From a virus: 35,672 nucleotides of DNA. Of the stretch, positions 1 through 35,672 are shown in pieces (position 1 is the stretch's first letter; every line of letters begins with the position of its first letter). Under the pieces are notes generated by a model, which did no database searches, was not told the DNA's origin, and worked only from the letters and a program-made list of their open reading frames with translations. Position numbers and translations under genes: made by a program. The stretch spans positions 1 to 35,672 of the IMG/VR virus record IMGVR_UViG_3300004807_000063; one strand, 5' to 3'.

Positions 1-71
1 GCCCCGACATAAGGACTTGCTGCTCCTGCCGAGTTTTGCTCTACCGTACTTGTAAGTTGTGCGCGTGACAT
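1..71 (-). CDS. Hypothetical structural protein, N-terminal part only
   Basis: This reading frame begins at an ATG whose A is shared with the TAA stop of the preceding gene (TAATG), and it runs off the left edge after about 23 codons. The visible start is MSRAQLTSTVEQNSAGAASP, polar and rich in Ser and Ala. The stop-start overlap and its place at the distal end of the virion operon suggest a small appendage or late protein. No function can be assigned from this fragment. Confidence 0.55.
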   Translation of the reverse strand, partial: MSRAQLTSTVEQNSAGAASPYVG

Positions 72-232
72 TATGCACCTGCCTGTGGTGTAGAAGAGTT
101 GGATGGGAGTGTGCTAGATGCCTGTTGAGCATCGTAGGTTGACTTTGGCATTGAGGTAAATGAACCATCGCCATTATCAATGATGACTTGTTCAATATTG
201 GCTGAATCTGTGATAATTTCAATATTTGTCAT
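71..232 (-). CDS. Small hypothetical protein (53 aa)
   Basis: A 53-codon frame starts with MTNIEIITDSANIEQV and ends with a Ser/Thr/Gln/Pro-rich tail. Its ATG lies directly after the TAA of the fibre gene and its stop overlaps the next start by one base, which is the packing expected of a real operon gene. The middle segment DNGDGSFTSMPKSTYDAQQ resembles short proteins found beside fibre genes in actinophages; that is recalled, not tested. Function unknown. Confidence 0.6.
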   Translation of the reverse strand: MTNIEIITDSANIEQVIIDNGDGSFTSMPKSTYDAQQASSTLPSNSSTPQAGA

Positions 233-1630
233 TTATAACTCCGCGCTAAGGCCGATAAAGGCTGATGTTGAACCGTTACCTGTGCAGTCGTAATAATTGC
301 CCGTTGTCAATCCAGTTGTTGTAGCCTGTAAAGTAACTGTATTGGTGGCTGCTCCATAAATTGTAAGAGCGGAAATTGCATTATAAACGCCCGAATAAGA
401 TTGCACTCGCAAAGTTGAATAATCAACTGCGGTAGGTGTGACTCTAAATGTTGTTTTGAGAGGCATTTGCAAATAATATTGAGTCGTTGATGAAGCCTGA
501 CCATTGGCAAACCAAGCATAAGTTTGAGCGCCTGAATCAATGCGGTAGTAGTACCTCTGACAAGCGGCTAACTCCCCCTGAAGTGTTCCGCCAGCGCGGG
601 AGAAGGCAGTTGCGACTGAGCCTAGTTCTAGTTGAACCAAGGTAAAGTCAAAGTAATCCGCTGCTCCAGCAGTACCAGTTGGTACGAAATAAAAAACTAC
701 GCCAACTTGATTGGTGCTAGAAGATGCAGTTCCGCTAAATGTAAATTTCTGCCACGAAGTTGTTAGGGTGGCTGTTGTATTTACAGGTGTTCCATCTCCA
801 GTAAATCCAGTTCCATAAATACTTTGGTCTGTTCCTGTTCCTGTATGAACTTGAACATTGAGCGCATTTGATGAGGCAGAAAAGTTTGCCCCTGCTCGCG
901 CCCAAAAACTCAAAGTAAATGTCTGGCCAGCAAATTTTAGCGATTCGCTAGTTTCTGCTGCATAAGAAATGTTCATCGTTGCGGTATTTGTGGCAGAAGC
1001 AGCGCGTTGAACACGCAAGGCGTATTTGCTGCCAACTGGAGTATTGGATGTAGCGACTTGGCTCCAACTCATTGTTCCGCCAGAATAAGTTAATGACTGC
1101 CAACGGTCTGCCGTATAAGAAACAGAACCGCCTACTGTTCCAGAAGTACCACGCTGGAAGTAGTCAAAGGCTCCGTTAATGACGGCGTTCTTTCCAGCCG
1201 CTACTGAAGGCCCTGCCCAAGCAACACCTGTTGCGCTGGAAGAGTTTGCAACGAGTGTTGTGCCGTCAGAGCCTACACCAAGGTTAGTTACTGATGCGGC
1301 ACCATTGCCAACAATCAAGTCGCCCTTAGCGGCTACTGTAGCCTTTGGGATGGCGTTAGCCACGTTGAAGGCTGATGGGCTAGAGACGGTTACGATGTCG
1401 CCTGCTACAAGGGCTGTAAGCCCTGTGACGGTGGTTCCTGTGCTGGCTGTGTAATCCACGCCACGCTCTAAGAGTACGCCGTTGACAAATACTTGTTCGG
1501 CTCCCACGGTATAGGACAGGCCAGCGCCAAAAGCGTCTGTGCCTGAAAGGGTTGTCTCACCGCCCGTGGCGTTGTAGCGCCACTGGCTTAGTGTGACACC
1601 CTGATTGTTAGGGTGACGGGTAACAGTCAT
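233..1630 (-). CDS. Tail fibre or receptor-binding-like structural protein
   Basis: The protein has 465 residues from the chosen start MTVTRHPNN. That ATG sits one base after the stop of the preceding gene; the frame is open 27 codons further upstream but that part overlaps the previous gene. The N-terminal third is low-complexity beta-rich, with VNGVLLERGVDY and a GDLIVGNGAASVTNLGVG segment typical of phage fibre shafts. From about residue 150 comes NAVINGAFDYFQRG followed by YTADRW, the signature of a carbohydrate-binding-like jelly-roll module common in tail appendages. The last 80 residues are Tyr/Thr-rich. The likely role is host recognition at the virion surface. The receptor and exact position in the particle are unknown. 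Confidence 0.75.
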   Translation of the reverse strand: MTVTRHPNNQGVTLSQWRYNATGGETTLSGTDAFGAGLSYTVGAEQVFVNGVLLERGVDYTASTGTTVTGLTALVAGDIVTVSSPSAFNVANAIPKATVAAKGDLIVGNGAASVTNLGVGSDGTTLVANSSSATGVAWAGPSVAAGKNAVINGAFDYFQRGTSGTVGGSVSYTADRWQSLTYSGGTMSWSQVATSNTPVGSKYALRVQRAASATNTATMNISYAAETSESLKFAGQTFTLSFWARAGANFSASSNALNVQVHTGTGTDQSIYGTGFTGDGTPVNTTATLTTSWQKFTFSGTASSSTNQVGVVFYFVPTGTAGAADYFDFTLVQLELGSVATAFSRAGGTLQGELAACQRYYYRIDSGAQTYAWFANGQASSTTQYYLQMPLKTTFRVTPTAVDYSTLRVQSYSGVYNAISALTIYGAATNTVTLQATTTGLTTGNYYDCTGNGSTSAFIGLSAEL

Positions 1631-1631
1631 A

Positions 1632-1982
1632 TTATGACAACTCGCTTCCGAAGGCTGAGAATGAGACGGATGTTGAGGATGCTGCAATTGAGATAACGTC
1701 TGTGTTGGCAAGTGTTAAGCCAAGGGTGAGTGTGTCTGTAGCGTTGCTACCAAGAACCACGTCATAAGCAAGGTACTGCTTTGGTGTATCGCCTGCACCT
1801 GCTACACGAACTGAGACACGGTATGTCTGAGCAGATGTAGACTGGTTACAGATGACGACGCTAGAGACAACTGCGCCTAGCGAAGTACCTGATGTGTATA
1901 GGGTTGTAAGGCTAGATGAAGCACCTGCCGCTGTTGTTGCTGCTGGGACTGCCTGCCCAAGCACTTTATATGCACTTGCCAT
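1632..1982 (-). CDS. Small virion appendage-like protein (116 aa)
   Basis: MASAYKVLGQAVPAATT opens a 116-residue Ala/Ser/Thr/Val-rich protein with alternating beta-strand character, for example SVVICNQSTSAQTYRVSVRV. The pattern resembles small beta-sandwich decoration or appendage proteins next to fibre genes. It is separated from the following fibre start by one base, so the two are probably co-translated. No catalytic residues are evident. Called structural from composition and neighbours only. Confidence 0.6.
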   Translation of the reverse strand: MASAYKVLGQAVPAATTAAGASSSLTTLYTSGTSLGAVVSSVVICNQSTSAQTYRVSVRVAGAGDTPKQYLAYDVVLGSNATDTLTLGLTLANTDVISIAASSTSVSFSAFGSELS

Positions 1983-2001
1983 TTATTTTTCCTTTGCTTG
2001 G

Positions 2002-2394
2002 TTAAGCGCCCATTGTCAGGAACGCGATACTTGTGACATCACTTGCTGCTGCTAGTTGACCTGAAACGCCATGAACATCTGCTGTGGCATCAAAGTGAGC
2101 CTGCATATCTGTCATGTCTTGTGCTGAGATAACGTGGCGCACAACTGCGCCAGTACGGTGAGCCTGCGGGGTTGTGCTGTTGTAGCCACGAGTTACTGTG
2201 AAAGTAGTTGCTGCCGTTGTTCCAGTAACCAAAACCAATTCTTCAGATGCTGCGTTGTAGTCAAGCGCAAGAACGAATGGGTAATTAGTTGGGAAGCCAT
2301 TGGCTGCACTGAGGATAATGCTGGTAACGGATGAATTGATATTTCCGTTGATGGTTGTATCTTGCGCCGTAGCGCTGTAATAACGTTGTGGCAT
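2002..2394 (-). CDS. Small virion structural protein (130 aa)
   Basis: A 130-residue protein starting MPQRYYSATAQDTTINGNIN. It contains a beta-rich segment (SSVTSIILSAANGFPTNYPF, then EELVLVTGTTA and FTVTRGYN) that recurs in phage appendage proteins, ending with a short His/Asp-containing helix (DMQAHFDATADVHGVSGQL). The VTRGYNSTTPQAHRTGAVV stretch resembles YGRGFRDTTAQSHTAGTRV in the 296-residue protein just upstream, so the two may share a small beta domain. Probably a particle component; no enzymatic motif. Confidence 0.6.
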   Translation of the reverse strand: MPQRYYSATAQDTTINGNINSSVTSIILSAANGFPTNYPFVLALDYNAASEELVLVTGTTAATTFTVTRGYNSTTPQAHRTGAVVRHVISAQDMTDMQAHFDATADVHGVSGQLAAASDVTSIAFLTMGA

Positions 2395-2403
2395 TGGCTA
2401 TCC

Positions 2404-3294
2404 TCAGGAGGTGTAGTGGGTACGAGGTGGGTACTGCTCTTGAAGGCGACGTACTTCCACAAGAAGACGTTGCTGGTACATCTGCTGTAGGACTCGGCCA
2501 ATATTGGCTGCGCTACCAACTGGGTCATTGCCTTGCTGGGCATCTGCTTCAGCAGTCGCTGCTGGAACACGGCCAAGGTCTAGGTACATTGCTGTACGGT
2601 ATGCGGCACCGAGGATAATTACTTCACGTGCTGAATCTGATAGACCAGTCATTGTGAAATCATCAGTGTCATATGTAAGAGTTGTTGGCTTCTTGGTGTA
2701 GGTAACCATGACTGGACGGCCAGGGATGATGCCTTCACGGATGGATACTGTCTTACCAGAATTCCAGTAGATTGGGTTAGCCATACGGTCAACACGATAG
2801 TGGCGTACTGGCAACCATTCCTTAGAAGGACCGATGGTCTGCCATGAGCAGCCTAGAATGTCAATTGCCTCATTAGGCAAGACGTAGGTAGTACGGGCTG
2901 CTTGCCAGTTGAAGATGGTGTAGAAGGTACCGAACAAATCTGGGTAGACACCATCAATGGCAAGGTTAATGTTTCGGCGGATAACACTACGCGGAAAGGA
3001 AGGCGCGATAGTTACACGAGTACCAGCAGTATGGGACTGTGCAGTGGTGTCACGAAAGCCTCTGCCATATTGTGGGATAGTTGCCGTATTTGTATTACGG
3101 TCAAAGGAATCTACCCAGATAAGTTCATCGTCAATCTCTACCAAACCACGGGTGAGGACTGTTCCATCGGCTACGGTGAAACTTAAATCACCTGATGCCA
3201 TTGGAGCAGTAAGGTATGTAGCCTGGTCCTGACGATTGGTATAGCCTGTTAAGGCTAGGTTAGTTTCATTGATTAGGTCTAAAAATGTACTCAC
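2404..3294 (-). CDS. Connector- or adaptor-like virion protein (296 aa)
   Basis: The frame starts at a GTG that overlaps the TGA of the upstream gene (GTGA), a coupling arrangement. The N-terminus MSTFLDLINETNLALTG is helical. A beta domain follows with VEIDDELIWVDSF and YGRGFRDTTAQSHTAGTRV (about residues 35-100), then a mixed region with aromatic residues around FGTFYTIFNWQAARTTYVLP, and a C-terminal helical segment ending in LLVEVRRLQEQYPPRT. Size and position suit a head-tail connector or tail-tube-like component of a short-tailed phage, but no family was firmly recognised. Confidence 0.55.
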   Translation of the reverse strand: MSTFLDLINETNLALTGYTNRQDQATYLTAPMASGDLSFTVADGTVLTRGLVEIDDELIWVDSFDRNTNTATIPQYGRGFRDTTAQSHTAGTRVTIAPSFPRSVIRRNINLAIDGVYPDLFGTFYTIFNWQAARTTYVLPNEAIDILGCSWQTIGPSKEWLPVRHYRVDRMANPIYWNSGKTVSIREGIIPGRPVMVTYTKKPTTLTYDTDDFTMTGLSDSAREVIILGAAYRTAMYLDLGRVPAATAEADAQQGNDPVGSAANIGRVLQQMYQQRLLVEVRRLQEQYPPRTHYTS

Positions 3295-3569
3295 GATAGA
3301 ATCCTCGATGCTGCTTCAGCCTCGCCTAAACCAAAAGTTCCAGCAAGAAGATTTAAGACACCAGGGGTATCTTCGTAATAGTTTTTGCCACCATGGCGGT
3401 AGGCATAGATAAGGTTCAGGACGTCAATGCCACGAGTTGCATTGTGTGCACCAAGCACGACAGTGCCCCACCTAGTGGCTGCGCCATCAAAATCATACTG
3501 AGGTACACCATTAATAATGGTGCCAGCAAGACGATTCAAATGGTATACAGTTGATAAACTTGTGGCCAT
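3291..3569 (-). CDS. Hypothetical structural-operon protein (92 aa)
   Basis: A 92-residue protein MATSLSTVYHLNRLAGTIIN with a conserved-looking aromatic segment (GIDVLNLIYAYRHGGKNYYEDTP without the last residues). Its last codons overlap the start of the 296-residue connector-like gene, so the two are likely translated together. Mixed composition, no signal peptide, no membrane segment. It could be a small head-tail junction protein; no family was recognised. Confidence 0.55.
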   Translation of the reverse strand: MATSLSTVYHLNRLAGTIINGVPQYDFDGAATRWGTVVLGAHNATRGIDVLNLIYAYRHGGKNYYEDTPGVLNLLAGTFGLGEAEAASRILS

Positions 3570-3593
3570 TGTTATCCTTTCCTAAAAAATTAA

Positions 3594-3716
3594 TTACTTA
3601 TTCTTTGTTCCGCCGACGCCTTCATAAGAACCACGAGGGTCCTTTGTAGGCTTACCTGTCAACTTGTCTGATGCCTTGCCAATCATGCTGCTATTGCAGC
3701 CGCACTCTACGCACAT
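3594..3716 (-). CDS. Small Cys-rich N-terminus protein (40 aa)
   Basis: A 40-codon frame starts MCVECGCNSSMIGKASDKL and ends with a Gly/Lys-rich tail. Its ATG directly follows the stop of the Lys-rich 61-residue gene with no gap. Three cysteines near the N-terminus (C2, C5, C7) could bind a metal. The exact abutment supports it as real. Function unknown. Confidence 0.5.
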   Translation of the reverse strand: MCVECGCNSSMIGKASDKLTGKPTKDPRGSYEGVGGTKNK

Positions 3717-3902
3717 TTACTTTCCACCCTTCTTAGGCATTGCTACCTTCTTGAGATTTGGATTTGCTTTTTTTGCTGCTGGGCTAGCCTTGCGAGTAGA
3801 AGAAGCAAGGATTGCTCCTGCTGATTCCATTGATACGCCTGACTTTTTAGCAATAGACTTTTGCGCTGCGGCGAAGCCCATGCCCTTCTTTGCTGCTGCC
3901 AT
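3717..3902 (-). CDS. Small lysine/alanine-rich basic protein (61 aa)
   Basis: MAAAKKGMGFAAAQKSIAKK opens a 61-residue protein dominated by Lys and Ala, ending KKVAMPKKGGK. The composition resembles histone-tail-like or nucleic-acid-compacting peptides, and also small basic proteins often found in structural operons of freshwater phages. The start overlaps the upstream stop by one base. A DNA-condensing role inside the head is possible but inferred only from charge. Confidence 0.55.
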   Translation of the reverse strand: MAAAKKGMGFAAAQKSIAKKSGVSMESAGAILASSTRKASPAAKKANPNLKKVAMPKKGGK

Positions 3903-4237
3903 TAGATGTCTCCTGTATGTTTCAATACCTCAGCGCTCGCTTTGGTAATCTTGTCCGCAGATGGCATAACATCTGCGTTATATGCTGCGCCCAGTTTGTC
4001 GCTGGCAGCCTTAGCCTCATTGATGGCTCTCATGGTGGTTCCTGCTGGCTGAATGCCTTCGGCTCTAGCCTTACGGTATGCTTCTAATTCACCATCCCAG
4101 CGCTTGGCTGTCATAGGTGCTTCTGCTCTACCTGCATCTCCTGAATTGATATGTAGGTTAGATGCTCTCAAGCATTCAATATAAGATTCGTGATTCTTTT
4201 CTAAACAACCTGTTCTACAATTTTCGCCTAGTGGCAT
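3902..4237 (-). CDS. Hypothetical protein with N-terminal Cys motif (111 aa)
   Basis: I chose the start MPLGENCRTGCLEKNHESYI, which overlaps the end of the glycosyltransferase gene by 23 bases; the frame is open five codons further. The first 25 residues hold C7, C11, H16 and C22, a possible zinc knuckle and a recurring N-terminus among actinophage proteins as I recall it. The remainder is helical and Ala/Lys/Glu-rich (AEAPMTAKRWDGELEAYRKA). Function unknown. Confidence 0.55.
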   Translation of the reverse strand: MPLGENCRTGCLEKNHESYIECLRASNLHINSGDAGRAEAPMTAKRWDGELEAYRKARAEGIQPAGTTMRAINEAKAASDKLGAAYNADVMPSADKITKASAEVLKHTGDI

Positions 4238-5282
4238 CTTTGACTTCCTCAAAAAACTTTAGGTTACGTTGGATACGGTCATTTTCAGGACCGTTAGCCT
4301 TTACCGCTTCTTTAGTAAAGGTTATTGCTTCGTCAATGTGCTTGAGATTGTAAGCAGCGATTCCTGCAAGGTCGAAGGCTTTCCAATCCCAGACTGCTGA
4401 TTCGTAGCAATAATGGTTGGAGCGAGGAGACTCCAAAGCGTTGAGAGAAGCATCTAGGCACCGCTGCCATTCTTGCTTTCGGTACGCATCCATTGCAACA
4501 CCGAACTGCGGCTCACCCTGCACGGGAAGAATGTCTCTGCCTTTGTCATACCACACACGAGCAGATTCTTCTTGGCCAAGTTGATGCGCTGCTTCTCCTG
4601 CCCATCGGCAGACTGCAGCACTTTCAACATCCCAACCACCGTTTTCTAACTTGTGTTCTGCTGCTTTGATAACATCTTCCCACCTAGAGTAGAAGAAGTA
4701 TTCTCTGCACATATAGGTCCACATACGTGGGTCCTGGGGAAACTCTTTGACTGCTAATTCCAGCAGTTCTATGTATTGGCTACGAGACTTGTTATTGTCT
4801 GGCAGATGCTCGATAACAGCATTGCGGATGTCACAGTCAACTGGCTCATGCTTGCCGTACCAGATGTTTACTTCGTGGCATGGATACTTCCATGTCCAGT
4901 TCCATCTGGAGTGAAGCCTGTCTCGCTCCCATTTGTTGGAATCAGTTTTCATACTGACCCAGCCATGGTCTGCACCTGGCTTCCACTTCTTGCGTACTTT
5001 CTTAAAGAAGTCAGGCTCAGGTACTTCGTCTAAATCTAAGATAAGGCAGACATCAGCATCTTCTGGCACTAACGCCAGCGCTGCATTACGAGCCATATCA
5101 AACCTGAATGGCTTGATGTTGATTTGATGGACTGTTACTCCCAGCGCTTTAAGCGCTTCTTGTGTTCCGTCCGTGCTGCCAGTATCAGCAACGACAACAT
5201 AATCAGCATCAGCACAGGCTTTCGCAAAACGTTCCGCATGAAGAATCTCATTCTTTGATATTGCATACACAGCAATCTTCAT
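4215..5282 (-). CDS. GT-A fold glycosyltransferase (GT2-like) with TPR-like C-terminus
   Basis: The 355-residue protein shows the nucleotide-sugar-binding core of family 2 glycosyltransferases: SKNE at residues 9-12, DTGSTDGT at 33-40, RFDMARNAAL at 60-69 and the metal-binding DLDE at 83-86. From about residue 150 to the end it is helical with repeated aromatic and Ala patterns (ESARVWYDKGRDI, AAYNLKHIDEAITFTKEAV) that look like TPR units, a known arrangement for this family. It probably transfers a sugar to a virion protein or a host surface glycan, acting in the cytoplasm. It lies directly downstream of the collagen-like fibre gene, so glycosylation of that fibre is a reasonable guess. No good ribosome site precedes the ATG; a TAAACT lies six bases upstream. 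Confidence 0.85.
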   Translation of the reverse strand: MKIAVYAISKNEILHAERFAKACADADYVVVADTGSTDGTQEALKALGVTVHQINIKPFRFDMARNAALALVPEDADVCLILDLDEVPEPDFFKKVRKKWKPGADHGWVSMKTDSNKWERDRLHSRWNWTWKYPCHEVNIWYGKHEPVDCDIRNAVIEHLPDNNKSRSQYIELLELAVKEFPQDPRMWTYMCREYFFYSRWEDVIKAAEHKLENGGWDVESAAVCRWAGEAAHQLGQEESARVWYDKGRDILPVQGEPQFGVAMDAYRKQEWQRCLDASLNALESPRSNHYCYESAVWDWKAFDLAGIAAYNLKHIDEAITFTKEAVKANGPENDRIQRNLKFFEEVKDATRRKL

Positions 5283-5294
5283 GGTATAAGTTTA

Positions 5295-7181
5295 TCACAT
5301 ACCGCCGAGCATTAGTATGTCGTAAAGATTGGCTGCGCCTGTAGCACCTGTTGAACCCGTGGACCCAGTTGCTCCCGTATTACCTGTAACGCCAGTTGGT
5401 CCTGTCGGGCCAGTAGGCCCTGTCGTTCCAGTCGCACCAACGCTGCCAGTAGCGCCTGTTGCGCCCGTGTTTCCAACAGCCCCATTCGTTCCAGCAGTAC
5501 CTGTAGCCCCTGTCGCACCCGTGGCTCCATTGGTTCCATTTGAACCAGCAGGTCCAGTTGGTCCAGTTGCGCCTGTAGAACCATTAGTTCCCGCTGTTCC
5601 TGTGGCTCCCGTAGGTCCTGTGGCTCCTGTTGCGCCATTGGTTCCTGCTGAGCCAGTTGGGCCTGTAGCCCCAGTTGCTCCGTTAGTTCCTGCGGTTCCT
5701 GTGGCACCCGTTGCTCCTGTCGCTCCAGTATTTCCAGTTAGTCCAGTTGAGCCTGTGTTACCTATGGCTCCTGTGTTACCTGTATTTCCTGTTGCGCCCG
5801 TGTTGCCTGCAACTCCAGTCGGTCCAGTAGGACCAGTGTTGCCAGTAGAACCAGTGGCGCCAGTAGCGCCAGTATTGCCGTTAGCGCCATTTGCACCAGT
5901 TGCTCCTGTCGGTCCGAGTTGGGTGTACATAATCTGCTCAACGTGAAGATTTACACTAGGGGATGCAGGGCGAGTTGGTGATGTACCTGCCGATACAGCC
6001 AACAATTCCATATAAGTATTTTGTGATGACCAATAGAACTGAATGTAATCGCCAGCATTTACGGTTACTAAATCTTCAATGTTTGCAAGCACTTGGTTAT
6101 TAACACCAGCAGTTGTAAAGACTGCTGTTGACTCGGTTACGGCTGTGCCATTAAGTGCATACCAGACGTTAACCTGATAGTTGCTTCCACCGCCTGTGGT
6201 AATGAACTGACCTAAAAGGTTTACTGAATAAGTCCCAGCGTAGGTAAAAGTTATCTGACTGCTTGAAACAATACTTACACCGCTTGAACCAGCATTGGTG
6301 TTAATTGTAATAAGATTTGCGCTAGTAGCGCCAGCGTTGGTTTGGGTTGTAGTGTCGTAAAAGTTTCCGTAGTAGCCTAAAGCGCCACCTGCGCCTGTAG
6401 CACCCGTAGGACCAGTTGAACCAGTAACGCTAGGACCAGTGTTTCCAGTGGCTCCTGTAGGCCCTGTAGGGCCAGGAACGGTGCTTGCAGCACCTGTGTT
6501 ACCAGTGTTACCTGTATTGCCCGTAGCGCCTGTATTACCCGTTAATCCAGTAGGGCCTGTAGGGCCTGTTGCACCTGTGTTTCCGATAGCACCTGTCGGA
6601 CCTGTGTTTCCTTGGGCGCCTGTTGCGCCTGTATTGCCCACCGCTCCAGTAGCACCAGTATTGCCAGTAGCGCCAGTGGAACCAGTGTTACCAATAGCAC
6701 CTGTATTACCTGTAGCACCTGTCGCTCCTATCGCTCCTGTGGCACCAGTAGAACCAGTTACTCCAATTGCTCCTGTGGGTCCAGTAGACCCTGTGCTGCC
6801 AACAGCACCTGTTGGGCCAGTAGAACCTGTGGAGCCTGTCGTTCCAGCCCCTGTACTTCCTGTGTTACCTTGGCTTCCAGTAGGTCCAGTCGGGCCAGCG
6901 CTACCTGTAGAACCTGTTGCACCGCTTGGTCCAGTTGCTCCAATAGAGCCAGTGGCTCCTGTATTTCCTGCTGAACCTGCTGCTCCAGTTGAGCCTTGTC
7001 CGCCTGTACTTCCAGTGGCTCCAGTTGCACCTGTGTTACCTGCCAATCCTTGATAGCCCTGAGGACCTTGTGGCCCGATAGGGCCTAGTTCTACAATGTC
7101 AAGTTGGCTAACAGCAATGTCGTAGACATTTGTAGTGATGGGGATTTCAACAATGGAAATCGTATCTGGGGTAGTTGTCAT
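5295..7181 (-). CDS. Collagen-like fibre protein with internal jelly-roll-like domain
   Basis: The 628-residue protein has a short N-terminal beta segment ([20 protein letters not shown]), then a Gly-X-Y arm from about residue 33 to 268 dominated by GATG, GNTG and GPTG triplets. A globular domain of about 150 residues follows (about 268-420: [44 protein letters not shown]), then a second Gly-X-Y arm to about 613 and a short C-terminal cap [10 protein letters not shown]. The globular part resembles C1q/TNF-like trimerising jelly rolls in strand spacing. It is probably a trimeric fibre on capsid or tail. Thr is very common at the X and Y sites, which could be glycosylated by the adjacent glycosyltransferase (inference). 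Confidence 0.85.
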
Positions 7182-7528
7182 TAGTGAGTCACACTCACGT
7201 TCACGATGAAGACACCCTGAAGAATCTTGTAGACAGTTCCATCTGTATTGTTTGTAAGGTTTAAGTCATACTGATAGTTGCCTGCTGGGAGAGCAGCGGT
7301 ATCAGTTGCTGAAATGTAAAGGTTGATACGGCCATCGGCGGCATCAATGACGGCACGGCCATTGGAAGTTGAAAGTTCAACAATGGTTGCAGTATCTGAT
7401 GCGTAGCGCACCTGCATATCTGCTGAATAATTTGTGAGGTTTACAGGCACTCCGCCAATCTTCCAGACTGGCTTGAGTTGGAAGGTTGTGCCCTGATAAA
7501 CGGCGAGGTTGTATCTACCTGGATTCAT
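7181..7528 (-). CDS. Beta-rich appendage or baseplate-like protein (115 aa)
   Basis: [20 protein letters not shown] begins a beta-rich 115-residue protein with a pattern like N-terminal domains of baseplate upper or fibre-anchoring proteins ([20 protein letters not shown], then ADMQVRY and [18 protein letters not shown]). Its stop overlaps the collagen-like gene start by one base, so it may anchor that fibre. The family link is by recalled pattern only. Confidence 0.6.
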
Positions 7529-7536
7529 GGCTCCCC

Positions 7537-7794
7537 TTAAACTGTCGTAATGTTTGCGCCGTAACCAGCGTTAATCAAAATTGTGCGTTCCGCATCTGTG
7601 ATGGGATATACATGGCCACCGATGTAGTAGTAATCAGCGGCTAAAGTTTCATCCACTCCTGGGGTACGGACACGAGTTACTACTGTTCCATTAACAAGAA
7701 GCGTGTCCCCACGGGCAATACGGTAACGCCAGAACAATCTTCCGAATCCACCTGGAGTCTCATCAACTGCTGGCGGTGTAAATTGGTATCCCAT
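7537..7794 (-). CDS. Hypothetical structural protein (85 aa)
   Basis: An 85-residue protein starting MGYQFTPPAVDETPGGFGRL after a clear AAGGAG ribosome site. It is beta-rich (RGDTLLVNGTVVTRVRTPGVDE) and ends with an ADYYYIGGHVYPITDAE segment. It lies between the major capsid gene and the fibre genes, a place where head-completion or joining proteins are common. No family recognised. Confidence 0.6.
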   Translation of the reverse strand: MGYQFTPPAVDETPGGFGRLFWRYRIARGDTLLVNGTVVTRVRTPGVDETLAADYYYIGGHVYPITDAERTILINAGYGANITTV

Positions 7795-7813
7795 GTTTCT
7801 CCTTGTTAAGTGA

Positions 7814-7863
7814 TAAGGGTGGGAGTGTGACTTTATTTCAAGTCGTGCTTAACCCCACCCTTA
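7814..7863 (-). promoter_or_regulatory. Large stem-loop downstream of the capsid gene
   Basis: A perfect 10-base stem, TAAGGGTGGG at 7814-7823 with CCCACCCTTA at 7854-7863, encloses a second hairpin (GACTT 7829-7833 with AAGTC 7840-7844). It lies just after the capsid stop in the direction of transcription. No U-run follows, so a processing, stability or partial-termination element is more likely than a simple terminator. Confidence 0.6.
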
Positions 7864-7876
7864 CCGTTACTTCAAA

Positions 7877-8917
7877 CTACGCTGTGTGGATTGAAGATGT
7901 TGTTTCAATACGGACGAGGGATGCGTCACGGTAACGTGCCCATCCAAGAACGCCGTACCATCCGATTGGACGGAAACGCATCAACTTATCAACAACTGGT
8001 CCGAAGATAACATGTGGCTCTTCAGCAACTGCTTCTGCAAGTGCCTGCTTACCAGCAACGAGTGTACGGAATACACGTACGCCACCTGTAGCGTTGACAT
8101 ATGAAGAAGTACCAAAAGTACCTGATGCTGAACCAGCACCTGTACCGTCAGCGAAGTTAGCCATACGTGGTGTCTCTACGAACATAGCACCTTCGTATGT
8201 TCCGATTGTGCCTGGCCAGAACTCAGCAGCACCTGTCTCTGAGTACTTGTGGTCATCACGCCATCCGCCAAGACCTGTCTCAGCACGGAGGTCATGTGAA
8301 ACTTCTGGGTGAATACCAACCCAGTAGTACTCGCCCTGACGTGGGACAGCCTTGTTAGCACGGAGTTTAGCGACAGCCAAACGGATGTCACGAGACTTGA
8401 TTACGTCTGTTGAGAGGATTGACTTGTTGGTTGTGCCGTTTGTGTATGTACCTGCATAGGTAGATACGACAGAACCGTTAACTTCAGCAATTGCATTTGG
8501 TCCACCTGTGAGGGTCTGGAGTGCAACTGTGTCGAGAGAGTCAGCCATGTTGAATGCGATGATGTCAGCAATTGCTGGGTCAACATCTGAAAGTGAGAAC
8601 AACTCCAATTTACGTGTAGCAAGAGAAGCGTTACCATATTCATTAAGTGTTACAGAAACCTGTGTTGTGTTACCGAGTGCTACTGCATCTGGGTCAACAG
8701 TTTCTGAGAGTGTTGCTGTTGCTGCTGCGAGGTCTGTGTAAATCTGGAAGACTACTGAAGAACCTGGCATTGCCTGCTGTACTGGCTTCTTGTCTGCGAC
8801 ATCGCGGATAAGAGGCACAGCACGGAGAGCGAATTCTACATAACGGTCATACGCGGTTTGTACTAGGTAGTTACCTAGCGACGAACCAGAGGTAATGTCT
8901 GTATATGCGTTGCTCAC
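7877..8917 (-). CDS. Major capsid protein (N4 gp56-like family)
   Basis: The 346-residue protein starts at GTG with an AAGAAGG ribosome site and reads MSNAYTDITSGSSLGNYLVQ. Residues 20-60 (YDRYVEFALRAVPLIRDVAD, then a PVQQAMPGSSVVFQIY segment) and SVTLNEYGNASLATRKLELF near residue 90 match the pattern of the N4-gp56-like branch of HK97-fold capsid proteins. The C-terminal part (VGIHPEVSHDLRAETGLGGW, VFRTLVAGKQALAEA) also fits. It forms the icosahedral shell. It directly follows a scaffold-like gene and precedes small structural genes, the standard order. Confidence 0.85.
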   Translation of the reverse strand: MSNAYTDITSGSSLGNYLVQTAYDRYVEFALRAVPLIRDVADKKPVQQAMPGSSVVFQIYTDLAAATATLSETVDPDAVALGNTTQVSVTLNEYGNASLATRKLELFSLSDVDPAIADIIAFNMADSLDTVALQTLTGGPNAIAEVNGSVVSTYAGTYTNGTTNKSILSTDVIKSRDIRLAVAKLRANKAVPRQGEYYWVGIHPEVSHDLRAETGLGGWRDDHKYSETGAAEFWPGTIGTYEGAMFVETPRMANFADGTGAGSASGTFGTSSYVNATGGVRVFRTLVAGKQALAEAVAEEPHVIFGPVVDKLMRFRPIGWYGVLGWARYRDASLVRIETTSSIHTA

Positions 8918-8963
8918 TGTGTCACCTTCTTTCTATAAGGTTTGTGCGGATGGATTGTTTTAG

Positions 8964-9446
8964 TTAGCCTCTAAAACGCTGGCTTGGTAGACCTGTTAAT
9001 GCATTGAGTTCATCAATGTTTTTAGCCCCAGCAATCTTCGCGGCCAAGTCCTGGTCACGGGTTGGGGTTGCTGCATTTTGTGTCGCAGCGTTAATACGCT
9101 GATACGATGCTACGTTTGCTTGCTGTTCTTGTGAGGCTTGAGCAGTTTCTTCTGCTGGCTTAATTCCGAAAATGTCAGCATTCTCAGAAAGCCAAGCATC
9201 AATCTGCTCTGGCGTTGATATGTCGCCTGGTACAAATTTGGCGACCTTATCTGGTACGCCTTTCTGTGCCAATACTTCCTTGACTGAGCGTGAGCGTAAG
9301 TCTGACTGAATAGCAGCCAATTGTTCTGCTAAGTCTTTCTTTTCTTTCTCTGCTCGCTTCAATGCCTTGCGAAGATTCGCAGGACCATTTGCATCTTGAG
9401 TCTCTTCGATATCATCGAAGTCGTCATCTTCATATTGGTTTGCCAT
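8964..9446 (-). CDS. Capsid scaffolding protein
   Basis: The start MANQYEDDDFDDIEETQDAN is chosen because an AGGGAG site lies just upstream; the frame is open 31 more codons into non-coding sequence. The 160-residue product is very acidic at the N-terminus, then a coiled coil of about 40 residues (ALKRAEKEKKDLAEQLAAIQ), then a Gln/Ala-rich linker and a basic C-terminus ending LPSQRFRG. This acidic, coiled-coil and basic-tail layout just upstream of the capsid gene is characteristic of phage scaffolds. Confidence 0.8.
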   Translation of the reverse strand: MANQYEDDDFDDIEETQDANGPANLRKALKRAEKEKKDLAEQLAAIQSDLRSRSVKEVLAQKGVPDKVAKFVPGDISTPEQIDAWLSENADIFGIKPAEETAQASQEQQANVASYQRINAATQNAATPTRDQDLAAKIAGAKNIDELNALTGLPSQRFRG

Positions 9447-9572
9447 GTGGCACTCCCTTTTCGTTAGTTGTGACGCAGGCCGCAAAGTTTCCCAGGGGAA
9501 GGAAGTTTGGCTCCTACTACCAGTCAGTGGTACGCACAACGGATGCTGGTCAGTCCGTGTGGAATCTAGTTA
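9447..9572. other. Non-coding gap before the scaffold-capsid genes
   Basis: This 126-base gap is the largest inside the virion module. It holds the AAGGGAG ribosome site of the scaffold gene at its left end and a short inverted repeat, ACCA/TGGT around CAGTCAGTGG. No clear -35/-10 pair was found. A promoter raising capsid and scaffold expression could be here but is not visible. Confidence 0.35.
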
Positions 9573-10859
9573 TTACGAAATGCCTTCTTCACTACCCATG
9601 AGGCTTCCCTTGCTTACGCCAGAAGAGCCGCCAAATGGATTGGCAGCGGCTGCTTTAACACGAGCAAGTTCTGCTTGTGCAGTTGCGTAATCTTGAGCGC
9701 CTGGTGTCCCAAAGGTTGCTGTCTGTAGTGCTCCGCCAATTGCTCCTGCTGGTAAGAATGCTGGAGACTGATTAGCAACTGCTTGAAGCGCTGCTTGCTG
9801 AGTAGCAATTGACTGGAATCCTTGTTGTGCCTGGCCCTGTGTCACACCTTGACCTGCAAGTTTCATTGCATAATCTTGGTTAATGTTTGAACCAACACGC
9901 GCTGCTTCAGCGCCAATCTGCGCTGCTGCTACCTGCTGTTGAATAACAGGTGCTGCAATGGTTGGGTCAAGAAGGTGAAGGGCAATTGAGCCAAGAGTCA
10001 TTCCATGCTGTGTCTGAAGTTGTTGAATGACAAATGGGTCCTCAGACTGAACAGCCTGTAGGGCTGCGTTGACTCGTGTCTGAACTTCGGCTGGGGATAC
10101 ATCCTGAGCCATAAGTTTTCCAAGAACATCATTGCTCAATGTGCTTGCTGGCAATCCTGCCATCTGCATAACCTGCTTGTATGACTGCTCATTGGCAATG
10201 TACTGAGATGCAGGAAGTGGGTCTAAGCCATTGGCCATACGCAATTGGTTGCCAGAGAAACGGGCTTGCCATTCCTGGCTAAGGCCATTGAATGCTGCCT
10301 GGACTGCTGGGTCATTAGAGGTAAATGTCTTTGGGTTCTGAGCAATGTTGGCAATAGTTGCCGCATCTTGATAACCAGCAGCAAACATAACTCTGATGTA
10401 ATTACCAAAATCAGGTGGAAAACCATATCCAGCAAATAATGCGTTAAGTGCATTAAGAGCATTTGAATCAGATGTAGGCGTTGTTGGCGCAACTACTGGC
10501 GGAGGTGTAGAAATCCCAGCGGCAGCATTTATGCTTTGTGTTGTATATCCGCTAGTAGGTGGTGTTATCATCCCAGTTGGGTTAATAGTCGCACCTAATG
10601 ATTTTGCAAGTGCAGCATTTGATGTTTTTTCGGTAGCAACTTCTGTTTTTGCAGCAGTTACTGCTGACGTGTCAGTAAGTGCTTTAACATCTTTTTTTCC
10701 TTGCTCGACGCTTGCTGCAAGCATGGCAGCATAATCTTCCAAAGAACCTGCAACTGGTGCTGAAGATGTTTGGCCACGATTTCCATAATCGGTTGCAGCA
10801 GCCATATCTGCTGCCGAAGTATTTCCATCGGCAAGTAAATCGTTATAATAAGATGCCAT
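9573..10859 (-). CDS. Ala/Gln-rich virion protein (428 aa)
   Basis: MASYYNDLLADGNTSAADMA begins a 428-residue protein rich in Ala and Gln. The first 140 residues are low complexity. A more ordered helical domain starts near GYGFPPDFGNYIRVMFAAGY and continues through LSQEWQARFSGNQLRMANGL. The C-terminal third is strongly helical and Gln-rich (VIQQQVAAAQIGAEAARVG). It lies between the internal protein genes and the scaffold, so an internal head or ejection component is likely. No family was recognised. Confidence 0.6.
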   Translation of the reverse strand: MASYYNDLLADGNTSAADMAAATDYGNRGQTSSAPVAGSLEDYAAMLAASVEQGKKDVKALTDTSAVTAAKTEVATEKTSNAALAKSLGATINPTGMITPPTSGYTTQSINAAAGISTPPPVVAPTTPTSDSNALNALNALFAGYGFPPDFGNYIRVMFAAGYQDAATIANIAQNPKTFTSNDPAVQAAFNGLSQEWQARFSGNQLRMANGLDPLPASQYIANEQSYKQVMQMAGLPASTLSNDVLGKLMAQDVSPAEVQTRVNAALQAVQSEDPFVIQQLQTQHGMTLGSIALHLLDPTIAAPVIQQQVAAAQIGAEAARVGSNINQDYAMKLAGQGVTQGQAQQGFQSIATQQAALQAVANQSPAFLPAGAIGGALQTATFGTPGAQDYATAQAELARVKAAAANPFGGSSGVSKGSLMGSEEGIS

Positions 10860-10870
10860 TATTTATCCAA

Positions 10871-13153
10871 TCATCCTAGTGCGCTTAAGCCAAAAGCGCT
10901 TAAGAATTGGTTGCCGATGCCCATAAGGTTTGTCTTAGCATTCTTCGTTGAAAGCCAACGTGGGTCATTCATTACTTGCTTTGCAAAGTCTTCTGGGCTT
11001 GTACCTTTTTGCATGGCGTTGCGAATTAATGCACCGTCACCAGTTGGGTCAGAAAGATTGATTGTGTCTGGTGAAGATTCAAGCAGGTTAGTCAAACTAT
11101 TGATATATGGAGCAGCAAGCGACTTGATTGTTTGACCAGCGTCAAGTTGGGTGTTGTACTTTCCACCATAGACATCTTTAGCCTTATTGATTAAATCTTG
11201 CTTCCAGTAGTTGATGTCGGTTGGAGTACCGTTAACCATTCCGCCTTGAGCAATTTGAGTTGCAGCGTTATTAAAGTAATCTCCACCCTGAAGCGTTGGA
11301 AGAGAAAGGTTGCTTAAGCCAAGGTCAGAAGCAAATGAGCGAAGAGTCTGCTCATCAGTCTGAGCCTTACCACCCATAATTGTTGGGTCAATTTTACCTT
11401 TTGATGCAATGTATTGGGTAATGGCTGTTTGATTAGCGCCAGTATCCCAGTACTTGTGAAGGATGTCATCAATAAGGCCAGGCTTGGTTGGGTCAAACTG
11501 CTTGCTGGCAAGTGGGTTATTTGTTTGCCCAGGAGTCATGGTGATTGGCTGAAGGTCAGGTGACGACCAGTCTAATGAGATACCAGCCTGTGCTGCGTAA
11601 GCCTTGACATCTGTGATGGCTTTGTTGTAAGCCTGAACATATGAGCCTGGTTGAGCAAGACGGGCTTGTTCAGCATTGAGGAATGAACTATAGGAATTTT
11701 TGAAATATTTGCTATTTTCGTAAATTGCTTGCCATTGTGGTGTGGAAAGCGCAGCGCCTGGGGCATTAAGGGCTTGATTGAATGCAGCCTTTAAGTCAGG
11801 GTTGGAGTCAATAATTGCCGCTTCAGAACCATACTGCTGGCGGAATTTTTCGTAAGCATCTTGGTTTGCAGTCTGTCCAGTAGAACTTGTTGGTGTAGCA
11901 AAACCAAGTTTGTTGCCTTTGGCATCTACCCAGTTGCCTGCTTCAATTCCGACGGCACCCTTAGGCATCATGGAAATAGCAGGGGCTACTGATGTTCCAA
12001 CAATTCTTCCCTTGGAATCAACCCAATTACCAGCAGAATCTACGCCAACGGCGCTACGAGGTGCTGTCTTAGAATAAGTTGGTCCGCTAGAACCTGATGT
12101 TCCTCCGCCTGCTGCACCACCACTTGAACCTGCTCCTGCGCTACCTGCGGTGCCGCTACCTGCACCTGCACCCGATTTTGCACCAGAACCTGTAGTAGCA
12201 GTATCTTTTGCAACTGCTGCATTAAAAGCATCAGTTTGTGCTTTGTTTAATTTGTTTGAAGTTACTGATGTTTGTGGCGTAGCAGCCTGGGCATCTGTTA
12301 CTTTTTTCTTTGCTTCGTCAAGTTTAGGTTCAAGGTTTGAAGTATCTAAGCCTTTATCTTTTAAGCGAGTAATCTGTTCTTGAATTTTATTAACATTATC
12401 TTGTGCTTTTTGAACAGCCTGTTTGCTCTTACTTTGCTGTTGCTCAGGTGTAATTTGTTCGCCAGACTTGACTTTTTTAATATTGTCATTAATTGTCTGT
12501 AAATTTTTGTTTGCTTCATCAAGACGAGTTTTGGCTGAATTGTAATCAGCAGAACCAACTGGATTGCTGTCCATTTGATTTTGGGCTGCTTCCCTAGAAG
12601 ACTCCCAGCCATCTGCTTGGTTTTGCAAAGAATCAAGTTGCGAATAAGTATCAATAGTTGTTGCTGTTGTTGTTGTCTTTTCTGCGCCCTTTGCAGCAGG
12701 AGCAGTTTTTACTGCAGCCTGTAAAGCATTCAACTGGTTGATAGAAGAATCGTTTGCCTGCTTGATATAGGCATAATCAGTGTCAGATGATGATGTGTTT
12801 TGATAAAGTTTTGTGGCAGCATCTGCACGCTTTTTGGCTTCAGCAATATGGCTTTGAAGTTCATCGGGAGTCATATTCTTGATATCGGAAACATCTACCT
12901 CTGGTGGCAAGTTGTACTTTGCCACAGGGTCTGTCTTGGCTGCAGGTGCAGCAGCAGACTTAGAAGTCTTTGGCTGTGCCTGTACTTTTTCACCAGGATT
13001 GTAAAATACGCCGTCTCTGATAAATCCAGCCTCAGAACCATCTGGGTTATAAACAACAGTAACGTTTCCAAGTGGGATAGTTTTATCTACACCAATGTTG
13101 ATAACTTGGTCGGTCCACTGGCCCTTTTTAAGTTTGTAGTTTTTCTCAGCCAC
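10871..13153 (-). CDS. Large internal virion-like protein (760 aa)
   Basis: It starts at GTG with an AGGAGG site; the start overlaps the previous gene's end by eight bases. A short folded N-terminus (PLGNVTVVYNPDGSEAGFIR) is followed by long coiled coil (about residues 75-300, for example KVTDAQAATP and QKAQDNVNKIQEQITRLKDK), then a Gly/Ser/Ala-rich linker (GAGSGTAGSAGAGSSGGAAG). A duplicated short motif comes next, AVGVDSAGNWVDSKGR and AVGIEAGNWVDAKGN. The C-terminal 330 residues are helical. The architecture suits an ejected internal protein or a tape-measure-like rod; without tail tube genes in view I prefer the former. Confidence 0.55.
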   Translation of the reverse strand: MAEKNYKLKKGQWTDQVINIGVDKTIPLGNVTVVYNPDGSEAGFIRDGVFYNPGEKVQAQPKTSKSAAAPAAKTDPVAKYNLPPEVDVSDIKNMTPDELQSHIAEAKKRADAATKLYQNTSSSDTDYAYIKQANDSSINQLNALQAAVKTAPAAKGAEKTTTTATTIDTYSQLDSLQNQADGWESSREAAQNQMDSNPVGSADYNSAKTRLDEANKNLQTINDNIKKVKSGEQITPEQQQSKSKQAVQKAQDNVNKIQEQITRLKDKGLDTSNLEPKLDEAKKKVTDAQAATPQTSVTSNKLNKAQTDAFNAAVAKDTATTGSGAKSGAGAGSGTAGSAGAGSSGGAAGGGTSGSSGPTYSKTAPRSAVGVDSAGNWVDSKGRIVGTSVAPAISMMPKGAVGIEAGNWVDAKGNKLGFATPTSSTGQTANQDAYEKFRQQYGSEAAIIDSNPDLKAAFNQALNAPGAALSTPQWQAIYENSKYFKNSYSSFLNAEQARLAQPGSYVQAYNKAITDVKAYAAQAGISLDWSSPDLQPITMTPGQTNNPLASKQFDPTKPGLIDDILHKYWDTGANQTAITQYIASKGKIDPTIMGGKAQTDEQTLRSFASDLGLSNLSLPTLQGGDYFNNAATQIAQGGMVNGTPTDINYWKQDLINKAKDVYGGKYNTQLDAGQTIKSLAAPYINSLTNLLESSPDTINLSDPTGDGALIRNAMQKGTSPEDFAKQVMNDPRWLSTKNAKTNLMGIGNQFLSAFGLSALG

Positions 13154-13661
13154 TGAATCCTCCTGTGTACTTATTATTGGACTGCTTCATGGCATCAAAA
13201 TATGCAGTTGCTGCCTGATATGTACGGGCATCTGCAGTACCACGAATAAGATTCCCAATAAAGTCTGAAGCATTTACACCAGTTGAAAGGTCGGTACCAG
13301 TAGTAGCACCTTTCTTACCAACACCTGCTCCAGTGGTCTGGTAACTTGTGCTCGTACTTGCCAAGCCTTGATTTGCTCGTTCTGCAGCAAGAAGTTCAGC
13401 ACCATATTGTTGAATTTCCTGAGGCGTAGCAGCACGGCCAACAAGACTAAGCATTGTGCTATTAACAAGGGATGCAATGTCTGGTTGGGAAGTTTGGGTT
13501 AATTGATAAACATTGTATGTTGAAGGGGTGTAATAAGCAGAGTTAGCGTTTGGGTCAGCACCAAGAATCGCCTTGGCTGCATCTGCTTGTGCCTTTGCTT
13601 TAGCCGCAGCAGCGGCCTTTGCGTCAGGCGCAGGTGCGGGAGTTCCTTTAGATGTGCTCAT
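13146..13661 (-). CDS. Small structural-operon protein (171 aa)
   Basis: The 171-residue product begins with an Ala/Lys/Pro-rich stretch (MSTSKGTPAPAPDAKAAAAA), followed by a helical core containing LVGRAATPQEIQQYGAELLA and a Gly-rich tail, with NRGTAD-like ordering near DFIGNLIRGTADARTYQAA. The start overlaps the stop of the 1596-residue protein by one base. Its position suggests a minor internal head protein. Function unknown. Confidence 0.55.
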   Translation of the reverse strand: MSTSKGTPAPAPDAKAAAAAKAKAQADAAKAILGADPNANSAYYTPSTYNVYQLTQTSQPDIASLVNSTMLSLVGRAATPQEIQQYGAELLAAERANQGLASTSTSYQTTGAGVGKKGATTGTDLSTGVNASDFIGNLIRGTADARTYQAATAYFDAMKQSNNKYTGGFSG

Positions 13662-16600
13662 TATTTCACTCTCTTAAATACGCTGTTGATAACGTTTGTA
13701 AGGTTTGGTTGCTCTGCTTCCAATTGGGTTAAGTATGCAAACCAATTGTTTTGAGTCATTGAGTACATTGGAGTATGAGTTATTCTTCCACCAACATTCA
13801 ATGTATTTGCCAGGAGAATTTGATGGTAAGCATCGTACATAGTAAGCAATGTCTTGATTCCATCAGCCTGCGGACCAGTTAACTTGCCAGCAGTATTCAT
13901 TTTCTGGAATTCGCCAATGACTGTCTCTGCTGTATTCTTACGGGCAGGGTTTGTGTAATCGGCATACCATGTTGGATTGTTAGCGCCAATAACTGTCTGT
14001 GCGTAGTTATTCCAGTTCTGGGTATAAGTAGCAGCAGCACGACGGTCATTATTCTTACGCGCTTCTGTCATCAATGCTTGATATGCATTGTAAACAGGGG
14101 CTGCATCAGCCCATCCTTTGGCGATGTAGATTGAATCCATGAACTCCTGAGGAGTTTCCTTTGAACGCAACTGGCGAGTCAGAAGGTAATTTTCCACCTT
14201 CAGAGCATCTGTACCAGCCTTAGTCTGAGGAATTAAGTAGGCTGCGCCGTACTTGTATTGATTCATCAAATCGCCGTTTTGGTTCAACCAATTCATAGTT
14301 GCATCATTAAGCGGAAGGTCTGCCCCAGCAGTACCAGTCTTTGTCTGATATGCGGTATATGCAGTACCTCTCCAAATCATGGTGCCATCGGCAGCCTTGA
14401 CTTGTCCATGTTCTGCATTAAATGCAGCCGTAGCCTCGGCTAAAGTGTAAGTTTTACCAGTGTCTGGGTTTACCTTATTCATGTAACCAAGGAATTCAGA
14501 GCGAAGAGTCTGAAGATTCTTGTTGTAGTAATCGTTGCTTACCGACGGAGACAGTGGCAAGAAGAACGATAGGATGCCCTTGATGAACAAGTTTGTGCGT
14601 GCATTGGCATCAATCTTGTCAAGGTATTGTTGCTGAACTGATGCTGGCAAAGCCGCATAATTGTCAGGCAAATCTCCGTGGTAATACGCTGCAGCCATTG
14701 CTGAAAGGATGGCATTGTGCACCATGCTTTCCTTCTCATTCATCGTCATGGCATTGAACAAGTCACGCATGGCTGAGTTAGGGAGAAGAGCGTTGATAAG
14801 CGTAGTTCCTGGGTAACCACCAGTTGCAGCATTGACTGCAGAATCAGCCCATGGGAAATGGTTCTTGATTAACTGAAGCGGGATAGTTGCAAATGGGTTG
14901 ACGCCAGGCATCTTTGCTTCAGGAAGTACTGACTGAAGGGATGAAACGTTACCAGTGATTGACTCTGGCAATCCAGTAAACTGGGTAAATCCAAGTGCGT
15001 TAACGGCACGAACGGCAGCGTTGCCGAACTCACCGATAAGTGGATAGACCATGTACTTGTTACCAGATGAATCCTGATGGATGAAGCCAGGATTGTTGAT
15101 GCCGTGGTTAATCATCTGGAAGTCACGGAAAGCCTGTGGAGCCTGATATGCAAGGCGTGCGTAACGCTTAATAGCCTGCTCTTGAGCAAAGTAGAATGGA
15201 AGCAAGTTACGAGAAATCATCGCAAACTGGCTACGAAGTGCAGGGTTGTGGATAAGAGGCAACATCTGAATGACTGCCTTCTGACCTGCAATTTGTAGTG
15301 CTTCTGTTTCGCTCATGTGGCCAGCATCAAGCATTGGCTTCATTGAACGATAATTCTCGTAAAGATAGTGGCCAAAGATTGGCTCACGAGAAATGCTATC
15401 CATAACTGGATTAATGAACTTGCGGTATCCAACCTGAGTAATACGCTGCAATGGGTTATCCATTGTATTGCGTGGCTCTTTGCCAAGCACCTTGACAGGG
15501 CTTGAAATTGGTGGAATAGCCGTTAAATCTGTAGCGTATGTTGGCTTGTTATTGGCAATGTTCTGAATAAGGTTATCGTGGATAGTTCCATCTTTACCTT
15601 GAACCAAGCCAGCAAATGCTTTAACCTGAGCATTTGAGAAAGAGTCTGCCTTACCATCACGAAGACCGACAAGAGTATCTCGTAGGTTTGCATATTTGGT
15701 TGGGTCCTCAATACGCACCTGGTGAAGTTGCTGAATCTGGCTCCACTTTTCGTCATTAGACAAAGCCTGAAAATCAGGACTTTTTGAAAGACGAATGTAG
15801 TCGTTGGCAATGTCACGAGCCATCTGCTCATTGCGCAACTTGGAAAGGTTCTGTGCCCAGTAAGCGTGGAAGTTTTTATCTTTGCCAGTCAAGGACATGA
15901 TATCTTCTAAGCCAGTTGAACCATGGCCGTTCTGCTCAACGAACTGGCTAGCACGCTCTGCAGCGTTTAGCGAGTAGTGAGCAAAGTGGTCAGAGGCTAC
16001 GCCTGCTGGAATAGACATACCATGCATCTGGATGAGCCAGTTGGTAAGTACATTCATCTTGTCTTCAGCGACATAAGGAGCAATCTTGCTTGATGCCCAA
16101 CCTACTGGCTTGACAAGGCCACGAGCGTCAACAATACGCTTGACTAATGGGTCCTTCTCTGCTGTAGCGCGAAGAGCATCTTCAGTTGCTGTTTTCTCAG
16201 CAATATCTTTAGTGACTGCATTTTCTTTGACAGTCTTGCCAGCAAGTGCTGCTTCATGGTCCTCAGGTGTTGTCATCTGAGCAAGATGGTCAGCCATGGC
16301 TTGACGCTCTTCTGGCGACATCTTGAGGTACTTATACTTGGCTGCGTTAAACGCAATCTTGTCTTGCATGTATCCACCAAGGCCATTACGAATAACCTGG
16401 TGCAAGGCTTCAGAGCCTGCTACACGTAGACCAAAGCCTGTTGTGAAAAGAGTCATTGGTGCAAAGATTTTGTCGGTGTAATAACTCCACCAGTCATCAG
16501 CCTTTGAGTACATCATTCCGTGTACTGTTGTCTGACGCATTGCTTTGCGCAATTCCTTGAAGTTAACGAAAGCGTTTTCGCCTTGCTGCCATCCCCAGAG

Positions 16601-18451
16601 AGCAACTTCTTGTGGGTCTGCAGGAGTGCTTAGGCTGTCATCAGGATGATTGCTTGCCTTCATCTCTACCGTGCCTACACCATTACCTGTGGTGTCATGT
16701 CCATATATAGCGTCTGAGCGCTTACCACCAGTAGTTGCACGCTGAGCGTGCGACATGATTTTAGAAACCATATCTTCATCATCGGGAATACCAGCAGCCT
16801 TGATGACTTCTTTTACGCCTTGTGCATACAGCGCTTGCTTCTCAGCAATTGTTGGCGCAGCCATAATTTCTGATGCCTTTTCAAGGGCAACATCACGTGG
16901 CATTGCATAGTAGAACATGTTGTAAAGTGCTGTACCAGCATTATGGTCAGTCCACTTAAAGTTTTCGCCAGACTGTTCAAGGAGAGTCTTATTGATGGTC
17001 AAAGCCTTATAGCCAGTAAAGGTACGAACCTTACCTGCTAAAGCGTTCCAACCATTCCAGCCATCGGCAGACTTTGTGTAAAGTCCGCCCCATTGTGACT
17101 TCATCACTGGGACTTGTGCGCCAGTCTTTGCATCTGTAATAAACTTCTGCGTACCATCTGGATTCATTACTGGCATTGCCTTTGGCAAGAGCAAGTTACG
17201 CTCTTGTGAAATAGGCGTATCGCCAGCCTTTTGAATAATCTTATCTGTTGCCTTGTTTACTAGCGCTCGACCAAGTGTTTTAGTTGGGAGCGACAAAGCA
17301 GTTGAAATGTTTGCTTTCTCAGCCATTTCGCCAGAGTAAAGAGATTTAGCAAAGATAGATGCAACGTCACGTCCATCTGTAGCCTTAGACAACTTCTGAA
17401 TTAAATCAGGAGTGAATTGCGTACCTGGATATGACTTCTCAACATTGACGGCAAATGTTTCAGGATTCTTTGCCATGTTGGCAATGTCATCCATTGCGCG
17501 CTTAATTGGATTTACTGCTGCATTAAACTTGCCAGCAATACCACCAGCATCATAGGCGTTCATCACCATGTCACTTGTAAGTGGCTTGCCAGATACCTTC
17601 ATCAAGAAGTTTGTGACGGCAGGTGAATTCTTAGCCAATGGAATTGTTGCAATGACAATTGGCTTTTTGTTTGCATCAAGAAGTGTCTTGCCAGTTGAGT
17701 CAGTTGCATAATCAAGATACTTACCAGCCTTGAGTGAGCCAGCAATCTTTCCAGCCTGAGCAAGTGGGTCTGCAGAGAAATCAAATGTTGCATCTGCTAC
17801 GCCAGAAACAAACTGACCAAGACCATGGTTGGTATCTTTAAGCGTGCTGAGGCCAGGAATGTTAGATAGTCCATTAGCCAAATCTCTACCAATAGAAACT
17901 TGATAATTTGGGTCAATAGACTTTTTGTAAGAATTTTGATATTGCGGAATAAGTTGTCCGCCAAGGTTACGCTCAAGGGATGCGGCGATGCCTGCACCGA
18001 TAGCAATACCTTCAGGGCCTAGAAGGGCACCAATAGAACCACCAGCAACAACACCAAGGGTGGCAAGTAAGCCTTGCCCAAAGCCATGGTCAACATAAAC
18101 TGAGTGGATAAACTTGTAGTCGCTTTGGATTTCCTGAAGTGGCTTTGCAGCCCACTTAGCGACAGTTCCAAGAATTGGAGTTGCTGTAATTACTTTACCA
18201 ACATCACCAAGGGCTGTCTGCCACCATGCTTGTGAAGCGTGCTGTGCAATGTGATTATCAACAGCAGCAGCGTGTGAGGCCATGTGTACAGTTGCAGCAG
18301 TGGCACCAGGTGCGTCTGGGTTACCAGATTGAATGGCAGAAGCCATTTCAGATGGAGCCTTTTGAGTGGCGTCTGGATATCCCTTTACTGCAGCATTGGC
18401 AGTGTTAACGTTTGCACCAGGTGAAGGTGGCAATGGTTGATTAGTTGACAA
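13661..18451 (-). CDS. Giant internal virion (ejection) protein (1596 aa)
   Basis: This is the longest gene in the window. It appears to start at TTG immediately after the upstream TAA, with a GGGG element just before; the product begins MSTNQPLPPSPGANVNTANA. Near residues 125-165 there is a Gly/Ala-rich hydrophobic stretch (GLLATLGVVAGGSIGALLGP and IAIGAGIAASL) that could insert in a membrane. The rest is mainly helical and soluble, with no transglycosylase or polymerase motif that I can see. Large proteins between portal and capsid that contain one hydrophobic patch match ejection proteins of short-tailed phages (T7 gp16 type in role, not shown in sequence). It may help carry DNA across the envelope. 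Confidence 0.65.
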   Translation of the reverse strand: MSTNQPLPPSPGANVNTANAAVKGYPDATQKAPSEMASAIQSGNPDAPGATAATVHMASHAAAVDNHIAQHASQAWWQTALGDVGKVITATPILGTVAKWAAKPLQEIQSDYKFIHSVYVDHGFGQGLLATLGVVAGGSIGALLGPEGIAIGAGIAASLERNLGGQLIPQYQNSYKKSIDPNYQVSIGRDLANGLSNIPGLSTLKDTNHGLGQFVSGVADATFDFSADPLAQAGKIAGSLKAGKYLDYATDSTGKTLLDANKKPIVIATIPLAKNSPAVTNFLMKVSGKPLTSDMVMNAYDAGGIAGKFNAAVNPIKRAMDDIANMAKNPETFAVNVEKSYPGTQFTPDLIQKLSKATDGRDVASIFAKSLYSGEMAEKANISTALSLPTKTLGRALVNKATDKIIQKAGDTPISQERNLLLPKAMPVMNPDGTQKFITDAKTGAQVPVMKSQWGGLYTKSADGWNGWNALAGKVRTFTGYKALTINKTLLEQSGENFKWTDHNAGTALYNMFYYAMPRDVALEKASEIMAAPTIAEKQALYAQGVKEVIKAAGIPDDEDMVSKIMSHAQRATTGGKRSDAIYGHDTTGNGVGTVEMKASNHPDDSLSTPADPQEVALWGWQQGENAFVNFKELRKAMRQTTVHGMMYSKADDWWSYYTDKIFAPMTLFTTGFGLRVAGSEALHQVIRNGLGGYMQDKIAFNAAKYKYLKMSPEERQAMADHLAQMTTPEDHEAALAGKTVKENAVTKDIAEKTATEDALRATAEKDPLVKRIVDARGLVKPVGWASSKIAPYVAEDKMNVLTNWLIQMHGMSIPAGVASDHFAHYSLNAAERASQFVEQNGHGSTGLEDIMSLTGKDKNFHAYWAQNLSKLRNEQMARDIANDYIRLSKSPDFQALSNDEKWSQIQQLHQVRIEDPTKYANLRDTLVGLRDGKADSFSNAQVKAFAGLVQGKDGTIHDNLIQNIANNKPTYATDLTAIPPISSPVKVLGKEPRNTMDNPLQRITQVGYRKFINPVMDSISREPIFGHYLYENYRSMKPMLDAGHMSETEALQIAGQKAVIQMLPLIHNPALRSQFAMISRNLLPFYFAQEQAIKRYARLAYQAPQAFRDFQMINHGINNPGFIHQDSSGNKYMVYPLIGEFGNAAVRAVNALGFTQFTGLPESITGNVSSLQSVLPEAKMPGVNPFATIPLQLIKNHFPWADSAVNAATGGYPGTTLINALLPNSAMRDLFNAMTMNEKESMVHNAILSAMAAAYYHGDLPDNYAALPASVQQQYLDKIDANARTNLFIKGILSFFLPLSPSVSNDYYNKNLQTLRSEFLGYMNKVNPDTGKTYTLAEATAAFNAEHGQVKAADGTMIWRGTAYTAYQTKTGTAGADLPLNDATMNWLNQNGDLMNQYKYGAAYLIPQTKAGTDALKVENYLLTRQLRSKETPQEFMDSIYIAKGWADAAPVYNAYQALMTEARKNNDRRAAATYTQNWNNYAQTVIGANNPTWYADYTNPARKNTAETVIGEFQKMNTAGKLTGPQADGIKTLLTMYDAYHQILLANTLNVGGRITHTPMYSMTQNNWFAYLTQLEAEQPNLTNVINSVFKRVK

Positions 18452-18919
18452 TTACTGCCCCAATACTGACGCAAGACTCCGTAATTCAGGTGAGGCATCT
18501 GGATGTGCAGCGAGTGATTGAACAACCTGTTTGGCTGATGTTCCACCCATTTGCTGTCCTGGCATAATGCCAAGAGCCTCTGGACCTGGGCCAGCGCCGA
18601 GAAAAGAGCCAGCAGTTACTGGTTCGTTCGGACGTTGTGTTGGCGCAAGGAGTGGTGTGACTTGTTGTTGTGGTGCAGCAGGCTGGGCTTGTCCGCCTTG
18701 CTGTGCTGCTTGTACGATAGCCGTCTTAGACGGTGCTGGTGTCTGTGGTGCTGACGCCATTGGTGCAGATGCTTGAAGGTCCATAAGTTGTTGACCATCT
18801 CCATAATTTGGCATACCTGCGATATAGCGCTGTGCTTGCTTTGATGCTGGTCCGCCATCGGTTCTGCGCGATTGTGCGCCAGGGCCTGAGAACATTGCTG
18901 GCTTATTTGCCTGTGGCAT
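18452..18919 (-). CDS. Pro/Gln/Ala-rich protein (155 aa)
   Basis: The 155-residue protein is largely disordered: Gln, Pro and Ala runs in the middle (AAQQGGQAQPAAPQQQVTPL) and a short helical C-terminus (ASPELRSLASVLGQ). It sits between the portal group and the giant internal protein, whose TTG start follows its stop directly. It may be a linker or minor head protein. No family recognised. Confidence 0.5.
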   Translation of the reverse strand: MPQANKPAMFSGPGAQSRRTDGGPASKQAQRYIAGMPNYGDGQQLMDLQASAPMASAPQTPAPSKTAIVQAAQQGGQAQPAAPQQQVTPLLAPTQRPNEPVTAGSFLGAGPGPEALGIMPGQQMGGTSAKQVVQSLAAHPDASPELRSLASVLGQ

Positions 18920-18921
18920 GT

Positions 18922-19140
18922 CTATTCTCCCTCTTTAAGTGTCTCAATGGTGCGGGCGGCATACTCGTGGAAAGTCTGTTGCTCCTCCACAAGATTAGCG
19001 TGTGTCTGAAGCATTTGGCTTCCAACCTTCAGACCATCTGCAATATCGTTAATGATATTTGCAGTTACTTCAACGATAAGGGCAAGAACATCAAACTTGG
19101 TTACCCTTGTTGCTGCCTCGCCCTCGTCGTCTAAATGCAT
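18922..19140 (-). CDS. Small helical protein (72 aa)
   Basis: MHLDDEGEAATRVTKFDVLA starts a 72-residue, almost entirely helical acidic protein (VTANIINDIADGLKVGSQML). It could form a coiled coil. Two bases separate its start from the upstream stop. In portal-proximal position, it may be a small portal-associated or head protein; function unknown. Confidence 0.5.
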   Translation of the reverse strand: MHLDDEGEAATRVTKFDVLALIVEVTANIINDIADGLKVGSQMLQTHANLVEEQQTFHEYAARTIETLKEGE

Positions 19141-19142
19141 TG

Positions 19143-19349
19143 TTACTTCATTGGCTTTCCAGCAGTTGTACCAGTTCCCTTGGTACCTGATGGCTGCTTT
19201 GTGTAAACAACATTAGATGCGCCTGTCTTGGCTGGGCCAGACTTTGACTGAATCTTTGTCTTCTGTGTTACTGCATCAGATGAACCATGTCCACCCTGAT
19301 TCTTTGGTGCAGGAACCTTTGTAGTTAATGATGACTTCATTGTTGCCAT
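19143..19349 (-). CDS. Small basic Gly/Lys/Ser/Thr-rich protein (68 aa)
   Basis: The first ATG is chosen because AGGAG lies seven bases upstream. The 68-residue product MATMKSSLTTKVPAPKNQGG is low complexity and basic, probably unstructured. It follows the portal gene directly. A DNA-contacting or head-filling role is conceivable from charge alone. Confidence 0.5.
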   Translation of the reverse strand: MATMKSSLTTKVPAPKNQGGHGSSDAVTQKTKIQSKSGPAKTGASNVVYTKQPSGTKGTGTTAGKPMK

Positions 19350-19391
19350 TTTGTATCTCCTATAGGTTTGTTTGTAACAACCAGAACGCGT

Positions 19392-21164
19392 TTATACTGG
19401 TTGCTTTCTAGCAACTCCTGCAGATAACTGAGGAGAGCCAGAAGATGAAAGTCCTGCAAGCAGGCTCTGCAATGCGGTACCGCCACCTTGCGGTGCGCCA
19501 CCTGGCATAGGTGCCCCAGAAGGAGCCTGTCCAGGGGCACCTTGCGCCTCACCTGCGGCTGCTTCTTCTGGGGATACTGGTTGTGGCGCAAATGCTGCGG
19601 CGAGAACATCCTCAATTGGGTCGCCGTCCATGCGTCCTTTAATTGCTACTGCGAGAGCATTAATAATCTTTGATGGGTCTTGGCCTTGCGCAGCGAGAGA
19701 TGGAATTGCATTTGCATATGCACCAACTGCTGCGAGAAGAGAGTCACGAAGTTTTTCAACTTCAATCTTTTCTTCTTCCATGGTGACGTTCATTTCCCAT
19801 GGCATCTGACGACGGAGGAAGTCACGTGAGATAAGTGAATCGCCTCGTGCTTGAAGTCCAAAGACAAGAGCACGGTTAGGGTCAAGTCCAGCCATCATGC
19901 CGTATGTGACATCACACCAGTAATCGCCTTGAATATCCTTTGATGGAACGTAGGTGATTTCGTAAGGAGCACCAGCGTTAACGCCGCGTACTTCCTTCTC
20001 TACGCTACCAAACATCTTTTCATCAGTCATAAAGCAAAGGCGCATGACGTGTCTGAATGACTCAGCAAATACAGCCTGTGCTGTCTTGACCTGAGTATCA
20101 AAGCCACCCATGAGTGCTTCTACGCCACGGCCTGTGACGATAGAACCTGACTGCTGACCTAGACGGCCTTGTGGGTAACGTGAACCAACACGAAGTTCCT
20201 GGTCAAGTGTTGCAGATTCCTGGAAAATTCCATTAGGAATATCAATACCAACGCGACGAATTTTCTCTGGGTTAGCAGAACGAATGGTTGCGTCTGGACC
20301 CATCTCAAGGACGTTAACGTCATTAGGCATTGCGATTGGAGCCTGTACAGATTTTTGTGCTGCTTCCAACTGAAGAGTTGCAAAGCGTGAGCGTGCAACC
20401 TGAACCCACATGATGTCATCAAACTGACCACGTTGGTTCTCATCTGAATCTACGCCTGGGCGGATTGCGATGACAACTGGAATCTCACCAAGGAAATTCT
20501 TTGCACGGTCAAGAACAAGATTGCTACGCTCAGGGATGAAGAGGATTGTCTCTTCTTTGTCTGTGTAGCGGAATACTTCAAGGAGACGCTCAGATGAGCG
20601 CTTCTCGTACTGACCACGGATAACTGGCTCGTGCTCAGGGAAATCGTTACAAAGTTCGCGTACTGTCTTCTGGTAGCGCTTGGTGTATGAGCGCAACTTG
20701 TTGAAGCGGTCATACTCTGGGTATGAACCAATTGGGTTGTCAATGCGAATCATTGGGCGATTGTTTTCAAAATCAGGCTCAATGATAAATGCAAGCATTC
20801 CAAATGTTACATAGCGGTCAGCGCCTGTGTACATCTGAGTCTGAAGGTTACAAGAGTCACGGTAGCCAGCGGCAATCATAGTGCGCTTGTCGGCACGCTT
20901 GCGTGCACGGTCAGAGATAGTATCTGTTGTGTCGCAGTTAAATGCTGGAAGTGGAGCGATAACTTCTGCTACGTCGCGTGCTGCAACGTCAATGAAGTTA
21001 GCCACCATTGGCTTAGGAAAGTCTGATGAGAATAGTTCAGGGAAGACTTGCTGAATGTTACCCTGACGGATAGACATGAGGTCAGTCCAGCGAGCATCAC
21101 GAGTATGGTAGTGGTCACGCAGTTTGCGTACCTTGATACCTAACTCGTCAATATCTATTGCCAT
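19392..21164 (-). CDS. Portal protein
   Basis: The 590-residue protein follows the large terminase with a 17-base overlap. The N-terminal helices (MAIDIDELGIKVRKLRDHYH), the mid-region with ANFIDVAARDVAEVIAPLPA and YVTFGMLAFIIEPDF, the long helical stem (SRFATLQLEAAQKSVQAPIA) and the RYPQGRLGQQSGSIVTGRGV segment are consistent with a phage portal. The C-terminal 90 residues are Ala/Gly/Pro-rich and flexible. It forms the ring at the head vertex through which DNA enters and leaves. Confidence 0.8.
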   Translation of the reverse strand: MAIDIDELGIKVRKLRDHYHTRDARWTDLMSIRQGNIQQVFPELFSSDFPKPMVANFIDVAARDVAEVIAPLPAFNCDTTDTISDRARKRADKRTMIAAGYRDSCNLQTQMYTGADRYVTFGMLAFIIEPDFENNRPMIRIDNPIGSYPEYDRFNKLRSYTKRYQKTVRELCNDFPEHEPVIRGQYEKRSSERLLEVFRYTDKEETILFIPERSNLVLDRAKNFLGEIPVVIAIRPGVDSDENQRGQFDDIMWVQVARSRFATLQLEAAQKSVQAPIAMPNDVNVLEMGPDATIRSANPEKIRRVGIDIPNGIFQESATLDQELRVGSRYPQGRLGQQSGSIVTGRGVEALMGGFDTQVKTAQAVFAESFRHVMRLCFMTDEKMFGSVEKEVRGVNAGAPYEITYVPSKDIQGDYWCDVTYGMMAGLDPNRALVFGLQARGDSLISRDFLRRQMPWEMNVTMEEEKIEVEKLRDSLLAAVGAYANAIPSLAAQGQDPSKIINALAVAIKGRMDGDPIEDVLAAAFAPQPVSPEEAAAGEAQGAPGQAPSGAPMPGGAPQGGGTALQSLLAGLSSSGSPQLSAGVARKQPV

Positions 21165-23064
21165 ACCACGTGCCTCCGTTAGTTACCATCTCCTCTTGGA
21201 GTTTGGCGTATTCTTCTAAGTTCACAACTCTGCGTTGCTTCTGCTGACCACGTGTGAGGAATGGATTCTTGATGAATGTATTTCCGTATGCACCCAGTTG
21301 GTTGATATAATCGCGCATCTGAGTCTCTGCAAACCATAGGGCCATTGGTCCGTCTTGCTTACCCTTTGTGCCTGCAGACCACGTAATCAATTGCTCAATA
21401 AGAGCCTTGATGTGTTCGTTATCGGAACGAGGAAACTCCAGGAGATTGGAACCTTTAATGTGTTTGCCTTGGTTGTCCGTCGTTCCGAAAAGTGGTGCCA
21501 TAGATGCAACGCCGAACTCGGCGTCCATCTTGTTCTTACCTGTGTAGTGGTCAACAAGGCGAATGCCTCGTGACGCAAGAAACTTGTTAATCTGTTCGTC
21601 TTGAGTCAAGAACAACTGGAAGGCGTTCTTTTCAATTACCCATACCTTTGGCTTGTACTTTTCAGTCCAAGAGAAGATAAGGTCACGAATCTGTGCTGGC
21701 GTTGGTGCTGGCATGCGTGCTGCCTCAAGGAGGTAGCGCTTTTGATTTGTGCGGTCACCTGCCATAACAACTGCGAAGGTATCACCAGACATTGCTGGGT
21801 CCATACTTGCAACGATGTATTGGTCATTGAGTGAAGCAGGGTGGCCTGGTGCGCCTGGGATAAGCGGTCCGATGGAGCGCATACCTGCGACAGAGCCTCG
21901 TACACATTCAGGGCTAAAGATTGCAGTTGACTCAACATCTTGCTGCTGGTAAACCATTGCCCAGGTCTTTGGGTCTAAGACACCACGACGGCGCTTGAGG
22001 TTTTCACCATCCCAGCGAGGATAGAGTCCGTCAGCATCAGGCATGGTTTCATCTGCTGCCCAAGGGCGGTCAGATTTTGGCCAGAGGGTCTGCCAGTCTT
22101 TTGCATCATCTGCAAACTCTAGGACTGCTGGCATAGCCAGATAAGTCCAAGGGCTGGTACCATCAGGGTAACGGTCTGGGTTACGCATCTCGCGGTACAT
22201 ATCCAATGGGTCAACGCGTGTACCTACTACAAGAATCTTGCCTGTAGGGCCAACACGGGTAATGACTTCCTGTTGAATCCAGCGAATCTGCTTTTCGTAC
22301 TCGTTGGCGTTAGCCAAGGTCACACAGTCGTCAAGAATGATATAATCGGCACGAGCACCGTAAATTTGACCACCAATACCAAGAGCCTGAAGTGTTGGGT
22401 CTTTTTCACCTGAGTCACGTTCAATGTAAATTGCGTCCTGGGTCCATTTCTCAGCGGTAGCCTTGAAGCCTTCCACTGGAGCGTAGCGACGCTGAAGTTC
22501 AATCCACTGCGGGGCGGTCAAGCGCTGCTTAACAGCGTAGAGGAACTCTTTGGCCATCTGCTGGGTTTTGGAGACTAACTTGATTCTGACATTTGGGTTG
22601 GTCACAATCAGATACGTCACAAAGTCAATCGAGACGGTCATGGATTTCGCGTGCTCTGGTGGCATGTTGCAGAGCACGTAATTCTTAAAGCCAGGCTCAT
22701 AAATCATGTTTGAATGGAGCCATGCTGGCTCCCCGTCTTCCAGCAGCGAAATGATATTGCGCTGGTGCGGGAAAGTCATCGAGTTGAGGTACTTAAGACG
22801 GAAATCTTCAAAAGAGATATTCTTGTCGTCATCTGCCACAACGCCCTTGCGTTTTTGCAAAACGCGTGCTAGGTCAATCGCTTCCTTAAATTGTGGGTCG
22901 GAAGCGCGGTAGTATTCATAGGATTTGACGGATTTGCCTACGGCGCGGCAGGCGTCCTCAACTGTGACGCCTTCCTCGATAAGACTGATAAGTCTCTTCT
23001 TGGCCTCTGGGGCAGGAAGCGTGGCACCTGGTGCCAGGCGGTAGTCACCTTTTTTGCTGGCCAT
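21148..23064 (-). CDS. terL: Terminase large subunit with N-terminal HTH
   Basis: The 638-residue product packs DNA into the prohead. The C-terminal two thirds show the ATPase: a divergent Walker A, PPEHAKSM at residues 135-142, Walker B YIILDDC at 241-247, and a coupling motif GTR at 281-283. The RNase-H-like nuclease follows, with D422 in VASMDPAMSGD and E478 in VWVIEKN. Before this, residues 22-60 (KKRLISLIEEGVTVEDACRA, then VGKSVKSYEYYRASD) form a helix-turn-helix of the type found in small terminase subunits. No separate small terminase gene was seen, so both roles may be fused. A GAAGG site lies nine bases upstream of the ATG. Confidence 0.88.
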   Translation of the reverse strand: MASKKGDYRLAPGATLPAPEAKKRLISLIEEGVTVEDACRAVGKSVKSYEYYRASDPQFKEAIDLARVLQKRKGVVADDDKNISFEDFRLKYLNSMTFPHQRNIISLLEDGEPAWLHSNMIYEPGFKNYVLCNMPPEHAKSMTVSIDFVTYLIVTNPNVRIKLVSKTQQMAKEFLYAVKQRLTAPQWIELQRRYAPVEGFKATAEKWTQDAIYIERDSGEKDPTLQALGIGGQIYGARADYIILDDCVTLANANEYEKQIRWIQQEVITRVGPTGKILVVGTRVDPLDMYREMRNPDRYPDGTSPWTYLAMPAVLEFADDAKDWQTLWPKSDRPWAADETMPDADGLYPRWDGENLKRRRGVLDPKTWAMVYQQQDVESTAIFSPECVRGSVAGMRSIGPLIPGAPGHPASLNDQYIVASMDPAMSGDTFAVVMAGDRTNQKRYLLEAARMPAPTPAQIRDLIFSWTEKYKPKVWVIEKNAFQLFLTQDEQINKFLASRGIRLVDHYTGKNKMDAEFGVASMAPLFGTTDNQGKHIKGSNLLEFPRSDNEHIKALIEQLITWSAGTKGKQDGPMALWFAETQMRDYINQLGAYGNTFIKNPFLTRGQQKQRRVVNLEEYAKLQEEMVTNGGTWYGNRY

Positions 23065-23109
23065 GGCGCGGACCTTCGTTTCCTAATGGGTTGAAAATGA
23101 GCAATTGGG

Positions 23110-23128
23110 GGCCAATAAGCAATTGGCC
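23110..23128. repeat. Hairpin near the terminase start
   Basis: GGCCAAT at 23110-23116 pairs with ATTGGCC at 23122-23128 around a five-base loop. It lies within a direct repeat of AGCAATTGG (23100-23108 and 23118-23126). It sits about 45 bases upstream of the terminase ATG, so it could be part of an operator or leader of the virion operon. Confidence 0.55.
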
Positions 23129-23183
23129 ATAACTATCCCACTGCGAAGCATTGCCTATGGGCAACGCTATGGGGTTGATAGGG

Positions 23184-23200
23184 GGCGCCCTGAAGGCGCC
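23184..23200. repeat. Hairpin with core shared with right-end control region
   Basis: GGCGCC at 23184-23189 pairs with GGCGCC at 23195-23200 around loop CTGAA. The 15-base core GCGCCCTGAAGGCGC (23185-23199) is repeated exactly at 35346-35360, in the other main non-coding region. Both copies are outside genes. Confidence 0.7.
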
Positions 23201-23210
23201 ATATGGGGTA

Positions 23211-23241
23211 GGAGGTAACCGACCCCAAGGAGGTTACCGAC
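23211..23241. repeat. Tandem near-identical 13-mers with palindromic cores
   Basis: GGAGGTAACCGAC (23211-23223) is followed 18 bases later by GGAGGTTACCGAC (23229-23241); only the central base differs. Each contains GGT-A/T-ACC, and the two cores can also pair with each other (GGTAACC 23214-23220 with GGTTACC 23232-23238). The layout suits a paired protein-binding site. Confidence 0.65.
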
Positions 23242-23286
23242 GCTCTCACACAGTCTTCGCTGTGAGGCTCCGACTGTTGTGAGAGC
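23242..23286. repeat. Large imperfect cruciform with alternative internal hairpin
   Basis: GCTCTCACACAGTC at 23242-23255 pairs with 23272-23286 over 14 base pairs with a single bulged T at 23277 and a 16-base loop. An alternative hairpin, CACAG 23249-23253 with CTGTG 23260-23264 around a TCTTCG loop, uses part of the same arm, so the two folds exclude each other. Confidence 0.65.
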
Positions 23287-23364
23287 CGAACGGAGGGGGC
23301 TGTTTTATTTTATCCCCTATATATATTAAGGTGGGGATTTTATTGTTTATCCCGCATTTGAGTG

Positions 23365-23380
23365 TGTGATGTTTGTCACA
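23365..23380. promoter_or_regulatory. CRP/GlxR-type palindrome
   Basis: TGTGATGTTTGTCACA is an exact match to the TGTGA-N6-TCACA consensus bound by Crp/GlxR-type regulators of bacteria, including actinobacteria. It lies in the AT-rich part of the control region, four bases before a TATAAA. Binding of a host regulator is inferred only from this match. Confidence 0.5.
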
Positions 23381-23687
23381 TACTATAAAAGTGCTGGTCA
23401 GAGCCTATATTTATAAAAAATATTTTGGTGGACTATACATAATAATACTCTATATAGTTAAAACCCCCTGGGTTGACTTTGTCGCTTTATCGACATTTGA
23501 CGAGTTTAACCCTATGGTAGAGGTTGAGAGATTATCGGCAATTTGGGCAGGACACGACGACGGAGGCGGGCGGATTCCCTACGTATTGCCTGCATTACAG
23601 GATGGATTCGGGAGGTAATCGGGGCATTCTGAGGCGATTGGGAGGTGGTGAGAGGTGTGATGGAGGACTGTCCCTTTCAGGGGTATA

Positions 23688-23740
23688 GGCGCTCCATTCC
23701 CACCCTATGGCGCTCCAACTCCTCGACTCGTGGCGCTACC
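23688..23740. repeat. Three iteron-like repeats
   Basis: GGCGCTCCA occurs at 23688-23696 and 23709-23717, and GGCGCTACC at 23732-23740. The spacings are 21 and 23 bases, close to two helical turns, so a protein could bind all three on one DNA face. They lie about 140-190 bases upstream of the early promoter. Confidence 0.5.
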
Positions 23741-23785
23741 TAATGGGATAATCGCTAACGCTTCCCACCCTTTGACCTTGTGCCA

Positions 23786-23802
23786 GTCTCATATAGTGAG
23801 AC
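23786..23802. repeat. Short inverted repeat upstream of the early promoter
   Basis: GTCTCA at 23786-23791 and TGAGAC at 23797-23802 form a six-base inverted repeat around TATAG. It lies about 75 bases upstream of the early promoter's -35 element. A repressor site or small hairpin is possible. Confidence 0.4.
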
Positions 23803-23878
23803 AACTTCTAGCCTCTGCCGAGCCTTTGCCTATGACTAGTCAGTCAGAAAATATGACCATTTTAGGCGTGTCTACCTA

Positions 23879-23907
23879 TTGACATGCTCAGAACAAGCGC
23901 GTATCTT
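23879..23907 (+). promoter_or_regulatory. Early promoter for the plus-strand operon
   Basis: TTGACA at 23879-23884 is a perfect -35 element. After exactly 17 bases comes TATCTT at 23902-23907, a good -10. Transcription would start about 35-40 bases before the first gene at 23952. It probably uses the host housekeeping sigma factor, making this an early promoter. Confidence 0.75.
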
Positions 23908-23951
23908 TCAGGTATCGGGGAATTACCTCGAACCTATGGAAGGGTAATAAC

Positions 23952-24293
23952 ATGGCAAACTACGAGAAGTTTGGTAACGAGTCTACTCGCAAGATTACCG
24001 AGACTTGGACAACCTCAGACAACTACCGCGTGAAAGTTTATACCTATCACGACAAGAACAAGAAAGTCTACTGGAGCATAATCTCCGAGTGTATCGTCGA
24101 AGAGTCAGGCATGGCAGGCATTTACTTCGAGAAACACTCTTTCCATAATGACCTGCACCGCCTGCTTCAGTCTATCCCAGCACCACGCTATAACTATGAG
24201 AAGATGAGCGCATGGCACAACGTTGCAGCCATGCAGGCGCAAACACTTATTAAGAACCTTCTCGACCTTCACGAGTCCGAGCAGGTGGCATAA
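23952..24293 (+). CDS. Hypothetical early protein (113 aa)
   Basis: The first gene of the rightward operon begins MANYEKFGNESTRKITETWT after a GGAAGGG site. The 113-residue product has a beta-rich N-terminal half (YRVKVYTYHDKNKKVYWSII) and a helical C-terminal half. It is directly downstream of a strong promoter, so it is likely made early and abundantly. Such genes often encode host-takeover proteins, but nothing in the sequence identifies a target. Confidence 0.65.
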   Translation: MANYEKFGNESTRKITETWTTSDNYRVKVYTYHDKNKKVYWSIISECIVEESGMAGIYFEKHSFHNDLHRLLQSIPAPRYNYEKMSAWHNVAAMQAQTLIKNLLDLHESEQVA

Positions 24294-24439
24294 TGAAGCA
24301 ACTACTCGCCGTCCTGGCGATAGCCCTAAGCCTCCTCGCCGTCGGCTACCGCGCCACCCATCACCCCGTCTATGGCAACTGTCACACGACGGCAGACGGG
24401 CAAGTGTGCACACTCATCAAGTACGTGTCGAATCGCTAG
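24293..24439 (+). CDS. Small membrane or secreted protein (48 aa)
   Basis: The ATG overlaps the upstream TAA (TAATG). The 48-residue product has a hydrophobic N-terminal helix (MKQLLAVLAIALSLLAVGYR) and then a short polar tail with two cysteines (C30 and C39) and VYGNCHTTADGQVCTLIKYV. It is probably anchored in, or exported across, the cytoplasmic membrane. It could be a superinfection-exclusion or host-envelope factor; that is speculative. Confidence 0.55.
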   Translation: MKQLLAVLAIALSLLAVGYRATHHPVYGNCHTTADGQVCTLIKYVSNR

Positions 24440-24443
24440 GTGC

Positions 24444-24472
24444 TTGACTATCTTCGAGGGTTCTAATACCCT
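24444..24472 (+). promoter_or_regulatory. Possible second early promoter with overlapping hairpin
   Basis: TTGACT at 24444-24449 is followed after 17 bases by TACCCT at 24467-24472, fitting the loose actinobacterial TANNNT -10. The same bases form a hairpin, CGAGGGT 24455-24461 with ACCCTCG 24468-24474. A second small hairpin follows (CGAGG 24482-24486, CCTCG 24494-24498). This leader precedes the 123-residue gene. Confidence 0.4.
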
Positions 24473-24525
24473 CGGAGGTGGCGAGGTACCTAGCCTCGAA
24501 TCTAACCTTGGAAGGGGTTACAGCA

Positions 24526-24897
24526 ATGACAACAGCAACACTCAGCAAGGCTGCAATCAAGCGAGCAGAGCAGGAAGACGCCAGAGAACGCCTTCTTACT
24601 CATTATCTTAAAGAGGGGCAGACTGTCTACACCTCTGTGAAGAGTGTCTCTGCTTCTGGAATGTCTCGCACTATGTCGCTCTACGTCGTAGACGGCGACA
24701 GAATTCAGAACATCACTTATTACGTCGCGCAGGCTCTCGATTGGCCACTAGTTGAGAAGAACGGCTCACGCGTTCTACGTGTCGGGGGCTGTGGAATGGA
24801 TATGGGCTTTCACACTGTCTACACTCTCGCCCGTGTGCTCTTTAATGGCTCTGTAGAAGGGGACGCAGGCTACGCCTTGCGCCAAGAGTGGCTCTAA
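24526..24897 (+). CDS. Conserved phage hypothetical protein (123 aa)
   Basis: The start MTTATLSKAAIKRAEQEDAR is preferred because an AAGGGG site precedes it; the frame is open 16 codons further upstream. The 123-residue product carries SASGMSRTMSLYVVDGDRIQ, then YYVAQALDWPL and a VGGCGMDMGFHTVYTLARVL block. I recall this block from hypothetical proteins of many phages and some plasmids. It lacks visible catalytic motifs. Role unknown. Confidence 0.65.
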   Translation: MTTATLSKAAIKRAEQEDARERLLTHYLKEGQTVYTSVKSVSASGMSRTMSLYVVDGDRIQNITYYVAQALDWPLVEKNGSRVLRVGGCGMDMGFHTVYTLARVLFNGSVEGDAGYALRQEWL

Positions 24898-24898
24898 A

Positions 24899-25084
24899 AT
24901 GAATCAAGAATCTATCTCATGGGGTGAACTAGCAGAACTCACCCACGCCACGCAAGTGGAGCGCTTTAACTTCTGCCTATGCGAAGAGCAAGAAGACTTC
25001 CCCTATGCAGACTGTCCCCGCCCTGTCCCCTACTGTGGCGACTGTCTTGTCCCAATCAACGAATGCCACCACGGGAAAGGCTGA
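24899..25084 (+). CDS. Small Cys-rich protein (61 aa)
   Basis: MNQESISWGELAELTHATQV starts a 61-residue acidic protein whose second half holds six Cys and two His (CLCEEQEDFPYADC, then YCGDCLVPINECHH). The paired spacing suggests one or two zinc sites. It starts one base after the preceding stop. Function unknown. Confidence 0.5.
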   Translation: MNQESISWGELAELTHATQVERFNFCLCEEQEDFPYADCPRPVPYCGDCLVPINECHHGKG

Positions 25085-25087
25085 GAA

Positions 25088-25252
25088 ATGACTGAGAGCA
25101 GAATGAACTATTGGCGAATGCTTGCCGAGCAACACGAGTTGGAAGTGCAAGAAGCGACCCGTGAGGCGGATATTCCCCGCGCTATTCGTGCCACTATGCA
25201 GATGGCACACGCGCTAGAGCAGGCAAGAATTACGGACGAGCGTGGCGAGTAG
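25088..25252 (+). CDS. Small helical protein (54 aa)
   Basis: A 54-codon frame begins MTESRMNYWRMLAEQHELEV, three bases after the previous stop. The product is charged and helical, with RAIRATMQMAHALEQARITD near its end. The tight spacing in the operon and the overlap with the next start support it. Function unknown. Confidence 0.5.
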   Translation: MTESRMNYWRMLAEQHELEVQEATREADIPRAIRATMQMAHALEQARITDERGE

Positions 25253-25400
25253 TTGTTACTCGTATGACTTCTACGGGCAGGAGTGGCTGACTCATTGCGG
25301 GTCTGGCTCCTGCTCGTGGAGTATCTATACTCCGAACTTGCGAGAGGCTAAGCGCCTCCGCCTTAAACACACGCGCCACGACTGTGGCAACGGATACTGA
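25242..25400 (+). CDS. Small Cys-containing protein, GTG start (52 aa)
   Basis: A 52-codon frame starts at GTG within the end of the previous gene and ends TGA at 25400. The product, ASSCYSYDFYGQEWLTHCGS onward, ends REAKRLRLKHTRHDCGNGY. Cysteine and histidine placement suggests a metal-bound ribbon, and the REAKR...H..CG ending recurs in actinophage small proteins as I recall. Only a weak ribosome site is visible, so the start is uncertain. Confidence 0.5.
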   Translation: MASSCYSYDFYGQEWLTHCGSGSCSWSIYTPNLREAKRLRLKHTRHDCGNGY

Positions 25401-25414
25401 AAGGAGGAGAAACT

Positions 25415-25576
25415 ATGAGCAGAACTCTTACCGAGACTATTGGCGAGCACGCTACCAACGCACTACACGAAGCAATTCGTATTGCGTGGCAAGCGGGCTA
25501 TGACCAAGCGTTAATCGACATGCAAGAGCACGAACAACACATAAGCAACTTAGTTGCAGAAGATATCGGGGAATAA
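25415..25576 (+). CDS. Small acidic helical protein (53 aa)
   Basis: The ATG follows a strong AAGGAGGAG ribosome site. The 53-residue product MSRTLTETIGEHATNALHEA is helical and acidic, with WQAGYDQALIDMQEHEQH. Its stop overlaps the WhiB gene start (TAATG), so the two are translationally coupled. It may be a partner of the WhiB protein, but nothing shows that directly. Confidence 0.55.
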   Translation: MSRTLTETIGEHATNALHEAIRIAWQAGYDQALIDMQEHEQHISNLVAEDIGE

Positions 25577-25968
25577 TGAGCAACTGGCAAGAACGGGGAG
25601 CGTGCTCAGGGACTGACCCTGAGGCGTTCTTCCCCGAATACAACCGCGACGTGGAGAATCAGAAGGAGCAGGTACTCGACGCACTTAACGCGCTCAGGGT
25701 CTGCTCTTTCTGTACCGTATCAAGAGAGTGTTTCGCTTATGCGATGGCACACGATGACTCAATAAACGCTGGGATATACGCTGGCACTCTCGCATTCGAG
25801 AGGCAACGCATAGCCAAAAAACAGGGCAGAGTCGTCATCTCAGGAGGCGCACCACGGTTAGAGCAAGCAATCAGGCGACACGCTAATAGGCAACAAATCG
25901 CCGTTCCCCCGTTAGGAGTAGAGCCATTAAACGAATCACTAAGAAGGCAGCAGCAACGCTCAGCATAG
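25576..25968 (+). CDS. WhiB-family iron-sulfur transcriptional regulator
   Basis: The 130-residue protein has the WhiB layout: MSNWQERGACSGTDPEAFFP, then the four cluster cysteines C10, C43, C46 and C52, with CSFCTVSRECFAYAM around the last three. The usual G-[VI]-W-G-G turn is replaced by GIYAG, followed by a basic C-terminus (ERQRIAKKQGR). WhiB proteins bind a 4Fe-4S cluster and the housekeeping sigma factor to change promoter choice, and are essentially confined to actinobacteria and their phages. Made from the early operon, it could shift host transcription to phage genes. It overlaps the next gene by 43 bases. Confidence 0.88.
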   Translation: MSNWQERGACSGTDPEAFFPEYNRDVENQKEQVLDALNALRVCSFCTVSRECFAYAMAHDDSINAGIYAGTLAFERQRIAKKQGRVVISGGAPRLEQAIRRHANRQQIAVPPLGVEPLNESLRRQQQRSA

Positions 25969-26360
25969 GAATTGTCCTAGCGAGCGCAATAACGACCCTA
26001 GAGGCGGATAGGAAGGCGATTAAACGCCATCCTAGAACCGCTTTACCACCCACTGTAAGCCAGTTAAAGTCGTGGACCCAGAAGAAATATGGCAAAGACG
26101 CCATCCAATTCGAGTGCCTCGACCTGCTCTGGACTATGGAATCTCACTGGAACTATAAGGCAGTGGGAGCAAAGACAAGGCAAGGCAAGGCATATGGAAT
26201 TGTCCAAGCGTTGCCTGCAACAAAGATGAAATCTATGGGCGCAGACTACTTGACTAATCCCTACACTCAAATAAAATGGGGCTTACGTTATATAGAACTA
26301 CGCTATAACAACAACGCCTGCTGGGCGTTACGTCACGAACTCAATAAAGGATGGTATTGA
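25926..26360 (+). CDS. Lytic transglycosylase-like protein, apparent ATT start
   Basis: The 144-residue product has an export-like N-terminus (RITKKAAATLSIGIVLASAI) and a lysozyme-like core: CLDLLWTMESHWNYKAVGAK, with the likely catalytic Glu just after WTM, then GKAYGIVQALPATKMKSMG and a C-terminal YIELRYNNNACWALRHELNK. This is the SLT-domain pattern, cutting peptidoglycan glycan strands. No ATG, GTG or TTG lies between the in-frame stop at 25887 and the ATG at 26136, and that ATG would remove the signal and half the fold. An AGGAG site at 25914-25918 points to ATT at 25926. The role may be envelope breaching or lysis. Confidence 0.7.
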   Translation: MKRITKKAAATLSIGIVLASAITTLEADRKAIKRHPRTALPPTVSQLKSWTQKKYGKDAIQFECLDLLWTMESHWNYKAVGAKTRQGKAYGIVQALPATKMKSMGADYLTNPYTQIKWGLRYIELRYNNNACWALRHELNKGWY

Positions 26361-26519
26361 ATGAGCAGTGGAAATAATGTACGAGAGATGGACTGGACGT
26401 GGGAGTGCCCAGACTGTCGTCATCTCAATGAAGATGTAACTGTATTTGTGGATGGAGTAGATGATTACGCCAACGCCACCTGTGAGGCGTGTGATTACGA
26501 GACAGAGGTCAAGGTATGA
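26361..26519 (+). CDS. Zinc-ribbon protein (52 aa)
   Basis: The ATG directly follows the preceding stop. The 52-residue acidic product, MSSGNNVREMDWTWECPDCR onward, has CPDC near the N-terminus and CEAC near the C-terminus, the classic treble-clef or zinc-ribbon spacing. Its stop overlaps the next start (ATGA). It is probably a small metal-binding adaptor; target unknown. Confidence 0.6.
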   Translation: MSSGNNVREMDWTWECPDCRHLNEDVTVFVDGVDDYANATCEACDYETEVKV

Positions 26520-26746
26520 AGGACTGTTTCTGCACCAAGACTTATCAATGCCTCGGATGTGAGAGGCAAGAAGAACGCAAGCAGGCTATTGCAGAAGGCC
26601 GTGCACTCACTCGCAAAATTGCAGAGTGTGGCACTCGTGCTGGATACAATCGCCATCTTAAACTGAAGGAAGAAACCTGTGCTGACTGTCGTCAGGCGCA
26701 GAAGGAATCGGTAATGCGGGCACAAGCAAAGAGAAGGGCAGCATGA
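26516..26746 (+). CDS. Cys-rich protein (76 aa)
   Basis: The 76-residue product begins MKDCFCTKTYQCLGCERQEE and contains eight cysteines. The CGTRAGYNRHLKLKEETCAD segment followed by CRQAQ resembles a widespread actinophage motif (C-G-T-x-x-G-Y-x-R-H) recalled from annotated genomes. It is coupled by ATGA overlaps with genes on both sides. Probably nucleic-acid binding through zinc; function unproven. Confidence 0.6.
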   Translation: MKDCFCTKTYQCLGCERQEERKQAIAEGRALTRKIAECGTRAGYNRHLKLKEETCADCRQAQKESVMRAQAKRRAA

Positions 26747-26937
26747 ACAGAAACGGAAACAAACTAACGCCTGCAGATGCAGCACTTATCCTGGCGGAAC
26801 TGGATAGAATTGCAGAACTTGAGGCACAGATACCGCTACGCAAGATAGAACTAGCCAAGAGATTTAATGTAAGCCAGAGCACTCTCACTAAGATTCGCAA
26901 TGGCACCACATGGGGCTGGCTAAGGGAGCAGAAATGA
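26743..26937 (+). CDS. Small helix-turn-helix DNA-binding protein (64 aa)
   Basis: The 64-residue product MNRNGNKLTPADAALILAEL has an N-terminal helix and then a clear HTH, KIELAKRFNVSQSTLTKIRN, near residues 37-56. It could be an early regulator of the phage's own promoters, for instance at the repeats in the control region. It is coupled to both neighbours by four-base overlaps. Confidence 0.6.
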   Translation: MNRNGNKLTPADAALILAELDRIAELEAQIPLRKIELAKRFNVSQSTLTKIRNGTTWGWLREQK

Positions 26938-27698
26938 ATGAGCCAATAGTATTCGTAGCCATCCTAGCCAAGCAGAAGGAAGCAATGCTCCCTGCCTGGC
27001 TGGAATCACTGAGCCAATGGGATTACCCAAAGGACAAGATGATTCTCTGGGTACGCAGTAACAACAACACAGATGGCACTGAGGCTATCTTGCGCAAATG
27101 GGTTGAAGAGAATGGCAAGTGGTATCGCTTTGTCATTGAAGACTATAAGAACATTGACGCACCAGTGCAGGAGTATGGCGTACATGAATGGAATCCTGTG
27201 CGCTTTAAGGCGCTCGGTGCCCTACGTGAGGCCAGTGTTGAGGCTGCTTGGTACGCAGAGGCAGACTTCTACTGGGTTGTGGATGTAGATAATTTCGTCA
27301 AGCCACACACGCTACGCACAATGGTGGGGCACAACCTGCCAGTGGTGGCACCAATGCTTGGCAGTGCAGACCCAGAGCAACCTGCCTACTCAAACTATCA
27401 TCTCCTTGCCAATGTGCGGGGCTACTTCCTTGATGATATCCGCTACTACCAGGTACTCAAGCAAGAGATTAAAGGACTCATCGCCTGTGACGTGGTGCAC
27501 TGTACCTATCTCATTCGCAAAGATATTCTCACCAAGATTCTCTATGTGGATGGCACTGATGACTACGAGTATGTCATCTTCAGTCGCAACCTACGCAACC
27601 TGGGTATCCCACAGTACCTAGACAACCAAGAAATCTATGGCTATCTTTCAACGCGAGAGAATCTTAAAGCGATACAGGAGAAGATGAATGGCAATTAA
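26934..27698 (+). CDS. GT-A fold glycosyltransferase (second)
   Basis: The start MNEPIVFVAILAKQKEAMLP gives an ATGA overlap with the HTH gene; the frame is open eight codons further. The 254-residue product shows SNNNTDGT at 42-49, corresponding to the donor-binding loop, and the metal-binding VDVDN at 116-120 within a hydrophobic strand (DFYWVVDVDN). It resembles GT2 or Anp1-type enzymes. Unlike the enzyme in the virion operon, it is expressed with early genes, so it may act on host surface glycans or modify phage DNA. Substrates cannot be inferred. Confidence 0.75.
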   Translation: MNEPIVFVAILAKQKEAMLPAWLESLSQWDYPKDKMILWVRSNNNTDGTEAILRKWVEENGKWYRFVIEDYKNIDAPVQEYGVHEWNPVRFKALGALREASVEAAWYAEADFYWVVDVDNFVKPHTLRTMVGHNLPVVAPMLGSADPEQPAYSNYHLLANVRGYFLDDIRYYQVLKQEIKGLIACDVVHCTYLIRKDILTKILYVDGTDDYEYVIFSRNLRNLGIPQYLDNQEIYGYLSTRENLKAIQEKMNGN

Positions 27699-27984
27699 GC
27701 CAACGGAATTAAAGAAGTTGGTGGCGCTCCTTGACGAGGAGGCGCCATCGGCTGAGTGGTTAGCCAAAGCAGTATGGGAATTGGTAGAAGAACTGATGGC
27801 GCAACGCACGCAATATGTTGTCTACGCTATCCATCCAAGCCTCAACATTGTGCAGGCAGTCGGCCCATATGCAACGAAAGATAAACTGTTAAAGGATTAT
27901 TCAAAGCGTATTCATGCTTACGACAAGCACTCTCGTGCTATCATTGCAGAGTTAAAGCATCCAAGTGTGATAACAAAGGATTAA
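27688..27984 (+). CDS. Hypothetical protein (98 aa)
   Basis: The last gene of the rightward operon overlaps the glycosyltransferase by 11 bases. The 98-residue product begins MAIKPTELKKLVALLDEEAP, with a helical N-terminal half (LAKAVWELVEELMAQRTQYV) and a mixed C-terminus (VVYAIHPSLNIVQAVGPYAT). No motif recognised. A terminator region follows immediately. Confidence 0.6.
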   Translation: MAIKPTELKKLVALLDEEAPSAEWLAKAVWELVEELMAQRTQYVVYAIHPSLNIVQAVGPYATKDKLLKDYSKRIHAYDKHSRAIIAELKHPSVITKD

Positions 27985-28012
27985 CACGGAGTCCGTCCTT
28001 TCGCCGTGTTAA
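27981..28012. terminator. Hairpin at the end of the rightward operon
   Basis: TTAACACGG at 27981-27989 pairs with CCGTGTTAA at 28004-28012 across a 14-base loop. It begins within the last stop codon of the plus operon. No U-run follows at once, so it is probably a weak terminator or an mRNA-end stabiliser working with the terminator at 28059. Confidence 0.55.
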
Positions 28013-28058
28013 TGGGCCAGTCTCCTCAGACCTTCCACTGAGTTGTAGCGGCAAGACA

Positions 28059-28086
28059 AAAGCCTCGGCGTAAAAACCGAGGCTTT
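28059..28086. terminator. Bidirectional rho-independent terminator
   Basis: AAAGCCTCGG at 28059-28068 and CCGAGGCTTT at 28077-28086 form a perfect ten-base stem. A T-rich tail follows on both strands (ATCTTTT on plus, TTTTGTCTT on minus). It sits between two convergent operons and should stop both. Confidence 0.85.
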
Positions 28087-28090
28087 ATCT

Positions 28091-28115
28091 TTTAGGTACT
28101 TCCCCTATACCTAAA
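28091..28115. terminator. Hairpin overlapping the last minus-strand stop codon
   Basis: TTTAGGTA at 28091-28098 pairs with TACCTAAA at 28108-28115 around a nine-base loop. It includes the TAG stop of the HExxE gene. It precedes the bidirectional terminator for minus-strand transcripts and probably helps form the 3' end. Confidence 0.5.
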
Positions 28116-28767
28116 TCTGGTGTAGTCCGCCTGCAGTATCCTTATAAAATCCATAACCTGTTGGCGTTAGTGTGAATGGTGTAGGCACAGCCTCAATGAA
28201 TGAGTATGGAGCCTTGCCATTGACATCATAGAACGATGGGAATGTCCAATTGGGTGCAATAACATCTTTGCCATCGCGTGAGGTAATCTTGTAGAGCAAG
28301 CCACGAACATGGTCTGCTGGCTCTAGCAACCAGGTACGGCCCTTGCTATCTGGCTTAGATAGGTTGGTAATAGTTGGGTCAACCAACATCTCAATGACTT
28401 CATGGAAGACAACTGTTGCCGTGCCCTGCTCGTATCTATCTTTAGATAGCACAAGATTCTTGTAAGAGATGCCCTTACGGAACTTACCCAGCGGTGCATT
28501 ACGGAATGACCCGCCTAAGATGTAGGCAATAGGCTGACCGTTCAACACTTCATGGTAGCCGTAGGCTTGCAACGACTGTGGGAAATGGTCCACAACACAG
28601 ACGTTCCAACCATTGGCCGAGCGTGTGTTAGATGAAACAACAACTGTCTCTTCTAGGTTCCACGCCTGCACTACTTGATTAACAAAGATGCCCAGTGCCG
28701 AGCCAATACTGGCAAAGTCTGGCGCTGCTAAATACTTTGACTCATTAACAAATGTAATCGTTCTCAT
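28111..28767 (-). CDS. HExxE metallopeptidase-like protein (218 aa)
   Basis: The start MRTITFVNESKYLAAPDFAS is preferred: it is one base after the FmdB-like gene and has GAGG upstream. The 218-residue product contains FHEVIEMLVDP, with HEVIE at 122-126 and D130, then LLEPADHV; this combination resembles a family of putative zinc proteins with a conserved HE..EM..DP motif in phages and actinobacteria. The second metal ligand of a classical HExxH is replaced by Glu, so catalysis is uncertain. It may process virion proteins or act on peptidoglycan peptides. It is the last gene of its operon. Confidence 0.6.
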   Translation of the reverse strand: MRTITFVNESKYLAAPDFASIGSALGIFVNQVVQAWNLEETVVVSSNTRSANGWNVCVVDHFPQSLQAYGYHEVLNGQPIAYILGGSFRNAPLGKFRKGISYKNLVLSKDRYEQGTATVVFHEVIEMLVDPTITNLSKPDSKGRTWLLEPADHVRGLLYKITSRDGKDVIAPNWTFPSFYDVNGKAPYSFIEAVPTPFTLTPTGYGFYKDTAGGLHQI

Positions 28768-28768
28768 C

Positions 28769-28945
28769 TTACCGCCTCGCATTATCTGTTGAATAGAAAC
28801 CTGACGCATTAAAACTTACTCCTGGCACTGTATACATACGCCCCATCGTTTGATTACAGCATACAGGATTGTCCGCCTCAACATGGATGCTGCGCTGCAA
28901 TGACTGCTCGCCCCCACAAATGACGCAACGGTAATCATACTGCAT
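28769..28945 (-). CDS. FmdB-like zinc-ribbon protein (58 aa)
   Basis: MQYDYRCVICGGEQSLQRSI starts a 58-residue protein with C7, C10, C29 and C30. The C-terminal PGVSFNASGFYSTDNARR is the hallmark of FmdB-family regulatory zinc ribbons found in many bacteria and actinophages. It probably acts as a small regulator or adaptor; no target is known. It overlaps the upstream gene by 11 bases and precedes the HExxE gene by one base. Confidence 0.75.
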   Translation of the reverse strand: MQYDYRCVICGGEQSLQRSIHVEADNPVCCNQTMGRMYTVPGVSFNASGFYSTDNARR

Positions 28946-29075
28946 CTTTACTCCGAAACTCTATAGAAAAGAACCAACAAATAAATAAAATATGAAACTC
29001 TTTATAGTACGGGTCAAAGTCAATACCAAAGCCCCATAACGTACCAATACCTGTAAAGAACTTAGGCTTGAGCAT
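28935..29075 (-). CDS. Small hydrophobic or aromatic protein (46 aa)
   Basis: A 46-codon frame begins MLKPKFFTGIGTLWGFGIDF after an AGGGGG site. It is dominated by Phe, Ile and Gly and has a hydrophobic C-terminal segment (HILFICWFFSIEF). The DFDPYYKEF motif recurs in small actinophage proteins as I recall. It may associate with membrane. Overlaps on both sides show operon packing. Confidence 0.55.
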   Translation of the reverse strand: MLKPKFFTGIGTLWGFGIDFDPYYKEFHILFICWFFSIEFRSKDAV

Positions 29076-29190
29076 GGTCGCCCCCTATCGGACACTTATC
29101 TACACAATTCCACACTAACTCCATGTAGGCCTTGCCTTCAACCTTACGTATCTCAGTATAGCAATCGGCATCATGGATAGGTTCTTTCAT
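29062..29190 (-). CDS. Small hypothetical protein (42 aa)
   Basis: A 42-codon frame MKEPIHDADCYTEIRKVEGK starts at an ATG overlapping the sigma-factor stop (ATGA). The product has three Cys and an AYMELVWNCVDKCPIGG segment. It ends 14 bases inside the next gene. Short, but coupled at both ends, so probably real. Function unknown. Confidence 0.45.
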   Translation of the reverse strand: MKEPIHDADCYTEIRKVEGKAYMELVWNCVDKCPIGGDHAQA

Positions 29191-29816
29191 TCTTCGTCCT
29201 TGCCAAATGGATTAGGCCCACCCAATGACTCCGACAGGCGCCTAATGGCGCCATCTACCTTGCGGTTGGCCGTGGTATCTGATACAGACATAGCCTCAGC
29301 CATTTCCTTATAAGATAGTTGGTCGAAGAATCTTAGTCGTAGTACCTTACGGTCCTCCTCCGACAGGCGGAGCAAGCAACGACGAATATCAAACAACTGG
29401 ATAACATAGTTGCCACCCTCGGCAGGGTTGCCCATGTTCGATACCTTCTCAGCCTCAATGGGTGAGGTAGTCTCGACATCTTCATTGAGTGCATAGGGCA
29501 GCAAGTCCTCGATGGTGGCACTGTCGTAGTACTGCTCATCTCGAATCTCATAGCCCAACTTCTGTGCCTTGATGCGGCGACAGTACTTATCAGCGTGGCG
29601 AGTAAGCGTCTTGCCTAACTTTTTCACACCCATCTTGTACTCGTCAGTACCTGGCTCAAAGTTTAGCCACTCAGTAATCTTATCCTGGCGACGTAGAATC
29701 CACACAGTTAATTCCTGGACTACATCCTGCACATCAAAGTATGTATGGTATCTACGATGTACCTTGCGGGCTACGACAATAGCAATCTCGTGCAAGTCTT
29801 TAAACTCTACGCTCAT
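29187..29816 (-). CDS. Sigma-70 family RNA polymerase sigma factor
   Basis: The 209-residue product has a region-2-like helical segment (YHTYFDVQDVVQELTVWILR) and a region-4 HTH (LRFFDQLSYKEMAEAMSVSD, then TTANRKVDGAIRRLSE). The layout is that of an ECF-like or phage-specific sigma factor. It could direct host RNA polymerase to phage middle or late promoters, for example of the virion operon. The Glu/Asp-rich linker between the two domains is longer than in short ECF factors. It overlaps endonuclease VII upstream and the 42-residue gene downstream. Confidence 0.8.
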   Translation of the reverse strand: MSVEFKDLHEIAIVVARKVHRRYHTYFDVQDVVQELTVWILRRQDKITEWLNFEPGTDEYKMGVKKLGKTLTRHADKYCRRIKAQKLGYEIRDEQYYDSATIEDLLPYALNEDVETTSPIEAEKVSNMGNPAEGGNYVIQLFDIRRCLLRLSEEDRKVLRLRFFDQLSYKEMAEAMSVSDTTANRKVDGAIRRLSESLGGPNPFGKDEE

Positions 29817-30109
29817 GCCTGCCTCATTAGATACGCCATAAGTTTCACAAGAATATCTTTACCTTCAAAGTATCCCAGGCGAGTATTGCAATTCATGCAC
29901 AACAATCCTCTCACCTGCATAGTCTCATGGTTATGGTCAACCGCCAGCATGTGCAGTTTACCACTTCTTGTAACGTTTTCAGGCTTTTCACAGATGGCGC
30001 AAACGCCATTTTGTTTGGCAAAGAGCGCCTCGTATTCTTCAATGGTAATCTTGTAGCGAGATTTGTAGTTCTGCTTGCGCTTATCTTCGTAGGATATTTT
30101 CTTAGCCAT
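29813..30109 (-). CDS. Recombination endonuclease VII (HNH type)
   Basis: The 98-residue product has the endonuclease VII pattern: C37 and C40 (GVCAICEKPE), the catalytic LAVDHNHET at 55-63, and RGLLCMNCNTRLGYFEG with C71 and C74. T4-type endonuclease VII resolves branched DNA before packaging. The longer dimerisation and C-terminal domains of T4 gp49 are absent, as in most actinophage versions. It overlaps its neighbours by one to four bases. Confidence 0.85.
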   Translation of the reverse strand: MAKKISYEDKRKQNYKSRYKITIEEYEALFAKQNGVCAICEKPENVTRSGKLHMLAVDHNHETMQVRGLLCMNCNTRLGYFEGKDILVKLMAYLMRQA

Positions 30110-30255
30110 TAGGATGCGCTCTTATCTCCGTTGAGAATTCGCAAGGCCCAGTCAAGCCCAGCGTTAAAGCCTTCCATCCAATCAAAGTCTTTAGACTCCA
30201 ATGGGACGCTTGTCTTAGCCGCCTCAATCTTGTCCTTAACTTTGTTCAGGTCCAT
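30109..30255 (-). CDS. Small hypothetical protein (48 aa)
   Basis: A 48-codon frame MDLNKVKDKIEAAKTSVPLE has one-base overlaps with both flanking genes (TAATG), strong support for a real gene. The product is helical and charged, with DWMEGFNAGLDWALRILNGD at its core. No domain recognised. Confidence 0.6.
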   Translation of the reverse strand: MDLNKVKDKIEAAKTSVPLESKDFDWMEGFNAGLDWALRILNGDKSAS

Positions 30256-30632
30256 TACTTTGGCCACTTACCTCGCTGAACCATGAGTGCAATGACAGCA
30301 TAATTAGCCATGTCCTTAAATGAATCCTCAACAGGCTCGTGTTTAGGAACCGAGCCATTGCGATAAAGATTTTTAAGACGCTCAAACTTATCGCCAATAC
30401 GCACCATAAGGCCGTTAATAGGACCGCCAAAGGCATTGTTAATATTGCCAGGACCATAGTCCATCTGCTTCGAGATAAGGAGGTTGCCGATTTCATCCAT
30501 TATTTCCCAGACAGCGGACGCGAATTCGGTATCTGAACCAACAACTGGTTGCTTGTCTTGTCCAAAGAGATAACTTTCAGCCCAATTGACTGAATCAATT
30601 TGATTGCTAATTCGATGTCCTCGCTCATTCAT
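30255..30632 (-). CDS. Nucleotide-modification-associated DUF1599-like protein
   Basis: Three ATG codons lie in a row; the third, giving MNERGHRISNQIDSVNWAES, is chosen because GGAG lies at a suitable seven bases. The 125-residue product carries LLISKQMDYGPGNINNAFGG, then IGDKFERLKNL and EPVEDSFKDMANYAVIALMV. These match the DUF1599 pattern associated with modified-nucleotide metabolism in phages. Its role could be in the dNTP pool or DNA base modification, which is inferred from the family. Confidence 0.7.
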   Translation of the reverse strand: MNERGHRISNQIDSVNWAESYLFGQDKQPVVGSDTEFASAVWEIMDEIGNLLISKQMDYGPGNINNAFGGPINGLMVRIGDKFERLKNLYRNGSVPKHEPVEDSFKDMANYAVIALMVQRGKWPK

Positions 30633-30825
30633 CATCATTCTCCTCTGGTGCAAACACACCTGCGTAGTAATAGGACTTGTCTTCGTAATTCAATATGTAT
30701 CTGTGCAGAAAAATACCATCTTTGCTTTTCTCCTGCAGGTCAATCTCATCTAATACCCAGAGCATCTCAGGCACTGGCGAGCCATCCTTTGGCCCATACA
30801 TAAACGTTGGGTATCTAGTTGCCAC
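30625..30825 (-). CDS. Hypothetical acidic protein (66 aa)
   Basis: MATRYPTFMYGPKDGSPVPE begins a 66-residue protein rich in Tyr and acidic residues, ending PEENDDE. It shows alternating strands (IFLHRYILNYEDKSYYYAGV). It overlaps both neighbours by about ten bases. No family was recognised. Confidence 0.55.
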   Translation of the reverse strand: MATRYPTFMYGPKDGSPVPEMLWVLDEIDLQEKSKDGIFLHRYILNYEDKSYYYAGVFAPEENDDE

Positions 30826-31192
30826 GCTGAATCTCGATTAAATCATTAATGGTAATCAAGAATCCCTTGCTTGGATTTGGTTCAATTTTATTGCTGATGG
30901 GTCTGCCATACTTATCAATGGCTTTCTTCAAGTCATCTGTTGATACGATGATGACCAGGCCTTCAAGAACAAATGCCCATCTATCTGCCTTTGTCTTCAT
31001 CAAACCAGACTCAATCCAGTTGTAGGTAGAGCGAGAATAGAATGCCGTCTCAATATAGATGTTGCCAGTCTCAACCCAGCGCCTGTCTCGCTTGACTTCG
31101 ACAGTCACACCGCCAGTGAGAATCTCACGGACGAGGACTTCACCTTCTCGGCCATAGGCAAAATCTAAATCAAAATCAGATAGGTCCGCCAC
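30815..31192 (-). CDS. PD-(D/E)XK-like nuclease (125 aa)
   Basis: The start GTG (MADLSDFDLDFAYGREGEVL) is chosen because AAGAGG lies nine bases upstream; a TTG three codons earlier has no room for a ribosome site. The 125-residue product carries VEVKRDRRWVETGNIYIET, with E32 and K34 as the likely E-x-K half of a PD-(D/E)XK site. Similar phage proteins with VEVK-D...TGN-YIE are recalled as nuclease-fold proteins. Probably acts on phage or host DNA during recombination. Confidence 0.65.
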   Translation of the reverse strand: MADLSDFDLDFAYGREGEVLVREILTGGVTVEVKRDRRWVETGNIYIETAFYSRSTYNWIESGLMKTKADRWAFVLEGLVIIVSTDDLKKAIDKYGRPISNKIEPNPSKGFLITINDLIEIQRGN

Positions 31193-31517
31193 TGGCCTCA
31201 ACCTCTTCTTCTATCTCTCGCAAGATGTACTGGACTATCTCTGGGTTTTCCTTGAGCATATCTACTACATGGTAACCAACAATGTCGCAAACTTCCTCAA
31301 CATCAAAGCGCTTACGAGTAGACATCGGAGTCTCAAAGATAATGGCATGAGTAATCTCATGCACAAAGACACGAATTAATTTATCCTCTGGCAAATCAGG
31401 GCGTAACTCAATGGTGTTAGTCTCAGATGTAGTCATGCCATATGCATCTTTATCTTCAAGGGTGTACTTAATCTTATACTTCTGCCCGAAGATTTTGATG
31501 GAGGTAGGCCGCTTCAT
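31176..31517 (-). CDS. HExxH zinc metallopeptidase-like protein (113 aa)
   Basis: The 113-residue product contains IRVFVHEITHAIIFE with HEITH at 53-57, the zinc-binding and catalytic motif of ImmA/IrrE or SprT-like small metallopeptidases. A third ligand may lie in the Glu-rich C-terminal half (FDVEEVCDIVGYHVVDMLKE). ImmA-like proteins cleave repressors; SprT-like proteins remove DNA-crosslinked protein. Either would suit a replication operon. Coupled to the TOPRIM gene by ATGA. Confidence 0.7.
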   Translation of the reverse strand: MKRPTSIKIFGQKYKIKYTLEDKDAYGMTTSETNTIELRPDLPEDKLIRVFVHEITHAIIFETPMSTRKRFDVEEVCDIVGYHVVDMLKENPEIVQYILREIEEEVEASGGPI

Positions 31518-32149
31518 GCCGCTAGTCGTTCCTCAAACCATGAATTACCATGCTGTAAGTATACCTCATTCACGTCCGTATTGTCGGGTAAGTGAATAAT
31601 TTCGGCTTTGTCTAAATCTTCCTTGATTCTTTTGGCAAGTTCCTGCCCAGGATTACGTCCATCCTCTTTAACATCGTTGTCTGCGAAGATAAGTATGCGC
31701 GAGTACGACTCGAATAACTTAGGAAACCAGGGTTTCCATTGAGATACACCAGCCACCCCAACGCTAGGTATGCCTGCGCAACCCGATAGGATAATGGTAT
31801 CAATCTCGCCCTCGCATATGGCAATCGTATCGCTCTGCTTATGCAAATCATTAACATTAAACAGGCCAATCTTTTGGCCCGTAGGCCAAAGATACTTTGG
31901 GGTACCTTCATCTAATCTCCTAAACTTGATACCCACCACACCAGCGGGAGTACGATAAGGGATGGAGAGCATACCTTCAGCAAGTTCATGGCCAGCACTA
32001 GGCTCCACGACGCTTCCAAGAAGGAACGTACGGCTTACTTCCTGACTGATGCCTCGTGCCTCTAGGTAAGAGGCTGCCCGTGGCGTTAGATTGTTGGAGT
32101 ACCTTTCGGCTGCTTCCGTGAGCAATAGCCTCTGCTTTTCGTTTAGCAT
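31514..32149 (-). CDS. DNA primase TOPRIM-domain protein
   Basis: The 211-residue product starts MLNEKQRLLLTEAAERYSNN and shows the DnaG-type core: ASYLEARGISQEVSRTFLLG, IPYRTPAGVVGIKFRRLDEG, then the TOPRIM motifs ICEGEID (E113) and FADNDV (D157, D159), and LPDNTDVNEVYLQHG. It synthesises RNA primers with the zinc-finger protein encoded just upstream, whose frame overlaps it by 152 bases. No helicase domain is fused; the RecA-like ATPase is a separate gene. A GGAAGGA lies about 12 bases before the ATG. Confidence 0.85.
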   Translation of the reverse strand: MLNEKQRLLLTEAAERYSNNLTPRAASYLEARGISQEVSRTFLLGSVVEPSAGHELAEGMLSIPYRTPAGVVGIKFRRLDEGTPKYLWPTGQKIGLFNVNDLHKQSDTIAICEGEIDTIILSGCAGIPSVGVAGVSQWKPWFPKLFESYSRILIFADNDVKEDGRNPGQELAKRIKEDLDKAEIIHLPDNTDVNEVYLQHGNSWFEERLAA

Positions 32150-32366
32150 CTTTGAAATCCAATCCTTCCTTTGCTTGCACTAATGTGTATACATCTCCGA
32201 GCACCTGACAGACGAGACAGTTATATGCCTGGTTATCAAGGTTATACGCTGCGCTGCTGTGGGTATCATCATGGATGACACACTTGCAGGCTATCCACCC
32301 ATGCTTGTCTATGACTGTCAGGCCATAGTGCTCAAGCACTGCGCCAAGGTCAGGCTTAGATACCAC
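31998..32366 (-). CDS. DNA primase CHC2-type zinc-finger protein
   Basis: The GTG start overlaps the upstream nuclease gene by 11 bases. The 122-residue product has the CHC2 zinc finger: C29, H32, C50 and C53 within CKCVIHDDTHSSAAYNLDNQ and YNCLVCQ. This domain recognises single-stranded template DNA for the primase. Ordered sequence ends near KDAKRKAEAIAHG; beyond that the frame overlaps the TOPRIM gene by 152 bases and becomes Ser/Arg-rich. The two may be separate subunits or joined by a +1 frameshift. Confidence 0.8.
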   Translation of the reverse strand: MVSKPDLGAVLEHYGLTVIDKHGWIACKCVIHDDTHSSAAYNLDNQAYNCLVCQVLGDVYTLVQAKEGLDFKDAKRKAEAIAHGSSRKVLQQSNATGSLLPRGTRHQSGSKPYVPSWKRRGA

Positions 32367-32712
32367 CTTGTACTCTCAACCACTGGTCTAAATCTTGGAT
32401 GACCCATGACTGTTCAAGCCCTGCCATACGGCGCTTGACGATGACATAGGCTGGTGGAACAGCATCTAGGTTGCGTGCCTTGGCGTAGTTAAAGGCTTCA
32501 GTTGTAGCCTCACGCCAGAACTGTGGCAGGTCCATCTTGGCTGTTGCCTTCAACTCAAAGATATACGGTTGGCCTGCAACAATGCATACGACGTCACCCT
32601 CATCGTCTTTGCCTGCCAACCGTAATCTCTCTGCATTCACCCCTTTAGAGCGAAACCATTTGAGGATGCCTGTTTCAAACAGGGCGCCCTTACGCTTATT
32701 TGCTGCACTCAC
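32356..32712 (-). CDS. Holliday-junction-resolvase-like PD-(D/E)XK nuclease
   Basis: The GTG start overlaps the helicase TGA (GTGA) and has GGAG nine bases upstream; a TTG five codons earlier is less likely. The 118-residue product, SAANKRKGALFETGILKWFR onward, has a PD-(D/E)XK site: E13, D40 in EGDVVCIV, E53 and K55 in YIFELKATAK. The size and KRKG-N-terminus match archaeal-type resolvase or VRR-like nucleases in phages. It likely resolves recombination intermediates. Confidence 0.8.
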   Translation of the reverse strand: MSAANKRKGALFETGILKWFRSKGVNAERLRLAGKDDEGDVVCIVAGQPYIFELKATAKMDLPQFWREATTEAFNYAKARNLDAVPPAYVIVKRRMAGLEQSWVIQDLDQWLRVQGGI

Positions 32713-33536
32713 TGTACGCTTCTCCAACTCTCGGCTATCTGGTAGCCCTGTCTGTCTGAATACATACTCATTCTACTGGCGTCAGCCCACAAAGTTACAA
32801 AGTGGTCCCCAGTTGCAGAGTGTCGTGCAAATCTATTCTTGACTGCAGCAACCCTGAACTCACCTGAATGTGGCACCAATGCCACAGTAAGAATCATTTC
32901 GGGTAGTTGTGCAATCTTGCCTTGGATAGCCTTACGGCTAGGTGGCATATCGGCTTTACCTTCAGCCTCTGAAGTGTGATGCAGAAGTAGAACAGCAGCA
33001 TCAGTCTCACGTGCAATGTGGTGCATAGCCTTGGCTATCTCACGAAGGCCAGACCATTCATCACCTTGCATGGAGACAACGTTCATAGCGTTGTCCACAA
33101 TAATCATATGGGGATACTCACCATATGCCTCGCCATAGGCTCGGATTGCTAAGTCAATCTCGTCAAGTGTTGGGCTTGGTGCGAAATCAAATTGCAGATG
33201 GCTGATGCTTGCTAGTTCTTGTGTGTAGAAATCTTTCCCCATCCCAGTAAGAAAGGCTTCTTCAACGGTAGACACTTGGTGTCCTGTGGCCATGGCTGAT
33301 GCACGAATGGCGGTAGTGTACGCATCTGTATCAGCACTGATATAGAGCGTAGGTACTTTCATCTGCACTGCAAGCCATAAGGCGATAAGTGATTTGCCAG
33401 CATTTGGTTGCCCAGCAATCATAGTCAATTGTCCTCTGCGAAAACGTATCCCTTCGCTTTGCAACGAAGGGAAAACGTCTGGCAGTATCTGAAAGTCGTG
33501 ACTGCTATTGGCTGCTGCTTGGGTGAGCGACAGCAC
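32709..33536 (-). CDS. DnaB/RecA-like replicative helicase ATPase
   Basis: The GTG start has AAGG within the preceding stop region. The 275-residue product has Walker A GQPNAGKS at 42-49, Walker B MIIVDN at 144-149 (D148), and VLLLHHTSE, the post-Walker-B sensor of DnaB and RecA-like folds. The N-terminal primase-interaction domain of DnaB is absent, so this is a stand-alone motor. It probably unwinds DNA with the split primase. It is followed by the resolvase-like nuclease (GTGA coupling). Confidence 0.85.
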   Translation of the reverse strand: MLSLTQAAANSSHDFQILPDVFPSLQSEGIRFRRGQLTMIAGQPNAGKSLIALWLAVQMKVPTLYISADTDAYTTAIRASAMATGHQVSTVEEAFLTGMGKDFYTQELASISHLQFDFAPSPTLDEIDLAIRAYGEAYGEYPHMIIVDNAMNVVSMQGDEWSGLREIAKAMHHIARETDAAVLLLHHTSEAEGKADMPPSRKAIQGKIAQLPEMILTVALVPHSGEFRVAAVKNRFARHSATGDHFVTLWADASRMSMYSDRQGYQIAESWRSVQ

Positions 33537-33544
33537 GAGTTACC

Positions 33545-33916
33545 TTAGCGAAGGAACTTAGGAGCGCACTGGTCTGGTGTGCCTTGTGGAGATGGGCAGA
33601 ACCAGCCCTTCCACTCCTTAGGCGCACCTGGCTTGCTGGTGCGATAGACCAACTTACCGTGCTTACAATGTCCTTCTTCAATGACTGATGACTGTGCTGG
33701 TGCTGCTACTGGTGTAGCGCCAAGGCCCTGTGCTAATGCACGGGCTGCGCCTGCTGATGAGAGTGATGCAGATACTGAGTTAATCAGTGCTGCTGTGTCC
33801 TGAATGGTAGACAGGCTACCCTCAAGTTCTGCACTATCTGCTGCGTAGATGTTAACCAATGTTCCATCAGACAACTTAAAGTTGACTTGGAACTTTGTGT
33901 TTTCGTTTGCTGCCAT
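33545..33916 (-). CDS. Probable single-stranded-DNA-associated or zinc protein (123 aa)
   Basis: A strong AAGGAG precedes the ATG. The first 45 residues (FQVNFKLSDGTLVNIYAADS) are beta-rich; the centre is Ala/Ser-rich and helical; the C-terminal 40 residues hold EGHCKHGKLVYRTSKPG and WKGWFCPSPQGTPDQCAPKF, a Cys/His module recurring in actinophage proteins. It lies between the nuclease and helicase genes, where single-strand-binding or recombination mediators often sit. The function is a guess from position. Confidence 0.55.
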   Translation of the reverse strand: MAANENTKFQVNFKLSDGTLVNIYAADSAELEGSLSTIQDTAALINSVSASLSSAGAARALAQGLGATPVAAPAQSSVIEEGHCKHGKLVYRTSKPGAPKEWKGWFCPSPQGTPDQCAPKFLR

Positions 33917-33926
33917 TTGTTTCTCC

Positions 33927-34583
33927 TTATTTTATTTCTGCTAGTGGGTCGTAAATCTGTGCTAGTTGTCCTCCGACTGCGTAACAATATTCCTTCACAC
34001 CGCAAGTACCACAGGACATTCCAATGTTAGGCAAGAATATCTCTTGCTCTAAGCCTCGTGCAAACTGAGCAAATAGTTCTGTTAGTAGTGGGATTGTCCA
34101 ACGGTCAAGCCCAACTGCCTCAATGAACTGTGCTTTACGTGCCGAGTAGTAATAACCTTTTGATGGGCGGATGCCAAACTGCATCTCCATCATGGATGCA
34201 TAGACACCCAACTGCAATGAAGAGTCAGGCATATAAGAGCCAGTCTTGAAATCCACCACCGCCAATTCACCAGCGGGGGTGACAACTATAGCATCTGCAA
34301 AGGCTTTGATAGGTACTTCACCGAAGTTATTGTTGAACTCAATTTCAACACCTGGCACATTCTGTGGAGAAACCCATATCTCAAACTGAGATTCCTGCCA
34401 AGCATTGATGAAGTCAAAGAACATCTTCTTGCCGTTCTCATCCCACCAAGCCTTGTTCTCTTTGTCAGGATTATCCTTGGTGGCTCTTCCACCACGACGC
34501 CAGTCAGTTGGATTTGTACCAGACTTGTTTTCTGCTTCAGCAATCTGTTGAATGAATGACTCATTCCACATCTCATCCCACAT
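33927..34583 (-). CDS. Cas4/RecB-like nuclease, C-terminal part (separate gene)
   Basis: The start MWDEMWNESFIQQIAEAENK has GGAG seven bases upstream. The 218-residue product carries the catalytic half of a PD-(D/E)XK exonuclease: D97 in AFADAIV, VVDFKTG with D111 and K113, SLQLGVY with Q124, and three clustered cysteines C191, C194 and C200 (CGTCGVKEYC). Cas4/AddB-type nucleases need a fourth cysteine and a His motif near the N-terminus; both are found in the separate gene at 34991-35212. Two small genes lie between. Whether the halves assemble is untested. Confidence 0.8.
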   Translation of the reverse strand: MWDEMWNESFIQQIAEAENKSGTNPTDWRRGGRATKDNPDKENKAWWDENGKKMFFDFINAWQESQFEIWVSPQNVPGVEIEFNNNFGEVPIKAFADAIVVTPAGELAVVDFKTGSYMPDSSLQLGVYASMMEMQFGIRPSKGYYYSARKAQFIEAVGLDRWTIPLLTELFAQFARGLEQEIFLPNIGMSCGTCGVKEYCYAVGGQLAQIYDPLAEIK

Positions 34584-34773
34584 CAGAAGTCTCCACAATT
34601 CCAAAGACAATCTCAACTGCCTTCTTCATGCCAGCAATAGTGGCTGGGTTAGTTTCAGTCTTGATTGCTTCCTCAATCTGCGCTGCAAGATTGCGTCGCA
34701 TAATAACTTCAGCCTCTACGAATGACTTCATAAAAGCATCTCGGCTAATAATCTTTGCGTGTTTGCGTCCCAT
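34573..34773 (-). CDS. Small helical protein between nuclease halves (66 aa)
   Basis: MGRKHAKIISRDAFMKSFVE opens a 66-residue charged, helical protein (AAQIEEAIKTETNPATIAGM). It lies between the two Cas4-like parts and overlaps the C-terminal part by 11 bases. It resembles no family I know. It may have been inserted into an ancestral nuclease gene together with the 71-residue protein. Confidence 0.55.
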   Translation of the reverse strand: MGRKHAKIISRDAFMKSFVEAEVIMRRNLAAQIEEAIKTETNPATIAGMKKAVEIVFGIVETSDVG

Positions 34774-34775
34774 TC

Positions 34776-34991
34776 TTAATCCTTATCTATCGGCGTAACA
34801 ACTGTGGCAAGGCTATCGCAAAGGACACATCGGGCGCTAGTCCCGTACATTCCAATTTCAAAGTCAGTGTCAAACTTACACTGGACATTCCACCATTCGG
34901 AGCCACATGGACATACTCGTATTGGACCGAGCGAACGGTAATCTGCTTCTGCACCTGGCGTTGATTTAATGTTTCCAAGTTCAGCCTCCAT
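34776..34991 (-). CDS. Zinc-ribbon protein between nuclease halves (71 aa)
   Basis: The 71-residue product MEAELGNIKSTPGAEADYRS has VCPCGSEWWNVQCKF and ARCVLCDSLATVV, paired cysteines typical of a zinc ribbon. A similar CPCGS-W...EIG-Y...C..C pattern occurs in actinophage early proteins as I recall. Its ATG overlaps the N-terminal nuclease stop by one base. It may be an independent regulator or a partner of the nuclease. Confidence 0.6.
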   Translation of the reverse strand: MEAELGNIKSTPGAEADYRSLGPIRVCPCGSEWWNVQCKFDTDFEIGMYGTSARCVLCDSLATVVTPIDKD

Positions 34992-35212
34992 TAGAACGGT
35001 ACATCCATGTATTTGTCTTTGTACTGCTGCTTGCGAAATTCATTGAGCAGGAACTTCTCTGCTGCTGAGTGGAAGGCTTGGCCTCCTACAAACCACCATG
35101 CTGGTTCAGATGGCGCCTGTAACTTCCTCTCCAATTCCCATGCTTTACCGCAGCGAATCCAAGAAGAGAACGATGAAAAACTTCTATGTGCTACTACTGT
35201 TTCTTTCTTCAT
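34991..35212 (-). CDS. Cas4/RecB-like nuclease, N-terminal part (separate gene)
   Basis: The 73-residue product MKKETVVAHRSFSSFSSWIR holds CGKAWELERKLQAPSEPAWW (with C21) and FVGGQAFHSAAEKF (with H48). These are the first iron-sulfur Cys and the GxxxH motif I of a Cas4/AddB-like nuclease. It stops with DKYMDVPF, just where full-length homologues would continue into a helical linker. The missing domain is encoded at 33927-34583. It is the first gene of its operon, with no ribosome site; a promoter ends six bases before the ATG, so its message may be leaderless. Confidence 0.75.
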   Translation of the reverse strand: MKKETVVAHRSFSSFSSWIRCGKAWELERKLQAPSEPAWWFVGGQAFHSAAEKFLLNEFRKQQYKDKYMDVPF

Positions 35213-35218
35213 GGCTTA

Positions 35219-35247
35219 ACTGTAACACCAGTTGCAAGGCGTGTAAA
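35219..35247 (-). promoter_or_regulatory. Promoter giving a probable leaderless transcript
   Basis: On the minus strand TTTACA (35242-35247) is separated by exactly 17 bases from TACAGT (35219-35224). Only six bases (35213-35218) lie between that -10 and the ATG at 35212, so transcription would start at or next to the A of ATG. No ribosome site is present. Leaderless mRNAs with this spacing are common in actinobacteria. Confidence 0.65.
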
Positions 35248-35310
35248 CGTAAGCGACACGCCGATAACTTTCTGGCGCGTTACTTTTTTTGCTAATGGGG
35301 TTGGAATGTG

Positions 35311-35337
35311 ATTATAATACGAGCGAAGCGAGTGCAA
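35311..35337 (-). promoter_or_regulatory. Possible upstream promoter for the replication operon
   Basis: A consensus TATAAT is present on the minus strand (35311-35316), with TTGCAC 15 bases upstream (35332-35337), shorter than ideal. It lies about 100 bases before the first gene of the operon. It may be an alternative or earlier promoter, alongside the leaderless one. Confidence 0.45.
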
Positions 35338-35343
35338 TACGGG

Positions 35344-35362
35344 GAGCGCCCTGAAGGCGCTC
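35344..35362. repeat. Hairpin with core shared with the divergent control region
   Basis: GAGCGCC at 35344-35350 pairs with GGCGCTC at 35356-35362 around CTGAA. Its inner 15 bases (35346-35360) are identical to 23185-23199. A further small hairpin, TATGGC with GCCATA, follows within about 35 bases. Confidence 0.7.
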
Positions 35363-35404
35363 GGACGGCGAGCGGCTATGGCGATAGCGAGCCATAAGAA
35401 AAAG

Positions 35405-35436
35405 ACAAAAAAAATAAAGCCCCTCCGAAGAGGGGC
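35405..35436 (-). terminator. Rho-independent terminator after the holin-like gene
   Basis: On the minus strand GCCCCTC (35430-35436) and GAGGGGC (35419-35425) form a stem around a TTCG loop, followed by a long T-rich tract complementary to 35405-35418. It lies 16 bases beyond the holin-like stop. A strong terminator isolating lysis genes from the replication operon. Confidence 0.88.
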
Positions 35437-35451
35437 CATACTTTTAATAAC

Positions 35452-35637
35452 TTACTTGACTGTAGCAGCCTGTGCCTTAAAATGGTTATATGCTGCAGAT
35501 GCAACTGGTCCAAAGACGGCAACAAGTGCAGCCCATGCGACGTGCTTCAAATGATGATTACCAGTCTGCCAAATAGCAATTGCTGCTACTGCAAGGCTGA
35601 TGATGTAATGCTCAACAAGCGCTTTGCTTATCTTCAT
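35452..35637 (-). CDS. Holin-like small membrane protein
   Basis: The 61-residue product MKISKALVEHYIISLAVAAI has two hydrophobic segments (about residues 11-24 and 31-48, HVAWAALVAVFGPVASAAYN) joined by a polar turn (QTGNHHLKHV) and a Lys-containing tail, the shape of a class II holin. It would form membrane lesions that let a lytic enzyme reach the wall. The endolysin may be off the right edge. A good AGGAG lies before the ATG. Confidence 0.7.
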   Translation of the reverse strand: MKISKALVEHYIISLAVAAIAIWQTGNHHLKHVAWAALVAVFGPVASAAYNHFKAQAATVK

Positions 35638-35672
35638 GTTATCTCCTATAGGTAGATTACTTTGTCCACTTA
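35638..35672. other. Right edge: ribosome site and incomplete upstream sequence
   Basis: This 35-base end carries the CCTATAGGAGATA ribosome-site leader of the holin-like gene. A possible stop codon of an upstream gene is visible on the minus strand, but the frame is too short to identify. Confidence 0.4.

Follow-up and report, generated by a model that had tools for sequence, protein, structure and literature searches.

We found that two genes at the right end of a viral genome record, N and C, are, judging from profile matches and alignment with relatives, adjacent pieces of one Cas4-like PD-(D/E)XK exonuclease. We consider it probable that the two chains assemble non-covalently into one nuclease, that the genes lying in the gap between them are passengers, and that the product resects DNA ends. 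The record, IMGVR_UViG_3300004807_000063 of IMG/VR, is used here over its whole length of 35,672 bases and is hereafter called the window. N and C form a minus-strand series with two small genes, Z and H, and all four overlap or are closely spaced (Table 1): the start codon of Z overlaps the stop codon of N, and H and C overlap by 11 nt. All four genes lie where the initial annotation had placed them, and the residue numbers that it gave were correct.

Table 1. Genes of the split nuclease locus and the two genes that follow it, with positions in the window.
Gene product	Position	Strand	Features
N part of nuclease, 73 aa	34991..35212	-	first cysteine of the putative Fe-S site, C21; GxxxH helix G44..H48
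Z, zinc-ribbon-like protein, 71 aa	34776..34991	-	cysteines C27, C29, C55, C58
H, predicted helical protein, 66 aa	34573..34773	-	matches no known family
C part of nuclease, 218 aa, ATG start	33927..34583	-	PD-(D/E)XK core and three cysteines of the putative Fe-S site
L5 gp49-like protein, adjoins C	33545..33916	-	PF25690, E 2.6e-5
DnaB-like replicative helicase	32709..33536	-	phrog_243, E 2.5e-70

The locus belongs to a replication/recombination module, in which the L5 gp49-like gene is the next gene; phage F5 (L066) and L444 likewise have a homologue of it after the nuclease. The order of nuclease and helicase is common to the phages RER2, P100_1 and D29, and a profile search of the window proteins placed RusA-like resolvase and primase genes beyond the DnaB-like helicase. 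The primase also consists of two overlapping genes (window 31514-32149 and 31998-32366, both on the minus strand), a phrog_360-like small part and a phrog_849-like part, and is thus a second two-piece enzyme in the module; P100_1 also lists two adjacent primase genes. According to its annotation, the window further codes for a WhiB-like regulator, a sigma factor, endonuclease VII, terminase, portal, capsid and tail proteins. The WhiB-like transcription factor (window 25576-25968, plus strand; PF02467, E 3.4e-14) is an indicator of an actinobacterial host, and together with the relatives described below it suggests that the host of this phage is probably an actinobacterium. No cas gene was found among the scanned window proteins and the annotated neighbors are phage replication genes, so we did not class the nuclease as a CRISPR-associated Cas4.

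N and C both match the phrog_1870 exonuclease profile, N at positions 14-72 (E 2.4e-6) and C at positions 78-293 of 313 (E 1.8e-35), and they cover consecutive, non-overlapping stretches of it, in order. N also matches phrog_69 (E 1.5e-11). Against PF12705, which has a curated Pfam cut-off of 22 bits, C scores 49.5 bits (positions 74-246, E 6.9e-13) and N 14.6 bits, which is under the cut-off (positions 3-50, E 0.031). When joined in silico, for comparison only, N and C align end to end with the contiguous relative L419 (39.6% over 275 residues, E 7e-66), an alignment far beyond chance. The initial annotation had claimed one Cas4/AddB-type nuclease over two genes, with its cysteines divided one to three, and had proposed alignment with full-length relatives as a check; the ordered profile pieces and the L419 alignment bear this claim out. 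The PD-(D/E)XK motif with its glutamine (D97, D111-x-K113, Q124) and the upstream GxxxH are present but spread over the two genes, with E80 as a further core residue of C. The same holds for the four family cysteines, of which C21 lies in N and C191, C194 and C200 lie in C. Because every one of the 270 records that we compared has N and C as distinct genes, we class this nuclease as a split variant rather than as an ordinary member of PF12705.

The unsplit form also exists: contiguous freshwater relatives in IMG/VR (L407-L486) encode the nuclease in one frame of about 280 aa that continues through the junction. With contiguous homologues present and both halves maintained together, the locus qualifies as genes in pieces. 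One other contiguous nuclease, that of L065, looks frameshifted in its C-terminal half (at about 1690), which may be a sequencing error or real damage.

The 270 IMG/VR locus records with both parts include many contigs more than once, and they reduce to 94 distinct N-to-C DNA intervals and 57 clusters at 90% identity. Throughout this window clade the two parts remain apart, with fused copies in 0 of the 270 records, and none of the 94 distinct intervals held a complete copy without N. The gene order is N-Z-H-C in 269 records and N-H-C in one (L040, which is without Z). Across relatives, the N stop and the C match lie 372 to 756 nt apart, in varying relative frames. A scan of bacterial genomes returned distant RecB/AddB-type host proteins, with no split phage copy among the matches inspected.

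Since a split catalytic domain is a usual first sign of decay, the nuclease might be a decaying pseudogene that died with the split. The conserved residues argue against this: all of 23 N parts have C21 and H48, and all of 25 C parts have D97, D111, K113, Q124, C191, C194 and C200. E80 is invariant as well, and the C-part residues are so even in comparison with contiguous relatives. Specifically, the C motif is found in 45 of 45 unique complete C parts and the N motif in 70 of 71 unique N parts, the exception starting a few residues late and keeping the cysteine and GxAFH. The relatives in which the catalytic and cysteine residues are invariant reach down to 54-58% identity. Moreover, the median dN/dS is well under 1 for both parts (0.18 for N and 0.12 for C; 0.21 for Z and 0.21 for H), and no relative has lost one part. 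On the grounds of the invariant residues, these ratios and the retained arrangement, we rejected pseudogene decay, which we regard as exceedingly improbable. Loss of catalytic residues in relatives, a finding that the initial annotation had named as speaking against its interpretation, was looked for and occurred in neither part.

In addition, N and C have diverged together. In a set of 38 non-redundant phages, the pairwise distances between N parts and those between C parts show a correlation of 0.80. With Z and H held constant, the partial correlation is 0.59, a value that was reached in 0 of 2000 permutations. In a bootstrap over taxa, the 95% limits for the excess of the N-C correlation were 0.02-0.30 over Z-C and 0.03-0.31 over H-C. 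Because the genes for Z and H separate those for N and C, linkage alone does not explain this excess. The co-divergence can nevertheless partly come from shared inheritance of short genes. Together with the conserved arrangement, the invariant motifs and the low dN/dS, the co-divergence agrees with the earlier view that the split is kept rather than decaying.

To locate the break within the fold, we modeled the contiguous relative L419 (72-row alignment; pLDDT 95.3, pTM 0.91). The nearest solved folds to this model are AdnA (Z 16.3), ACE1 (15.8), AddB (14.6), Dna2 (13) and Cas4 (12.4). In the model, the junction falls in a loop at about residues 60-70, between a helix that carries GxxxH (41-59) and the next helix (71-86), and the length of this loop varies among contiguous relatives. 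The C part of the window modeled alone gives a recognizable nuclease core, which is confident (pLDDT 87.4 for the model), so C could conceivably be active without N. The pLDDT of the cysteine tail is 61-80 in this C-only model, compared with 92-96 for the same stretch in the contiguous L419 model. This lower confidence is weakly consistent with a tail that would need the N chain, and could partly reflect the alignment.

These models bear on the idea that C works alone, without a complete metal staple, and that N has taken up a task of its own, such as regulating or inhibiting C. C does hold the whole PD-(D/E)XK active-site core except for the GxxxH helix, and it can be modeled by itself at pLDDT 87. 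However, N retains precisely the family cysteine and GxxxH residues and little else, the three tail cysteines of C are kept although they would be pointless without the fourth, and the two parts co-diverge. We therefore consider this idea very improbable.

The split form is not confined to the clade of the window. In a second freshwater clade, made up of relatives of OX376640 and OX376641 (L219, L066 and L223-L302), N and C are also separate frames. These two records are the lytic isolates LanE43AprE7 and LanE43AprF5 of 'Ca. Planktophila' (PMC10202952), here E7 and F5, and thus the split form exists in cultured phages. The E7/F5 clade is split in the same loop as the window clade. Its N and C overlap directly in 76 loci (30 unique junctions), and C is invariably in the +1 frame there. 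In five further loci the two parts are set apart by other genes, which code for a basic protein of about 105-114 aa, accompanied in some by a 218-aa protein. The insertions at 2045-3017 in L259 (basic and 218-aa proteins), 2682-3011 in L287 and 2661-3005 in L293 are independent of each other. From these gap insertions, the N/C junction looks like a repeated landing site.

The constant +1 offset in the 76 direct joins means that a +1 frameshift could in principle fuse the two parts, and more broadly a single chain might still be made by frameshifting, intron splicing, ribosomal bypass or split-intein ligation. In the E7/F5 clade, however, an ATG in the C frame lies 5-17 nt before the N stop at every one of the 30 unique junctions, and the loci with other genes between the parts also speak against fusion. 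In the window clade, the two parts are separated by 372-756 nt, in any frame, a stretch occupied by conserved genes, each with a start of its own. Moreover, the residues that flank the junction in N and C resemble no intein on inspection. The window has no Rfam match at the gathering threshold, on which ground the intron explanation was rejected. Production of a single chain by any of these routes is thus highly improbable.

Z and H, the genes in the gap of the window clade, are themselves well conserved. Z is kept at the same place in 269 of the 270 records, with its four cysteines invariant, and H in all 270, with invariant residues A13, F14, F18, E22, M25, R26 and L29. Neither has a Pfam match or a match in the phage collection, and each gives only weak PHROG matches. 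H was seen in the window clade only. In most of L414-L486, a Z homologue is encoded directly upstream of the contiguous nuclease but on the opposite strand, and from this we conclude that Z is an independent neighbor gene that came into the gap. In L444, a divergent Z homologue (2126-2362, minus strand) shares a leftward operon with an HNH-like protein (1495-1860). To enter the split gene, Z would have had to change strand. Extra small genes also occur at the N/Z, Z/H and H/C boundaries among relatives of the window. Four of these variable gap genes (L009 3458-3598, L014 3458-3598, L018 3671-3808 and L020 3476-3589) share a hydrophobic motif of the type ISKW....D.LFFW....EW and look like one mobile small family.

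The initial annotation had suggested that Z and H might bridge the halves, in which case the working enzyme would be a four-protein complex, and the two genes do lie between the parts in nearly all window-clade copies. Since the E7/F5 clade is split without either gene between its halves, Z and H are needless for the split as such. L040 does without Z, Z homologues adjoin contiguous nucleases as divergent genes, and the Z-C and H-C correlations are below that of N and C. We give a bridging function very little credence. The earlier proposal of a divided and maintained nuclease thus stands, and its suggestion that Z and H connect the halves is not supported.

Each split clade is well supported in our trees (a FastTree tree and a 40-row tree in which two rows, SO_L282 and SO_L295, are largely unfilled), and the E7/F5 clade lies apart from the window clade, next to the contiguous L413, in the best tree. 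This grouping favors two separate breaks in the same loop, and the E7/F5 and window splits perhaps arose independently. However, an AU test did not reject one origin of all splits (p=0.18), and long branches meet near L413, so the splits may go back to one break or to two. It is tentatively conceivable, with the balance slightly against it, that an obligate two-chain Fe-S nuclease, locked by closure of its cluster, evolved twice independently at the same loop and that its break became a landing site for small genes.

Every cutting and cluster residue is kept across the two genes, and therefore the enzyme and its metal cluster are likely assembled from two chains. We propose that a Cas4-like (PF12705) Fe-S exonuclease of the replication/recombination module was broken at the loop after the GxxxH helix, and that the N and C polypeptides would be made separately from one operon and join non-covalently as one PD-(D/E)XK domain. 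The N chain would give the first cysteine and the histidine helix, and the C chain the metal-binding carboxylates, the lysine and the last three cysteines. An Fe-S (or possibly Zn) staple would then close across the two chains; the metal of this site is uncertain, as a related fold, 3L0A, holds Zn rather than Fe-S (PMC3466216). The site of the cluster most likely spans the N/C interface. Of the two outcomes foreseen by the initial annotation, a cluster formed across two chains or a dead nuclease, the first is strongly favored by conservation, dN/dS and co-divergence, and the second does not agree with the data. Z, H and other small genes may then have used the inter-helix loop as a landing site, and would travel as operon passengers outside the enzyme. 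The probable role of the product is to resect DNA ends in recombination and replication, as proposed for its relatives and suggested by its family and its neighbors.

If this model is correct, freshwater phages that probably have actinobacterial hosts carry a natural experiment on the Fe-S staple of Cas4/AddB-type nucleases. It would bear on the role of the cluster, which might be purely structural, and on its ability to close over a chain boundary. With two chains, cluster binding, DNA binding and cutting could easily be told apart, and an enzyme that is split by nature could be switched by supplying the second chain. Since the cultured phages E7 and F5 have the same kind of split, the two-chain idea is directly testable. 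More generally, surveys that throw out fragments would miss entire clades of working enzymes, and the break in a phage gene would have been used as a slot for small genes.

The closest described relatives are the Cas4-like exonucleases of actinobacteriophages, which have been described as a clade (PMC5704561). D29 gp69, RER2 gp48 and P100_1 gp36 (PF12705; phrog_1870/phrog_69) have the same motifs as the window nuclease at about 25-32% identity, and share its neighbors: a DnaB-like helicase, primase and a gp49-like protein. However, in these cultured phages the exonuclease is a single reading frame, whereas the window has two genes with others between them. Phage enzymes encoded by genes in pieces include NrdA of Aeh1, DNA polymerase gp43 of 25 and 44RR, and T4 topoisomerase gp39/gp60 (PMC2988022), and the split NrdA of Aeh1 and gp43 of phage 25 were reported to be functional and to reassemble (PMC2988022). 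As in these cases, the enzyme of the window is spread over two genes with other DNA between them. The known splits are associated either with homing endonucleases or with an untranslated spacer, whereas no homing endonuclease or intron was found at the window junction, with Z and H giving no nuclease-family match and the window no Rfam intron. A further difference is that the window enzyme is a nuclease with its predicted metal-cluster ligands divided between chains. In the open-access literature that we searched, with subscription journals largely outside this scope, we found no earlier report of a split Cas4-like phage nuclease, and as far as we could find, such a genes-in-pieces enzyme is apparently unreported for this nuclease family. 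AdnA, AddB, Dna2, ACE1 and CRISPR Cas4 have the same 1+3 layout of cysteines around a RecB-like nuclease, and in Sulfolobus Cas4 and AddB the four cysteines hold a stabilizing Fe-S cluster (PMC3466216). All of these proteins carry the four cysteines in one chain, whereas the phage of the window carries them in two.
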